64,000 nt of DNA from Kangiella sp. (GTDB taxonomy: Bacteria; Pseudomonadota; Gammaproteobacteria; Enterobacterales; Kangiellaceae). Shown one piece after another: positions 1-64,000 of the stretch. The notes beneath the pieces were generated by a model. The model was not told where the DNA came from, did no database searches, and saw only the letters and a list, made by a program, of their open reading frames with translations. The stretch spans positions 62,001 through 126,000 of the forward strand of contig JANQSG010000015.1 in the NCBI GenBank assembly GCA_028284185.1, read 5' to 3'. The translations under genes and the position numbers were made by a program. The number at the start of each line of letters is the position of its first letter. Positions within the stretch are counted from its first letter, which is position 1.

Positions 1-1
1 G

Positions 2-1588
2 GGTGATTTTGGTTCTACTGAAGGTTTAGCTAAACAAAAAGCTTTTAATCAGGAGTTTTTAAACAAAATTAATCAAATTGATGCTGCAAAATTAATCGGT
101 CAGGATTTATTGAGTTATCAAATTTTTAAGGATGAGCGCCTGGCTGAAAAAGCTGGAGAACGGTATCTGGATCATTTGCAGCCTATTCAGCAGTTTTATA
201 ATCCATTTAACTTTTTGGCCATGTTGGGTTCTGGTCAAAGTGCCCAGCCGTTTAAAACAGTTAAGGACTACGAAAATTGGCTTAATCGTTTGTCGGAAGT
301 GCCAACCGCTGTAGAGGTGGTGATTGCCAATATGCGTCAGGGAATGCAAAAAGGAGTGGTGCAGCCTAAAGTTTTGATGCAAAAAGTTTTGCCACAACTT
401 AAAGCGCATATCACTGATGATGTGGAGAAAAGTCTGTTTTATGGTCCAGTTAGGTCCATGCCTGACTCTTTTTCAGAAGAAGACAAAAAGCGCCTATCAG
501 CAGCTTATATAGAAGCCATTAAGTCCATCGTGGTTCCTTCATATAGAAAAATTCATGACTTTGTTGAACAGGAATATTTACCAACTGCACGTGATACTCA
601 CGGCATGGTGGCGCTACCTAATGGTAAGGATTGGTACGCTTTTAAAGTCAAACAAACCACCAGTACGGATTTAACTCCTGAGCAGATTCACCAAATAGGC
701 CTGGATGAAGTGACGCGTATTCATAAGGAAATGGACAATGTTATGAAACAGGTGGAGTTTAACGGTACTTTAAAGGAATTTTTTGCGTTCACAAAGAACA
801 GTAAGCAGTTTACCTTTAAAGATAAACGAGCCATGCTGGATGCTTATGAAAGCTTAAGAGAGCAACTGGATAAGGCTGCTCCTAGTTTGTTTAAAGTGAT
901 TCCGAAAGCACAATTTGAAATCCGAGCAGTAGAAGCTTTCAGGGAACAATCTGCTTCCAGCGCTTCTTATCAAAGAGCGGCGCCAGATGGCTCGCGTCCA
1001 GGTGTTTTTTACGTCAATACCTACGATTTATCGGCCAGACCCAGCTGGACGGTGGAGTCTTTGTATCTGCATGAGGCTGTGCCAGGACATCATTTCCAAA
1101 TTTCTACCCAGCAAGAGTTAGAGGGTATTCCGGATTTTCGCCGCTTTGGTGGTACTACAGCTTATGTTGAAGGCTGGGGACTCTATTCTGAATCCTTAGG
1201 TAAGGAAATGGGGGTTTATACTGACCCTTATCAATACTTTGGTGCTTTGGCCGCTGAATTATGGCGCGCCATTCGTCTGGTGGTCGATACGGGCTTACAT
1301 GCTAAAGGCTGGACTCGTGAGCAGGTTCTTGAATATATGCAAGCTAATTCACCTGCAGCTGAAGCTCGTCGAGTTTCTGAAGCTGAGCGTTTTATGGCAA
1401 TTCCGTCTCAGGCATTGGCTTATAAGATCGGTCAGCTAAAGATTCGTGAACTTAGAACTTTGGCGGAGAGCGAATTGGGAGACAAATTTGATGTGCGTGA
1501 GTTCCACTATCAAGTGTTAAAAGATGGCGCTTTGCCTCTCAATATTTTAGAAGCAAAAATTAGAAAGTGGATTAAAGCCAGTAAATAA
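2..1588 (+). CDS. DUF885 family protein (putative peptidase/lipoprotein), 5' truncated by window edge
   Basis: Frame is open from base 2, so the track start at 110 (TTG) is an artefact; contains LYLHEAVPGHHFQ and GTTAYVEGWGLYSE, typical of DUF885. Confidence 0.85.
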   Translation, partial: GDFGSTEGLAKQKAFNQEFLNKINQIDAAKLIGQDLLSYQIFKDERLAEKAGERYLDHLQPIQQFYNPFNFLAMLGSGQSAQPFKTVKDYENWLNRLSEVPTAVEVVIANMRQGMQKGVVQPKVLMQKVLPQLKAHITDDVEKSLFYGPVRSMPDSFSEEDKKRLSAAYIEAIKSIVVPSYRKIHDFVEQEYLPTARDTHGMVALPNGKDWYAFKVKQTTSTDLTPEQIHQIGLDEVTRIHKEMDNVMKQVEFNGTLKEFFAFTKNSKQFTFKDKRAMLDAYESLREQLDKAAPSLFKVIPKAQFEIRAVEAFREQSASSASYQRAAPDGSRPGVFYVNTYDLSARPSWTVESLYLHEAVPGHHFQISTQQELEGIPDFRRFGGTTAYVEGWGLYSESLGKEMGVYTDPYQYFGALAAELWRAIRLVVDTGLHAKGWTREQVLEYMQANSPAAEARRVSEAERFMAIPSQALAYKIGQLKIRELRTLAESELGDKFDVREFHYQVLKDGALPLNILEAKIRKWIKASK

Positions 1589-1604
1589 AAGTAGTGTTTT
1601 GTTA

Positions 1605-1632
1605 GAAAGCCGATTTTTATCGGCTTTTTTAC
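1605..1632 (+). terminator. Rho-independent terminator
   Basis: AAAGCCGAttttta TCGGCTTTTTT hairpin plus T-run. Confidence 0.8.
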
Positions 1633-1721
1633 TTTTAAAGGCAAGTTAAAAATTTTTGCATCCAAATTAAAACTTGTATGACTCTTATAGATAAACGAAC
1701 ATTATTTTTGAGGTAATTAAG

Positions 1722-2093
1722 ATGCAAGAAGAATTTTGGGTTCCTTTAATAGTTTTTGGTTCATTCGCTGGAGTGATCATCAGCTACTTTATGTATGCAC
1801 ATAAAAACAAGGTGGTGATCATGAAAACCATTGAAAAGGCAGTGGAAAATGGCACTAATTTGACCCCTGAATTATTAGAAAAGTTAAGTAATTCTAAAAC
1901 GGTACAGCCGCCGAGAGTGAAAGATCTAAGACGTGGTATAGTGTTGGCTTCTATTGGTATTGCTGGCTTTGTAGCAAGTTTTATGTTCTCACATCCAGAG
2001 CCACAAGAAGCATTTAGGATCTTATCCATGTTGCCATTATTTATGGGCGCTGGTTTCTTATTGGTCTGGAAACTCAATCGTTACGAAGATTAA
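1722..2093 (+). CDS. DUF6249-like small membrane protein
   Basis: 123 aa, N-terminal TM then two further TM segments; directly upstream of an ECF sigma gene. Confidence 0.55.
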   Translation: MQEEFWVPLIVFGSFAGVIISYFMYAHKNKVVIMKTIEKAVENGTNLTPELLEKLSNSKTVQPPRVKDLRRGIVLASIGIAGFVASFMFSHPEPQEAFRILSMLPLFMGAGFLLVWKLNRYED

Positions 2094-2116
2094 TCCATAG
2101 ACTTGATCAGGCTCAA

Positions 2117-2659
2117 ATGAAGTTTTCAGCTAGAAGTGACAATGAGCTGGTGGCTTTGGCTATCAGCTCTTCTGATCAAAAGGCTTTTACCCTGATTGTT
2201 GAGCGCTATCAATCCATGATTCGACAGTTTTTAAGACGCTTAACGGCGGGTGATTATCATCTGTCTGATGATTTAGCTCAGGAAACCTTTATTTTGGCTT
2301 ATCAAAAACTGTATACCTATAAAGCCAAAGGTAGCCTGAAATCCTGGTTACATACCATTGCCTATCGTCAGTTTTTGAAACAGTTAAAGCAACATAAAAC
2401 TCTTGAGCTGGATGATGGACAGACGATATTGATCAGCGAGCCGCAAAGTGCTTTGGAGGCTGATCTATTGGCGGAAAAATTGATGTTGCGTTTATCACCG
2501 GATGAAAGGGTGGTGATGACACTGTTTATGTCGGCAGGGATGAGTCATTCAGAAATTGAAGCAGTAACCCAAATGCCACTGGGTACCGTGAAATCGCACA
2601 TCCAACGTGCTAAAGTGAAATTGCATAAGTTGATTGATAAAAGTCAATTAGTGGCTTGA
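2117..2659 (+). CDS. ECF-type RNA polymerase sigma factor
   Basis: Region 2 (DDLAQETFILAYQKLYTYKAKGSLKSWLHTIAYRQFL) and region 4 (MPLGTVKSHIQRAKVKL). Confidence 0.9.
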   Translation: MKFSARSDNELVALAISSSDQKAFTLIVERYQSMIRQFLRRLTAGDYHLSDDLAQETFILAYQKLYTYKAKGSLKSWLHTIAYRQFLKQLKQHKTLELDDGQTILISEPQSALEADLLAEKLMLRLSPDERVVMTLFMSAGMSHSEIEAVTQMPLGTVKSHIQRAKVKLHKLIDKSQLVA

Positions 2660-2681
2660 TCAAGGTTGTGAGGTAAGTGAA

Positions 2682-2981
2682 ATGTTAGAACGATTATTGG
2701 AATATCATCAAAATTTAATTTCTGATGAATTTATACAAGCATTGTTAACCAGGATCCAAAAGCGTTATCAGACCCGTGTCTTAGTTCTTGGTATTTTTAG
2801 TTTATTAGGGCTGGCTGCCGCATTAATAGCGGTTAATGGATTACTGGAGCTAAACTGGTATCGCAGTTTTGAACAGTATTTAACCGATATGAATTTGACA
2901 ATGGTGGCTTCTATTGTCGCGGCAATTGGTTTTATTGGTTTCGTTGTTTGGATTTTTAATGAAGAAATTCAAGCTTTTTAG
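2682..2981 (+). CDS. Small two-TM protein downstream of ECF sigma (candidate anti-sigma)
   Basis: 99 aa ORF, 22 nt after the sigma stop codon; short cytosolic helix EFIQALLTRIQKRYQTR then two TMs. Confidence 0.6.
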   Translation: MLERLLEYHQNLISDEFIQALLTRIQKRYQTRVLVLGIFSLLGLAAALIAVNGLLELNWYRSFEQYLTDMNLTMVASIVAAIGFIGFVVWIFNEEIQAF

Positions 2982-3009
2982 CAATTTTAATTCAAGTTTT
3001 ATCCAGGCC

Positions 3010-3627
3010 TTAATCTAGGCTATCCCACATCTGCTTAAGCACTCGCCTGGCATTAGTTTCAAAATCAGGCATAAAAATTGCCATCTCCGTATTACTTAAA
3101 GCTGATTTAAGGTTATGAGCCGGATTGGCAGTTCTCCATAAACCTTGCACAAAGTAATAAGAGTCCATTAGCCATTGTCCTGCTTTTTGTCGATCTTCAT
3201 TTAAAGCTTTGGCCATAGCTGTTGTAAAAGCGGTAAATGCGGCCATCAGGTTTTTATAAAACGCCACCACTTTTTCTGCATCACAGCGGGTTTCCAGAAT
3301 ATTTCTGTAATTTAACAGTTTGAATTTATAGGGATTTTTACTGACAAAATCGATTAATAGCTGGATAATTTCATCGATAGAATCAGTTTTAGAATGGATT
3401 TTTTTAGGATCCGCCCACTGTAAAAAGTATTTCTCCAAAAGAGCCAGATAAATCTCTTCCTTGTTTTTAAAATAGAGATATACAGTGCCTTTAGCTATAG
3501 AGCTGTAGAGGCAAATTGAGGTTACGGTAGGAAACTCACCATCCTGCTTGATAAACAAATCTTCAGCAGACATTAAAATTTCTTGACGCTTCTCTAATTT
3601 TTGAACTGTAGAGTAGGCTCGGCTCAT
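3010..3627 (-). CDS. TetR/AcrR family transcriptional regulator
   Basis: N-terminal HTH (KGTVYLYFKNKEEIYLAL) typical of TetR. Confidence 0.9.
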   Translation of the reverse strand: MSRAYSTVQKLEKRQEILMSAEDLFIKQDGEFPTVTSICLYSSIAKGTVYLYFKNKEEIYLALLEKYFLQWADPKKIHSKTDSIDEIIQLLIDFVSKNPYKFKLLNYRNILETRCDAEKVVAFYKNLMAAFTAFTTAMAKALNEDRQKAGQWLMDSYYFVQGLWRTANPAHNLKSALSNTEMAIFMPDFETNARRVLKQMWDSLD

Positions 3628-3690
3628 AAACTAATGACTTTGGATCCCAAAATAAAAATTTATGGGGCTATATTAACGTTGTAGGATTCT

Positions 3691-3709
3691 AAATGACTGC
3701 AGGTCATTT
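3691..3709. promoter_or_regulatory. Inverted repeat, candidate TetR operator
   Basis: AAATGAC-tgcag-GTCATTT in the tetR/peroxiredoxin divergent intergenic region. Confidence 0.5.
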
Positions 3710-3843
3710 GTGAACGAACGATTGTCGTATTTAAAACAATTTTACGCTTATCAGCGCTAACTTATTGATGTAACAAATTGGACTCATAATAATCTTATCA
3801 AAGCTTATGTCATAATCATTTATTGCGGAAGGTCTATATATTT

Positions 3844-4509
3844 ATGAAAACCATTAAAATTAGTCTTATTTTAGCTCTGTTGCTAGGCTTTAATGCACCA
3901 CTAAAAGCGATTGATAGAACCCAGATAGCTGAAAAAGCATCGGATGTAGCCCCGATCCTAATTGGCGAAACCATACCCGACGTCACTTTGTTCAGTCCTG
4001 AAGGTAAGCCATTGAATTTAAAGCAGGAAGTGGCTAAAAAGCCAACCATTTTGCTGTTTTATCGTGGTGGCTGGTGTCCTTTTTGTAATGCTCAATTAAG
4101 CCAAATTCAACAGGTTGAAGCAAAAATCAAAGACTTGGGCTATCAACTAATCGCCATTAGCCCGGATACGCCGGATGCTTTAAAAAAATCGATAAAAGAG
4201 CGTGAGTTAGATTATCAGTTGGCATCAGATTTTAACCTGCAAGCGACTCGTCAGTTTGGTTTAGCTTTTTATATTTCTAAAAAATATAATGATAAAGTTA
4301 AAAGTATTGGTGGTAAAACCCAGAAACTTGAAGGTGATGAGCGCAGTATCTTGCCTGTGCCAGCGGTCTTTATTCTGGATCAAGAAGGTGTGATTCAGTT
4401 TGAATACGTTAATCCTAATTTTCGGGTTCGTGTGAATCCGCAGTTGTTAATAGATGCTGCTCGTTATGCTCTGGGTGATGGAGTAGCAAGCAAGATGAAA
4501 ATAAAGTAA
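3844..4509 (+). CDS. AhpC/TSA-family peroxiredoxin-like protein with signal peptide
   Basis: FYRGGWCPFCNAQL motif; N-terminal hydrophobic leader. Start moved to the internal ATG (MKTIKISLILALLLG). Confidence 0.8.
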   Translation: MKTIKISLILALLLGFNAPLKAIDRTQIAEKASDVAPILIGETIPDVTLFSPEGKPLNLKQEVAKKPTILLFYRGGWCPFCNAQLSQIQQVEAKIKDLGYQLIAISPDTPDALKKSIKERELDYQLASDFNLQATRQFGLAFYISKKYNDKVKSIGGKTQKLEGDERSILPVPAVFILDQEGVIQFEYVNPNFRVRVNPQLLIDAARYALGDGVASKMKIK

Positions 4510-4514
4510 AAATA

Positions 4515-4543
4515 AAGAAAGGGCTCAAAAGAGCCCTTTTTTA
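4515..4543. terminator. Bidirectional Rho-independent terminator between convergent genes
   Basis: AAAGGGCTCaaaaGAGCCCTTTTTT. Confidence 0.85.
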
Positions 4544-5422
4544 TACTGTTAATTTGATTGCAGAGTCATTAATACTCAATGGCTCTGCGCTAGCGTTATC
4601 CTTAAGGCTGATTAAAGCCTCTAATCCGTTTTGGCCGAGTGCGCAATTGATCAAGGTTCCTACTTTTCTTTGATTTTGATTGGTAATATCGGTGCCAGCT
4701 TCAATAACTGAATCACTCTCAATAAAGGCTTGATGAGGGTGGATTTTTAAACTGCCGCGATAATGCATCCTCGCCACCACTTCCTGGCCGGTATAACAGC
4801 CTTTGTCAAAACTGACCCCGTTATTTTCAGTAAGACCCGTATAATGGGGAAGCAGACTTTCGATGGTACTGGCTAGCACCATAGGAATCGAGTTTCGAAC
4901 TTGCTCAAGTGCCAATAGATCGGTTTTTGTAACTGCATAGCCTGATAAATGAGCTTGCTTAAACTGCTCCCAATGATCTGGATTTAACGCAGAAACCGTT
5001 AGCTTGCCTAAAATAAACTGTTGGCCATAGTCTTCAAGAGACGCTTGGCTGAAGTGTTTAAGTTTTGGGCTATTATTAGCAGCAAGCAGTAATAAATTTT
5101 GTTCAATGCTGATATCCACCTGGAAAAATACTGCGTATTTTGCAAGGTTGCTGACAAAGTGTTCAGCGACTTCTTTTGGCATCACAAGCCAATACTGTAT
5201 GGGCTCCGGCGATGTTTGCAGCAAATAAAAAGTAGCGTGTAAACGTCCTTGTACATTGCAATAGCCACCTAAAATGGTTGTTTGACCATCAGCTTGATTG
5301 ACGTCACAAGTTAATTGGCCTTGCAATAACTTACTGCTATCGGATCCGGTAACACGGACAATGGCGTATTGATCCAGTATTTGATATTGGGTTTGCTTTT
5401 CCATTGATTGGATAAAAGTCAC
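4541..5422 (-). CDS. ygfZ: YgfZ/GcvT-domain folate-binding Fe-S cluster repair protein
   Basis: Contains the signature KGCYTGQEVVARMHYRG. Confidence 0.9.
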   Translation of the reverse strand: MTFIQSMEKQTQYQILDQYAIVRVTGSDSSKLLQGQLTCDVNQADGQTTILGGYCNVQGRLHATFYLLQTSPEPIQYWLVMPKEVAEHFVSNLAKYAVFFQVDISIEQNLLLLAANNSPKLKHFSQASLEDYGQQFILGKLTVSALNPDHWEQFKQAHLSGYAVTKTDLLALEQVRNSIPMVLASTIESLLPHYTGLTENNGVSFDKGCYTGQEVVARMHYRGSLKIHPHQAFIESDSVIEAGTDITNQNQRKVGTLINCALGQNGLEALISLKDNASAEPLSINDSAIKLTV

Positions 5423-5530
5423 TTGATTTAAAAAGGTAGTTAAATTTTACTCTGAAATTTAGTGCTTTTGTACTATAGAAGTTATAATTAAACCAATCAA
5501 AAGTTTGAAATTCAGATTAATGGCAATTTG

Positions 5531-5815
5531 ATGACGCAATCAACAGATTCTAACCAAGATGAGCTAAAAGATGAATTAAGGGCAATGCTTTGGGCGACGC
5601 GCCGGGGGATGCTGGAACTGGATGTGATTTTAACACCTTATTTACAGCAAACTTTTGCCAGCATGAATCAAGAGGCAATTGCGCATTTCAAAAGCTTTTT
5701 AGAGCAGGATGATCCGGATTTATATGCTTGGTTAATGGGCTTTGAAACACCAAAAGCTGAATTTCAGGAACTAACGCAAAACATTCGTCAATTTATTGAT
5801 AGTAAAATTCAATAA
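5531..5815 (+). CDS. sdhE: Succinate dehydrogenase assembly factor SdhE
   Basis: RRGMLELDVILTPYL signature (RGxxE); adjacent to ygfZ and a ygfX-like ORF as in other gammaproteobacteria. Confidence 0.85.
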   Translation: MTQSTDSNQDELKDELRAMLWATRRGMLELDVILTPYLQQTFASMNQEAIAHFKSFLEQDDPDLYAWLMGFETPKAEFQELTQNIRQFIDSKIQ

Positions 5816-5859
5816 GCCCTGATTGGGTATTAACATGTTGTTTTTAAAAGGATTTTCAG

Positions 5860-6315
5860 CTGAACTTAAATATTAAACTCCACAAATCCCGTCAGATTTT
5901 TTATTGGTCTGGACTCTTTTGGTTGGGTCTTTATGGCTTTGTTGGTTATTTATGGTTTAGCCAAAAGATTCAACTAAGTGGTTTTATTCTAGTATTTATT
6001 GTGTTTTTGTTGCTGCTGACTACTTATTTGCATTGGCGCCAGCTTGAACGGATTTTGACACAGGTTAAGGCCATTTACTGGAACCAGCAACAATGGTCAT
6101 TATTAATCAATAAACGAAAGCGCCCCATTGTGCTCAGTACTGCTAGCCGCATCCTGCCTAATCTGATTTTGCTGAAATACCATTTCAGGCATACTGCGGA
6201 GCGAAAAATAATGGGTGAGTATAGCCTGGTTTTGGCCAGAGACGCCATGAGCGATGAAGATTTTCGGCACCTTTCCCGTACCTTAAAGTTTCTGGGAGCG
6301 CTAGATAAGGACTAG
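5860..6315 (+). CDS. YgfX (CptA)-like membrane protein
   Basis: Track start 5923 is TTG; the frame is open upstream to a CTG at 5860 preceded by AAAAGGA, giving LNIKLHKSRQIFYWSGLFWLG... Confidence 0.6.
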   Translation: MNLNIKLHKSRQIFYWSGLFWLGLYGFVGYLWFSQKIQLSGFILVFIVFLLLLTTYLHWRQLERILTQVKAIYWNQQQWSLLINKRKRPIVLSTASRILPNLILLKYHFRHTAERKIMGEYSLVLARDAMSDEDFRHLSRTLKFLGALDKD

Positions 6316-6333
6316 TCAGGAATTAAATAGGGG

Positions 6334-7941
6334 TTAATCAGGAGCTATGTGGGTTTCTTTGGTTTCAGCTAACAGTTCAGGGTAATCCAGTGTGTAATGC
6401 AGACCGCGACTTTCTTTACGGGCAAGTGCACAGAGCACAATAAGTTCAGCAACCAGCACCAGATTACGTAACTCAATTAGATCGTTGGATACCTTAAAGT
6501 GAGCATAATACTCCTGAATTTCCTGTTTTAACAATTCAATCCGCCTTAGGGCGCGCTGTAAGCGTTTATCGCTGCGAACAATGCCAACATAATTCCACAT
6601 TAACTGGCGCAGTTCGTGCCAGTTATGATTAAGGATCACTTCTTCATCTGAGTCTGTTACCTGACTTTCATCCCAGGCCGGCAAAATTCGGGGTGGCGTG
6701 AGATCATGCCAGTTACTTTTTATATCATTAGCGGCGGCTTGTGCAAAAACCAGACATTCCAATAATGAATTACTGGCCATACGGTTAGCGCCATGCAATC
6801 CGGTACAGGCCACCTCGCCAATGGCATAAAGGCCAGGCAAATCAGTTTGGCTGTGTAAGTTAACCTTGACACCGCCACAAGTATAATGCGCTGCAGGAAC
6901 TACCGGAATCGCATCTTTGGTCATGTCGATACCAAATTCCAGCAGCTTGTTGTAAATGGTGGGGAAGTGGCTTTTAATAAAATCAGGATCCTGGTGGCTA
7001 ATGTCGAGATAAACACAATCGATACCGAATTTTTTAATTTCGTGATCAATAGCCTGTGCCACTATATCGCGTGATGCCAATTCTGCACGTTCGTCATATT
7101 CCGGCATAAAGCGCTCACCATTGGGGCGGCGCAAAATAGCGCCTTCGCCACGCAGTGCCTCGGTAATTAAAAAGCTGCGCGCTGCGGGGTGGTACAGGCA
7201 AGTTGGATGAAATTGATTAAACTCCAGATTAGCGACGCTACAGCCTGCGCGCCAGGCCATAGCAATGCCATCGCCACTGGCGATATCGGGGTTAGAAGTA
7301 TAAAGATAAACTTTACTGGCGCCGCCGGTGGCTAAAATAACAAAGCGGGCACTAATGGTTTCGACCTTGTCTTGAACCAAATTTAGCACATAGGCACCGA
7401 CACAACGATTATCATGGGCAGTGTTGCCCAGCTTATGCTCGGTGATTAGATCGACCGCTATATAATGCTCAAGGATTTGGATATTAGGTTCAGCTTTAAC
7501 CGCGGCAACTAAAGTGGTTGAAACTTCTTTGCCGGTAGCATCATCGGAATGAATAATGCGTCTTTGGCTATGGCCACCTTCGCGGGTCAGGTGGTATTCT
7601 TGATCCTGCTTACTAAAAGCCACGCCGCGATCAATCAGCCAATGAATGGCTTCAGTGGAATGTTCTACAGTAAAGCGTACAGCCTGTTCATCGCATAGAC
7701 CACCACCTGCAATCAAGGTATCGGTTACATGGGCATCTACACTATCATTTTTATGTAAAACCGCGGCAATACCGCCTTGCGCATAAAAAGTTGAACCTTC
7801 GGTGACTTCGGCTTTACTTAAAACTGTAACCTTACCCAAATCAGCCAGCCTTAATGCTGCTGATAGTCCAGCAGCGCCACTGCCAATGATTAAAATATCC
7901 GTTGCTATTGATCCCTTAGTGTGCTGATTATCGGCTGTCAT
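6334..7941 (-). CDS. nadB: L-aspartate oxidase
   Basis: FAD-binding [40 protein letters not shown] motifs. Confidence 0.95.
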
Positions 7942-7976
7942 GGGGCTTTGACCTGTTATTTTTTATTCAGATGGTT

Positions 7977-8004
7977 GAACTTTTCGTGTGGCTCTTAGGT
8001 CTGT
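7977..8004 (+). promoter_or_regulatory. Candidate sigmaE-type promoter upstream of rpoE
   Basis: GAACTT-N16-GTCTGT. Confidence 0.4.
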
Positions 8005-8246
8005 TAAGACTATTGTGTAAACTAAATGTACTGCTTTATGTCTTGGTTATCGCTTCTACTAGAGCTGCTTCAACTAGGGCGACTGTACCATAAGACATTT
8101 GGCAATCCCATAGCTTGAGTCGGGATTTTCTTTTATTAGAATAAGCCGATAAAATACATTAAGATCCAAAGTTGTGCATTATATAAACCGAGTCGAAAAA
8201 TATTACTAATCAGACTAGCAATAACAACATATTGAAGGGGAATTTA

Positions 8247-8837
8247 GTGTCTGAGCCAAATCAAGACTCAGAGTTGGTCGCGCGCGTCCAAGCTGGTGAT
8301 AAAGCTGCATTTGATTTGTTGGTGAGAAAATACCAACATAAAATTATGAACCTTATTTCTCGTTTTGTTAAAGATTCGGATGAGGTGATGGATGTTTCTC
8401 AAGAGGCTTTTATTAAAGCTTACCGTGCTTTACCAAGTTTCCGAGGCGATAGTGCCTTTTATACCTGGCTCTATCGAATAGCGATTAATACAGCTAAAAA
8501 TCACCTGGTTTCACGTGGTCGCCGTCCACCTGGTTCGGATATTGATGCGATTGAAGCCGAGCAATATGAGGGCGGCGATGCTTTGCGTGATACTGGCAGC
8601 CCTGAACGCCTCATGTTTCGTGATGAAATCCGCAAGCTGATCTTTAAAACCATTGATGAGCTGCCAGAGGATCTAAAGACCGCCATTAGTTTGCGCGAAA
8701 TGGAAGGTTTGAGTTATGAAGAAATTTCTGAGGTGATGGAGTGCCCGGTGGGTACGGTCAGATCGCGCATTTTTAGGGCGCGAGATGCGATCGATCAAAA
8801 AATTGCTCCACTGTTGGAGCAGGGTTGGCGTTCATAA
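8247..8837 (+). CDS. rpoE: RNA polymerase sigma-E factor
   Basis: LVARVQAGDKAAFDLLVRKYQHKI...PEDLKTAISLREMEGLSYEEISEVMECPVGTVRSRIFRARDAID; GTG start at 8247 with AGGGG Shine-Dalgarno. Confidence 0.97.
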   Translation: MSEPNQDSELVARVQAGDKAAFDLLVRKYQHKIMNLISRFVKDSDEVMDVSQEAFIKAYRALPSFRGDSAFYTWLYRIAINTAKNHLVSRGRRPPGSDIDAIEAEQYEGGDALRDTGSPERLMFRDEIRKLIFKTIDELPEDLKTAISLREMEGLSYEEISEVMECPVGTVRSRIFRARDAIDQKIAPLLEQGWRS

Positions 8838-8905
8838 AAACAGAGCTTATTGCTGAATAAATCCTGATTTTTGAGTAATAAGACAAATTTATTTACATTT
8901 TTTGT

Positions 8906-8932
8906 GAACTTTTTACCAAGTGATTAGTCAAT
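8906..8932 (+). promoter_or_regulatory. Candidate sigmaE-type promoter upstream of rseA
   Basis: GAACTT-N15-GTCAAT, near the sigmaE consensus. Confidence 0.5.
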
Positions 8933-9040
8933 TGGTTAACTGAAAAACGTATAAAAATATCAGCTTGAACTGGTTTCAACGTATTTTTCAGACTTAAGTT
9001 TTTGATATTTAAGTAATTATTGGGTTTTAGAGGATAAAAT

Positions 9041-9694
9041 ATGGTTTTCGATTCAAAACAAATAGCCAGTAAATTTCTTGATGGCGATTTGAATTCGAAA
9101 AATGACTTGTTGCAGTTGGTATCTGATAAGGATGCCAAGGTTGCTTATAGTCGTTATCAATTAATTGGCAATCTAATGCGCCAGGAAGCCATAGCACCAG
9201 ATGTTTGCATTGCAGATGGTGTGATGGATGCTTTGGCTGATGAAGCTACTGTTTTAGCTCCTCGTAAGGATAAAGTTGCGGAATCTCAGCAAGGTTCCAG
9301 TGTTATTAGTTTACCAGCTCGCCTGGGTAAGCGAGTAGCCAAGCAAATCGGCGGCTTTGCCATTGCTGCTTCAGTGGCTCTGGTGGCGTTGCTCAATACC
9401 AATATGTTAGGTCAGAACTCCCAAATTCCACAAGTTGCCGGACAAAACTTTGCCACTCAGGTCGTTGCCACTAATACAGCTGTTGCTGCAATAGATGTGG
9501 ATCGTGAGCAGTTGGAGCAGGCTCATCAGTTTTTCTCTGAGTTGTCACAATTACAAAATGCAGGTTTACCCGTTATTCAGACCGTTTCCAACCAAAAAGC
9601 TGTCGCCATTCAAGTACCTTTGGCAAAAGCACAGGAGCAAGAGGTCAAACAGGATGATCGTGACCTGATAAACAAACAGGAAATGAAACAATAG
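9041..9694 (+). CDS. rseA: Sigma-E anti-sigma factor RseA
   Basis: Position after rpoE; N-terminal FLDGDL region and a single central TM. Confidence 0.8.
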   Translation: MVFDSKQIASKFLDGDLNSKNDLLQLVSDKDAKVAYSRYQLIGNLMRQEAIAPDVCIADGVMDALADEATVLAPRKDKVAESQQGSSVISLPARLGKRVAKQIGGFAIAASVALVALLNTNMLGQNSQIPQVAGQNFATQVVATNTAVAAIDVDREQLEQAHQFFSELSQLQNAGLPVIQTVSNQKAVAIQVPLAKAQEQEVKQDDRDLINKQEMKQ

Positions 9695-9740
9695 CTCAAA
9701 TTCATCTTATTGATTGCCCTCGTAAGTGAAATTAAGCGTA

Positions 9741-9779
9741 TAATGCCCATTAACTAGCAAATTAATGGGCATTTTTTTG
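9741..9779 (+). terminator. Rho-independent terminator between rseA and rseC
   Basis: AATGCCCATTAActagcaaaTTAATGGGCATTTTTTT. Confidence 0.9.
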
Positions 9780-9803
9780 CCTGAATTTTAAGATAGGCTA
9801 TTG

Positions 9804-10274
9804 ATGTTAAAAGAGCTGGGGCTGGTGATCGAAGCCAAAGATGATATGGTCATGGTGCAAACGGTGGCCAAGACTTCTTGTAATAGTTGTCAGGTCAATG
9901 CCAGCTGCGGCATTGGTATTATCAGTAAAGCTTTTGGTGAACGTTCTTTTATCACCCCAATGAACAACTCGATCAAAGCGCAAGAGGGCGATCAAGTGGA
10001 AGTGGGTATACCAGAAAATCTGGTGGTTAAGGCTTCTTTTCTGGTTTATTTATTACCCCTAACCTTGATGATTCTGGTCAGTTTGCTTGTCACTTATTTT
10101 TTTCCTGATATGCCTGAGATTTATCTAATGGGGATAGCTTTGGCAACTCTTATTTTTGGTTTTTATCGGGTTAAAAAAACTGGTGAAAAAATAAGCAAAA
10201 ACAAATATTTAGAGCCAGTTTTGTTAAGAATTGTCAAGAGACCCATTACTGTGAAACAAGTGGAAACATCTTAA
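9804..10274 (+). CDS. rseC: RseC/MucC family positive regulator of sigma E
   Basis: Cys cluster CNSCQVNASCG and two TMs. Confidence 0.85.
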   Translation: MLKELGLVIEAKDDMVMVQTVAKTSCNSCQVNASCGIGIISKAFGERSFITPMNNSIKAQEGDQVEVGIPENLVVKASFLVYLLPLTLMILVSLLVTYFFPDMPEIYLMGIALATLIFGFYRVKKTGEKISKNKYLEPVLLRIVKRPITVKQVETS

Positions 10275-10385
10275 GCTAAAATTTTGGATGTTTAATGGAA
10301 CCCATTGACTTTTTATTTTTCAAACCCCATACAGATTGACGTTAACCTTATCTTTTTCTAAGCAGGATCGGAGAGAGAATCATTT

Positions 10386-11690
10386 ATGAAAATTTATAAG
10401 ATGACAAAAAGCCTAACTCTATTTTTTATGGCTTTATTGATGGTCATTAGTAGTGTCCATTTAAAAGCGCAGTCATTTCCTGATTTCACAGGCCTGGTCG
10501 AGCAGATCCAGCCGAGCGTGGTGAGTATTAAGGTGGATGTGCGCCAGCGCGGCCGTATTGGTAAAGCGGGCGGTTCCGGCTTTATTATTGGCAAAGAGGG
10601 ATATATTCTAACCAATCATCATGTGGTTAATAACAGTGATCGGGTTTCGGTTAAATTATCCAATGGCCGTGAATACCAGGCGGAAATTATCGGTAGCGAT
10701 CAGCTGTCTGATGTAGCCTTGATCAAGATTGATGGCAAAGGTTTAAACTTAAAGCCAGTTAAACTGGGTAGTTCACGCAATTTAAAAGTGGGCGCATGGG
10801 TATTGGCTTTCGGAGCGCCGTTTAATTTAGAGCAGACTGTAACTGCGGGCATTGTCAGCGCTAAAGGACGCGGTAGTGTTGGTTCGCCTTTCGTGCCTTT
10901 TATTCAAACGGATGTGGCTATTAATAGCGGTAATTCCGGCGGCCCTTTAATTAACTTGGCTGGTGAAGTGGTTGGTATTAACTCCATGATTTATAACCCC
11001 ATGATCTCTACCGGTTTATCATTCTCTATTCCAATTGATCTGGCTGATTCGGTGAGTGAACAGCTGGCTGAATATGGTCAGGTGATCAGAGGGTATCTCG
11101 GCGTGCGCTACGAAGAAGTGGATGCGGGCATGGTGGATTATTTTGAATTGCCACAAGTTGGTGGAGCTTTGATTAATTTCGTAGAGAAAGAGTCACCTGC
11201 GGCTAAAGCAGGTATTAAGCGTGGCGATATTATTACTGAAATTGAAGGTAACCGGGTCAAAAATCATCAAGATTTACCTTATTATATTGCGCAAATGACG
11301 CCTGGTAGCAAAATTAAATTAAAGGGCTATCGCGACGGTAAGGCTAAAAGTTTTAAGGCGACTTTGGTTTCTCGTGAGGATAGTTTTGTTGCTGCTCGTC
11401 AGCAGGCTGATGAGAATCACTTTGGGGTTGAAGTTAAAAACATTGGTAATTTTATTCGACAACAGCTAGGCATTGATGCTGGTGTGGTGATAACCAAAGT
11501 GGAGCCAGGCAGCCCAGCACAAAGAGCCGGTATTTCGCAAGGTGATGTGATTACCGAAGTGAATCGTCATGAAATTAATAATGTACAAGATTTTTATCAG
11601 GTAATGGATAAGTTGAAGTCTGCCAGTAAACTGCTGGTTTTAGTGACCAGTCAAGCGGGCAGTGATTACCGGATTGTCTATCTTAATTAA
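10386..11690 (+). CDS. DegP/MucD-like periplasmic serine protease with two PDZ domains
   Basis: GSGFIIGKEGYILTNHHVV, catalytic NSGNSGGPL; C-terminal PDZ repeats. Confidence 0.92.
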   Translation: MKIYKMTKSLTLFFMALLMVISSVHLKAQSFPDFTGLVEQIQPSVVSIKVDVRQRGRIGKAGGSGFIIGKEGYILTNHHVVNNSDRVSVKLSNGREYQAEIIGSDQLSDVALIKIDGKGLNLKPVKLGSSRNLKVGAWVLAFGAPFNLEQTVTAGIVSAKGRGSVGSPFVPFIQTDVAINSGNSGGPLINLAGEVVGINSMIYNPMISTGLSFSIPIDLADSVSEQLAEYGQVIRGYLGVRYEEVDAGMVDYFELPQVGGALINFVEKESPAAKAGIKRGDIITEIEGNRVKNHQDLPYYIAQMTPGSKIKLKGYRDGKAKSFKATLVSREDSFVAARQQADENHFGVEVKNIGNFIRQQLGIDAGVVITKVEPGSPAQRAGISQGDVITEVNRHEINNVQDFYQVMDKLKSASKLLVLVTSQAGSDYRIVYLN

Positions 11691-11713
11691 TAACCTGGCT
11701 TGTAAATATTGTT

Positions 11714-11745
11714 GGGACCAGCCTGGTTAGGCTGGTCTTTTATTT
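11714..11745 (+). terminator. Rho-independent terminator
   Basis: GACCAGCCtggttaGGCTGGTCttttattt. Confidence 0.8.
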
Positions 11746-11824
11746 ATAGACCCTCAATGACCTTTTCCTATACAATAGGGCGCTTTGATTTTGGCTTTGT
11801 GCCTGCTAGGAAATTCCTATAACC

Positions 11825-13630
11825 ATGGCTTATACAGACTATATTCGAAACTTTTCCATTATTGCGCATATCGATCACGGCAAATCGACTTTGTCCGATC
11901 GTTTGATCCAGCATTGTGGCGGTTTGTCTGAGCGTGAAATGGAGGCGCAGGTTTTGGACTCTATGGATCTGGAGCGTGAGCGCGGCATTACTATTAAAGC
12001 ACAAAGCGTTACTTTGGATTATAAAGCCAAAGATGGCCATACCTATCAATTAAATTTTATTGATACGCCTGGCCATGTGGATTTTTCCTATGAAGTTTCT
12101 CGTTCTTTAGCCGCTTGCGAAGGCGCTTTATTGGTGGTGGATGCGGCGCAAGGGGTGGAGGCACAAACTCTGGCCAATTGTTATACCGCCATTGAGCAGG
12201 ATCTGGAAGTGGTTCCGGTGCTAAACAAAATTGACCTGCCGTCAGCAGATCCCGATCGGGTTATTCAGGAGATCGAAGATATTGTAGGTATTGAAGCGAT
12301 GGAAGCGGTGCAATGTTCGGCCAAAACCGGTGTTGGTATTGAAGAGTTGCTGGAGTCTATCGTTAAGGATATTCCGCCAGCTTATGGCGATCCAGATGCG
12401 CCGCTACAGGCTTTGATTATTGATTCCTGGTTTGATAATTATTTAGGTGTAGTGTCGCTAGTACGCGTTATGCAAGGCACCATTAGAAAGAATGACAAGA
12501 TGCAGGTGATGTCTACAGGTAAGAATCATCTGGTGGATCATGTGGGTATTTTTACTCCAAAGCGTCAGGACTTAAGTGAATTAAAAGCGGGCGAAGTGGG
12601 TTTTGTCATTGCTGGAATCAAGGAAATTCAGGGGGCGCCAGTGGGTGATACTATTACTTTGGCTAAAGAGCCCGCAGAAGCTCCTTTACCAGGTTTTAAA
12701 CAAGTTAAACCACAGGTTTACGCAGGCTTGTTCCCGGTAAATTCTGATGACTATGAAAGTTTCCGTGATGCTTTAGCCAAGTTAAGCCTTAATGATGCAT
12801 CGTTATTTTATGAGCCGGAAAATTCAACAGCTTTAGGCTTTGGTTTTCGTTGTGGCTTTTTAGGTATGCTACACATGGAAATTATCCAGGAGCGTTTGGA
12901 GCGCGAATATAACCTGGATCTGATCACCACAGCGCCAACGGTTATTTACGAGGTAGAAACCACCGATGGCGAAACCCTGTATGTGGATAATCCATCCAAA
13001 TTACCTCCAGTGTCTAATATTAAGGCCATTCGAGAACCAATTTGTGAAGCCAATATTTTAGTGCCACAAGAGCACTTGGGCTCGGTGATTACTCTGTGTG
13101 TGGAAAAGCGCGGCGTACAAACCAAGATGCATTATGCCGGTAATCAGGTCGCATTAAGTTATGACTTGCCAATGAATGAAGCGGTTCTCGATTTTTTTGA
13201 TCGCTTAAAGTCCGTCAGTCGTGGTTATGCTTCTTTGGACTATAGCTTTAAACGTTTCCAGGAAGATAAACTGGTGCGTACCGATATTTTAATTAATGGC
13301 GAGCGAGTGGATGCTTTGGCCTTGATTGTGCATGCCGATCAAGCTCAATACAAAGGGCGTGAACTGGTGGAAAAAATGAAGGAAATTATTCCACGCCAGA
13401 TGTTTGAAGTAGCCATTCAGGCAGCTATTGGCAACCATATTATTGCCCGTTCTACGGTCAAAGCTTTGCGTAAAAATGTACTGGCAAAGTGTTATGGTGG
13501 TGATGTTTCGCGTAAACGGAAATTGTTAGAGAAACAAAAAGCAGGTAAGAAGCGTATGAAGCAGGTGGGTAAGGTGGAAATTCCACAGGAAGCGTTTTTG
13601 GCAGTATTACATGTGGGCAAAGACAAATAA
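11825..13630 (+). CDS. lepA: Elongation factor 4 (LepA)
   Basis: [35 protein letters not shown]; canonical C-terminus. Confidence 0.98.
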
Positions 13631-13708
13631 ACTAATTGTTACAATTGCTAAGAGTAAATTGGCAAACAATATCTATAATTAATGTGATTTAAAAATAAAA
13701 AGGCAGCT

Positions 13709-14641
13709 ATGGTATTTTACGATTTTGGATTTTATTTAACGGTTGGTGCCGTTATTACCGGTATTATTACCCTGATTGATAAGTTGAAGTGGCGCAAAGA
13801 ACGGGTTGCCAAAGGGTTAAAATATGATGAAAAAGGCAATGAAATCATGCCTTTTTATATTGATATTTCGCGTTCCATTTTTCCGATTATTCTATTCGTT
13901 TTAGTGCTACGCTCTTTTGTTTATGAACCTTATCGTATTCCTTCGGGCAGCATGAATCCAGGGCTGTATGATGGTGATTTTATTCTGGTTAATAAGTATG
14001 ATTATGGGATCCGTCTGCCCATTACCAATACTCAGATTATTCCAGTGGGTGAACCACAGCGCGGTGATGTTATCGTTTTTCATCCACCAAAATTAGATAA
14101 TCCAAATGAGGCCATTCAACCAGCTTATATTAAAAGGCTTTACGGTTTGCCGGGCGATACTTTACGTTGGGATAAGGGCACTTTAACTATTGAGCCAAAA
14201 TGTGAAGCTGATGAAAAGTGTGAGTCAATAGTGGTTAAACCGGAACTAGTTTCAGAACAGGCGCCAGAGTTAGTTCAGGGACAATACCAGTTTAATTTAT
14301 TCAAACAAAATGTCGATGGCAAAGAACATCAATTATTATTTTATAAACCAGAATATGGTTATGAAGTTTATCGTCAATATCAGCATAAAACGGCCTTAAA
14401 TAACAACTGGAGTTATGTGATTCCGGAAGGTAAGTATTTTGCAATGGGTGATCATAGAGACAATAGCCGTGATATTCGTTATTGGCTCAGTCAGAATTCG
14501 GATGCTTTTATTGATCGCGAAGCTATTATAGGAAGGGCGGCTGCCAAGTGGCTTTTTATTACCTTTACCGATGAGCCAGTTTTGTTTGGCTGGCATTTAC
14601 CAAAGGGCATAAGTTTTGGTAGAGTAGGGGCTATCAAATAA
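13709..14641 (+). CDS. lepB: Signal peptidase I
   Basis: PSGSMNPGLYDGDFILVNKY, GDVIVFHPP, MGDHRDNSRDIRYW. Confidence 0.96.
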   Translation: MVFYDFGFYLTVGAVITGIITLIDKLKWRKERVAKGLKYDEKGNEIMPFYIDISRSIFPIILFVLVLRSFVYEPYRIPSGSMNPGLYDGDFILVNKYDYGIRLPITNTQIIPVGEPQRGDVIVFHPPKLDNPNEAIQPAYIKRLYGLPGDTLRWDKGTLTIEPKCEADEKCESIVVKPELVSEQAPELVQGQYQFNLFKQNVDGKEHQLLFYKPEYGYEVYRQYQHKTALNNNWSYVIPEGKYFAMGDHRDNSRDIRYWLSQNSDAFIDREAIIGRAAAKWLFITFTDEPVLFGWHLPKGISFGRVGAIK

Positions 14642-14658
14642 GGAACGAGGATAACAAG

Positions 14659-15048
14659 ATGCAATCAAATGGGGTTAAAAAGATGTTAAATAACAAGTAT
14701 CTTCAAGGTGCTACAGCCGCAGGCTGGTTGATTATTGTTATGGTAGTTTTATTCTTTATTTATATTACTATCAAGTTAGTACCAGTTTATATGGAGTATG
14801 GTAGCATTAAAAGCTCCATGACTTCTTTATATGAGCAGAAAGTAGCTGGCGAAACCAATGGCAAAATTAAAGATTTGCTGCAACGCCGCTTTGATATCAA
14901 CAGTATAGATTCCATTAAAGGGCGAGATGCAAAGATTAAAGCAACTCCACAAGGAAAAACTTTGGTGATTAAATACGACAAAGTAGTACCTTTATTTGGT
15001 AATGTCAGTGCGCTGGTTCAATTTGAACACGAACAACCTCTACAATAA
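14659..15048 (+). CDS. DUF4845 family protein
   Basis: Single N-terminal TM; conserved position between lepB and rnc. Confidence 0.8.
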   Translation: MQSNGVKKMLNNKYLQGATAAGWLIIVMVVLFFIYITIKLVPVYMEYGSIKSSMTSLYEQKVAGETNGKIKDLLQRRFDINSIDSIKGRDAKIKATPQGKTLVIKYDKVVPLFGNVSALVQFEHEQPLQ

Positions 15049-15085
15049 ATTCTAAAAAAACAAGATGCTTTAATGTCCATTACTT

Positions 15086-15787
15086 ATGCCTAATAAGAAA
15101 AGTTTGCAAGAACGGTTATTAAAGCGTCTTGATTATCAATTCTCTAATCCAAAACTTTTCAAACAAGCCTTAACCCACCGTAGTGCCAGCGGTGCTCATA
15201 ATGAGCGCTTGGAATTTTTGGGTGATGCCATTCTTGGTATGGTCATTGCTGAGGCCTTATTTAGTAAATTTCCCAAAGTTGATGAAGGAAAGCTGAGTCG
15301 TCTGCGCTCAAGTCTGGTTAGAGGGAAAACCCTGTCGGAATTAGCACAAGAGTTAGCGTTAGGCGATTGTTTATATCTGGGAGAAGGTGAGTTAAAAACG
15401 GGCGGTTATCGTCGCGGCTCTATTTTAGCGGATGCATTCGAAGCTTTGCTTGGAGCTGTATATTTGGATTCGGATTTTTTAGCAACTAAGACACTAATTT
15501 TGGAGCTTTACAAAAGTCGTATCGATGCCATGTCTTTAGATACGGTGGTGAAAGATCCTAAAACCCGGTTGCAAGAGTGGTTGCAATCTCGTAAAGCAGC
15601 TTTGCCAGAATATGAAATGGATAAAGTTACCGGAGAAGCTCACCAACAAAAATTTTTCGTTTCCTGCCGAGTAGATTTTCAGGGTGAAAAAATCACCAAA
15701 GGCAAGGGTTCCAGTCGCCGCAATGCCGAGCAACAGGCTGCCGAAAAATTACTTAACCTATTGCTTGATACACAAAAGGCTTCCTGA
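15086..15787 (+). CDS. rnc: Ribonuclease III
   Basis: NERLEFLGDAILGMVIAE catalytic motif and C-terminal dsRBD. Confidence 0.97.
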   Translation: MPNKKSLQERLLKRLDYQFSNPKLFKQALTHRSASGAHNERLEFLGDAILGMVIAEALFSKFPKVDEGKLSRLRSSLVRGKTLSELAQELALGDCLYLGEGELKTGGYRRGSILADAFEALLGAVYLDSDFLATKTLILELYKSRIDAMSLDTVVKDPKTRLQEWLQSRKAALPEYEMDKVTGEAHQQKFFVSCRVDFQGEKITKGKGSSRRNAEQQAAEKLLNLLLDTQKAS

Positions 15788-16698
15788 TGGGTTTGGATAC
15801 CAATCCAGATTTTCGCTGTGGTTATGTAGCTGTGTTAGGTCGCCCTAACGTGGGTAAATCGACTTTAATGAACCATATTCTGGGACAAAAGGTCAGTATT
15901 ACCTCACGCAAGCCGCAAACCACGCGCCATCGAGTGTTAGGCATTTATACTGACAAGGATGCACAGATTTTATTTGTTGATACGCCCGGGATCCATAAAA
16001 AGGAAGCGCGCACTATTAATCGTTATATGAACCGTGCCGCCATGAGTTCGATTGATTATGTGGATATTGTAGTTTTTGTGGTGGATGGCACCATTTGGAG
16101 TGAAGATGATGAACATGCTTTGCAAAAACTCAAAGAAGCGAATTGCAAAAGTATTTTGTTCGTGAATAAAGTTGATAAGATCAAAAATAAAGAAGAGTTG
16201 CTACCATTTTTAGAAGAGCTTGCTAAAAAACATAATTTTGACAAGGTTTTTCCAGGTTCAGCGCTAAAAGGCGATAATTTAGAATCATTATTAGAAACGC
16301 TGAAAAAGTGGTTACCGCAAGGCGATTTATTTTATCCGGAAGATTATATTACTGATCGTAGTTCACGTTTTATGGCAGCAGAATTAGTGCGGGAAAAATT
16401 GATGCGTACTCTTGGTGATGAATTGCCGTATTCTGCTACGGTCGAAATAGAACAATTTAAACAGCAGGATAATGGGGTACTACGAATTAATGCCTTGATT
16501 TTGGTGGAACGTAACAGCCAAAAATCAATTTTGATTGGTAAAGCTGGTTCACGCTTAAAGCAAATTGGCCGTGATGCACGGATTGATATGGAAGAGCAGT
16601 TTGGGCAGAAAGTTTTCCTGGAAATATGGGTTAAGGTTAAAGATGGGTGGGCGGATGATGAGCGGGCGTTGCGTTCTCTCGGTTACGATGATTTGTAG
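15787..16698 (+). CDS. era: GTPase Era
   Basis: [34 protein letters not shown] domain; overlaps the rnc stop codon. Confidence 0.97.
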   Translation: MGLDTNPDFRCGYVAVLGRPNVGKSTLMNHILGQKVSITSRKPQTTRHRVLGIYTDKDAQILFVDTPGIHKKEARTINRYMNRAAMSSIDYVDIVVFVVDGTIWSEDDEHALQKLKEANCKSILFVNKVDKIKNKEELLPFLEELAKKHNFDKVFPGSALKGDNLESLLETLKKWLPQGDLFYPEDYITDRSSRFMAAELVREKLMRTLGDELPYSATVEIEQFKQQDNGVLRINALILVERNSQKSILIGKAGSRLKQIGRDARIDMEEQFGQKVFLEIWVKVKDGWADDERALRSLGYDDL

Positions 16699-16706
16699 TA
16701 TTATGG

Positions 16707-16800
16707 TTATTTCCCCATTTTTCTTCGTTAAAAAGAAAAGCCAAAATACTCACTTATTAGTATAAGCTCCGTGTTTTTCTTTTCTTTTTGCCTCGAATAA
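16707..16800 (+). ncRNA. Structured 3'-UTR element, copy A (family with 34913-35027 and 48278-48377)
   Basis: TTTCTTCGTT; AAAAAGAAAAG(16730-16740)/CTTTTCTTTTT(16779-16789); CTTAT(16753-16757)/ATAAG(16762-16766); TGCCTCGAA. Begins about 8 nt after the era stop. Confidence 0.6.
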
Positions 16801-16841
16801 TGAAAAAATATCTCATAAGGTAAAAATATAAAGATAAACTA

Positions 16842-16876
16842 GGTCATTGCGAGGAGAGCTTGCTCGACGCGTCAAC
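16842..16876. repeat. REP-like fragment
   Basis: GTCATTGCGAGGAGAGCTTGCTCGACGCG resembles the other extragenic repeats in the window. Confidence 0.55.
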
Positions 16877-16906
16877 CTTTTAAGGTGATTTTAAATTTGT
16901 TTAAAA

Positions 16907-17629
16907 ATGTCTAAAGATAATTCGACTAACGCTTTTATCCTCCACACTCGGCCTTTTAAGGAGACAAGTTTGTTGGTGGAAGCTTTTAGCCAAGAAGAAG
17001 GACGAGTCAGTTTAGTGGCAAAAGGTGCTCGTTCAACTTCTAACAAAAATCAAAAGCGAGCGCTATTACAACCTTTTACGCCGTTGCAAATTAGCTGGTC
17101 GGGTAAAAGCAATCTTAAAAATTTAATTCAAGTGGACTCAAATGGTTTGCCTTTTAAGTTAACTGGTATTCCTAATCTTTGCGGGCTTTACTTAAATGAG
17201 TTACTTCTCAAGTTGCTTATTCAGTGGGATCCGCATCCTGAACTATTTGATATTTACACCGAAGCCATTAGACAGTTGGCTGCAGACTCAAAACCTCAGG
17301 TTATTTTAAGGGAGTTTGAACTTTATTTAATTGAGGAGTTGGGTTATGGAATTGATTGGTCTGCGGACAGTTATGGTGATTTGATTCAATCACAAAGCCA
17401 ATATACCTATATTCCACAGCAAGGTTTTTTATTGGTATCGTTAGTTTCTGCAGGTGTTATAACTTTTCCTGGTCAGCTTATTCGAGCCGTAGCTGATCAG
17501 GATTGGCAGCAAAAAGGCGCTTTGGCTTTAGCCAGAAGTATTAATAAAAATATTATTGACCAGCTATTGGATGGTAGAGAGCTAAATAGTCGAAAACTTT
17601 TGCAACAAACACTTGCACTTCAATCCTAA
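16907..17629 (+). CDS. recO: DNA repair protein RecO
   Basis: AFILHTRPFKETSLLVEAFSQEEGRVSLVAKGAR; between era and pdxJ. Confidence 0.93.
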   Translation: MSKDNSTNAFILHTRPFKETSLLVEAFSQEEGRVSLVAKGARSTSNKNQKRALLQPFTPLQISWSGKSNLKNLIQVDSNGLPFKLTGIPNLCGLYLNELLLKLLIQWDPHPELFDIYTEAIRQLAADSKPQVILREFELYLIEELGYGIDWSADSYGDLIQSQSQYTYIPQQGFLLVSLVSAGVITFPGQLIRAVADQDWQQKGALALARSINKNIIDQLLDGRELNSRKLLQQTLALQS

Positions 17630-17689
17630 GCTTACTAGCCTATCACTATAATTTTAGCCAATGCTGAGGATCTCAAAGAGGGTATAAAA

Positions 17690-18448
17690 ATGAGCTCAAC
17701 TCCAAATTTTCAGCCAATTCTTTTAGGGGTTAATATTGACCATATTGCAACTTTGCGCAATGCACGCGGTACTGATTATCCTGATCCGGTTCAAGCGGCT
17801 TTTATAGCCGAGCAAAATGGCGCGGATGGTATTACTATTCATCTGCGTGAAGATCGTCGTCATATCACTGATCGTGATGTAGAGTTGTTGGCTAATATCA
17901 TTCAGACGCGAATGAATCTGGAAATGGCAGTCACCGATGAGATGTTATCCATTGCGGAAAAAATCAAGCCGACTTATGCGTGTTTAGTACCTGAGAAGCG
18001 TGAGGAACTGACAACTGAAGGTGGCTTAGATGTTAAAAGCCAAGAGTCAAAAATTAAAGAAGCTTGCCATCGTATGGCAGAAGCGGGTATCAAAGTATCA
18101 CTTTTTATTGATGCCAACGAAGCACAAATCGATGCTGCTGCAAGAACTGGCGCTGAATATATTGAGTTACATACGGGTGAATATGCCGATGCTGCTTCTG
18201 AACAAGCTCAGCAAGAAGAGTTAGTCCGTATTCAACATGGCGTTACCCACGCAGTTAATGAAGGTTTATTGGTCAATGCGGGACATGGCTTGCATTATCA
18301 TAATGTACAAGCAATTGCAGCCATTCCGGATATTATTGAATTAAACATTGGCCATGCCATTATTGGTCGTGCGGTTCTATCGGGTTTGAATAAAGCGGTT
18401 TACGATATGAAGAAATTAATGATCGAAGCCCGTCAGTCGGCTAATTAG
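17690..18448 (+). CDS. pdxJ: Pyridoxine 5'-phosphate synthase
   Basis: [41 protein letters not shown]. Confidence 0.97.
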
Positions 18449-18472
18449 GTCTGATTTTATAAAGGGCTAAAA

Positions 18473-18865
18473 ATGATCTTTGGAATTGGCACAGACATTA
18501 TTGCTTTACAAAGAATTGAACAATCACTAGAGCGACATGGTGACAAATTTGCTGAGCGCATTTTGTCTGAATCTGAGCTTGTTGAATATCAGGAACTGCC
18601 AGGAAAACACCCTAAAAGCAAAGTGGCTTTTTTGGCAAAACGTTTCGCGGCTAAAGAAGCTATTTCAAAAGCATTAGGTACCGGAATGCGTAAAGGTATC
18701 GACTTTGTGCAGTTTTCGATTTCCCACGATGCGTTAGGTAAACCAGTGGTTACCTTATCGGGTAAAGCCCAAACCTGGGCAAAACAAAACCATATCCAAA
18801 AAGTTCAAGTCACCATTTCTGATGAAAAACACTATGCAGTGGCTTTTGCAATAGCGGAAGGTTAA
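18473..18865 (+). CDS. acpS: Holo-[acyl-carrier-protein] synthase
   Basis: [16 protein letters not shown] and [14 protein letters not shown]. Confidence 0.96.
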
Positions 18866-18875
18866 GGAGCGAAGT

Positions 18876-19511
18876 TTGAAATATCTTTTAATTTTAATAG
18901 TTATGTTGCTTGCAGAAATAAGTTATGCAGAAAGCGATAGAGTCATTGTTATTGTTGGAGAGTTTCATAGTATTAAAGAACTGCCAGATCTTTGTGATGT
19001 TGAAGAGCAAAAAGCGAATGAAGCTCATGAGAAAGAAAAGGCTTGTATTACAATGGACTTGCTATATGAAGCATCATATCAAATAGAAGATATACTGTAT
19101 GGCGAGTATGAACATAAGAAAATTACATTCAAACTTGCTGACCATTATGGAGAACCAGATTTTGCTGAGTTCAAAATGGCGCTATTATTTATTCATATAA
19201 CTAAAGATGGTAACTACTTATCTAAATATATGGGCTTTCCACTTTTTAATACAGTAGATGGTGATAGAGCTATGTGCGGTATTCCTTATAAAGATGCTGA
19301 AGAGCACATTGAAAGTATTATATTTAAAAAAGATGTGGTTTTTGCAGATATGAGTATTTATAGTTCAGAGTACTTTTTGAGGTATTATGACGAACGGTAC
19401 TATGAAGTGAAAAATAATAAGATTGTATGTAAAGCTGGAATTAGACAAAAGAAGCTTTTTGAATATATTAAAAAAGGAATTATGAAAAACCGTGGTTATG
19501 ATCTGAATTAG
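18876..19511 (+). CDS. Hypothetical secreted protein
   Basis: Signal peptide MKYLLILIVMLLAEISYA; family not recognised. Confidence 0.6.
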   Translation: MKYLLILIVMLLAEISYAESDRVIVIVGEFHSIKELPDLCDVEEQKANEAHEKEKACITMDLLYEASYQIEDILYGEYEHKKITFKLADHYGEPDFAEFKMALLFIHITKDGNYLSKYMGFPLFNTVDGDRAMCGIPYKDAEEHIESIIFKKDVVFADMSIYSSEYFLRYYDERYYEVKNNKIVCKAGIRQKKLFEYIKKGIMKNRGYDLN

Positions 19512-19532
19512 TAAGGAAAATAGTTAACGACT

Positions 19533-19650
19533 GGGACATCATTTCTTATCAAATACATCTTTGTACTCTAATTTTGGGGCTTGATTTGCCATTCAAAATT
19601 GCTCCAGTAATTTTGTGGGTTTGTTTTCTTTGGACAAGCAAACGGCCATA
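19533..19650 (+). repeat. Partial copy of the multi-hairpin intergenic element at 35131-35395
   Basis: GGGACATCATTTCTTATCAAATACATCTTTGTA...TTGCCATTCAAAATTGCTCCAGTAATTTTGTGGG...GTTTTCTTTGGACAAGCAAA aligns with 35269-35380. Confidence 0.7.
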
Positions 19651-19739
19651 GGAAGTCTCTTAGAGAGAAAATAAACAAATAAAACAGTAGTAAGATTATT
19701 TTTTAAGGTGCTTTATCGATTAACTCATACAGTTAATAT

Positions 19740-19770
19740 TAGATCCCAGCCTTCGCTGGAATGACACAAA
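19740..19770. repeat. REP-like half element
   Basis: AGATCCCAGCCTTCGCTGGAATGACAC with hairpin CCAGCcttcGCTGG. Confidence 0.5.
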
Positions 19771-19775
19771 TAAAA

Positions 19776-20621
19776 TCAATCCAAAAACAAATCCTTCTTA
19801 ATATGCTCTTCAAACTCTGGGTTATAAGCATATTTAGTAAAGTCAGTTTCACCAGCAGCTTTCAACACTTCTTCGTCAATCAACCATAGGCCTGTGTAGT
19901 TTTGGCTGGGGTGGGTCAATATCACTTTAGCGGCATCGGCCATAATGGCAGGGGTTCTAGCATAATTGAGCGTTTCTTTATTGCCAACAGCAAATTCAAT
20001 CGCGGCGGTGGCGATATAAGTTTGCGGCCATAGGGTATTCACTGCGATACCGTACTCTTTGAACTCTTCCGACATACCTTTGGATAAGATACTCATGCCG
20101 TATTTGGATAGGGTATAAGGTGAGTAATCCTTGAGCCATTTAATAGCTAAATTAACCGGTGGCGAAAGGCTTAAAATATGTGGATTGTCTGAGTGTTTGA
20201 GATAGGGCAGCGCATAATGGGCAAAGGCATAAACTGCACGTGAATTAATTTGTTGCATCAGGTCATAACGCACTGGTGAAGTATCTTCGACTTTGGTTAA
20301 ACTGATAGCGCCAGCATTATTTACTACAATATCAATACCGCCAAACTGCTCGGCTACAGATTTGCAAAGCTTCCTAATGGCTTTTTCATCGCGAACATCT
20401 AACTGAACTGCAACTGCACGACCACCGATATTTTCAATTTCTTGGGCAACCGAGTGAATAGTACCTGGCAGTTTTGGGTGTGGTTCAGCAGATTTAGCAG
20501 CAATAATAACAATAGCACCGTCTTTGGCGCAGCTAATCGCTATCTCTCGGCCAATACCGCGACTGGCCCCTGTGATGATAGCGACTTTGTCTTTTAATGA
20601 AGTGTTATTAATGTTTGGCAT
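19776..20621 (-). CDS. SDR family oxidoreductase
   Basis: VAIITGASRGIGREIA; NNAGA; YTLSKYG. Start set to MPNINNTS (20621), because the longer track start (20639) lies in a repeat. Confidence 0.85.
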   Translation of the reverse strand: MPNINNTSLKDKVAIITGASRGIGREIAISCAKDGAIVIIAAKSAEPHPKLPGTIHSVAQEIENIGGRAVAVQLDVRDEKAIRKLCKSVAEQFGGIDIVVNNAGAISLTKVEDTSPVRYDLMQQINSRAVYAFAHYALPYLKHSDNPHILSLSPPVNLAIKWLKDYSPYTLSKYGMSILSKGMSEEFKEYGIAVNTLWPQTYIATAAIEFAVGNKETLNYARTPAIMADAAKVILTHPSQNYTGLWLIDEEVLKAAGETDFTKYAYNPEFEEHIKKDLFLD

Positions 20622-20633
20622 GGCCTTAAATCC

Positions 20634-20729
20634 CGTCATTACGAGGAGAGGAACGACGAAGTAATCTCATAAAGGATTATCCTTATTTTAAGGAGATTGC
20701 CACGAGCTTAAAACCTCTAGCAATGACCG
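20634..20729. repeat. REP-pair/MITE-like inverted repeat
   Basis: CGTCATTACGAGGAGAGGAACGACGAAGTAATCTC...GAGATTGCCACGAGCTTAAAACCTCTAGCAATGACC: outer ends are inverted repeats. Confidence 0.75.
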
Positions 20730-20737
20730 TTATCATT

Positions 20738-21223
20738 TTACTTTGCAAGCGCCTTCTCAATCGCACTTTCCAGCTTATGCGGCTTGGTAATCGGAGCGAA
20801 GCGTTTTACTACCTTGCCATCCTTACCAATTAAAAACTTATTAAAGTTCCACTTAATGTTTTTTGTGCCAAAAAAGCCACGAGCATTATCTTTTAAATAA
20901 GCAAAAGCGGGGTGAGTATTATCACCATTGACATCAATTTTAGAAAACAAAGGAAAGGAAATATTGAAATTCAAATCACAGAAATTCTTAATTTCCTCAT
21001 CCGAACCTTTTTCCTGATTTTTAAATTGATTGCAAGGAAAAGCTAAAATCTCAAACCCCTGATCGTGATACTTTTTATAAAGTTGCTGCAAGCCCTCATA
21101 CTGAGGAGTTAAACCGCAAGCACTGGCGGTATTTACAACTAGTAACACTTTTCCCTGGTATTCACTTAAAGAAATTTCCTTGCCGTTATTTAAAACCGCA
21201 GAGTAATCGTATATGGTAGGCAT
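20738..21223 (-). CDS. Glutathione peroxidase family protein
   Basis: LLVVNTASACGLTPQYEGLQQLY, FPCNQF, WNFNKFLI; Cys at the active-site position. Confidence 0.93.
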   Translation of the reverse strand: MPTIYDYSAVLNNGKEISLSEYQGKVLLVVNTASACGLTPQYEGLQQLYKKYHDQGFEILAFPCNQFKNQEKGSDEEIKNFCDLNFNISFPLFSKIDVNGDNTHPAFAYLKDNARGFFGTKNIKWNFNKFLIGKDGKVVKRFAPITKPHKLESAIEKALAK

Positions 21224-21319
21224 CAATCTGACCTCGCTATGGTTAGTCTTTCAACTCTAACTGACTGGTCGGTGCTGTCAAGATTTTTGCTCGAGAACCG
21301 AACAACTTTGGAAGTCATT

Positions 21320-22855
21320 ATGCAAATCAATAAAAAAATATTCGTTTTAAGCTTGCTTGTATCAAGCGCTTTGGTTTTTACCGCTTGTGATAAGAATAAA
21401 GGCGCTGACGCTCAAACCAATAACAAAACTTCTGAGCTTGCAGCAACTTCTCAGACACAAGAACAAACATCAAAAGAAGCGAACCGTGAAAAAGTTAACA
21501 ACGAAGAAATTATAAATGTTGATGGTTTTTTAAGTGCTGACGATATCGCTATCGCACAACAGCTTCGCGATGAAGCACTTAAAAGCTCTAAAGGTTATTC
21601 AATTGTAGAATCCTTGACGACGGAAGTGGGTCCCCGAATGGCGGGTACTGCTGGTGATGCGGCGGCGGTAGTTTGGGGCGAAGCAAAATTAAAAGAACTG
21701 GGTTTTGATAAAGTTTGGAAAGAACCGGTGACTTTCAAAACCTGGAAGCGTGGTATTGAAACGGCGGAAGTGGTGGCGCCTTTCCCGCAGCCATTAGTAA
21801 TTACCGCCTTAGGTTTTAGTATTGGTACGGCACCAGAGGGCTTAAGCGCAGAAATAAAGGCTTACGACACTTTGGATGATTTAAAAAAGGCACCGGAAAA
21901 TGATGCCAAGGGCAAAATCGTCTTTATCAAATACCGTATGAAAAAAGCTCGTGATGGTTCTGGTTATGGCCCTGCGGTGGCGGCGCGAGGTTCAGGCGCG
22001 GTAGAAGCAGCTAAAAAAGGTGCTGTAGGAATTTTAATTCGTTCCATTGGTACTGATTCACATCGTATGGCGCATACCGGTATGATGCGTTACAGCGCTG
22101 AAGTACAAAAAATCCCGGCGGCGGCACTTTCTGCGCCGGATGCAGACTTATTGGAAAATATGCTTAATCGGGACAAGCCTGTTACCGTTAAAATGACGCT
22201 AGGTGCGTATGATGGGCCTGAATATACTTCCTATAATGTAATAGGTGAAATTACTGGTTCTGAAAAGCCGGAAGAGTATGTGCTTATTGGCGGTCATTTG
22301 GATTCCTGGGATTTAGGTACTGGTGCGCTGGATGACGGTGCTGGTATTGCCATTACCGCGGCTGCTGCAGAGTTAATTAGCCGCTTGCCAGAAAGACCAA
22401 AACGTTCAATTCGTGTGGTGATGTTTGCCAATGAAGAGCAGGGTCTGGTAGGTGCAAGAGCCTATGCCGAAGCGCATAAAGATGAATTGCATAATATTAT
22501 TACTGCGGCTGAGTCAGATTTTGGCGCTGGCCCGATTTGGCGAATCGATTCGCGGGTAAAGCCAGAAGCTTTGCCAGTGGCTAAAAAGATTGCCGAACTG
22601 CTTAAACCATTAGGCATTAAATACGGTAATAATCGTGCTGGTGGTGGCCCGGATCTAATTCCACTGCGTCAAAAGGGCATTTCCGTTTTCTCATTGCGCC
22701 AGGATGGCACTGACTATTTTGATTTTCACCATACGCCGGATGATACTCTAGATAAAATTAATAAAGAGCATCTTGATCAAAACACTGCGGCTTATGTAGT
22801 CTTTGCCTATTTAGCGGCACAAATGGAAGGTGATTTTGGACAGAAGGTAGAGTAA
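21320..22855 (+). CDS. M28 family zinc peptidase, lipoprotein
   Basis: Lipobox LVFTACDK; GGHLDSWDLGTGALDDGAG and NEEQGLVGARAY motifs. Confidence 0.9.
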   Translation: MQINKKIFVLSLLVSSALVFTACDKNKGADAQTNNKTSELAATSQTQEQTSKEANREKVNNEEIINVDGFLSADDIAIAQQLRDEALKSSKGYSIVESLTTEVGPRMAGTAGDAAAVVWGEAKLKELGFDKVWKEPVTFKTWKRGIETAEVVAPFPQPLVITALGFSIGTAPEGLSAEIKAYDTLDDLKKAPENDAKGKIVFIKYRMKKARDGSGYGPAVAARGSGAVEAAKKGAVGILIRSIGTDSHRMAHTGMMRYSAEVQKIPAAALSAPDADLLENMLNRDKPVTVKMTLGAYDGPEYTSYNVIGEITGSEKPEEYVLIGGHLDSWDLGTGALDDGAGIAITAAAAELISRLPERPKRSIRVVMFANEEQGLVGARAYAEAHKDELHNIITAAESDFGAGPIWRIDSRVKPEALPVAKKIAELLKPLGIKYGNNRAGGGPDLIPLRQKGISVFSLRQDGTDYFDFHHTPDDTLDKINKEHLDQNTAAYVVFAYLAAQMEGDFGQKVE

Positions 22856-22864
22856 GGCTTTTTT

Positions 22865-22945
22865 CGTCATTGCGAGCCACCAAGTGGCGCGGCAATCTCT
22901 AATTATCGGGAGTAGCTTGGGGTGAGCTTGCGAACCCAACGATTT
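22865..22945. repeat. REP-like extragenic repeat
   Basis: CGTCATTGCGAGCCACCAAGTGGCGCGGCAATCTC immediately after the peptidase stop. Confidence 0.65.
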
Positions 22946-22970
22946 AACATATTCCTATAAAGTACAGTTG

Positions 22971-23363
22971 TTAGTCTTTTGATGGATTAACTTTTCCAAT
23001 AACAAATGAAATAAAGCCAAAACTTAAGGCCAAACTTAACACCGGCTTCCATGAATTCTCAGATAGCGCAGAACTTTGTAATTGGATAACACTGCTATCA
23101 CTGTTAAGGCATGCGGCTACTGCTAATGCAATAGAGCCTGCCACAGCACCAACAAAAGGTCCTATAAATGGCAGTAGTAAAGTTAGGACTGCTAGCCAAA
23201 CTGGTAAGCCTGCTATTGCAGCAGCAGTTGTAGCAGGCAGAAGTGCTGGAAAAGCCACCAATATAGCAGCAATAATTATTGCTGCTAAAGCGATAACTCC
23301 AGCAGCAGCTAAAATAATCGCCAGTGGTGGAAGTATACAGTTTAGAAATTCCCCCATGTCCAT
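22971..23363 (-). CDS. Highly hydrophobic Ala-rich hypothetical membrane protein
   Basis: 130 aa with several predicted TM segments; no recognised family. Confidence 0.5.
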   Translation of the reverse strand: MDMGEFLNCILPPLAIILAAAGVIALAAIIIAAILVAFPALLPATTAAAIAGLPVWLAVLTLLLPFIGPFVGAVAGSIALAVAACLNSDSSVIQLQSSALSENSWKPVLSLALSFGFISFVIGKVNPSKD

Positions 23364-23534
23364 CCTCCAATTTATTTGTATTTTTGATTTCCGTATTAGT
23401 CATTAAATATTAGCAAAACTAATGGATTATTCAAGCTTTAAAAGGGATAGGGTAATCTTTATATTATTTTTATCGTCTTGTGTTGGATAACCTGCTCTAT
23501 ATAATAAGCGCCACTATTATTAATTCCATAATTC

Positions 23535-25451
23535 ATGCTTTTCTTTGAAAACACTTCCTTAAGACGCGGTAAAAAACTACTGTTTGAGCAGGCGTCTTTT
23601 ATTGTCAATCCCAATGATAAAGTGGGGGTTACTGGGGCTAATGGTACGGGGAAGTCATCGTTGTTTGCTTTGGTGCGTGACGAGCTTGAGGAGGATGAAG
23701 GGGATTTTTCTAAATCGAATGGTATTGTAATTTCCAGCGTGCGCCAGGAAACGCCAAGCGTGTCTATTCCGGCGATTGATTATGTATTGCAGGGCGATAA
23801 GGAGTTAATTGAACTGCAAAAGCAGCTCGAAACTGCTGAAACTGATAATCAAGGTACAGCTATAGGAGAGTTGCATCAAAAACTGGCCGATATTGATGCT
23901 TATACCGCTCGCTCTCGTGCTGGTGCTTTAATGCATGGTTTGGGTTTCTCTGCTGAACAGGAAACTTTACCAGTAAATAGTTTTTCTGGTGGTTGGCGCA
24001 TGCGTTTAAATTTAGCACAGGCTTTGATGTGTCGTTCTAATTTATTGTTGCTGGACGAGCCTACTAACCATTTGGATCTGGAAGCGGTAATCTGGCTGGA
24101 GAAATGGCTGAAATCCTATCAAGGTGCCATTATGCTAATTTCTCACGATAGGGACTTTTTGGACCGAGTGGTTAACCGGATAGCGCATATTGAGCAGCAG
24201 GGAATTAAGCTGTATAGCGGTAACTATTCTGATTTTGAAATTCAAAGAGCTGAACAGTTAGCGCAGCAGCAAAGTCAGTATGAGCGTCAGCAAAAAGAAA
24301 TTGCTCATATGCAGTCTTTTGTTACGCGCTTTAAGGCAAAGGCTACCAAAGCCAAGCAAGCGCAAAGCCGCATTAAGGCACTTGAACGGATGGAGTTAAT
24401 TGCTCCTGCTCATGTGGATTCGCCATTTAATTTCCAATTTCCCGAATTGGGTCATGTTCCAGCACCTTTATTGCAACTTAAGGAAGCAAGTGCAGGTTAT
24501 TCTACAGAAAATGGCCACGTAATCATTTTAGAGCAAATTGCTTTTTCTTTATTACCTGGCGATCGGATTGGACTTTTGGGTAAAAACGGTGCCGGTAAAT
24601 CCACCTTAATCAAATCACTGGTTGAGGAAATACCACTAGTTTCCGGTGAAAGAGTTGCAGCAAAAACTATCAATATAGGTTATTTTGCACAGCATCAATT
24701 GGATCAACTGCATCCGGAAATGTCACCCTTGCAGCATTTACATCGCGATTATCCGGAAAAAACTGAACAGGAATTACGCAACTTTTTAGGTGGTTTTGAT
24801 TTTAATGGCGATAAGGCTTTAGAGCCAGTGGCGCCTTTTTCTGGTGGTGAAAAAGCACGTTTGGTGTTGGCCTTACTGGTCTATTCCAAGCCGAATGTGC
24901 TGTTGTTGGATGAGCCTACTAACCATTTGGATTTGGAAATGCGGCATGCCATGACGGTGGCTTTTCAGAATTTCGAAGGTGCAATTTTATTAGTATCGCA
25001 CGATCGCCATATGCTTAAAACTGTTTGTGATAGCTTGTATTTGCTGGCTGATGGCAAAGTGGAATTATTTAAAGGTGATTTGGATGATTATGCCCGCTGG
25101 ACACTAGAACAGGAAAAGCTGGAGCAGGACAGATTAGCCGTATCCGAAGTCGCCAATTCAGCAGCAGAATATACTCTTTCCAGAAAAGAGCAGCGCAAAC
25201 TGGAAGCTGAGAGGCGTAAGCAACTGCAGCCACTAAAAACAAAACTAAAGAAGCTTGAACAGCAGATGGAAAAATTGCAAAGCAGAGCAGCTGAGCTTGA
25301 TAAACTAATGGCAGACTCGAGTTTATATGAGGGATCCAATAAGCAGAAAATGCTTCAAGTCACTGGCGAATCACAGGATCTGAAAAGCCGGTTGGAAGTT
25401 TTGGAAGAAGACTGGTTATTGCTGAATGAAGAGTTGGAGTCTTTTTCTTAG
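23535..25451 (+). CDS. ABC-F family ATP-binding protein (YheS-like)
   Basis: Two ABC domains with GANGTGKSS / GKNGAGKST, SFSGGWRMR / PFSGGEKAR and LLLDEPTNHLDLE twice. Confidence 0.95.
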   Translation: MLFFENTSLRRGKKLLFEQASFIVNPNDKVGVTGANGTGKSSLFALVRDELEEDEGDFSKSNGIVISSVRQETPSVSIPAIDYVLQGDKELIELQKQLETAETDNQGTAIGELHQKLADIDAYTARSRAGALMHGLGFSAEQETLPVNSFSGGWRMRLNLAQALMCRSNLLLLDEPTNHLDLEAVIWLEKWLKSYQGAIMLISHDRDFLDRVVNRIAHIEQQGIKLYSGNYSDFEIQRAEQLAQQQSQYERQQKEIAHMQSFVTRFKAKATKAKQAQSRIKALERMELIAPAHVDSPFNFQFPELGHVPAPLLQLKEASAGYSTENGHVIILEQIAFSLLPGDRIGLLGKNGAGKSTLIKSLVEEIPLVSGERVAAKTINIGYFAQHQLDQLHPEMSPLQHLHRDYPEKTEQELRNFLGGFDFNGDKALEPVAPFSGGEKARLVLALLVYSKPNVLLLDEPTNHLDLEMRHAMTVAFQNFEGAILLVSHDRHMLKTVCDSLYLLADGKVELFKGDLDDYARWTLEQEKLEQDRLAVSEVANSAAEYTLSRKEQRKLEAERRKQLQPLKTKLKKLEQQMEKLQSRAAELDKLMADSSLYEGSNKQKMLQVTGESQDLKSRLEVLEEDWLLLNEELESFS

Positions 25452-25463
25452 CTATTATTGAAA

Positions 25464-26084
25464 TCAAAGCTCTTTGGCAATAATCCCTAGCGGTTTTAAC
25501 TGTTCTATCAGCGCCTTTTGGGTTTGTTTATCTTTTAAATAGACGGATGATTTACGACCCATTTCAATATCATCCACGATGCGTCTGGCTTGCAGAGTGT
25601 CAGCTTCTGACAATTGCACAATCAATTGTTCGGCTTTTAATAACTGCGAAGTATCCGTCATTTTAACCAGTTGCACCATTTTATAGTCGCCGCCTGCCGC
25701 ATGACCATAGGTCAAAAACCAGGAGTAACTTAAACAATAAATCGAGGTAATAATTAACCCTGGCAGTATGGTCAGGAAAAGATTGGGAGTGCCATTAATA
25801 AGGTGACCACCAATCACAAAGCCGTAAACCACTAGCATGTTGGTAATAACCGCCATTAAAAAGCGTTTCAGATTATCTTCTGACAATCTCACCATAAACT
25901 CCATAATGGCGCTGCCAACCAGAGTAAAGACAAAACTCAGGCTACCTTGTACCCAGGCGGCGCGCATGGCGATATAGTGACCTTCATTATAGTTGGCGAG
26001 ATAGGCCCAAATCCCAAAGCCAAAAAAGGCGGCTATGGCAGAAATGGTGACTCTTAGCACTGGATTTTGCGGGATTATGCGCAT
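25464..26084 (-). CDS. Hypothetical integral membrane protein
   Basis: Several TMs and a C-terminal soluble tail; family not recognised. Confidence 0.6.
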   Translation of the reverse strand: MRIIPQNPVLRVTISAIAAFFGFGIWAYLANYNEGHYIAMRAAWVQGSLSFVFTLVGSAIMEFMVRLSEDNLKRFLMAVITNMLVVYGFVIGGHLINGTPNLFLTILPGLIITSIYCLSYSWFLTYGHAAGGDYKMVQLVKMTDTSQLLKAEQLIVQLSEADTLQARRIVDDIEMGRKSSVYLKDKQTQKALIEQLKPLGIIAKEL

Positions 26085-26231
26085 GGGTTTAGCTTCTTTA
26101 AGTCATTATTTTTTATAGAGAATACCTAAATCTGACGAAATATGGAAATCCTGGGAAATCTGGCGTCAGGCGTTTCATCTAGTGCCAAGCCTTGATAGAC
26201 TTAGAGCTCATTAGAAAAGACCAATTAAAGC

Positions 26232-27251
26232 ATGATTGAGCACGATAGAATCATTAATCCGAATGAAATAGCTGATGAAGATCATTTTGATCGAGCTATT
26301 CGGCCAACCAGCCTTGATGAATACGTGGGCCAGCATAAAGTTCGTGAGCAGATGGAGATCTTTTTATCTGCTGCTAAAAAACGTAAAGAGGCGCTGGATC
26401 ATGTACTGATTTTTGGTCCGCCAGGTTTGGGTAAAACCACTTTAGCCAATATTATTGCCAATGAAATGGGGGTTGCTATTAAGCATACTTCAGGGCCGGT
26501 TCTGGAAAAAGCGGGTGATTTAGCTGCCATGCTGACCAATCTTGAGCCGCATGATGTGTTGTTTATTGATGAGATCCACCGTTTAAGTCCACATATTGAA
26601 GAAGTCTTATATCCGGCAATGGAGGACTATCAGTTGGATATTATGATTGGTGAAGGCCCTGCCGCACGTTCCATTAAGCTGGATCTACCGCCTTTTACTT
26701 TGGTTGGCGCTACCACTCGGGCTGGTTCATTGACCTCGCCATTGCGTGATCGCTTTGGCATAGTGCAACGTCTGGAATTTTATAATCTCAAAGATTTGAC
26801 CCATATAGTACAGCGTGCCGGCGGCATTTTGGGTCTTAGTATGGATGAAACCGGTGCACAGGAAATTGCCCGGCGCTCAAGAGGCACGCCCAGAATTGCT
26901 AACCGTTTACTGCGGCGGGTGCGTGATTATGCGGAAATTAAGGCCGATGGAGATATTAATCAAGGCATTGCCAGCCGTGCTTTGGATATGCTGGATGTGG
27001 ACGATAAAGGATTCGATATGATGGACCGAAAATTGCTGCTGACCATTATTGAAAAGTTTGCTGGTGGCCCAGTGGGGCTGGATACTTTGGCAGCAGCGAT
27101 TGGCGAAGAACGCGATACAATTGATGATGTGTTAGAACCATTTTTGATTCAGCAAGGCTTTATTCAGCGTACGCCCAGAGGCAGAATGGCAACTAAACTG
27201 GCCTACCAGCATTTTGATATTATTCCCGGTGATGGAGATTTGTTTGATTGA
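26232..27251 (+). CDS. ruvB: Holliday junction helicase RuvB
   Basis: [36 protein letters not shown]. Confidence 0.98.
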
Positions 27252-27319
27252 TTTTTGTCAAACAGATCCTTGAGACAAAAATTAACACTATTTACAAATC
27301 TATACGTTAAATTATTATT

Positions 27320-27748
27320 ATGAATGATATAAAAAGACCTGAATTTATTTTGCCGATTCGAGTCTATTATGAAGATACGGATGTGGCTGGCGTGGTTTAT
27401 TATGCCAATTATTTGAAGTTTTATGAGCGGGCGCGCACAGAGTGGCTGCGTTCTCTCGGTTATGATCAGGACGTTTTAATTGAGCAGGGGCTGGCGTTTG
27501 CGGTAGCTCATGTGGATGCGCGTTATTACGCGCCAGCTCGCTTTAACGATAAATTAATGGTTAAAACACAAATAGAAAAATCGCGTCGAGCCAGTGTGAT
27601 CTTTAAACAAGAGATCATCACTGATGATGACGAACAAACCGTTTTAAATAAAGCTACTATTAAAGTAGCCTGCGTCGATTTAAAAAGTATGCAGCCGAAA
27701 TCGATGCCACAATATTTAGTAGAGGAGATTGCCAGTGACTGGTGCTGA
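27320..27748 (+). CDS. ybgC: Tol-Pal system acyl-CoA thioesterase YbgC
   Basis: RVYYEDTDVAGVVYYANYLKFYERARTEWLR. Confidence 0.96.
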   Translation: MNDIKRPEFILPIRVYYEDTDVAGVVYYANYLKFYERARTEWLRSLGYDQDVLIEQGLAFAVAHVDARYYAPARFNDKLMVKTQIEKSRRASVIFKQEIITDDDEQTVLNKATIKVACVDLKSMQPKSMPQYLVEEIASDWC

Positions 27749-27749
27749 A

Positions 27750-28424
27750 ATGTCAATTGCTGATTTAATTTTAAAAGCAAGTTTGGTGGTGCAAGCCATT
27801 ATGGCTTTATTGCTGTTAATTTCGGTGGTTTCCTGGGCCATGATTTTTCAACGCTCAGCGGTATTAAATTTTGCTGCGCGCAATGGCAGGAAATTTGAAG
27901 ATAAATTCTGGTCTGGCATTGACTTGGGTAAATTGTTTTCTGATCTAAACCAAAGGGTCAAACCTACTTCTGGCTTGGAATCCTTATTCCAGTCGGGTTA
28001 TCGCGAATTTATGCGCTTGCGTTCACAGCAAGGCACTTCACCTGATGCGGTGATGGATGGTACTCACAGAGCCATGCGTGTATCCCATAGCCGTGAAATT
28101 GAAAAGCTGGAAAGAAATTTATCCTTTCTGGCAACGGTCGGTTCGGTCACCCCTTATATCGGTCTTTTTGGTACCGTTTGGGGCATTATGAATTCTTTTA
28201 TTGCATTGGGTTCAGTTAAACAAGCGACCCTGGCTATGGTGGCACCAGGAATTGCCGAAGCCTTGATTGCAACAGCTATGGGTTTGTTTGCGGCAATTCC
28301 AGCGGTGATCGCCTATAACCGCTTTACCAATCGCTTGCAACGCATTGAAACTCAATACGAAAATTTTCTGGAAGAGTTTTCCGGTGTGTTACACCGTAAA
28401 GCACATAGCAGTAAGAAAGGCTAA
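27750..28424 (+). CDS. tolQ: Tol-Pal system protein TolQ
   Basis: GLFGTVWGIMNSF; position in the tol operon. Start set to MSIADLIL. Confidence 0.95.
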   Translation: MSIADLILKASLVVQAIMALLLLISVVSWAMIFQRSAVLNFAARNGRKFEDKFWSGIDLGKLFSDLNQRVKPTSGLESLFQSGYREFMRLRSQQGTSPDAVMDGTHRAMRVSHSREIEKLERNLSFLATVGSVTPYIGLFGTVWGIMNSFIALGSVKQATLAMVAPGIAEALIATAMGLFAAIPAVIAYNRFTNRLQRIETQYENFLEEFSGVLHRKAHSSKKG

Positions 28425-28449
28425 TAGCAATGGCTAATGAGGAGTTGTT

Positions 28450-28872
28450 ATGGCTCAATTAATCCGTCGCGCAAGGCGCAGGCCAAAAGCAGAAATTAAC
28501 GTAGTACCGTACATTGATGTGATGCTGGTATTAATGGTGATCCTGATGATTACCGCCACCGCCATTACCGCCGGGGTGGAAGTGGATTTACCCAATGCTG
28601 CGGCGCCACCCTCAGAAGCCACCTATGAAAATTCAATGATTTTGCAGGTGACTCCTGACGGTGAATATAAATTTGCCGATGATGAAGTCACTTACGATCT
28701 GGATGACATTGTGGATTTAGTGAAAGCGCGTTTAGAGCAAAAGCCCGAGCTGCTGGTATTGGTTGGCGGTGATAAAGGAGCTGATTACGGTAAGGTGGTT
28801 GAACTCCTAAGCATGATGAATGAAGTGGCTGGCGTTGAAAAAGTCAGTTTAATGACGAATCCAGTGAAGTGA
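28450..28872 (+). CDS. tolR: Tol-Pal system protein TolR
   Basis: AEINVVPYIDVMLVLMVILMITA. Confidence 0.96.
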   Translation: MAQLIRRARRRPKAEINVVPYIDVMLVLMVILMITATAITAGVEVDLPNAAAPPSEATYENSMILQVTPDGEYKFADDEVTYDLDDIVDLVKARLEQKPELLVLVGGDKGADYGKVVELLSMMNEVAGVEKVSLMTNPVK

Positions 28873-28909
28873 TAATGAAGCAAAAGTTTAAAGCAAAAGG
28901 TTAATCGTT

Positions 28910-29800
28910 TTGTCATATAAAAAGAATATAGTACCGATTACTTTAGCTGTATTGCTGCATTTGGCCATCATAGCGGCTTTATTGTGGAATTTTGCTTTTG
29001 TGCATGATGATTCAAAAAAGCAGTTTGTGGATGCACCGGTAAAAGCAAGATTGGTTACTGCACCGGAAACACCAAAAAAAGATGCTAGCAGTTTGAAAAA
29101 GCGTCAACAAAAGCAACGAGAGCTTGAAGAGGCCAAGAAAAAGCTGGAGCAAAAAAAGCTTGAAGAGCAGCGCCAGCAAGAGCAAGAAAAATTAGAGCAG
29201 CAGAAACAGCTTGAACGTGAAAAACAACTTGAACAAGAACGAAAAGTTGCAGAACAGAAAAAACTGGATGAACAAAAAAAAGCTGAAGTAAAGAAAAAAA
29301 GATTAGCAGAAGAAGCTGAAAAGAAACGTAAAGCTGAGCAAGAGCGCCAGAAAAAAGAAGCCGAAAAGAAGCGTTTGGCTGAAGAAAAACGCAAAAAAGC
29401 GGAAGCCGCACGTAAAAAACGTGAAGCAGAAGCACGAAAGCGTAGAGAATTAGAGGAACAATTAGCCAATCTTGATGACGAACTGTTTGAAGCTGATAAA
29501 GGTGATGTGCGCCAAAGTCAGGTGATGAATGAGGTTGAGAAAATAAAGGCTGCTATTGGTGCGAAAATACGCCGGAACTGGTTTAAGCCAGGTTCTGAAG
29601 GTTCTTGCAGTGTTGCTATTCAAATGGGGCCAGGCGGTGTTTTGCTCGGTACTAGTGATAACGGTGGAGATTTTGATTATTGTGAATCAGGTATTTTAGC
29701 CATACAAAAGTCAGCCCCTTTCCCATCTTCTGATGATCCAGAAGTGATGCAACAGTTAAAAGACATTACCATCACTTTTGATCCTAGTTTTAAGCAATAG
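28910..29800 (+). CDS. tolA: Tol-Pal system protein TolA
   Basis: N-terminal TM, long K/E/Q coiled coil, C-terminal TolA domain. Confidence 0.94.
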
Positions 29801-29802
29801 CA

Positions 29803-31185
29803 ATGACTATTGGAGTTATAAGTAATATGAAAAATGTATTAATGGGATTTTTAATGGTTTTGAGTCTGGTTTCCTTTAACTCTCGAGCCGAAATAGAAAT
29901 TGTGATCACGGAAGGGCGTGATGATGCGCGCCCTATTGCCATTGTGCCTTTTGCCTTTGAATCAGACAGTTTAGTGGTCGCTCCGCCATTTGATTTTGCC
30001 AAAATTATTGCTGACGATTTGGCACGTTCGGGTAAATTTAAACCGACTGCTATTAGCGATTTACCACAAAGGCCAGCAACTGTTGATCAAGTGGACTTGA
30101 GTGTGTGGAAGCAGTTAAGTGTGGATGCGGTAGTTTATGGCATGGTGCGTGAGAAAAGCCCAGGAACTTATCAAGTTTCTTACGATTTGATTGATCCTTT
30201 TAATGATAAAGCGATTTTTGATTCGGATATTGAACAAGGTTCTTACCCATTAATTCCTCAATCGCAGCATTTAATGTTGTTAAAGGATAAAATTATCGGA
30301 GAAAATAATTTCCGCTGGAATGCGCATGTGGCTGCCGATGAAATTTATGAAGCCCTAACTGGTGAGCGTGGCGCTTTTGCTACTCAAATAGCTTATGTGG
30401 AAGTGGATCGTTCCAAAGCCAATCCTTATCAGTTGTTTGTGGCGGATAGTGATGGTTATGGTGCGCAGCGTATTTTTTCATCGCGTCGCCCGATTATGTC
30501 GCCAGCCTGGTCACCCGATGGTAACCAATTGGCTTACGTCAGTTTTGAAAATGGTCGCTCGGAAATTATTTTGCAGGATCTAGCTCAAGCCCAACGTAAC
30601 ACTTTAGCCAGTTATAAAGGCTTTAACAGTGCGCCGGCCTGGTCGCCGGATGGTTCCAAAATGGCGATGGTTCTATCAAAAGATGGCAACCCTGAAATCT
30701 ATGTAATGGACTTAGCGACTCGTAATTTAAAACGTTTAACCCGACACTATGCTATTGATACGGAGCCTTCTTGGCATCCTAATGGACAGAGTCTAGTGTT
30801 TACTTCTGATCGTGGCGGCAGACCGCAAATTTATCAGGTATCGTTAAGTAATGGGGATGTAAAAAGAGTTACTTTTGAAGGGCGTTACAATGCTGGGGCA
30901 GAGTTTGCACCGGATGGTAATTCGATTGTAATGGTGCACCAGTCTAATGGTAACTTCCATTTGGCCACGCAGGATTTAGCCAATGGCAACATTAATATTT
31001 TGACCAAAACTAATTTGGATGAGTCTTTATCCATAGCGCCCAATGGTAGTATGATTATTTATTCGACGGTTAATGGCCGACAAAAAGTTTTAAGTAGCAT
31101 TTCGATGGATGGTCGATTTGGTACACCAATACCGAGTACTACTGGTGAGGTTAAAGCGCCAGCTTGGTCACCTTTTTTGATGTAA
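29803..31185 (+). CDS. tolB: Tol-Pal system beta-propeller protein TolB
   Basis: Repeated PAWSPDG motifs; signal peptide. The actual start may be the ATG at 29827. Confidence 0.96.
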
Positions 31186-31247
31186 GTTTTGTGTAATATA
31201 GGCTGACATAGCTCAAAAAATTTAAAATTAATCTTAGGAGAGAAACA

Positions 31248-31772
31248 ATGAAACATTTAATAAAACTTATTACTTTGGCACTTTTTGCTTTAGTAATTTC
31301 GGCTTGTAGCACTACTAAACCAAGCGAGTCAATTGATGAGCCTGTGGTTGAGACAGGGCCAACCGCTGAAGAATTAGAGCGTCAGCGTGCTGCCGAAGAA
31401 GCGCGTCGCCGTGCAGAAGCTGAAGCGGCTCGTATTCAGGCTTTATTGGATAGCAATGTGGTTTATTTTGGTTATGATCAGGACGTTTTGGATTCTGAAT
31501 ATACTGAAATGTTGCAATTACATGCGGATCGTATGGTTAAAGAAAATCGTTCAGTAACTTTAGAAGGCCATGCAGATGAGCGTGGTACGCCAGAATATAA
31601 CCTGGCTTTGGGTGAGCGTCGTGCTAAGGCGGTAGCTCAATTGTTGCGTACTTTTGGCGTTTCGGATAGCCAGATTGAAGTAGTGAGCTTTGGTGAAGAA
31701 TCACCGGCAATGGCTGGTCATGACGAAGCTTCCTGGGCTAAAAACCGTCGGGTCGAACTTAATTATAAGTAA
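31248..31772 (+). CDS. pal: Peptidoglycan-associated lipoprotein Pal
   Basis: Lipobox VISACSTT; OmpA-like VTLEGHADERGTPEYNLALGERRAKAV. Confidence 0.97.
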   Translation: MKHLIKLITLALFALVISACSTTKPSESIDEPVVETGPTAEELERQRAAEEARRRAEAEAARIQALLDSNVVYFGYDQDVLDSEYTEMLQLHADRMVKENRSVTLEGHADERGTPEYNLALGERRAKAVAQLLRTFGVSDSQIEVVSFGEESPAMAGHDEASWAKNRRVELNYK

Positions 31773-31821
31773 CTCGTCCAAGTTTTGAGTAAGTGCTATA
31801 TAGGACAAGAAGGTAATCCTG

Positions 31822-32547
31822 ATGAAATTTATCGATAAAACTGTTTTGGCTGTTGGTTTAACTTTGGCATCCGCTGGCTTAATGGCAGCCGCTCCGGTGG
31901 TTGATGCGCAAGATGCCAGGGCTCAGCAGCAGGCACGTTCAAGCCAGCAAAAGCAGTTGATTGCAGAGTTGGTATTGCAAATCAATCAGTTGCAGCAGGA
32001 AGTGCGTCAGTTGCGTGGTCAATTGGAAGAGCAGGATTACCGCATGCAGCAATTGGCTAAACAGCAAAGAGAGCTTTATCTTGACTTGGATCGGCGGATT
32101 CAGGCGGGAGTTACTGCTAGCGGAGCAAGTGCTGGTGAAAATGTTGAACAAGCTGCTGGCGATCAAGTGGTTGCCAGTGAAGTACAGGCTGCTTATAACA
32201 AGGCTTTTACTCAATACAAAGACAAGAAATTTGCTTTTGCCAAAAGTTCTTTTAAAACCTTTCTAGCCAATTATCCAGAAGAAATTCTGGCATCCAATGC
32301 CCACTTTTGGTTAGGCCAGTTGCATTTAAAAGATAAAGAGTATGAGCAAGCGGAAACTCAATTTAAGGCAGTTTATGAAGGTTTTCCTGGTGCTAATAAA
32401 ACGGACGTAGCTATATTAAAACTGGGTCAGTTAGAAGAAGTTCGAGGAAATTCCAAAGCTGCAAAAGCTTATTATCAGAGAGTAGCTAAAGAATTTCCAG
32501 ATACTACCGCTGGTAAATTAGCCAGGGCTAAGCTGGATACTTTATAA
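31822..32547 (+). CDS. cpoB: Cell division coordinator CpoB (YbgF)
   Basis: Signal peptide, coiled coil, C-terminal TPRs; end of the tol-pal operon. Confidence 0.93.
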   Translation: MKFIDKTVLAVGLTLASAGLMAAAPVVDAQDARAQQQARSSQQKQLIAELVLQINQLQQEVRQLRGQLEEQDYRMQQLAKQQRELYLDLDRRIQAGVTASGASAGENVEQAAGDQVVASEVQAAYNKAFTQYKDKKFAFAKSSFKTFLANYPEEILASNAHFWLGQLHLKDKEYEQAETQFKAVYEGFPGANKTDVAILKLGQLEEVRGNSKAAKAYYQRVAKEFPDTTAGKLARAKLDTL

Positions 32548-32566
32548 GTTAATGACTAGTAATATA

Positions 32567-32591
32567 AAAGGCGCCTAGTGCGCCTTTTTCT
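32567..32591 (+). terminator. Rho-independent terminator
   Basis: AAAGGCGCctagtGCGCCTTTTTCTTT. Confidence 0.85.
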
Positions 32592-32664
32592 TTGTCTTCA
32601 ATATGCTGAATCGACTATAATTCGCGCACTATTTCTTCAAATCAAGAGTTATTGGCTATAAATT

Positions 32665-33306
32665 TTGAGCAAATTGCGTATTACTGAAATATTTTATTCC
32701 TTGCAAGGCGAAAGTTTAATGGTTGGTTTGCCAACAGTTTTTGTGCGCCTAACCGGTTGTCCACTACGTTGTGTCTATTGTGATACCGATTATGCTTTTG
32801 GTGGTGGAGAATGGATGACGTATGAGGAAATTCTAAATGAGATTGCTCAATATGATTGTACCAATGTGTGTATTACTGGTGGCGAGCCTTTAGCCCAGCA
32901 GCGTGTTTTTGATTTTTTCACCCTGCTTTGCGATAAGGGTTATCAAGTTTCTACTGAAACGGGTGGTGCTAATGATATAGCGCCGGTGGATAAAAGAGTG
33001 ATGGTGGTGATGGATTTAAAAACCCCAGATTCACAAGAAATGGGTAAAAATCTTTATTCTAATATTGAGTATTTAAAGTCAACTGACCAAATTAAATTTG
33101 TGATTTGTAGTCGGAAAGATTTTGACTGGGCAAAAATGACGCTGGAACAATATAATTTAATAGATACATGTGAGGTTTTATTCTCACCAAGTTATGGTCA
33201 GGTGGAGTATCAAGATTTAGCGGAGTGGATATTAAAAGACAAACTTCCTATTCGTATGCAAATCCAATTGCACAAGGTGATCTGGGGAGAAAAGACTGGT
33301 GTATAA
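32665..33306 (+). CDS. queE: 7-carboxy-7-deazaguanine synthase
   Basis: RLTGCPLRCVYCDTDYAF radical-SAM motif; near queC. Confidence 0.95.
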   Translation: MSKLRITEIFYSLQGESLMVGLPTVFVRLTGCPLRCVYCDTDYAFGGGEWMTYEEILNEIAQYDCTNVCITGGEPLAQQRVFDFFTLLCDKGYQVSTETGGANDIAPVDKRVMVVMDLKTPDSQEMGKNLYSNIEYLKSTDQIKFVICSRKDFDWAKMTLEQYNLIDTCEVLFSPSYGQVEYQDLAEWILKDKLPIRMQIQLHKVIWGEKTGV

Positions 33307-33691
33307 TGAAGAAGAAATAGTAATAAATACGAAAGCTCAAATTATGGATGTGCATATGGAGCTATTTCAGGAGTCACTAATAGTAGGCTTTATAAGCTCT
33401 TTTTTTTATTTTCTAGTGATTGCCTTCTTATTAGTAGCTACCTATAAACTGCATAAATATGCTGCTAATCGAGGCACCTTCTTAATGCTGATAAGTGCTA
33501 GACTTATTTTGCTAATATATGCCCTTATGACTGTTCTTGGTTTTGTTATAAATGCAGCTAAGGCAGGCAAAGCTATTTGGTATTTATTTCAACTTTTTGA
33601 GTTGCTTTTAGCTGCCTCATGGCTATTAGGCGCTTATGGGCTTTTAAGGTTTAGTTTGAATAAGTCTAAAGAGACTCGAACTGATGACTAA
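33299..33691 (+). CDS. Small integral membrane protein between queE and queC
   Basis: 3 TM segments; overlaps both neighbours. The start may lie at an internal ATG (about 33344). Confidence 0.55.
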
Positions 33692-34367
33692 AAAAGCAGT
33701 GGTTTTATTATCAGGTGGTTTAGACTCTACAACAGCGTTAGCAATAGCCAAAGAGCAAGGTTTTGAGTGCTACACCATGAGTTTTAATTATGGTCAGCGC
33801 AGTTTGGCAGAGCTTAATGCGGCTAAAAAAATATCCAAAACATTCAATGCGATTAAACATATCGAAGTGAATTTAGATATGACGGAAATTGGTGGCTCAG
33901 CTCTAACCGACCATTCGATTGATGTTCCTGTTAATGAAGAAATCGAACAACAAGAAGCTATTCCTATAACCTATGTTCCAGCCCGAAATACAGTTTTTCT
34001 ATCAATAGCTTTAGGCTGGGCTGAAGTTTTAGAAGCTAGCCATATTTTTGTTGGTGTTAATGCAGTGGACTATTCAGGTTATCCCGATTGTCGCCCTGAG
34101 TTTGTACAAGCTTTTGAAAGCATGGCAAATTTAGCCACAAAAGCAAGTGTTGAAGGCAATAAATTAACCATTGAAGCGCCGCTTATCAATATGACTAAAG
34201 AGCAGATCATCGCAGAAGGAATTCGATTAGGTGTCGATTACAGTCAAACCGTATCTTGCTATAAAGCAACTGACGATGGACTAGCATGTGGTGAGTGTGA
34301 CTCCTGTATTCTGCGTTGCCAGGGATTTGCAGGTCAGGGGATAGTTGATCCGACTCTTTATATCTAG
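33684..34367 (+). CDS. queC: 7-cyano-7-deazaguanine synthase
   Basis: [19 protein letters not shown]-loop; [10 protein letters not shown] zinc site. Confidence 0.97.
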
Positions 34368-34420
34368 CCTAAGTTCATTGCCTAAATTCTAGGCTTTCTG
34401 TATAATTCCGCGCAATTTCT

Positions 34421-34450
34421 GGGTTAGCTATGGCTAGCCCTATTTTCTTG
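34421..34450 (+). promoter_or_regulatory. 5'-UTR hairpin upstream of ndk
   Basis: GGGTTAGC-TATG-GCTAGCCC followed by TATTTTCTT, just after a TATAAT -10-like box at 34401-34406. Confidence 0.4.
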
Positions 34451-34478
34451 TGATTTATCTGATTAAACGGAGTCCGAA

Positions 34479-34910
34479 ATGGCTATCGAACGTACTTTTT
34501 CTATCGTTAAACCTGATGCAGTGGCGAAAAATGTCATTGGTGAAATCTACAGCCGTTTCGAGCGTGCTGGTCTGCGCATTGTTGCTTCTAAAATGATCCA
34601 CTTGTCTCGCGAAAAAGCGGAAGGTTTCTACGCTGAGCACGCTGAGCGTCCATTCTTCGGTGCTTTAGTGGATTTTATGACTTCTGGCCCAGTGATGGTT
34701 CAAGTGTTAGAAGGCGAAAATGCCATCAAAGCTAACCGTGAAATTATGGGTGCTACTAACCCAGCAGAAGCGTTACGTGGCACTATTCGTGCAGACTATG
34801 CGGTTTCAGTTGATGAAAATGCTGCGCATGGTTCGGATAGTCCTGAATCAGCAGAGCGTGAAATTAACTATTTCTTCAATGCAGATGAAATCTGCCCGCG
34901 CACTCGATAA
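34479..34910 (+). CDS. ndk: Nucleoside diphosphate kinase
   Basis: [31 protein letters not shown]. Confidence 0.98.
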
Positions 34911-34912
34911 AA

Positions 34913-35027
34913 ACGGTTATTTTGCCCAATTTCTTTGTTAAAAGTTAAATTTCAGGCTTCTCATTAACTAGAGTTAACTACGAATCTGAAATTCATCTTT
35001 TGCCTCAAACTTGAACAAAATCCCACG
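34913..35027 (+). ncRNA. Structured 3'-UTR element, copy B
   Basis: ATTTTG(34919-34924)/CAAAAT(35016-35021); AAAAG(34940-34944)/CTTTT(34997-35001); AATTTCAG(34948-34955)/CTGAAATT(34986-34993); TTAACT/AGTTAA(34964-34977). Confidence 0.65.
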
Positions 35028-35047
35028 TTTTTAGGTAAGAGTTTATA

Positions 35048-35085
35048 AGAAGGCTTTTCATTTCGATGAAAAGCCTTTTCTTTTA
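35048..35085 (+). terminator. Strong Rho-independent terminator with TTCG tetraloop
   Basis: AAGGCTTTTCAT-TTCG-ATGAAAAGCCTT followed by TTCTTTT. Confidence 0.9.
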
Positions 35086-35130
35086 CGCTCTGAAATCTTT
35101 CCTTTGAGCTAGCTGAAAGAAGAAAAGTTA

Positions 35131-35395
35131 TAGCGTAAATTGGGCAGGTGACCATCGGAAATCCCTTTAGGGAGATAGCCCAATTTAGCAAATTCGAAAC
35201 AGGATGTTTCGTTTTGCGGCGCATTAAGTAACTTTGATGAATGAGGGAAGTGCGAAGCACCTGGCGATGGGATGTCCTTTCTTTTATGAAATACATCCTT
35301 GTATTTCACCCTTCGGGCTGGCTTCGCCATTCAAAATTGCTCCTGGCAATTTTGTGATTCGTTTTCTTTAGACAAGTAAAGAAAATGAACAGGTA
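35131..35395. repeat. Multi-hairpin intergenic element
   Basis: Consecutive inverted repeats: 133-145/178-189, 195-201/205-211, GTGC-gaa-GCAC, GAAATAC/GTATTTC, CAAAATTGC/GCAATTTTG, TTTTCTTTA/TAAAGAAAA (offsets relative to 35000). Confidence 0.7.
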
Positions 35396-35564
35396 AAATA
35401 TCAAGGTTTGTTTTATATAACACTTGGTATTACTTAACTCAGGCCTTGAAATAAGTATAGGTGAAGGGTAGGGCTTTGCTATTACAACTATAAAAGCCTA
35501 AAATATAACCAAAGTTAATAGCTAATTAGCTGCAAATTGTATCTACATTGTGTAAAGGTAATTA

Positions 35565-36698
35565 ATGAGTAACAAAAAAATTAATCTACTCAACCTGACG
35601 CGCGATGGAATGGTTGAGTTCTTCAAAGAGCTTGGTGAAAAGCCATTTCGTGCCACTCAGGTTTTGAAATGGATTCACCAGTTTGGTGTCGAAGATTTTG
35701 CTGAGATGACCAATATCAGCAAGGCTTGTCGCACTAAACTGAAAGATATCGCTGAAATTAAAGGCCCGGAAGTAGTAAGTGTACAAGAGTCTGCTGATGG
35801 TACCATCAAATGGGCATTACATATTCCTGGCGGTCAAGCCATTGAAATGGTGTTTATCCCTGAGCGTCATCGCGGTACTCTTTGCGTTTCTTCGCAAGTA
35901 GGCTGTGCTTTAGAGTGCAGCTTTTGTTCAACAGGCTATCAAGGCTTTAACCGTAATCTTTCTACCGCTGAAATCATTGGCCAGGTCTGGCTGGCTGCGC
36001 GTCATTTAAATGGCCTGCATAAGTCGGATAATCGAGCGGTTACTAATGTGGTTATGATGGGTATGGGTGAACCTTTGGCTAACTATGAGCCGGTGGTTAA
36101 CGCTATGGAATTGATGATGGACGATAATGCTTATGGCTTATCCAAGCGCCGCGTGACTTTAAGTACCTCGGGCATGGTGCCGCAGTTAAAGCGTTTGATT
36201 GAAGATATTGATGTAGCTTTAGCCATTTCTCTGCATGCGCCGAACGATCCGCTACGCGATATTCTGGTGCCGATTAATAAGAAATATCCGATCAATGAAT
36301 TGATGCCGGCGATTCATCATTATCTTGAACGATCCAATGCGGCGCGCAAAGTGACGATTGAGTATGTGATGCTAAAAGGGATTAATGATAGTCTTGAGCA
36401 CGCCAGGCAGCTGGCGAGCTTATTGAAGGGCACTCCCTGCAAGATTAATCTGATTCCTTTTAACCCATTTCCGCAGTCAGATTATGAGACGTCTACCCAG
36501 CAAAGCATTGATTTATTTAGTGATTTTTTAATCAAGAAAGGGTATCTTGTGGTAACAAGAAGAACCCGTGGCGATGATATTGATGCGGCTTGTGGTCAAT
36601 TGGCAGGCAAGATTAATGATAAAACCAAACGTCAGTCGCGACGTGAACAAGATACTAGTAAAGAGTATCAAAAACAAATAGCCGTGGAGATAAGGTAA
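35565..36698 (+). CDS. rlmN: 23S rRNA/tRNA (adenine-C2)-methyltransferase RlmN
   Basis: [34 protein letters not shown]. Confidence 0.97.
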
Positions 36699-36717
36699 TT
36701 AGCTAATTAAGGGCCAA

Positions 36718-37518
36718 ATGAATATGAAGTTAGTAACCGTTACATCATTGTTAGCTTTAACATTATTGATTGGATGTGAAACCACCAAAAGACAAACGGA
36801 TACCTTTGCAACCAATGACCGAATCGAAGTTAAAGATCGTGGACCAGATTATAAAGCCGCCGCGGAAAAACGTCTGGCATTGGGCTTAGGCTATATTGAG
36901 CGCGGTTTGTTTGAGCGTGCTAAAAAAAACCTGTTGATGGCTGAAGAGCATGCGCCTGATAGTCCGGATGTGATGTTCGGTTTAGCTTATTATTATCAGC
37001 GAGTTTTTGAGTTTGATAAGGCAGAAACCTATTATAAGAAAACCATTAAACAGGATTCCGATAACCCTGATTATTTGAATGCTTACGGTGCTTTTTTGTG
37101 TAAGGCGCGTAAGGATTATGATGGGGCTGTATCCTATTTTATGAAAGCGATTGATAAACCGGAATATACTTCTGTGGGTGAAAGCTATGAAAATGCGGGT
37201 TTTTGCTCATTAGAAGGGGGTGATCAAACTCAAGCAGAATTATATTTTCAAAAAGCTATGACTTTTAATCCACGTTTGGTGCGGCCCTTATACGGCTTAG
37301 CCTTAATGGCTTTTGAATCAGGTCAATACAACAAAGCGGAGTCTTTTTTATTACGCTTTGAAGGAAAGTCGAAACCTACTGCTGATAGTTTATTGCTGGG
37401 TTATAAAATTGGCCGCCGTCTTAATGATCGTTTTTCTATGGAATCTTATGGTGAAAAGCTGATGCAGCTTTTCCCTGATTCGGAACAAGCATCCACTTAC
37501 CGCAGAATGAGCAGTTAA
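36718..37518 (+). CDS. Type IV pilus biogenesis/stability protein PilW (PilF), TPR lipoprotein
   Basis: Lipobox LLIGCETT, TPR repeats, between rlmN and rodZ. Confidence 0.88.
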   Translation: MNMKLVTVTSLLALTLLIGCETTKRQTDTFATNDRIEVKDRGPDYKAAAEKRLALGLGYIERGLFERAKKNLLMAEEHAPDSPDVMFGLAYYYQRVFEFDKAETYYKKTIKQDSDNPDYLNAYGAFLCKARKDYDGAVSYFMKAIDKPEYTSVGESYENAGFCSLEGGDQTQAELYFQKAMTFNPRLVRPLYGLALMAFESGQYNKAESFLLRFEGKSKPTADSLLLGYKIGRRLNDRFSMESYGEKLMQLFPDSEQASTYRRMSS

Positions 37519-37543
37519 ATTACTAACCAAATAGAAGACCAGA

Positions 37544-38500
37544 ATGACAGAAGATACAGCAGAAAATGGTAATTTTGGTCCGGGAGCATTTTTAAAACAG
37601 GCTAGGGAGCAGCAAGGGATATCCATTAAGGATGTTGCATCTCGGCTGAAATTGATGGAACAGTCTATTCATAATATTGAATCAGACAACTATGAAGATA
37701 CGCCTATAGCTTTTTATAAGGGGTATTTAAAGAATTATGCTCAGTTTCTTGGATTGGATCCTGAGCAAGTAGCGGAAAAGTTTAATCGCTATGCTGTTAA
37801 GCAAGGTTTAGAAGTTGATCCTGTTACTCGCCCCAGTTACTCCGCGGAAACCATTTCCCGAAAAAACAGCCAAAGATACGCACGACTTTTCGTTAAACTG
37901 ATTTCCTGGTTGATTGCTTTGGCATTAATTTATTCGGTTTATTATTTATTGGCCGAAAAAGGTTACTGGAATAAATTTATCAATAGTTTTGATAAGAACC
38001 CTACGCAAGAGCAACCGTTGGAAACCGATGATAATGAAGGTGAATTAATACCAGAAGTTTCAGCGCTTGGTTCTGCCAATGATGATCAGAAATTAAGTTT
38101 AGAGAAAATAGATCGAGATACTCAAGCCGATTCAGGGAATGAACTTGCTTTAAACCTTGAACCAGCTGAAGCAGAAACTACCCTGCAGGAGTCCAGTGGT
38201 TCAAATTTTGAAATGGCCGATCATAATGCTGAAGCGACTGAGTATCGAATGGCTACCAATGACCAAGAGTTATTATTGCAATTTTCAGATGAGTGCTGGC
38301 TACAAGTAATTGATGCTAGTGGAAAAATTCTTGTAAGTGGTACTAAGCATGCTGGCCATGTGTCTCGTGTTAGTGGTCGAGCCCCTTATCGATTAACCAT
38401 TGGCAAAGTTGCTGCCATTAAAATCGAATATCAAGGCAAAGAAATCGATCTATCGTCATATCCTGATGGTAGAATAGCAAAATTAATTATTGGCGCTTAA
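37544..38500 (+). CDS. rodZ: RodZ-like HTH/TM cytoskeletal protein
   Basis: N-terminal HTH (GAFLKQAREQQGISIKDVASRLKL), single TM, C-terminal DUF4115-like domain. Confidence 0.9.
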   Translation: MTEDTAENGNFGPGAFLKQAREQQGISIKDVASRLKLMEQSIHNIESDNYEDTPIAFYKGYLKNYAQFLGLDPEQVAEKFNRYAVKQGLEVDPVTRPSYSAETISRKNSQRYARLFVKLISWLIALALIYSVYYLLAEKGYWNKFINSFDKNPTQEQPLETDDNEGELIPEVSALGSANDDQKLSLEKIDRDTQADSGNELALNLEPAEAETTLQESSGSNFEMADHNAEATEYRMATNDQELLLQFSDECWLQVIDASGKILVSGTKHAGHVSRVSGRAPYRLTIGKVAAIKIEYQGKEIDLSSYPDGRIAKLIIGA

Positions 38501-38532
38501 AATAGTGCCTACAAGTCCAAAACTCTAACCGT

Positions 38533-39669
38533 ATGATAGGCAATTCTTGGATCCAAAGACGCAAATCGCGTCAAATCATGGTGGGAAATGTTCCTATTGG
38601 TGGCGATGCACCGATTGCAGTGCAAAGCATGACTAATACTGATACTTGTGACGTAGCTGCTACCGTAGCACAGGTTACTGCATTGGCTGATACTGGTGCC
38701 GATATAGTGCGGGTATCAGTGCCGACCATGAAAGCGGCGGAAGCTTTTAAGTTGATCAAAGAGCAATCACCAGTACCATTAGTAGCAGATATTCATTTTG
38801 ATTACCGTATTGCCCTACAGGTTGCTGAATATGGGGTGGATTGTTTACGGATCAATCCAGGCAATATTGGTGCTGAAGCACGGGTTAAAGCGGTGGTGGA
38901 TGCAGCCAAAGCGCGTAATATTCCGATTCGTATTGGCGTTAATGCAGGTTCACTGGAAAAAGATTTACAGGAAAAATACGGCGAACCAACGCCAGAGGCT
39001 TTGGTGGAATCGGCTTATCGTCATATTGAATTTCTCGAAAAATATAGCTTTAAAGATTACAAAATCAGTCTAAAAGCCTCTGATGTTTTTATGACGGTTT
39101 CTGCTTATCGCATCTTGGCTAAAGAAATTGATAATCCACTGCATTTGGGTATCACTGAAGCAGGTTCTTTCCGTTCGGGAACGGTTAAATCTTCGGTTGG
39201 TTTAGGTATGTTACTGGCTGAAGGGATTGGCGATACCATCCGTATTTCGTTGGCTGCCGATCCAGTGCTGGAAGTTAAAGTTGGCTATGACATCTTAAAA
39301 AGTCTGGGGCTGCGCCAGCGTGGTATTAACCTGATAGCCTGTCCATCCTGCTCACGCCAGCAGTTTGATGTGATTAAAACGGTAAATGCTCTTGAGGAAC
39401 GTTTAGAAGATGTGAATGAACATATTGATGTAGCGGTGATTGGTTGTGTGGTCAATGGCCCTGGCGAAGCCAAAGAAGTGGAAGTGGGGTTAACTGGCGG
39501 TCATAAAAAATCAATGCTTTATTCTAATGGCGAAAAGAGTCATAAAGTGGCTAACGAAGACTTAGTTGATGAACTGGAAAAGCAGATCCGTGATAAATTA
39601 GCTGTCAAGCAGGCACAAAAAGATCAAATGACCAAAGGTAAGCAAGAGCTTGATATTAAACAAGTTTAG
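38533..39669 (+). CDS. ispG: 4-hydroxy-3-methylbut-2-en-1-yl diphosphate synthase
   Basis: [45 protein letters not shown]. Confidence 0.97.
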
Positions 39670-40108
39670 TAAAGTTTTACTCGTATTAATTTTTATGCAG
39701 GCCTCGGTATTGGCACAGGAGTCAAAAATGCAAAAAGTAGAAGGTAGTTTTGAGATTCAGATGACACCAGCAGAAGATGAAATTGATGTTGGTCGTATGT
39801 TCATGAACAAAACTTATACAGGCTCTTTATCGGGTACGGCAAAAGGTCAGATGCTAAGTCTGCGTACCGAAGTTACTGGCTCTGCTGCTTATGTGGCGCT
39901 TGAACACTTTGCAGGTGAGCTTGAAGGTAAAAAAGGTTCTTTCTCGTTAATTCACAAAGGTCTGATGAAGCAAGGCAAAAGCGGCCTTGAGGTGAGTATC
40001 GTTGCCGATTCAGGTAAAGATGAACTAAAAGGTATTAGTGGTTCTCTGGATATTATTATTGAGGATGGCAAGCACTTTTATGTGTTGGAATATCAGCTGC
40101 CTGAATAG
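39650..40108 (+). CDS. DUF3224-like secreted protein
   Basis: TTG start overlapping the ispG 3' end; signal peptide; beta-rich domain. Confidence 0.65.
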
Positions 40109-40117
40109 AAATTTTTG

Positions 40118-40186
40118 CTGTGTTATTCCAGCGCAAGCCAGAATCTTAAAATCTTGATTTTGGTCAGGATGACAAGAATAACGTAT
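40118..40186. repeat. REP-like extragenic palindrome
   Basis: GTTATTCCAGCGCAAGCCAGAATC...GATTTTGGTCAGGATGACAAGAATAAC. Confidence 0.6.
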
Positions 40187-40283
40187 CTATACTAAAAACC
40201 GCTAAAAAACCTACTGTTTTGCTGTAAATCCGCTATAATCTCGCTCTTATTTATAAAATTTACCGTATCATTCGGAAAGCGCC

Positions 40284-41552
40284 TTGAGTCAGAAAATTCA
40301 AGCCATTCGCGGCATGAACGATATTTTGCCGCAACAAACTCCTTATTGGCACCAGTTGGAAGCCATTTTACGCCAGCTGATGGCAGCTTATGGCTATAAC
40401 GAAATCCGTATGCCAATTGTGGAAAAGACCAGTTTGTTTAAGCGGGCGGTGGGCGAAGTGACCGATATCGTAGAAAAGGAGATGTACACTTTCGACGATA
40501 GAAATGGTGATAGTTTGAGTTTGCGTCCTGAAGGGACAGCTTCTTGTGTACGTGCTGGTATTGAACATGGCTTACTTTATAACCAGGAACAGCGCCTTTG
40601 GTATATGGGTCCCATGTTCCGCCATGAGCGTCCACAAAAAGGGCGTTATCGTCAGTTTCATCAGTTAGGTGTTGAAACTTTTGGTCTAGCTACGGCGGAT
40701 ATTGATGCTGAATTGATTTTAATGACGGCGCGTTTGTGGAAAGCGGTTGGTATTGAAGATACGGTGCGGTTGGAACTGAACTCACTAGGCTCGAATGAAG
40801 CGCGTGCTGAATACCGTGATGCTTTAATCGCTTATTTAACGCCAATCAAAGATCAATTGGACGAGGATAACCAAAGACGCTTAAGCACTAATCCATTACG
40901 TATTCTGGACTCAAAAAATCCAGAAGTGCAAAAACTGGTAGCGGACGCCCCCAAGCTAAATGACTATTTAGATCAGGAGTCAAAAGAGCATTTTGCACGT
41001 TTGTGCCAGATTTTGGATGCTAACCATATTGAGTATGAGGTGAACTCAAAGTTAGTACGTGGATTGGATTACTACAATCGCACCGTTTTTGAGTGGATCA
41101 CGGATAAACTCGGTGCTCAAGGCACCATTTGCGCGGGTGGTCGTTATGATGGTCTGACCGAACAATTAGGTGGCCATGCAACGACAGCCAGCGGTTTTGC
41201 TATGGGTATCGAGCGCATTGTGGCCTTGATGGAAGAATTGTCTCCGCTGGAAATGACTGATGCTGATGTCTATTTGGTGGCATTAGGTGATGCTGCAGAA
41301 ATTAATGCCATTCAATTAGCGGAAATCCTGCGTGATGAAATGCCTTATATTCGAGTGCGCAGTAATTGTGGGGGTGGCAACTTTAAAAAGCAGTTTAAAC
41401 GTGCTGATAAAAGTGGTGCTACCCTTGCTCTGGTATTGGGAGAACAGGAAGTAACGGATAAAACTGTGGGCGTAAAGTTTTTACGCGAGCATAAAGAACA
41501 ACTGATGATTTCACAAGCTCAGCTTTGTGAAAAAATCGCTGAATTTTTATAG
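40284..41552 (+). CDS. hisS: Histidyl-tRNA synthetase
   Basis: [36 protein letters not shown]. Confidence 0.97.
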
Positions 41553-41582
41553 AAATAGTAAAGTTAGATTAGGAGGCCAAGT

Positions 41583-42212
41583 GTGGCTCAATTTGAAACC
41601 GAAGAACAACAAGTCGAAGCGATTAAGAATTTTTGGAAAGAAAATGGCAATGCCATTATTTTAGGCGCCATTATTGGTTTTGGCGGTCTGTTTGGCTGGA
41701 GATACTACCAGGATTATCAAAAAGAGCAGGCGGAAATAGCTTCTGAGCAATATGCGGCGGCGGTTAAAGCCATTAAAGCAGGCCAAACTGAAAATCCTGA
41801 GTTTGTGGAAAAAGCCAAGACCTTGATCAAGGAGCATGCGAACACTAGCTATGCCAGTCTGGCAGCGTTGAAGCTTGCACAACAATATGTCACTGAAAAC
41901 AAATTTGCGGAAGCTGCGGAACAATTACGCTGGGTCGCTGACAAAGGTAATAGTACCTTTAAAGCTATGGCGCAGCTTCGCTTAGCTCGTGTTTTATTGC
42001 AGCTGGAGAGATATGACGAAGCAGTAGCGGTGGCTAAGGCGATTGATACTGAAGCACATAAATCCACCAGCTTGATGTTGCAGGCTGAGGCTCTGTTGGC
42101 TCAAGGCAAACAGGATGAAGCGGTAGCCTTGTTTAAGCAGGCTAAAGACGCAGTGGATGGTATTACCGATCCAATATTAGCGATGCGTTTAACTGAATTT
42201 GGTATTGAGTAA
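41583..42212 (+). CDS. yfgM: YfgM family tetratricopeptide ancillary SecYEG protein
   Basis: N-terminal TM, TPR; between hisS and bamB. Confidence 0.9.
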   Translation: MAQFETEEQQVEAIKNFWKENGNAIILGAIIGFGGLFGWRYYQDYQKEQAEIASEQYAAAVKAIKAGQTENPEFVEKAKTLIKEHANTSYASLAALKLAQQYVTENKFAEAAEQLRWVADKGNSTFKAMAQLRLARVLLQLERYDEAVAVAKAIDTEAHKSTSLMLQAEALLAQGKQDEAVALFKQAKDAVDGITDPILAMRLTEFGIE

Positions 42213-42251
42213 TCAGTAATACTAGAATTTCAAGCAATAGGAAAACCTTAT

Positions 42252-43466
42252 ATGTCATTCAAATCTAATCACAAAATTCATTGGTTGAAAAAGGCTGCTT
42301 TAGTGAGTTCAGTTGTTTTATTGGCAGCTTGTGCTGAAGCGCCATTAAATGAGCCAACTGAGTTAGCAGATATTCAGGAAAAATTTGAATTAGATAGAGA
42401 ATGGCGTGAAGTGGTAGGTAACAGTGATGATGGCAAGTTCAATAGCTTAACGCCTGCGATTTGGGAAGATAAAATTATTACCGCCGATCCGACGGGTTTA
42501 GTCACTGCCTTTGATAAAAATACTGGCGATACTCTTTGGGAAAAAGAACTGAATGTGTCTTTATCCGGTGGTGTCACTGCGACTGCAGGTTTGGTTGCTC
42601 TGGGTACACGCGATGCGGAAGTTTATGTATTGGACGTTAATGATGGCTCTGAGCAATGGAAAACGGAAGTTTCTAGTGAGATTTTAGCGCCTCCAGCGAT
42701 TGATAGCGGCAAATTAGTTGTGCGTACTGCCGATGGCCGAATTTTTGGCTTGGATTTAACTTCTGGTAAGCAATTGTGGTTCTATGATCGCGTTTTACCT
42801 AAATTGACTTTGCGTGGCACCTCAACCCCAATTGCCATTGGTGGTATTGTGGTTTCAGGTTTTGCTAATGGCAAGATTGCAACTTTTAATATCGGCAATG
42901 GCGATTTGTTGTGGGAACAGCGTTTGTCATCGCCACGTGGTGGTTCGGATATTTCGCGTATTGTTGATGTTGACGCTTCGCCAGTGATTTATGGCAATAA
43001 TCTTTATGCGGCGGGATATAACGGCTACGCTATTGCGCTGGATTTACAAAATGGTCGTTTCTTATGGCGTCATGCAACCTCTGTATTACGCGATCCATTG
43101 GTGGATAGTGTAAAAGTCTATTTGGTTAATACTGATGGTGAAGTTGAAGCACTTGATCGTGCTACTGGTCAGCTGGTTTGGAAAGCAGAAAGCTTAAAAT
43201 ATCGTAATTTAACTGCCGCTGCTGATAATGGTGATAGCATTGTGGTTGGTGACTTTGAAGGTTATTTACATTGGTTGGATAAAGATTCCGGTGATGTGAT
43301 AGCAAGAGTACACCTTGACGATTATGGTATCTCGCAAACACCTATCGTAACGCCAGAAATGATTTATGCCACTAGCCGTTATGGCTATTTGTATGCTTTT
43401 AAGAATCCTAACTATCAGCCAGTAGAGTCAATAGATACTGAAGCTGTGATGGATGCCTCTGAGTAG
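42252..43466 (+). CDS. bamB: Outer membrane assembly lipoprotein BamB
   Basis: Lipobox VLLAACAE; PQQ-type beta-propeller repeats. Confidence 0.95.
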   Translation: MSFKSNHKIHWLKKAALVSSVVLLAACAEAPLNEPTELADIQEKFELDREWREVVGNSDDGKFNSLTPAIWEDKIITADPTGLVTAFDKNTGDTLWEKELNVSLSGGVTATAGLVALGTRDAEVYVLDVNDGSEQWKTEVSSEILAPPAIDSGKLVVRTADGRIFGLDLTSGKQLWFYDRVLPKLTLRGTSTPIAIGGIVVSGFANGKIATFNIGNGDLLWEQRLSSPRGGSDISRIVDVDASPVIYGNNLYAAGYNGYAIALDLQNGRFLWRHATSVLRDPLVDSVKVYLVNTDGEVEALDRATGQLVWKAESLKYRNLTAAADNGDSIVVGDFEGYLHWLDKDSGDVIARVHLDDYGISQTPIVTPEMIYATSRYGYLYAFKNPNYQPVESIDTEAVMDASE

Positions 43467-43498
43467 TTATTTTGTTCAGGCCCAAATAGACTAATCAT

Positions 43499-44899
43499 AT
43501 GTTACCTGTCATTGCCCTGGTTGGCCGCCCTAACGTTGGTAAATCGACCCTGTTTAATCGCTTAACTAAATCGCGAGATGCGTTGGTGGCTAATCTGCCA
43601 GGTTTAACGCGCGATCGTCAATATGGCCAGGCGACTTTAAAAGGCCAGAAGTTCATTGTGGTCGATACTGGTGGCATTGCTGGGGATGAAGAGGGGATTG
43701 ATGGCTTAATGGCCGAGCAGTCGCTACAGGCTATTGATGAAGCGAGTATCGTTTTATTTTTGGTGGATGCGCGTACTGGCATGACGGCTGCCGATGAATT
43801 TGTCTCTGAGCATTTGCGCCGTCAAAATAAACCGGTTTTATTGCTGGTCAACAAAGTTGATGGGGTGCACGAAGAAGCTGCTATGGCTGAGTATTACAGT
43901 TTGGGCTATGAGTATGTACTGCCAATGGCGGCAGCGCATGGTCGCGGTATCAACAATGTAATCGATAATATCTTTGAACAACTGGAGCTTGAAGAAATCG
44001 ATCTTGATGCAGTACTCGAAGAAACCGCGCAAGGTGTAAAGCTTTCTATCGTTGGTCGACCTAATGTGGGTAAATCCACCCTGGTTAATCGTTTTTTGGG
44101 TGAAGAGCGAGTGGTAGTTTACGATATGCCAGGTACTACGCGCGATTCGATTTATATTGAAATGGAGCGCCGAGGAAAAAACTATACTTTAATCGATACT
44201 GCAGGTGTTCGTCGTCGCGGTAAGGTTAAAGAGGCGGTAGAAAAGTTTTCTATACTTAAAACTCTGCAAGCGATTAATGATTCTAACGTAGCCATTATGG
44301 TCATGGATGCGCGTGAGCCGATTACCGATCAAGACTTAAGTTTAATCAGTTATATTGTCGATGCTGGCCGCTCTATGGTTATTGCCATTAATAAATGGGA
44401 TGGCATGACGGAAGATGATCGCAATGAAGTAAAAGAAGAGATCGATCGTCGTTTGGGCTTTATCGACTTTGCCAAGATCCATTTTATTTCTGCACTGCAC
44501 GGCTCAAACGTAGGCCATTTGTGGGAATCTGTTGATGAAGCTTGGGAATCAGCTCAAGTGGAAATGACTTCTTCACAATTAACTAAGTTATTAGAAGAAG
44601 CTTACGACAAACATCAACCACCAATGATTAAAGGCCGCCGCGTTAAACTGCGTTACGCCCATCCTGGTGGTCATAACCCGCCTATTATCGTGATTCATGG
44701 AACAGCTTGTTCTAAACTAGGGGATAGCTATAAACGCTATTTGATTAACTTTTTTAGAAATAGGTTGAAGTTAATTGGAACCCCCATTCGACTGGAACTT
44801 AAAGAAGGTGATAATCCTTTTAAAGGCCGTAAAAACGAAATTACCCGCCGCCAAAGGCTAAAACGTAAAAGAGCTATTAAAAAGTTTGGTAAGAAGTAA
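43499..44899 (+). CDS. der: GTPase Der
   Basis: Two GTPase domains, each with [10 protein letters not shown]. Confidence 0.98.
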
Positions 44900-44900
44900 A

Positions 44901-45309
44901 CTAATTTCTATATAAGTCGATATCTATTGCAGTACCTATTTCGTTTAGAAATTTAATTGTTTTTGTTGAAAATCCTAACGAAAGTGTTGAAATTTCATCA
45001 TTTGTTGAAACAAATAATACTACTTGTAAAATCAAAGTAAGTTCATGTTTTTCTCTTTGGCGCTTCAAAATATTTGAGTAGCCTTTAAAGTGTTTAAGAA
45101 TACCTATGGTAATTTCTTCAACATCTATAATATCGGCAGATATGTTTCCAGATGAGAATATCCACATATTGGTTCTTGGAACTGTATCAGGAATACGAGA
45201 TTCTTTAACTTTAATCAGTTGGAGATATTCCTAGCTCTTTAGTTATTTCATCATGAACTAGATCATCACCTTTAAAAGCTAAATATACTTCACAACTATT
45301 AGTACTCAT
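44901..45309 (-). pseudogene. DUF4279-like protein, frameshifted
   Basis: Minus strand: MSTNSCEVYLAFKGDDLVHDEITKELGISPTD* then, in the next frame, IKVKESRIPDTVPRTNMWIFSSGNISADIIDVEE...; ATG overlaps the xseA TGA. Confidence 0.7.
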
Positions 45310-46664
45310 TGAAATTCTTTAATCCTGCTTTTAATTTCACCATCAGAAAATTTAGTGGTGAGTTCTTTAGCTTCTTGAGCTTGTTTTACTGAAGTTAAAG
45401 GCTTACCAGTTTCATCTTCAGTAATGGTGTAACCGCGTTTTAGTGTTGCTAACGGGCTAAAATCATTCAACTGCTGCATAGATAGTGCCATTTGCTGTTG
45501 CTTAGTTTTAAGTAAGTCTTTAAAAGATTTCACTAAATTATCTTGGGTAATGACTAATTCATCTTGCCTCTGTTCCAGTTCAAACTGAGGATTAAAAGCT
45601 TGCAAGCGATATTGTAAATCAATTAAGTCTGCTGAGCGTTCAGAAACCGTTTCTCTAAAAGCTGCTAGTAGATTTTGCGTCAGTTCTCTGAGTTCGGCAC
45701 GAGATTCCACCATTTTTTCTTTGGGGTGGACGATTTGTGCTGTAAGTCTATCCAATAAGGCTTGAGTAACCTCGAGTTTATGTTCAGTTTCATTGAACAA
45801 TCGCCGTTTTAATTGATTAAGTTTATGCCGGTAGTCGGATTGATCGGGAACCAGTAATTCTGCCGCTGCGGATGGTGTTGGAGCGCGTAAGTCGGCCACC
45901 AGATCGCTGATGGAAATATCTACTTCATGGCCAACTGCAGAAACAATGGGTAATTCGCTGGCAAAAATGGTTTCGGTTAAAGCTTCATCATTAAAGCACC
46001 ACATATCTTCGAGTGACCCGCCACCACGAGTTACTAGTAAGACATCGCAAGCTTTGTCCTGATTGGCTTGCTGAATTTGTTTGATTAGGTTCTGAGCGGC
46101 GCTATCGCCTTGTACCAAACTTGGATAAATTACTACCGGTATTTGTGGCATGCGGCGTTTAAGAACTGTTAAAACATCTCTTATGGCTGCGCCACTGGCA
46201 GAAGTAATAATGCCAATTTTATTAGGTACTTTGGGGATAGGCTTTTTATGAACAGAATCGAATAAGCCTTTGGCTTTGAGCTTTTCTTTTAGACGGTTAA
46301 AGGCTACTTGTAGTGCACCTTCGCCAGCTGGCTCAATATATTCTCCTATCAACTGTAAATCACCACGCGGTTCATACAAACTCAATTTGGCGCGAATCAA
46401 AACTTGTTGCCCATCTTCTGGGGTAAATCTCGCGATGCGATTACGATTCTTAAATATGGCGCACTTTAGCTGGGCATTGGCATCTTTAAGGGTGAAATAC
46501 CAGTGGCCAGATGTGGGCTGCATAAAGTTAGATATTTCACCGCTGATCCAGATCTGACCAATCTCGCGCTCCAGTTGGCGACGAATGGTTAAAGCCATTT
46601 CTGATACCGAATAGATTTTTCGCTTTTCAGCAGGTTCTTGTGGTTGCAGAATCGGTTGGATCAT
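45306..46664 (-). CDS. xseA: Exodeoxyribonuclease VII large subunit
   Basis: IWISGEISNFMQPTSGHWYFTLKDANAQLKCAIF; VTRGGGSLEDMWCFNDE. Confidence 0.97.
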   Translation of the reverse strand: MIQPILQPQEPAEKRKIYSVSEMALTIRRQLEREIGQIWISGEISNFMQPTSGHWYFTLKDANAQLKCAIFKNRNRIARFTPEDGQQVLIRAKLSLYEPRGDLQLIGEYIEPAGEGALQVAFNRLKEKLKAKGLFDSVHKKPIPKVPNKIGIITSASGAAIRDVLTVLKRRMPQIPVVIYPSLVQGDSAAQNLIKQIQQANQDKACDVLLVTRGGGSLEDMWCFNDEALTETIFASELPIVSAVGHEVDISISDLVADLRAPTPSAAAELLVPDQSDYRHKLNQLKRRLFNETEHKLEVTQALLDRLTAQIVHPKEKMVESRAELRELTQNLLAAFRETVSERSADLIDLQYRLQAFNPQFELEQRQDELVITQDNLVKSFKDLLKTKQQQMALSMQQLNDFSPLATLKRGYTITEDETGKPLTSVKQAQEAKELTTKFSDGEIKSRIKEFQ

Positions 46665-46809
46665 GGTTTATAGTATTTATTAATCTATTGAAAATAGTTA
46701 TTTACCTGCTTATTAATAAAAAGGTATAATAACGCGCTTCATCAAGCCAGAGCAGAGGATGAATAACAGTGTTCAGCCCGTTTTTGGCACATAATACGTG
46801 GTATATGAT

Positions 46810-48270
46810 ATGCGCATTATAGAGGAAGCTCTTACCTTTGACGATGTTTTATTAGTACCTGGTCATTCGACCGTACTACCTGCGGATGCCGACTTACGCA
46901 CCCAAATTACGCGCGACTTTTCTTTAAATATCCCATTAGTTTCTGCCGCAATGGATACGGTTACCGAAGCCCGTTTAGCGATTGCTTTGGCGCAGGAAGG
47001 CGGAATAGGTTTTATTCACAAGAATATGAGCATTGAGCAGCAGGCCAATAATGTTCGTCGTGTTAAGAAATTTGAAAGCGGTATCGTAAAGGACCCTATT
47101 ACTATTCCACCAAATACTACGATTGGTGAAGTGAAAGCCATGACTGAGCGTCATGGTATTTCCGGTATGCCCGTAGTTGATGGGGATCAGCTGGTAGGTA
47201 TTGTGACCAACAGAGATATTCGTTTTGAAACCAATTTAGATCAACCGGTTTCGAATGTGATGACCTCAAAAGAGAACCTGGTGACGGTAAAAGAAAATGC
47301 TTCTAATGCAGAGGTGTTGGAAAAGCTGCATAAACATCGTATTGAAAAAGTTTTAGTGGTTGATGAGGCTTTTGATTTAAAAGGCTTAATTACGGTGAAA
47401 GATATTCGTAATGCTGAAAACAAGCCAAATGCCTGTAAGGATCGCGAAGGTCACTTGCGTGTTGGTGCAGCGGTAGGTACAGGTGCAGATACCGAAGATC
47501 GGGTTGAGGCTTTGGTCGAAGCCGGGGTTGATATTATTTTAGTGGATACTTCCCACGGTCACTCGCAAGGCGTATTGGACAAAGTAAAATGGGTGAAGCA
47601 AAAGTATTCACACAAGCAGGTTATTGGTGGCAATATTGCAACTGCTGCGGGTGCGCGTGCGCTGGTGGATGCAGGTGCTGATGCGGTAAAAGTAGGGATC
47701 GGTCCAGGTTCTATTTGTACTACCCGGATCGTAACCGGCGTTGGGGTTCCGCAAATCTCAGCAATTTCAAATGTAGCGCGAGAGCTTCAAGGTTCTGGTG
47801 TGCCCTTTATTGCTGATGGTGGTGTGCGCTTCTCCGGTGATATTTGTAAAGCCCTGGCTGCCGGGGCTTATTGTGTGATGGTTGGTTCCATGTTGGCAGG
47901 AACTGAAGAAGCACCTGGTGAAGTAGAACTGTATCAGGGCCGCTCCTATAAATCCTATCGTGGTATGGGTTCATTAGGTGCTATGAACCAAAAGAACAGT
48001 TCAGCAGATCGCTATTTTCAAAGCTCCAATGCGGCGGATAAACTGGTGCCAGAAGGGATTGAAGGTCGAGTGCCTTACAAAGGTGCCATGAACCAGATTA
48101 TTCATCAGATGATGGGTGGTTTGCGTTCCAGCATGGGCTTAACCGGTTGTGCCAGTATTGATGAAATGCGTAATAAGGCGGAGTTTGTGAGGGTGACGAG
48201 TGCGGGCATGAACGAAAGCCATGTGCATGATGTGACCATAACAAAAGAAGCTCCCAATTATAGGAGATAA
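46810..48270 (+). CDS. guaB: Inosine-5'-monophosphate dehydrogenase
   Basis: [37 protein letters not shown] domains. Confidence 0.98.
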
Positions 48271-48277
48271 ACTACTT

Positions 48278-48377
48278 AAATTGTCCGATTTCTTTGTTAA
48301 AGTTTAATTCGGTTGTGCTCATTTACTAAAGTAAACTCCGCAACCTCATTAAACTTTGCCTCGAACTCAAACAATTT
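48278..48377 (+). ncRNA. Structured 3'-UTR element, copy C
   Basis: AAATTGT(48278-48284)/ACAATTT(48371-48377); AAAGTTTAAT(48299-48308)/ATTAAACTTT(48348-48357); GGTTG(48311-48315)/CAACC(48341-48345); TTTACT/AGTAAA(48322-48335). Confidence 0.7.
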
Positions 48378-48454
48378 TATTGTTTCTCTCAAGTGCAAAC
48401 AAGTGAGTTCTTTTAGAGAACTTTAAAAGTTAAAGAAAAACCATGGAATAGAAA

Positions 48455-48481
48455 GAACCGCAGAGAGCCTGCGGTTTTTTG
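48455..48481 (+). terminator. Rho-independent terminator upstream of guaA
   Basis: AACCGCAgagagccTGCGGTTTTTT. Confidence 0.8.
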
Positions 48482-48516
48482 ATTTAAGAATTTTTTATGC
48501 CTAACCGAAGAAGGTA

Positions 48517-50094
48517 ATGCTGATGCAAGCGAATATTCATGATCATCGAGTTCTGATTTTAGATTTTGGTTCTCAATATACCCAGTTGATTGCGCGTCGT
48601 GTCCGTGAGATTGGGGTTTATTGTGAGTTGGTGCCTTTCGACATTAGCGATGATTTTATTCGTGAATTTAATCCAAAGGGAATTATTCTTTCCGGTGGCC
48701 CTGAATCGGTAACTTTGGATGATACGCCAAGAGCTCCCGATTTAGTGTTTCAGATGGGCGTACCTGTTTTGGGTATCTGCTATGGCATGCAAACCATGGC
48801 GCATCAGTTAGGTGGTAAAGTTGGCACTTCTGATAAAAAAGAATTTGGTTATGCCGAAGTTACGGCAACCGATAATAGGTTATTAAAGGGTATTGAAGAT
48901 CATATTGTGAATGGCAAGGCTATCCTTGATGTTTGGATGAGTCATGGCGATAAGGTAGTGGAAGTACCGCCAACTTTTGAAGTGATTGCGTCAAGTGATA
49001 ATGCGCCAATTGCGGCTATAGTACATAAAGAAAAACCTTTCTATGGCATTCAATTTCATGCAGAGGTTACTCACACTAAACAGGGTGGTCGTATTTTAGA
49101 ACGTTTTGTTGCTGATATTTGTGGCTGCGAAAAATTATGGACTTCGGCCAATATTATTGAAGATGCGATTGTACAAATTAAGCAGCAAGTTGGTGATGAG
49201 GAAGTGGTTTTAGGCCTGTCAGGTGGTGTGGATTCCTCAGTTACAGCCATGCTTTTACACAGAGCTATTGGCGATCAATTAACCTGTGTATTTGTGGATA
49301 ATGGCTTGCTTCGTTTAAACGAAGGTGATCAGGTAATGGATATGTTTGCTGGCAAATTTGGCTTAAACATTATTCGCGTTGATGCTGAAGATCGCTTTTT
49401 ATCAGAGCTACAAGGGATTGATGAGCCAGAAGCCAAACGAAAAATTATTGGCAAAGTATTTGTTGATATTTTTGATGAAGAATCTCAAAAGTTAGTTAAT
49501 GCTAAGTGGCTGGCTCAAGGTACTATTTATCCTGATGTGATTGAATCTGCCGGTGCCAAGACCGGTAAGGCACATGTAATTAAATCCCACCATAATGTTG
49601 GTGGTTTGCCTGAAGATATGGAATTAAAGCTGGTTGAACCGTTACGTGAGTTATTTAAAGATGAGGTACGCAAGATTGGTCTGGAGTTAGGTTTACCTTA
49701 CGATATGCTCTATCGGCATCCATTCCCAGGACCAGGTTTAGGGGTGCGTATTCTGGGCGAGGTGAAAAAAGAATATGCCGATTTATTGCGTAAAGCTGAC
49801 GCAATATTTATTGAAGAACTTTATAAGTGGGATTTGTATCATAAAACCAGCCAATCCTTTACGGTATTTTTACCCGTACGCTCGGTTGGTGTGATGGGCG
49901 ATGGTCGTAAATATGACTATGTGGTAGCTTTAAGAGCAGTAGAAACTATTGATTTTATGACTGCTCGTTGGGCACATTTACCATACGAATTCTTGGAGCA
50001 TGTTTCGGGTAGGATTATTAATGAGGTAGATGGGATTTCGAGAGTGACTTACGACATATCCTCAAAGCCACCAGCTACTATTGAGTGGGAGTAA
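48517..50094 (+). CDS. guaA: GMP synthase (glutamine-hydrolysing)
   Basis: [34 protein letters not shown]-terminal [12 protein letters not shown]. Confidence 0.98.
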
Positions 50095-50108
50095 AAATTC
50101 AATATATT

Positions 50109-50624
50109 ATGTTAGACTTTAAATTGAACTTTGAAACTGAATCCTTCTCTTTGATTCAAACTGAAGATTTTCATTTTGAGGAGTTATATTCGGTTGCAAG
50201 TAACCCAGTTATTTGGGAACAGCACCCTGAAAAAGATAGATGGAAGAAGACGATATTTTCAAGTTTTTTTCAAACTGCCATTCAAAATGAATTAGGATGT
50301 TTTACTATTCTTGATAAGAAATTGGATAAATTTATTGGGTCTACAAGATTTTACTCTCATGATGTAACAGATAGTTCAGTTCGGATCGGATATACATTTC
50401 TTTCTCCCGAATACTGGGGAACTTCTGCTAATCATCAAATAAAAAAAGTCATGTTAGATTATGTTTTTCAATATATTAAAAAAGTCTTTTTTGATATTGG
50501 GGAAAATAATGTTCGTTCAAGAAAAGCAACTGAAAAGTTAGGGGCAGTTCAGTACAAAAAAAGGGATGATGGTATATTGATTTATATGTTACTTAAGAAA
50601 GAATATCTCTTGAGAAATTTGTAG
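50109..50624 (+). CDS. GNAT family N-acetyltransferase (RimJ/RimL-like)
   Basis: IGSTRFY...VRIGYTFLSPEYWGTSAN...NVRSRKATEKLGA. Confidence 0.8.
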   Translation: MLDFKLNFETESFSLIQTEDFHFEELYSVASNPVIWEQHPEKDRWKKTIFSSFFQTAIQNELGCFTILDKKLDKFIGSTRFYSHDVTDSSVRIGYTFLSPEYWGTSANHQIKKVMLDYVFQYIKKVFFDIGENNVRSRKATEKLGAVQYKKRDDGILIYMLLKKEYLLRNL

Positions 50625-50759
50625 GATAGAAATGATAATTTTGCATAAAGTTAATACAAAGTTATAAATACACACTATAAAATCTATGTTCGAAAAGAGG
50701 AAATCTGGTATGCATCTATGGGGGAGGCATTACTTGAAGTTGAATAAGAAATTTATTGG

Positions 50760-51224
50760 ATGAGTAAGTTTTCTCAAAAAGACAATCAGTATATGCAGCG
50801 AGCTTTTGAGCTTGCTGTATTGGCGGAAGAAAAGGGCGAAGTACCGGTGGGTGCGGTTTTGGTTAAGGATAATGAAATAATTGGTGAAGGATTTAATCAG
50901 CCAATTTTAAATCACGACCCGTCAGCCCATGCGGAAATTATGGCTCTACGCCAGGCAGGTCAAAAACTTCAAAACTATCGCCTGGTTGATACCACTTTAT
51001 ATGTAACTTTAGAGCCTTGTGCCATGTGTGCAATGGCTTTGGTTCACGCAAGAGTGAGCAGAGTTATTTTTGCAACGAAAGATTCCCGAACAGGTGCCGC
51101 AGGTTCAGTTTTTGATATTTTAGAGCATGATGCTTTAAATCATCATTGTGAAGTTCAATCAGGTTTGCTACAAGCAGAAGCAAGTGCGCAGTTAAAGCAA
51201 TTTTTTAAGAACAAAAGAAAATAA
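50760..51224 (+). CDS. tadA: tRNA(adenosine(34)) deaminase TadA
   Basis: HAEIMALRQA ... TLEPCAMCAMALVHARVSRV. Confidence 0.95.
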   Translation: MSKFSQKDNQYMQRAFELAVLAEEKGEVPVGAVLVKDNEIIGEGFNQPILNHDPSAHAEIMALRQAGQKLQNYRLVDTTLYVTLEPCAMCAMALVHARVSRVIFATKDSRTGAAGSVFDILEHDALNHHCEVQSGLLQAEASAQLKQFFKNKRK

Positions 51225-51230
51225 TTATTT

Positions 51231-51758
51231 ATGGATAATCAAGCCTATCAGGCTCCTCAGGCTGATATTACTCTAGAGAAGGAAACAGATAAGCAAGCAT
51301 TTAAACTTCTCGATTGGAAAGGAAGAGTCGGACGACTTAAGTATATTCAATTATCATTCTTTTATCCCTTCCTTGTATCTGTAGGCTTGATAATTACAAG
51401 TATCTTATCATTAACTTTATTTTCTAACAGTCCTTCAACCATTAAATCTACAGGAATACTATTTGAGTGGCTATACAGTGGATTAATGATTTATTGGCTC
51501 TTGATTTGGATTTGGTGCAGTATTCAACGAATTCATGATATTGACCTAAGTGGTTGGTTATTATTCTTTTGGTTAATGCCAGTAGTAAATTTATTGTTGC
51601 TTATTATTCCAGGAACTATGGGTTCCAATAGATATGGTAAAGAAATGAAAGAAGTTAATTTATTTGTGAAAATATCGGCTGGGATAGGCGTTTTAGGAGT
51701 AGTGATGTTTTACTGGTTTTTTTATCTTTGGATTAGATTTAGTCTCTTTTGGTTTTAA
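51231..51758 (+). CDS. DUF805 family membrane protein
   Basis: GRVGRLKYIQL...IQRIHDIDLSGWLL...LIIPGTMGSNRYG. Confidence 0.85.
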   Translation: MDNQAYQAPQADITLEKETDKQAFKLLDWKGRVGRLKYIQLSFFYPFLVSVGLIITSILSLTLFSNSPSTIKSTGILFEWLYSGLMIYWLLIWIWCSIQRIHDIDLSGWLLFFWLMPVVNLLLLIIPGTMGSNRYGKEMKEVNLFVKISAGIGVLGVVMFYWFFYLWIRFSLFWF

Positions 51759-51867
51759 GTCGTAAACATTATTGACATTAAAATTAAATAGCTTTGTAAT
51801 GCATACTACATTACAAGAATAAAAGTAAATTAAATAATTTAATCAAATAACAATATAGGGGTACAAA

Positions 51868-52431
51868 ATGGATAATAATGTTTATCAGTCGCCAGAGAGC
51901 GATCTTTCTACTCGTGATGATGATGCTACTCAACCGGTAAAACTATTTAACGCCAGTGGTCGTATGGGACGTGTAAGGTATATTGCTTATACCGTTGGCT
52001 TGCCTATGCTTATGTTATTGCCAGTGTTCATCATCGGGTTTGTTATGGGACTTACCGGCAAAGGTGATTCTGGCAGTATTGGTGACGGAATTTTATTTTT
52101 AATCTTAGGGGTGATTTTTTATACCGTGGTAATTGCTGCGGCTATATGGGCAACTATTCAGAGATGTCACGATTTTGACACTTCCGGTTGGCTTACTTTA
52201 TTACTGATCGTTCCGTTAGTGCCTTGGATTTTCTGGTTTATTCCAGGAACTAAAGGTGAAAATCGTTTTGGACCAAAGCCAGAGCCTAATAAACCTATTC
52301 ACTGGATCGGTGCTACGGTTGCTCCAGTTTTGATGATAGTTGGTGTTTTAGCTGCTATTGCCATCCCAGCCTATCAGGATTATGTGGAGCGTGCTAAACA
52401 GGCTCAAATACAGTCTTATAACCAAGAGTGA
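51868..52431 (+). CDS. DUF805 family membrane protein with pilin-like C-terminal segment
   Basis: GRMGRVRYIAY...IQRCHDFDTSGW...FIPGTKGENRFG; C-terminal VGVLAAIAIPAYQDYVERAKQAQIQSY. Confidence 0.85.
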   Translation: MDNNVYQSPESDLSTRDDDATQPVKLFNASGRMGRVRYIAYTVGLPMLMLLPVFIIGFVMGLTGKGDSGSIGDGILFLILGVIFYTVVIAAAIWATIQRCHDFDTSGWLTLLLIVPLVPWIFWFIPGTKGENRFGPKPEPNKPIHWIGATVAPVLMIVGVLAAIAIPAYQDYVERAKQAQIQSYNQE

Positions 52432-52459
52432 TTGACAACAAATAAATTTTAGCTAGACT
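52432..52459 (+). promoter_or_regulatory. Candidate sigma70 promoter for the lysine leader
   Basis: TTGACA-N16-TAGACT; predicted start near 52466, at the leader ATG. Confidence 0.5.
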
Positions 52460-52466
52460 AAAGGCC

Positions 52467-52544
52467 ATGAATTTATCTACTTGTAATAAAAAACGTACTA
52501 AAAAGGTATCTAAAAAAGATGCTAAGGCGAACTATTGCGGGTGA
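52467..52544 (+). CDS. Lys-rich putative leader peptide MNLSTCNKKRTKKVSKKDAKANYCG
   Basis: 25 codons, 7 of them Lys, followed by a terminator and the aspartokinase/DAP decarboxylase gene; absent from the ORF track (too short). Confidence 0.65.
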   Translation: MNLSTCNKKRTKKVSKKDAKANYCG

Positions 52545-52563
52545 AAAATTAATCACATCATGT

Positions 52564-52592
52564 TAAAAACCCGCTTAAGGCGGGTTTTTTTA
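52564..52592 (+). terminator. Rho-independent terminator/attenuator before the LysAC gene
   Basis: AAAAACCCGC-TTAAG-GCGGGTTTTTTT. Confidence 0.85.
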
Positions 52593-52621
52593 TAGTTACT
52601 AAAAAATACTACGAGAAGGTA

Positions 52622-55201
52622 TTGGCAATGGATCATAACAACTCTTGGCAAGTGTTAAAGTTTGGTGGCACCAGTGTGTCCTCAAAAATCAATTGGGATA
52701 ATATTGTTGCTATTGTTAAACATAAACTCGCCAAGAACAAAAAGCTTTTTATTGTTCACTCGGCTTTGAGTCAAGTGTCTAATCGGTTGGAAGCCTTGGT
52801 TGCTTTGGCTGAAACGGGCGATAAGGCTGCATATAAGAAGCTTCTGGAGCAAATTGTTCAACAGCATCAGGATTTGGTTGGTGATTTGTCGGTAGATGCA
52901 GAGTTATTAAGTGAAAATTACCAATATCTTCGTGATTTGAGCGATGGTATTTATTTGCTCGGAGAAGCCAGTGATAAAAGTAAAGCCAAAGTAATGGCAC
53001 AAGGCGAGTTATGGGCCACTAAAATTGGTCATGCCTATTTACAGCTACAAGTTTCTGGGCACCAGACATTATGGTTAGAAGCCTCGAAAACACTAAAAGT
53101 TATTGATGAGCAGCAGCAAAGCTATCTTGCAGCTAATTGTGTTTTTGCTCCAGATTCAAAGCTTCAAGAGCAGGTTAGTAGCTATGATCTGGTTATTACT
53201 CAGGGTTTTATTGCGGCTAATAATGAGGGTGACATTTTATTGTTAGGGCGTGGCGGTTCAGATACCTCAGCAGCTTATTTTTCGAGTAAATTGGAAGCAG
53301 AGAATCTGGAGATTTGGACTGATGTTGAAGGTGTTTTTAGCGCCAATCCGCAGCAAGTCGAAAATGCTCGATTGCTGACACATTTGAGTTATCAGGAGCT
53401 GCAGGAAATGGCATCGGCTGGAGCCAAAATCATACATCCAAGAACCATTAAACCATTAAGGCAAAATAATATTCCACTCTATATTCGCTCAACCTTGTCG
53501 CCAGAATTAGCTGGAACCGAGGTTAATCAAGGTCAAAGTACCGTTGGCATGGTTAAGGCGATTAATGCTAAGCGTGGCGTGACCTTAATTTCTATGGAAG
53601 CCATGAATATGTGGCAACAAGCGGGCTTTTTATCGGATTTGTTTACCATTTATAAAAAGCATCAAGTATCAGTGGATCTGGTATCGACCTCAGAAACCAA
53701 TGTCACTGTGACCTTAGATAGCTTAACTCAGACTTTAAATCCAAAACAAATCGGGCAGTTAGTGGCTGATTTGTCTAGAGTTTGTCAGGTTGCAGTGTTT
53801 AATGAGTGCGCTGCAGTTTCTATTGTTGGGCAGAATGTTCGCTCCAGCTTGCATAAAATTGCTCCAGCTTTATCTATTTTTGAAAGTTACAAAGTTTATT
53901 TGATGTCACAATCGGCTTCAGATTTGAATCTTACTTTTGTTGTTGATAATGAGCACTGTGATAAGGTTATTGCTTCGTTACACGAGACTTTAATTAGTAA
54001 TAACCCTAATAGTCAACAATTGGGGCCGACCATTTCCGAGCTAAGAAAACTTCATGCTAGTGAAGAAACAAACTATTGGTGGCAGTCTAAGCTGCCAGCG
54101 ATTCACGATTTAATGCAACAGCAGGATTCCGCTTACTTATATGATTTATCAGTTGTTGCCAATAATGCTCAAGAATTAAAATCAATTAGTGCGGTGGATG
54201 AGGTTTTTTATGCAGTCAAAGCCAATAATAACCTGCAAATTTTAGATACTATTTATAAACAGGGTATTAATTTCGAAGCGGTTTCAGTTGATGAAATTAG
54301 GCTGATAAGAAAGCAGTTCCAACAGAATGATTATCGAATATTTTTCACGCCAAATTTTGCCGCAAAAAAAGAGTATCAAGAAGCTTTATCTTATGAAGTT
54401 ACTCTTTGTTTAGACAGTAGCTATCCTTTGCAGCACTGGCCGGAAGTGTTTGCTGGCAAAGAGATTTTTCTGCGCATCGATCCCAATGTTGGTAAAGGTC
54501 ATCATCAGTTTGTGAAAACTGCAGGTGCTTCATCCAAGTTTGGTATTCCTCAGTCAGAACTGGAGCAATTAATTCCTATACTAGCCAAGCATCAGATCGA
54601 GGTTATAGGGCTGCATGCCCATGCTGGAAGTGGTATTTTAAATAATGACCATTGGGCTGAACATGCGCAATTTTTAGTAACATTAGCGTCTCAATTTAGT
54701 GGTGTTAAGTACCTAAATCTGGGTGGGGGCTTTGGTATTAAAGAAAGGGAGCAACAAACGGCGCTGACCATGAAACTGGTCGATCAGCATTTACAGCAAG
54801 TGAAAAAAGATCACCCTGAATATGAGTTCTGGATCGAGCCTGGTCGTTTTATGGTGGCTAATGCTGGTGTGTTATTGGCTAAAACTACTCAGGTAAAACA
54901 AAAAGATAACTACTATTATGTAGGCCTTAATACTGGTATGAATTCGTTAATGCGCCCAGCACTTTATGGTTCATATCATCCAGTTTTTAACCTTAGTAAG
55001 TTTGAACAGGCTAAGGATAAACTGGCAACCATTGTTGGTCCAATTTGTGAAAGCACCGATAAACTGGCCATAGAAATTCCGTTTCCAGTAACTGAAGAAG
55101 GTGACTTGGTTTTAATCGATAATGCGGGGGCTTATGGCCACGTTATGTCAAATCATTACAATTTACGCACGCCAGCTAAAGAGTTTTGTTTAGAGGTTTG
55201 A
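52622..55201 (+). CDS. Bifunctional aspartate kinase / diaminopimelate decarboxylase
   Basis: N-terminal aspartokinase (VLKFGGTSVSS; GFIAANNEGDILLLGRGGSDTSA) and C-terminal PLP decarboxylase (YAVKANNN; HAHAGSGI; NLGGGFGI; GPICESTDKL). Confidence 0.95.
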   Translation: MAMDHNNSWQVLKFGGTSVSSKINWDNIVAIVKHKLAKNKKLFIVHSALSQVSNRLEALVALAETGDKAAYKKLLEQIVQQHQDLVGDLSVDAELLSENYQYLRDLSDGIYLLGEASDKSKAKVMAQGELWATKIGHAYLQLQVSGHQTLWLEASKTLKVIDEQQQSYLAANCVFAPDSKLQEQVSSYDLVITQGFIAANNEGDILLLGRGGSDTSAAYFSSKLEAENLEIWTDVEGVFSANPQQVENARLLTHLSYQELQEMASAGAKIIHPRTIKPLRQNNIPLYIRSTLSPELAGTEVNQGQSTVGMVKAINAKRGVTLISMEAMNMWQQAGFLSDLFTIYKKHQVSVDLVSTSETNVTVTLDSLTQTLNPKQIGQLVADLSRVCQVAVFNECAAVSIVGQNVRSSLHKIAPALSIFESYKVYLMSQSASDLNLTFVVDNEHCDKVIASLHETLISNNPNSQQLGPTISELRKLHASEETNYWWQSKLPAIHDLMQQQDSAYLYDLSVVANNAQELKSISAVDEVFYAVKANNNLQILDTIYKQGINFEAVSVDEIRLIRKQFQQNDYRIFFTPNFAAKKEYQEALSYEVTLCLDSSYPLQHWPEVFAGKEIFLRIDPNVGKGHHQFVKTAGASSKFGIPQSELEQLIPILAKHQIEVIGLHAHAGSGILNNDHWAEHAQFLVTLASQFSGVKYLNLGGGFGIKEREQQTALTMKLVDQHLQQVKKDHPEYEFWIEPGRFMVANAGVLLAKTTQVKQKDNYYYVGLNTGMNSLMRPALYGSYHPVFNLSKFEQAKDKLATIVGPICESTDKLAIEIPFPVTEEGDLVLIDNAGAYGHVMSNHYNLRTPAKEFCLEV

Positions 55202-55208
55202 GCTCATT

Positions 55209-55592
55209 TTAGTTCAAAAGACGATATTGATATTCAACTTGGGTAGCATCTGTTTGTCCGGTCCACATCAGGCAATGGGTGCTACTGGATTCAATTAAAA
55301 TAGTTTGGCTAATAGAGCGAGTGATTTGTGATTTAACCGGATAGAAACTTTGTTTATCTTGATGATAATGGACATTAAAAGATATGGGTTGACTGGCTTT
55401 AATAGAAAAGTTGAGCACCTGGTCTTTAGTGACATCAAAACAAATTTCACTAATTTCACCGCGATTGGAAATCAGTTGACCCAAATGTTTTATTGAGTCA
55501 TTGGATATTTGCGGCAGGTTTGATTGGCAACCGGCTAACACTAGAAAAGTGCTGATAGTAAAACTATTTAGCTGTTTTTTCATATTAGCCAT
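55209..55592 (-). CDS. Hypothetical lipoprotein
   Basis: Lipobox FLVLAGCQSN; downstream of valS on the same strand. Confidence 0.6.
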   Translation of the reverse strand: MANMKKQLNSFTISTFLVLAGCQSNLPQISNDSIKHLGQLISNRGEISEICFDVTKDQVLNFSIKASQPISFNVHYHQDKQSFYPVKSQITRSISQTILIESSSTHCLMWTGQTDATQVEYQYRLLN

Positions 55593-55596
55593 TTTT

Positions 55597-58371
55597 TTAT
55601 AGTGATTTTAGCTCGCTAATTTGCTGTTGAATTTTGGTTAAAGTACTTTCAACCTCTTCAAGTTTGCTCCGCTCTTTGGCTACCACGGCCTCTGGTGCCT
55701 TATCGGTAAAGTTTGCATTAGACAATTTACCGGAAATACGGCCCTGTTCTTTGCTAAGTTTTTCTATTTCTTTAGTTAATCGTGTGACTTCTTGTTCGAC
55801 ATCAATTAAGCCTGCCATTGGAATAAGGATCTCCATTTTGCCTGCTAAAGCTGTTGCAGACATAGGCGCTTCTTCTCCAGAAGCTAACCACTGGATAGTC
55901 CCCAGTTTGGCTAGCTTACTTAAGAAGTTTTTGTAGTTTTCAAGACGAGCTTTGTCTTGGTCTGAACCGTTTTTGAATAAAGCATTTAAGGGTTTACCTG
56001 AGGCAATATTCATTTCACCACGAATATTACGAATAGCCACAATTACTGTTTGTAACCATGCAATATCATCTTGCGCCTGTTGATCGAGCAGGGCACCACT
56101 CGATGCTGGGAAAGATTCCAGCATAATGCTCTCGCCAGTTTTTCCAACAAGTGGTGCGATTTTCTGCCAGACTTCTTCGGTAATAAATGGCATAAAAGGA
56201 TGCAGTAGGCGTAGTAACTGTTCCAAAACTGTTACTAACGTATGACGAGTGCCACGCTTTTCTGCAACAGAATAATCTTCGCCATAAAGAATCGGCTTTG
56301 ATAGTTCTAAATACCAGTCACAATAGGTATTCCAGGTGAATTCGTATAAGGCGTTAGCAGCAATATCAAAGCGGTATTGTGAAACTGCTGCTTCAAATTC
56401 GGTAATGGTGTTTTGCAACTGACTGATTATCCAACGATCAGCAACACTTAAGATTTTTTCTGTGTCACCAAGACCGGTATCCTGGCCTTCGGTATTCATC
56501 AAAACATAGCGCGCTGCATTCCAAATCTTATTACAGAAATTACGGTAACCTTCAACTCGATTGAGATCGAAATTAATATCACGTGAAGTGGAGGCCATAG
56601 CACAGAAAGTAAAGCGCATAGCGTCAGTTCCGTAGGCTGCAATACCTTCAGGAAATTGTTTGCGAGTGCGTTTTGCAATCTTATCGGCTGCCTGCGGATT
56701 CATCATGCCATAGGTGCGTTTGGTCACTAGATCTTCAAGTTCAATACCATCAATCAGATCAATTGGATCTAAAACATTACCTTTGGACTTGGACATTTTC
56801 TGGCCTTGCTCATCACGGATTAAGCCAGTGATATAGATCTCTTTAAACGGCACTTTACCGGTGAATTTCAAACCCATCATAATCATTCTGGCAACCCAGA
56901 AGAAAATAATATCGAAGCCAGTGACTAACACATTAGTCGGTAAAAAAGTTTCTAAATCAGGCTTTTCTTCAGGCCAGCCTAAGGTGGCAAATGGCCAAAG
57001 GGCAGAGGAGAACCAGGTATCAAGTACATCTTGATCACGTTTTAATTCGATATCACCAAGATTATACTTTTCCCGAACTTCTTCTTCATTGCGACCCACA
57101 TAAACCTTGCCTTCATTATCATACCAGGCTGGAATTTGATGCCCCCACCATAGTTGGCGCGAAATACACCAATCCTGAATATTTTCCATCCAGTGATAAT
57201 AGGTATTTGACCAGTTTTCGGGCACAAATTTAATATCACCGTTTTTGACCGCTTTTAATGCTGGCTCGGCCAACGGAGCAATCTTCACATACCACTGATC
57301 AGTCAAATAAGGTTCAATGACTACACCAGAGCGATCGCCTCGGGGAACCTTTAGCTTATGAGGATCAATTTTTTCTAATAACCCCAACGCCTCGAAATCT
57401 TCAATGATTTTCTGGCGTGCAGCATAGCGCTCCATACCCTGATAGACTTCAGGCGCGTTGCCATTAATATGGGCCGTTTCCGTTAAAATATTAATCATGG
57501 GCAAATTATGACGTTGCCCCATTTCATAATCATTAAAGTCGTGAGCAGGGGTAATTTTTACACAACCAGAACCAAAATCCTTTTCCACATAATCGTCGGC
57601 AATGATCGGAATTTCACGATCGGTTAACGGCAGCTTGATCGTTTTGCCAATTAAATGTTGATAGCGCTCATCGTCTGGATGAACTGCCACTGCAGTATCG
57701 CCCAACATGGTTTCCGGACGAGTAGTGGCAACGATTAAATGGTCTGAACCATCGGCCAGTGGATAACGTAGATGCCAAAGATGACCATTCTCTTCTTCTG
57801 ATTCAACTTCCAGATCGGAAACGGCGGTCAGCAGCTTCGGATCCCAATTAACTAAACGCTGACCCCGATAAATCAAACCTTCTTCGTACAGTTGCACGAA
57901 TACTTCCAATACTGCATTGGACAAGTCTTGGTCCATGGTGAAAGCTTCGCGCTGCCAGTCGCAAGAGTCACCCAAACGACGCATTTGATGGCTAATGGTG
58001 CCGCCGGATTCTTCTTTCCATTGCCAGACTTTATCAATAAATTTTTCACGGCCTAGATCGTGGCGACTGATATTATCGGCTGCTAACAAACGCTCAACCA
58101 CCATTTGGGTGGCGATCCCCGCATGATCGGTACCGGGTTGCCATAAAGTATTGTCACCTTTCATCCGGTGATAGCGAGTCAGCGCATCCATAATAGTGTG
58201 CTGGAAAGCATGCCCCATATGCAAACTACCTGTCACATTGGGCGGTGGGATCATGATGCAGTAGCTATCCTGGCCTACTTCATTGGTGGCATTAGCAGAA
58301 AAGTATTGGTTATTTTCCCATTGTTGATACAACTTTTGCTCAATGCTTTGGGGATCGTAAGCTTTATCCAT
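55597..58371 (-). CDS. valS: Valyl-tRNA synthetase
   Basis: [26 protein letters not shown]-terminal coiled coil. Confidence 0.98.
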
Positions 58372-58426
58372 TGTTAGAGTTCTAATTTATGGCGTAAAAC
58401 CTTGAATTATAGCGTTTGTGGGCGAT

Positions 58427-59335
58427 TTATCCATTACTTTTAAAGCTCTTACGGGCTTCTCTTTCCTCTATAAGCATTTCGTCAATAGTTTCTTGATAAA
58501 GCTCAAACATACGCTTGGGCATGAATAGTTTGTAGAGTTTCTCAGCTTTTGAATATTGAGCAGAAGAGACCATTTCGCTAACGCTATTGTATTCGTATTG
58601 AGTGCGGTTAATTTTTATATAAGGTTTACTCATTTTTTCGCGAATAAACAGTTTGATTTCTTCATCGCTGGCATCTGGTGATATCTTATCAAGGGAGTTG
58701 GCTTTTTTAGAGTTTCCAGAGGGAGCATTAAAGATTTGTGGTCTTTTTAAGTCAAAGAAAAGCTTAATTGCTATTAGTAAAAAAGCAACCGCGGAGGAGT
58801 TCTCTAAAACAAGAGCAATTAAACCACCAGCAATGATCGAAAGGTGAAGAATAACGATTCTTTGATAAGGCCTAGTCATTTCTTCGCCCATGCCAGTAAT
58901 CAATTTGTTTTTATAGGCTGAAACATAATCGACTAAATGACCAACAAAAAGCCCGGCAAAAGCTATTAATAACCATTTATCCTGGAGCAACTCAAAGCTG
59001 CTGCTTAGTAGATTGTTTTGGTCGCTAATATCAAGATTTTCACCAAAAAGGGCAAATACGAAAGTACCGTGACCGTAAGTAAAAAAACCGTAGTGAAAAC
59101 AGAAAAAAGCGGATAAGAATAAGCCACCAATCATGAAAATAGGGGCATTATCAGGTCGGATTAATAATCTTAAAATAACAAATATGCCAATGATGACATT
59201 CTCCAGCCAGTACAAAAACACTAGATCAAAAGCTGACCAACCAAAAAGCAATATACCAATTAGAGGTATTATATTGGTTAGTGCGATGGCAACTTTGCCA
59301 AGACTGTTTTGATTATCAAAGCCAAATTTCAACAT
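58427..59335 (-). CDS. DUF6498-like membrane protein
   Basis: Several TMs including FLYWLENVIIGIFVILRLL; cytosolic C-terminal extension. Confidence 0.6.
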   Translation of the reverse strand: MLKFGFDNQNSLGKVAIALTNIIPLIGILLFGWSAFDLVFLYWLENVIIGIFVILRLLIRPDNAPIFMIGGLFLSAFFCFHYGFFTYGHGTFVFALFGENLDISDQNNLLSSSFELLQDKWLLIAFAGLFVGHLVDYVSAYKNKLITGMGEEMTRPYQRIVILHLSIIAGGLIALVLENSSAVAFLLIAIKLFFDLKRPQIFNAPSGNSKKANSLDKISPDASDEEIKLFIREKMSKPYIKINRTQYEYNSVSEMVSSAQYSKAEKLYKLFMPKRMFELYQETIDEMLIEEREARKSFKSNG

Positions 59336-59347
59336 ATTAGATATAAT

Positions 59348-59887
59348 TTATTTTTGACAAATATAAATAAAGGCTGGCGGCGCATTCCGTAACACAAATT
59401 TCAGCTTGTTATGGCTGAAATACTGATAAATGAATTTGCGGTCTTTCAGAATGTATTGATACTGAATAAATAAACCGCCTGGCTTCAAGGTTTTATGAAT
59501 AGCGGTTATTAATTCTTGCTTCATGGAGTTTTTGAAAAGAGCAAGTGGCAAACAGGATACTACCGCGTCCACCGAGTCTGGAGCAAAGTCATTTTTGATT
59601 TCAAGTGCAGAACGTTCAAGAATTTTCAGGCGCTGGTCAGCAAAGTTATTTTTTAATAACTTGACAAATGTGTCATTAATTTCATAACAACTGAGTTTAG
59701 CATCTTGCGGCAAGTGATTTAATAAGCTTTTAGTAACAGCACCATTACCAGCACCCAGTTCAACCAGAACTTTTGTATCGATTGGCAACAGACGGCTGAT
59801 CTTATCGGCTAAAAAGCGTGAGCTTGGGAAAAAGGTACCAGTGCTTTTTAAATTGCTAATGGCATTTTTAGTAAAGACTCTGCTCAT
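59348..59887 (-). CDS. Class I SAM-dependent methyltransferase (phospholipid N-methyltransferase-like)
   Basis: TGTFFPSSRFLADKI; VLVELGAGNGAVTKSLL. Confidence 0.8.
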   Translation of the reverse strand: MSRVFTKNAISNLKSTGTFFPSSRFLADKISRLLPIDTKVLVELGAGNGAVTKSLLNHLPQDAKLSCYEINDTFVKLLKNNFADQRLKILERSALEIKNDFAPDSVDAVVSCLPLALFKNSMKQELITAIHKTLKPGGLFIQYQYILKDRKFIYQYFSHNKLKFVLRNAPPAFIYICQK

Positions 59888-59928
59888 GCAGGAGTTTCCT
59901 TATTATTGTTATTTATCAAGTAAGCACA

Positions 59929-60357
59929 TTAATGTTTATAGTGCTGCAAAGGGTAACCGTGGCTACGATAAAACTTATAGCGTTCCCGTGCCTTGATTTT
60001 GGCTTCTTCTTGATTGGGAACTAGCTCAAAGCAATGCAAAAAATAACTAAAAAAACTTTGTACCTCCGCGCTAAGATTGATTAAACAGTCGTGTTGATTA
60101 TCAGGAGGCTCCTGATAACCAATTTGTACAGGAGGTGCTTTATTAGGACCTTCACCGACCAGATTGTGTGGAATAAAATCATCCAGCTCCTGAGTCCATA
60201 ACCATTCATCAATGGCTTCGGCCTGTTCTTTCGATTCAGCGTGAACATAGATTTTTTTGGACTGACGATAAAGATTTTGCACCTGTTGGCCTATCAACTG
60301 CAGATAGGCTTTCTCATCAGCTTGCGATTCCAGAATATGAAACTCGATACTGGTCAT
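59929..60357 (-). CDS. holC: DNA polymerase III chi subunit
   Basis: FHILE...YVHAESKEQAEAIDEWLWTQELDDFIPHNLVGEGP; next to pepA. Confidence 0.92.
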   Translation of the reverse strand: MTSIEFHILESQADEKAYLQLIGQQVQNLYRQSKKIYVHAESKEQAEAIDEWLWTQELDDFIPHNLVGEGPNKAPPVQIGYQEPPDNQHDCLINLSAEVQSFFSYFLHCFELVPNQEEAKIKARERYKFYRSHGYPLQHYKH

Positions 60358-60361
60358 AAGG

Positions 60362-61858
60362 TTATGATTTATTAACGCGGTTTAATACGATTTGGCTTAA
60401 TAGTGGAACCGGACGACCAGTTGCACCTTTCTTAGAACCACTACGCCATGCGGTTCCGGCAATATCCAAGTGAGCCCAGCGATACTTTTTAGTAAACTTA
60501 GATAAGAAACAGGCAGCGGTAATGGTACCTGCCGGACGTCCCCCCAGGTTACTGAAATCCGCAAAGTTAGATTTCAATTGATCATGGTACTCATCCCAAA
60601 TGGGTAAACGCCATACCCGATCATGGGCCATATCGCTGGCATTTTCGATTTCATGTGCCAACGGATTGTTATTGCTCATTAAGCCACTAGCCTGATGTCC
60701 CAGGGCGATAATAACCGCACCGGTTAGTGTGGCGATATCGATCACAATTTCCGGATTGTATTTTTCAACATAAGTAAGGGCATCACATAAAACCAAACGG
60801 CCCTCGGCATCGGTATTTAAAATCTCAACGGTTTGCCCGGAAAGAGTTGTTACCACATCGCCAGGTCGCGTAGCGTTGCTGGCTGGCATATTTTCAGCTG
60901 CCGCCACAAAACCCACCACATTAATGGGTAATTCCATTTCAGCTACAGCCTTCATCAAACCAAAGACCGAGGCAGCACCGCCCATATCGAACTTCATCTC
61001 GTCCATAGCGGCACCAGGCTTAAGAGAAATACCACCAGTATCGAAAGTAATGCCTTTACCCACAAACACCAGTGGTTTTTCATCTTTAGCTCCCGCCATA
61101 TATTCCATCGCAATCATTTTCCCTGGTTGTTCGGAACCTTGTGCCACTGAGACAAAAGCGCCAGCCCCCATTTCTTTTAGCTCAGACTCATCCAGCACAT
61201 CGACACTAAAATGTTCGTATTGCTCAGCCAAAGCTTCGGCTTGCTCAGCGAGATAAGTTGGATGACAAATATTGCCTGGCAAATTTGCTAAGTCTTTAGT
61301 CAGACCTTGACCTTTACTTATCGCCTCTGCCTGCTTAATGGCTACCTCAGATTGTGGCAAGTCAGCGCGTGAGTCGATTAAAAAGGTTAGTTTGCGCAAA
61401 GGACGGCGGCTTTCGGATTTTTTACTTTTCAGCTGGTCAAAGCGATACAAGGTATCGTTAGCAGCTTCAATTCCAAAGCGAATTTTCCAATACAGATCCT
61501 GGCTTTTAATATTCAGATTATTTAAGCAGCTCATGGCGTCAGTAGTGCCTGTTTCATCTAAAATAGCTATGACTTTTTTAGAGACTTTTTGATAATTGCT
61601 AACGCTAAATTCACGTTCTTTACCGCAACCGACCAGTAAAATCCGATCACAGTTGGTATTGGGAACAGAATGTAATAACAGGGTTTGGCCTAATTTTCCT
61701 TCCATATCACCTCGGCGCAAAATGCCGCTTAAATGTCCATCGCTAAGCTCATCGACCAACTGAGCTTGTGGAGAAAGTTTGCGAGAGGCAAAGACCCCCA
61801 GGATCAGACAACCTGTTTTTTGTTTTTCTGCGCTGCCGCTTTTAACAAAGAATTCCAT
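60362..61858 (-). CDS. pepA: Leucyl aminopeptidase (cytosol aminopeptidase)
   Basis: VGKGITFDTGGISLKP; NTDAEGRLVLCDALTY. Confidence 0.97.
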   Translation of the reverse strand: MEFFVKSGSAEKQKTGCLILGVFASRKLSPQAQLVDELSDGHLSGILRRGDMEGKLGQTLLLHSVPNTNCDRILLVGCGKEREFSVSNYQKVSKKVIAILDETGTTDAMSCLNNLNIKSQDLYWKIRFGIEAANDTLYRFDQLKSKKSESRRPLRKLTFLIDSRADLPQSEVAIKQAEAISKGQGLTKDLANLPGNICHPTYLAEQAEALAEQYEHFSVDVLDESELKEMGAGAFVSVAQGSEQPGKMIAMEYMAGAKDEKPLVFVGKGITFDTGGISLKPGAAMDEMKFDMGGAASVFGLMKAVAEMELPINVVGFVAAAENMPASNATRPGDVVTTLSGQTVEILNTDAEGRLVLCDALTYVEKYNPEIVIDIATLTGAVIIALGHQASGLMSNNNPLAHEIENASDMAHDRVWRLPIWDEYHDQLKSNFADFSNLGGRPAGTITAACFLSKFTKKYRWAHLDIAGTAWRSGSKKGATGRPVPLLSQIVLNRVNKS

Positions 61859-61994
61859 ACTACACCTGCAAATTACTGATTTTTAGTTATAATGCTCGAA
61901 AGTTGGATTAGTTTAACCGAAATTGGGATTTATGCCAGTTTCAATTGTCTGAATAAAAGATATTAAGAAAACCTAAACCATCAGGACTTAACAT

Positions 61995-63128
61995 TTGATC
62001 ATTAGTCGTTACCTCAATCGGGAAGTTTTTACCAGTACCAGTGCCATTTTGGGGGTTTTGTTCGCTATATTTATCAGTCAGAGGGTGGTGAAATACCTCG
62101 GACAAGCAGCTAATGGTGATATTTCCGGTGTTATGGTCTGGCAAATGGTAGGGTTGTTTTCACCAGTACTGGTTGGTTTTTTATTGCCGCTGGCTTTTTT
62201 CTTAGGTTGCCTGTTGGCTTTTAGTCGCCTTTATGTAGATAGTGAAATGGCGGTACTGCGCTCTTCTGGCGTGAGTGAATATCAGTTGATCAAAATGCTA
62301 TTACCAATTGCCATAATAGTGGCCTTAATTGGCGGCGCGGTTACTTTATGGATCTCACCCTGGGCTAATGAAATCACCTATCAACTCAGGGATGAACAAG
62401 CTAGCAAATTAGAGCTAAGCATGTTATCACCAGGTCGCTTCCAAACCTTCCAGCAAGGCAATGGAGTGGTTTATGTAGATGAAGCTGGAGAAGGCGCTGC
62501 CTCTGATAGTCAATTAGGGAATTTTTTCTTAGCGGAAATTGATGTTGAAGAAGGTGAGAAAAGTCGTTTAGTCGCTGCTAAAAGTGCTGAGCGTTTTTAT
62601 GATGAGGTTCAAGATAAAAATTTCCTGCAATTGAATGATGGTTTTGTTTATGAACTGGATGAAAATAATCAGATTCGCAAAATTACTGAGTTCAAGCATT
62701 ATTATGCGCGGTTGGAGGCTGAACAAAGCTTTGTTTCACGCCGTAAAATTTCTGCAACGCCAACCCATAAACTTTGGCAGGCCCGTGATAATTTAAGTTG
62801 GGCGGAATTACACTGGCGCTTAGCGGTGCCTTTGTCGGTACCATTTTTATTATTGTTAGCGGTACCACTAAGTCGAGTCAGGCCACGTGAGGGGAAGTTC
62901 GCCAAAATTCTACCTGCACTTTTGATTTATATTGGCTATGTGATTTTTATTGTGGTGTTTAGGCGCTGGATCGAAGATGAAAAACTGCCTGGCTGGATTG
63001 GTTATATCCCGATTTATCTGGTTATGGCTTTTTTGGCGGTGAGACTTTTATATTTACATAGTCGTGCTAATACTCATAACAATAAAAAAGCAGCAACAGA
63101 AACTGCTAACGATAATAAAAGCGGGTAA
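61995..63128 (+). CDS. lptF: LPS export ABC transporter permease LptF
   Basis: IISRYLNREVFTSTSAILGVL; divergent from pepA. TTG start. Confidence 0.95.
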   Translation: MIISRYLNREVFTSTSAILGVLFAIFISQRVVKYLGQAANGDISGVMVWQMVGLFSPVLVGFLLPLAFFLGCLLAFSRLYVDSEMAVLRSSGVSEYQLIKMLLPIAIIVALIGGAVTLWISPWANEITYQLRDEQASKLELSMLSPGRFQTFQQGNGVVYVDEAGEGAASDSQLGNFFLAEIDVEEGEKSRLVAAKSAERFYDEVQDKNFLQLNDGFVYELDENNQIRKITEFKHYYARLEAEQSFVSRRKISATPTHKLWQARDNLSWAELHWRLAVPLSVPFLLLLAVPLSRVRPREGKFAKILPALLIYIGYVIFIVVFRRWIEDEKLPGWIGYIPIYLVMAFLAVRLLYLHSRANTHNNKKAATETANDNKSG

Positions 63129-63133
63129 TCATC

Positions 63134-64000
63134 ATGAATATACTGCGCTTTTATATCGGTAAAACCATTCTCACTACTTCGTTGATCACTTTATTTGCTC
63201 TGGCCATTATTCGGGTACTTTTTACTTTAATTGATGAGATGAATGATTTTGGTAAAGGCGACTATCAATTTATGGATGGCTTGATTTATTCCTTGATGCT
63301 AGCACCTAAATACATTTACGATTTTTTCCCAATGGCGGTATTGATTGGTTCCATTGCTGGGCTGGGGATTCTAGCTTCACGTTCAGAATTGACGGTGATG
63401 CGTGCCATTGGCAAAACCACTGGGCAGATTGTATGGGCGGCTTTAAGTTATGGTTTGATTTTGATTGCATTTGCTATTTTCTTAGGGGAGTTTGTTGCGC
63501 CAAAAACTACTCAGGCTGCAGAAAGTCTGCGTAATCGAGCTATTTATGGAGAGCAGCTGGTAAAAAGTGGTCAGGGTATGTGGCTAAAAGATGGCCAGCA
63601 AATGATCCATTTGGCTGAGGTTTTAGGGGAAAGTCGACTCAAAGGCGTAACCATTTATCAACTTAATCAACAGCAACAAGTAGTACGTATAACCACTGCT
63701 GCTTCTGCGACTTTGGTTGACAATGCCTGGCAATTAGCCAATGGTAGGCATACTTTAGTATCGCAAGAGCAAATTGATACGCAAAAATTTGATGCTTGGC
63801 AATGGGATACTCAGATCTCACTTGAACATTTGGCAGTACTTAGATTAAAGCCTGAAAATTTTAATGCCCTGAGTTTGTATGATTATCGCAGTTATTTAAA
63901 ATCGAATGGGCAAGATACTAAATCCTATGACTTGGAATTTTGGCGTAAAATGATTCAGCCTTTTAGCACTGCAGTGATGATTATTCTAGCCGCTTCCTTC
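63134..64000 (+). CDS. lptG: LPS export ABC transporter permease LptG, 3' truncated by window edge
   Basis: ATG AAT ATA CTG CGC TTT TAT ATC GGT AAA ACC (MNILRFYIGKT...) just after lptF; open to the window end. Confidence 0.92.
   Translation, partial: MNILRFYIGKTILTTSLITLFALAIIRVLFTLIDEMNDFGKGDYQFMDGLIYSLMLAPKYIYDFFPMAVLIGSIAGLGILASRSELTVMRAIGKTTGQIVWAALSYGLILIAFAIFLGEFVAPKTTQAAESLRNRAIYGEQLVKSGQGMWLKDGQQMIHLAEVLGESRLKGVTIYQLNQQQQVVRITTAASATLVDNAWQLANGRHTLVSQEQIDTQKFDAWQWDTQISLEHLAVLRLKPENFNALSLYDYRSYLKSNGQDTKSYDLEFWRKMIQPFSTAVMIILAASF

Follow-up and report, generated by a model that had tools for sequence, protein, structure and literature searches.

An imperfect hairpin in the guaB-guaA spacer

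The guaB and guaA genes of Kangiella sp. lie on the same strand within the 64,000-nucleotide stretch of DNA that was analyzed here (the window), and the spacer between them contains a long imperfect hairpin followed by a separate terminator-like hairpin with a T run (Table 1). The guaB copy of the element folded at -34.4 kcal/mol (z -5.3), which none of 200 shuffled sequences equaled, and its helices were present exactly as a preliminary description, made from the letters alone, had laid them out. That description had given the element as 48278-48377; the core was confirmed there, but the full hairpin is longer than 100 nt, and its base extends to the guaB stop TAA (48268-48270), two bases of which are paired in the fold.

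Table 1. Features of the guaB-guaA spacer and the other two copies of the element, in window coordinates
Feature	Position	Strand	Evidence
guaB, upstream gene	46798-48270	+	Orthologues in 20/20 Kangiella genomes searched
Whole guaB-guaA hairpin	48264-48390	+	RNA fold z -5.3; covariance model (CM) 103.7 bits
Conserved core of the guaB copy, P1-P3	48277-48377	+	CM E 1.2e-25, 103.7 bits
5' conserved motif TTTCTTTGTT	48289-48298	+	Exact match; conserved in 49 own-genome copies
P2 5' arm AAAGTTTAAT	48299-48308	+	Pairs with 48348-48357; fold, arm-swap permutation
Apical part CTCA-TTTACT-AA-AGTAAA-CTCCG	48318-48340	+	Exact match
P2 3' arm ATTAAACTTT	48348-48357	+	Fold, arm-swap permutation, covariation
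3' conserved motif TGCCTCGAA	48357-48365	+	Exact match; conserved in own-genome copies
Separate terminator-like hairpin and T run, downstream of element	48459-48485	+	Read from sequence
guaA, downstream gene	48517-50094	+	Name from sequence, without family search
Copy after era, core	16708-16809	+	CM 82.4 bits, E 8.8e-20; fold z -4.4
Copy after ndk, core	34918-35021	+	CM 75.6 bits, E 6.9e-18; fold z -1.9

Two further copies, after era and ndk, had been proposed in the window. All three sites were matched by a covariance model, to whose 12-copy input these copies themselves belonged; each copy lies immediately past a stop codon, and the motifs TTTCTTyGTT, CTCA..CT[AC]CG, and TGCCTCrAA occur exactly at every one of them. 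The fold of the ndk copy was modestly stable, 9 of 200 shuffles being as good. Immediately 3' of the era copy (16845-16875) is a sequence, GTCATTGCGAGGAGAGCTTGCTCGACG, that is similar to a repeat common in several bacteria. The window also contains a separate dispersed repeat (19546-19642 and 35284-35380, the latter in the ndk-rlmN spacer; 76% identity across 97 nt) that reads TTATsAAATACATC..GCCATTCAAAATTGCTCC..GTTTTCTTT.

The position of the hairpin directly past stop codons would also be expected of a simple intrinsic terminator. However, the element is AT-rich, no T run follows the hairpin, copies often lie between the cistrons of conserved operons, and those after guaB, ndk, and groEL are succeeded by a separate terminator-like hairpin, all of which make this explanation highly improbable.

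Fold of the family

The element is a single long imperfect hairpin of about 100-150 nt with helices P0-P3. From the outside in, the modeled part consists of P1, a short block of conserved pairs (TTC/GAA or TAC/GTA), a block of mismatched pyrimidines (TTT against CTC), GTTA facing TGCC, a long P2, CTCA facing CTCCG, and the apical stem; in most copies, the extra outer helix P0 takes the hairpin to the stop codon. Conserved nucleotides were found at fixed internal mismatches (C-Y-GTTA facing TGCCTCG, and TCA facing CTCC or CTGC below the apical stem). The helix arms tolerated nearly any sequence provided that pairing persisted, and the outer helices were variable among the Kangiella copies. Integron attC sites carry the boxes R'' and R', with TAAC at the 5' end and GTTA at the 3' end; in the element, this layout is reversed (GTTA on the 5' side, GCCTCG on the 3' side), and a relationship to attC was rejected.

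A long near-perfect helix past a stop codon could instead give rise to small RNAs from the 3' UTR or serve as a site of RNase III/E processing, working in trans and not through protection of the upstream mRNA, and Coxiella MITEs have been reported as sources of small RNAs (PMC5896051). Because the arms differ in every copy, however, there is no shared seed, and what is conserved is the internal mismatches and the overall fold. We therefore consider such a role unlikely.

Size of the family and database searches

The covariance model was built from 12 copies that resembled the guaB copy in BLAST searches. It gave 50 matches in the Kangiella sp. genome, 48 of them with E <= 1e-5, which contradicts the earlier supposition of a three-member family. 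The Infernal E values are rough; bit scores ranged from 38 to 104 over 102 positions. A chance origin of the matches is unlikely, given these scores and the lack of any match in 242 of 369 sampled Gammaproteobacteria genomes. Searches of 18 related genomes returned 12 to 48 copies apiece, to which the first pass may have failed to add some weak copies. The scan of the genome and its relatives suggested in the preliminary description thus uncovered many more copies.

Among 49 own-genome copies, the median pairwise identity was 0.485, and a single pair reached 0.89. Tandem pairs of elements were present after gcvH (G000:C25:62036-62243) and rlmD (G000:C11:86500-86730). The first rlmD copy was 89% identical to the copy at a peroxiredoxin gene, which suggests recent copying.

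No family in Rfam 15 matched the elements at its gathering score, and a lenient scan was likewise empty at the elements. Among the papers listed in a literature search by sequence string, none was relevant, and the REP papers examined do not mention Kangiella. The elements resemble a curated structured RNA family in having conserved internal loops and covarying helices, yet they are without a counterpart in Rfam 15, and we read them as, at best judgment, an undescribed family of MITE-like hairpins.

Covariation of the helices

In the alignment of 49 own-genome copies, 40 of 42 pairs were altered on both sides, with 558 double-change cells compared to 197 in shuffled alignments, and standard pairs filled 79.5% of pair cells compared to 52.6%; since the alignments were fitted with the covariance model, these pair counts are biased toward the model structure. 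The covariation score was 0.606, whereas it was 0.165 after shuffling and did not exceed 0.169 with the partner slid by 1 to 3 columns. In an arm-swap test of P2 in the 49 copies, the own partner gave 428 compared to a maximum of 341 in 20,000 permutations; this test was anchored on the conserved motifs, although the copies were defined by the covariance model, and the anchors failed for a single copy and were wrongly positioned for several others.

The element was also found directly 3' of guaB in 12 of 20 Kangiella genomes. At this orthologous site, 24 of 42 pairs were altered on both sides in a compensatory manner (score of 0.486 versus 0.174). Together with the arm-swap test and the 49-copy alignment, these changes bear out the proposal that arms change while pairing is kept, and hence that selection acts on the structure. 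Covariation beyond chance, as is expected of a cis-acting RNA element, was strong.

A recognized copy was not present at the other 8 of the 20 guaB sites, absences that may include copies too weak for the model. One of these sites (G010) contained another repeat and one (L122) a partial remnant, and the others were element free. In the guaB-guaA spacer of G010 (L115), a different, perfect hairpin of the GGGGTCAGAGT type (GGGGTCAGAGTCAATTTAT..ATAAATTGACTCTGACCCC) stands instead, and a string similar to it, GGGTCAGAGTTAATT, adjoins the sole Y1 transposase gene in L018. At ndk, a foldable hairpin lay directly past the TAA in 13 of 20 genomes, the arms belonging to several widely divergent sets; three Kangiella genomes (L286, L290, and L291) lacked the ndk element and had another shared sequence, TCTCAGCGAGCTACTTTCTCTTGCGTGGCCAAGAGAAAGTAGCC, at that site. 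At era, a match was obtained at 4 of the 19 orthologue loci searched. As the guaB copy was missing in 8 of 20 genomes and the era copy was present at only 4 of 19 loci, no single site appears to be indispensable.

Placement relative to genes in Kangiella

Plausible sense gene ends were found between -10 and +33 nt from the core for 37 own-genome copies, or 40 if doubtful short open reading frames (ORFs) are included; genes were called by a simple ORF rule rather than a gene finder, in upstream flanks limited to about 1.5 kb. The second copies of the tandem pairs after rlmD and gcvH were also in the sense orientation, and about 10 copies were without an adjacent sense stop, at least 2 copies being antisense to a gene end. 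For the 34 copies with a usable downstream gap, 32 began no more than 11 nt past the stop, compared to 4.3 expected under uniform placement within the same spacers (0 of 200,000 draws). Likewise, of the 31 top-scoring copies in other Kangiella genomes, 24 had a sense gene only, 2 had genes on both sides, and none was antisense only. The tie to gene ends and orientation by which the element was to be told from a DNA repeat was therefore evident.

The upstream genes were mostly housekeeping genes. Those named by NCBIfam included groEL, dnaK, grpE, rpsB, infC, efp, pheS, lysS, trpS, sdhB, iscA, fdx, fabH, prs, lipA, yajC, ybaB, ftsK, purL, leuD, and gcvH; glyceraldehyde-3-phosphate/erythrose-4-phosphate dehydrogenase and several truncated proteins fell below some equivalog cutoffs. 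Many copies were internal to operons (pheS-pheT, rpsB-tsf, dnaK-dnaJ, guaB-guaA, leuD-leuB, yajC-secD, iscA-hscB, fabH-fabD, sdhB-2-oxoglutarate dehydrogenase E1, and gcvH-gcvP).

That the copies were in the sense orientation and directly past stop codons far beyond chance supports the reading of the element as an RNA 3' element in Kangiella. Moreover, the sense stop register, the intercistronic position, and the compensatory change at a fixed site suggest a function in RNA.

MITE-like copies outside Kangiella

At E <= 1e-3, the covariance model matched at least once in 127 of the 369 sampled Gammaproteobacteria genomes (105 of 272 genera), as judged from the best 10 first-pass candidates per genome. 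A strict DNA pattern also matched Salinibius, Modicisalibacter, Hydrogenovibrio, and Pontibacterium, as well as six contigs of metagenome-assembled genomes (MAGs) filed as Bacteroidota, where the model confirmed the matches at E values of 1e-10 to 1e-14. The presence of a GWxTD-domain gene on one of these MAG contigs, and of a FimS-like kinase on another, is consistent with Bacteroidota. The strict pattern was without a match in viral contigs, and spread by phage was thus unsupported.

Outside Kangiella, the core was bounded by inverted-repeat ends that differed by genus (AGGAGGCTGTCCGAGAACTCA in G263, GAGACCTTTGCACGA in G286, CTACTGTGTCACAAAGCG in G199, AGGACTTACGC in G160, and AGACCTCTTGCATAA in G205). 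In G160, AGGACTTACGC ends bounded about 93 palindromic elements, some of which were short versions that lacked the middle and had ends 45 to 70 nt apart instead of 107 to 124. An autonomous insertion sequence with the G205 ends was not found, the terminal 15-mer flanking hairpins only or standing alone. A link to a PD-(D/E)XK (PF12784) transposase, to which an earlier study pointed (PMC4853749), was rejected, as the gene was present only in G263 among seven genomes.

The sense orientation and gene register seen in Kangiella did not extend to G160 and G205. In G160, 9 copies were sense, 4 were antisense, and 17 were neither; the corresponding numbers in G205 were 4, 6, and 8, plus 1 copy that was both. 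Neither genome showed a clear preference for orientation or stop codons. Since the core occurs elsewhere as repeats bounded by terminal inverted repeats, it appears to move in the manner of a MITE; the register relative to stop codons was observed in Kangiella.

These observations raise the possibility that the element is a purely selfish palindromic MITE, mobilized by a transposase in trans, whose adjacency to stop codons reflects an insertion preference (YTAR or TA in TAA and TAG) and purging elsewhere. The near-identical copies within single genomes (G263 and G286), the CTAG/YTAR-like flanking duplications seen by eye in G263, the approximately 186 matches of the G160 terminal sequence compared to 7 for its reversed control, and the lack of a clear preference for gene orientation in G160 and G205 all fit this explanation. 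However, a symmetric target cannot yield copies that are nearly all sense, as those in Kangiella are, and target duplication was not evident by eye in the Kangiella copies. TGA stops were used as well (3 of 40), and the stops beside elements (28 TAA, 9 TAG, and 3 TGA) mirrored those of the window genes (40, 13, and 10), by which a TA target was rejected as the cause of stop adjacency. In addition, compensatory pairing at the orthologous guaB site is unexpected for a dead insertion. We regard a purely selfish element as rather doubtful. The preliminary description had opposed an RNA 3' element to a mobile repeat; the first part stands for Kangiella, but the opposition fails in view of the dispersed MITE-like copies elsewhere, and the element is probably both, mobile by origin and an RNA element in Kangiella.

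Comparison with REP elements and bacterial MITEs

Enterobacterial REPs and BIMEs are likewise palindromic, numerous in a genome, intergenic or intercistronic, and in part near stop codons, and the roles reported for REPs include mRNA protection and ribosome stalling (PMC5927463 and PMC12306157). However, REPs are 20 to 40 nt long rather than 100 to 150 nt, and the present elements have arms that are unrelated between copies and covary, are sense oriented in Kangiella, and are without a tag of the GTAG/CGTC type, the nearest sequence being CGGAG at the foot of the apical stem on the complementary strand. As in BIMEs, the element might act as a DNA hairpin or cruciform, with a DNA protein (a RAYT/HUH transposase, gyrase, IHF, or a nucleoid protein) binding its conserved mismatches. 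Indeed, the complementary-strand apex (CGGAG-TTTAC..GTAAA-TGAG) resembles a tagged REP foot, and the genome has one Y1 transposase (PF01797) gene. That gene, the only one of its kind, and its flanks are nevertheless without an element copy or covariance-model match, and a RAYT/Y1 link was rejected; a PDDEXK_2 transposase was not found in Kangiella either. Moreover, sense orientation and spacing from the stop would matter only via transcription or translation. An action at the DNA level is thus improbable.

The elements share with bacterial MITEs (Correia/NEMIS, ERIC, and Coxiella QMITE1/2) the form of palindromic noncoding repeats with inverted ends, and outside Kangiella some also have near-identical copies (G263 and G286) and, as seen by eye in G263, CTAG/YTAR-like duplications. 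They differ in that one core is common to genera with different terminal repeats, and even to different phyla, in that compensatory change keeps the hairpin, and in the stop-codon register of the Kangiella copies.

Proposed role and implications

On balance, we favor, with some reserve, the interpretation that these are MITE-like hairpins that Kangiella has retained or co-opted as sense-oriented RNA elements of 3' UTRs and intercistronic spacers, where they would protect the upstream mRNA. In the putative transcript, the hairpin would close at the end of the cistron once the ribosome has terminated, and, after cleavage between cistrons, it would block 3'-to-5' exonucleases, such that the upstream message (groEL, dnaK, rpsB, guaB, pheS, and others) would be stabilized relative to the downstream one. 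A precedent is the malE-malF intercistronic structure, which shields malE mRNA against 3' exonucleases (PMC5927463); both are hairpins between cistrons of one operon and may act alike, but the sequences are unrelated, and the function of the present element is proposed by analogy. The hairpin may also slow or mark ribosomes at the stop, as has been described for E. coli REPs no more than 15 nt from stop codons, which PMC12306157 cites for ribosome stalling. The conserved mismatches could be bound by a candidate protein.

A broader and more tentative possibility is that a horizontally spread family of hairpins that share a fixed set of mismatches, present in one-third of the sampled Gammaproteobacteria genomes and in Bacteroidota, was domesticated throughout the Kangiella genome as a stop-anchored RNA module. 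Such a module would control mRNA stability and translation termination at about 40 housekeeping cistrons, and a protein, either dedicated to it or broadly conserved, would recognize the mismatches. More generally, the element would represent an undescribed repeat and RNA family that covaries strongly and is widespread, as well as a natural example of a mobile palindrome that has settled into a single register, at the stop and in the sense orientation, in the core genes of one genus. The shared mismatches would serve as bait for the protein that reads them. It has long been debated whether hairpins of the REP type at stop codons are selfish or have a function, and this question would become directly testable, Kangiella having guaB-guaA spacers both with and without the element.

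Follow-up and report, generated by a model that had tools for sequence, protein, structure and literature searches.

The window, that is, the whole stretch of 64,000 nucleotides analysed here, belongs to a Kangiella genome of 2.5 Mb and carries on its forward strand lysAC (52628..55201, ATG at 52628), the gene of a fused aspartokinase/diaminopimelate decarboxylase, uniting the first and the last enzymes of lysine synthesis. This assignment, made earlier in the sequence-only reading, is borne out by the match of the product to NCBIfam model NF006515 (1143.5 bits, cut-off 802); for the kinase half, the nearest single-function aspartokinase model is that of lysine-sensitive aspartokinase 3. The sequence AGAAGG (52614-52619) precedes the lysAC start codon. 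The upstream neighbour (51868-52431) encodes a membrane protein that weakly resembles pilins in its C-terminal stretch (NF007862, E 0.00043, far under the cut-off), and its stop codon lies directly 5' of the promoter described below.

Between the two genes, a sigma-70-type promoter (52432..52459, forward strand) consists of TTGACA (52432-52437), a 16-nt spacer and TAGACT (52454-52459), and its -10 element ends 7 nt before the ATG of a short open reading frame. The same arrangement is present in 17 of 18 Kangiella loci, with TTGACA/T, a spacer of 16 or 17 nt and TATATT or TAGACT (AAGTAT in two), placed 6-8 nt from the ATG; the promoter of the remaining locus, L009, differs. Because the -10 element lies so close to the start codon, the mRNA that encodes the leader is probably leaderless, with transcription starting at or very near the AUG. 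In the available text of PMC10117765, the Sinorhizobium meliloti trpL leader is likewise leaderless. The short ORF (52467..52544, forward strand) encodes MNLSTCNKKRTKKVSKKDAKANYCG in 25 codons, seven of them for lysine and arranged with three KK pairs, precisely as first reported. In 20,000 dinucleotide shuffles of 52432-52621, an ATG ORF of 15-45 codons with at least seven Lys arose in 1.6%, and one of the same size that also had at least three KK pairs arose in 0.17%. Stronger evidence for the leader than these statistics is its conservation in 19 genomes: a Lys-rich ORF occupies the same place in 19/19 Kangiella lysAC loci. Codons for the end product of the pathway are thus enriched both in the window (7/25) and across the 19 species, where lysine makes up 24.6% of the pooled leader residues, compared with 6.3% in the long ORFs of the window. 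Leucine comes next (8.4%), so that lysine is genus-wide about three times as frequent as any other residue. At least one KK pair is found in 18 of the 19 leaders, and these pairs persist across the genus, also with exchange of AAA and AAG. The leader of locus L018 (genome G030), MNCIFVNAQIAMKQMMKMSKQDVPIVCAR, has only three Lys and four internal Met, for which reason its signal is doubtful and may have shifted.

The leader RNA can adopt mutually exclusive protector, antiterminator and terminator pairings, all on the forward strand, and the elements of the three pairings and the T-run named in the sequence-only reading were found in their places. Segment 1, ACUUGUAAUA (52479..52488), is the outer protector arm and pairs with segment 2, UAUUGCGGGU (52533..52542), which overlaps the end of the leader ORF and can pair alternatively with segment 3. 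In the antiterminator of the window, GCGGGU (52537-52542, within segment 2) pairs with segment 3, ACCCGC (52569..52574), of which CCCGC is invariant in 19/19 sequences. Segment 3 also pairs with segment 4, GCGGGU (52580-52585), which is followed by the T-run; the resulting intrinsic terminator (52565..52591) has an 11-bp stem, AAAAACCCGC with GCGGGUUUUU, eight aligned pairs of which are kept in 19/19 sequences. It lies between the leader ORF and the structural gene in the window and in 19/19 homologs. One element had been overlooked: inside the 1:2 stem, an inner protector hairpin, GGUAUCU-AAAAA-AGAUGCU (52505..52523, arms 52505-52511 and 52517-52523), encloses Lys codons and pairs in 19 species. 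The minimum free energy fold of the leader comprises the 1:2 stem, the inner hairpin and the terminator, at -31.3 kcal/mol (z -4.17), and none of 200 shuffles folded as well. The antiterminator of the window has only 6 bp and -9.8 kcal/mol, against -14.4 kcal/mol for the terminator. The earlier placement of all Lys codons between segments 1 and 2 is right except for the first of them (52488-52490), which shares one base with segment 1.

LysAC is encoded in 19 of 20 Kangiella genomes, and in all 19 of these the Lys-rich leader ORF and an intrinsic terminator, CCCGC...GCGGGTTTTTT, stand directly upstream of lysAC; this count includes genome G026, the leader of which is split at a contig end and completed on another contig. 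The remaining genome, G031 (99% completeness), has neither the LysAC fusion nor a strong leader match and keeps a single-function aspartokinase and lysA. A covariance-model search of the Kangiella genomes gave one strong match per LysAC genome, at lysAC, and no second strong copy save the second part of the G026 leader. Three forms of the leader can be distinguished: the main one ends KKALKKRVLxCCG, that of the window, L019 and L020 ends YCG and has a short terminator loop, and that of L006, L009 and L018 ends CVW, CAW or CAR. Beyond the window species, only two relatives keep the exact 1:2 pairing proposed for the window. In L019 and L020, the counterpart of segment 1 is AUCUGCAAUA, and none of its 10 positions has lost its pairing; the stem differs by three C/U changes, each on one side only and facing a G. 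In the main group, the role of the 1:2 stem is taken, beside the inner hairpin, by a middle stem, CACAGCA/UGCUGUG, which pairs in only 87% of cells.

Two elements make up the consensus fold of the 19 sequences: the terminator and the inner hairpin, which spans the Lys codons. All 95 cells of the inner hairpin are paired in the 19 species, with compensatory changes in four of its five pairs. Taken jointly, the inner hairpin and the terminator pair in 247/247 cells, compared with 94.7% in shuffles, and show both-side changes in 14 cells, compared with 3.0; slid versions of the structure pair in 26-64%, and none of 500 column shuffles and none of the slid versions reaches the true alignment in cells paired. 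The antiterminator core, UGUGGGU/ACCCGCA, is paired in 91/91 cells in 13/13 main-group species and shows no covariation because it is nearly invariant.

The switching behaviour of the leader was examined in a folding model, a thermodynamic proxy and not kinetics, in which the nascent RNA is folded at a stage when segment 4 has yet to be made, and the ribosome occludes 13 nt, starting at the first nucleotide of the codon in its A site. In 18 species, the predicted probability of the antiterminator is 0.78-1.00 with the ribosome stalled in the KK block and 0.00-0.20 with the ribosome at the stop codon. On this model, a stall at the regulatory codons would free segment 2 and a ribosome at the stop codon would mask it. 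Three Lys codons that are N-terminal and not part of a KK block are less permissive (L012 K2, 0.02; L015 K9, 0.55; L017 K2, 0.70). For 17 species, the switching pattern arises in 1-6% of shuffled leaders; the test is uninformative for L012, since the Lys codons there begin at K2. For the truncated window transcript without a ribosome, the model predicts 59% antitermination, and, without translation, both protector and terminator would be expected to form in most species.

The features described above point to a ribosome-mediated transcription attenuator of the trp/his type that senses charged tRNA-Lys upstream of lysAC, a reading to which we assign a probability of about 0.88. The geometry suggested at the outset has held, with the Lys codons, the protector hairpin, the choice between antiterminator and terminator and the position before lysAC all kept. 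It is proposed that transcription begins at or very near the leader AUG, as the promoter spacing suggests. When lysyl-tRNA is plentiful, the ribosome would reach the stop codon and cover segment 2, and the 3:4 terminator would form before lysAC. Under a shortage of lysyl-tRNA, the ribosome would stall on the KK codons and cover the 5' arms of the protector hairpins; segment 2 would then pair with segment 3, and RNA polymerase would read through into lysAC. In the folding model, a stall at nearly any codon before the last four to six antiterminates, and specificity for lysine would therefore depend on codon content alone. This would also suit an attenuator that senses how fast translation runs in general, or more than one amino acid (lysine together with Arg, His, Leu or Met), with lysine merely the commonest. 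Such sensing would fit the conservation of R, H, A and L in KKHSKKALKKR, the Met-rich leader of L018 and the Thr/Met/Lys leaders that precede lysAC in some other gammaproteobacterial MAGs. However, the genus-wide excess of lysine and the KK pairs in 18 of 19 leaders speak against it, as does the Thr run used by thrA of the same genome, and we consider it unlikely.

Two further explanations take the ORF or the RNA out of attenuation altogether. KK-rich peptides can bind nucleic acid, and the C-terminal KKALKKRVLxCCG is conserved in the main group, as would be expected if the ORF encoded a functional small basic protein that merely lies 5' of lysAC and ends in its own terminator. Yet the peptide diverges strongly (in L006, L009, L018, L019 and the window) while compensatory changes keep the hairpins, and on this ground the small-protein explanation is set aside as highly improbable; moreover, the conserved C-terminal codons coincide with the protector and antiterminator arms, and the ORF is always found at lysAC, without a second strong site. 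Of the observations that had been named in advance as damaging to the attenuator, two were looked for and not made: Lys codons are present in 19/19 leaders, although one has only three, together with the alternative pairings, and the RNA model found no second strong, unrelated site in any genome of the genus. That the strongly folded, conserved leader with its terminator is a new ligand-binding riboswitch or a protein-bound leader, with an incidental ORF, is just as improbable, given that the Lys-codon ORF and its stop overlapping segment 2 are kept in 19/19 loci and that the RNA has no large conserved junction, aptamer-like loop or Rfam match at gathering score. At that score, no Rfam family was matched in the window, including the Thr, His, Leu, Trp and Phe leaders and the T-box; the best sub-threshold scores, lying mainly over the terminator, were Phe_leader 25.3 (cut-off 55), Trp_leader 23.4 (41) and Leu_leader 18.8 (50). 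The L-box riboswitch (RF00168) can be rejected, as its covariance model found none in the window or in 40 genomes of the family and did find it in four reference genomes used as a positive control, including E. coli and B. subtilis.

A natural positive control exists in the same genome. The thrA gene is preceded by a Thr leader of the classical type, MKTFYTLTTTTTTTFHLEVSG, with a terminator, AGCCCAGGACCTGAAAATCCTGGGCTTTTTTTT (L168, G000:C10, minus strand). In the folding model, it gives a similar but weaker profile, with the antiterminator probability falling from 0.65 to 0.01, and it may be leaderless too, because a -10-like sequence lies a few nucleotides before its ATG. The Rfam Thr_leader model stays below gathering score at this leader. 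In the window genome, inspection by eye and an ORF scan showed no leaders before the single-function aspartokinase gene, the metL-like gene or lysA.

Few genomes of the class (14/369) encode LysAC, and the leaders found before it in other lineages differ from that of Kangiella. In family f200 (loci L136, L137 and L138), a different Lys-rich leader, MIGMCAKRKVEKKEVSKKLGSAR (seven Lys), MRSMTSKCKRVKQEADSKKLFPAR (five) or MRFISKCKPAIKEAGSDVLFIAR (three), is followed each time by a terminator and then lysAC, and the antiterminator is GCCGG/CCGGC; this leader is possibly of separate origin. In the Woeseiaceae-like family f187, the leaders end (K)KHIKxMARQRCVGAxGNxTG, 25/30 of them having Lys at position -3 and 21/30 having it at -6; one sequence with this type of leader, L094, is labelled Woeseiaceae. 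Woeseiaceae-like lysAC loci (L133, L139-L166, L081, L088, L099, L103, L107 and L110) have nearly invariant leader DNA, GGCGCGCCAGAGGTGCGTGGGTGC, with conserved Lys, in which CACCCACG, at an early position, is complementary to CGTGGGTG, and GTGGGT to the terminator ACCCGC; such pairing would be another attenuator geometry. At five other MAG loci (L052, L067, L069, L090 and L096), lysAC is preceded by apparently leaderless Thr/Met/Lys-rich leaders, e.g., MATTTRGMTTTMMATGKRAVSGLAVPMV, which possibly sense several aspartate-family amino acids. On folding, the stop-codon state of the Woeseiaceae-like and the Thr/Met/Lys leaders is less clean. KK-rich short ORFs at several other LysAC loci were rejected as leaders, since they appear to be the end of the upstream gene (GKAAWSKLEEVLADKKL...). 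We lean slightly towards the view that lysine-sensing leader-peptide attenuation is a recurrent and undescribed control of lysAC, in which case the differences in leaders between the lineages would mean that the sensed amino acids have been re-tuned from one to another.

With the E. coli trpL, hisL and thrL systems, the lysAC leader has in common a short ORF rich in codons for the product, exclusive pairings, a stop codon at segment 2 and a site before a biosynthetic gene; it differs in that the regulatory codon is that of lysine, the gene is a fused aspartokinase/diaminopimelate decarboxylase gene and the mRNA is probably leaderless. The L-box upstream of lysC in other gammaproteobacteria also controls an aspartokinase of the lysine pathway, but it binds lysine directly through an aptamer of about 180 nt and has no leader ORF. 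The survey of proteobacterial attenuation by Vitreschak et al. in 2004 reportedly does not list lysine. In a survey of 2005, lysine appears with the L-box, and the amino acids given for attenuators are all others (PMC1262725); the lysC of Shewanella is preceded by an L-box (PMC2659441). As far as the available text of PMC10117765 goes, S. meliloti trpL shares with the lysAC leader a leaderless attenuator ORF, but its codons are those of tryptophan, its gene is trpE and its host is an alphaproteobacterium. The Sinorhizobium SEP5 sORF, suggested in the same text to be a leader with six Thr and three Lys codons, is similarly short and translated and precedes a gene of aspartate metabolism, but its codons are mostly Thr, the gene is a different one, and that text describes no attenuator structure for it. 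In agreement with the sequence-only reading, a lysine leader-peptide attenuator, on a LysAC fusion or otherwise, was not found in the literature searched, which consisted largely of open-access papers, and this absence is not proof. Within the papers searched, the mechanism is thus known, and the amino acid and the gene are new for this type of attenuator.

Lysine has served in textbooks as the amino acid that a riboswitch senses, and a lysine attenuator would fill a gap. It would explain the control of lysAC in Kangiella, where no L-box is detectable, and the system would suit the study of leaderless leader peptides and of the exchange of regulatory codons between lineages at one gene.
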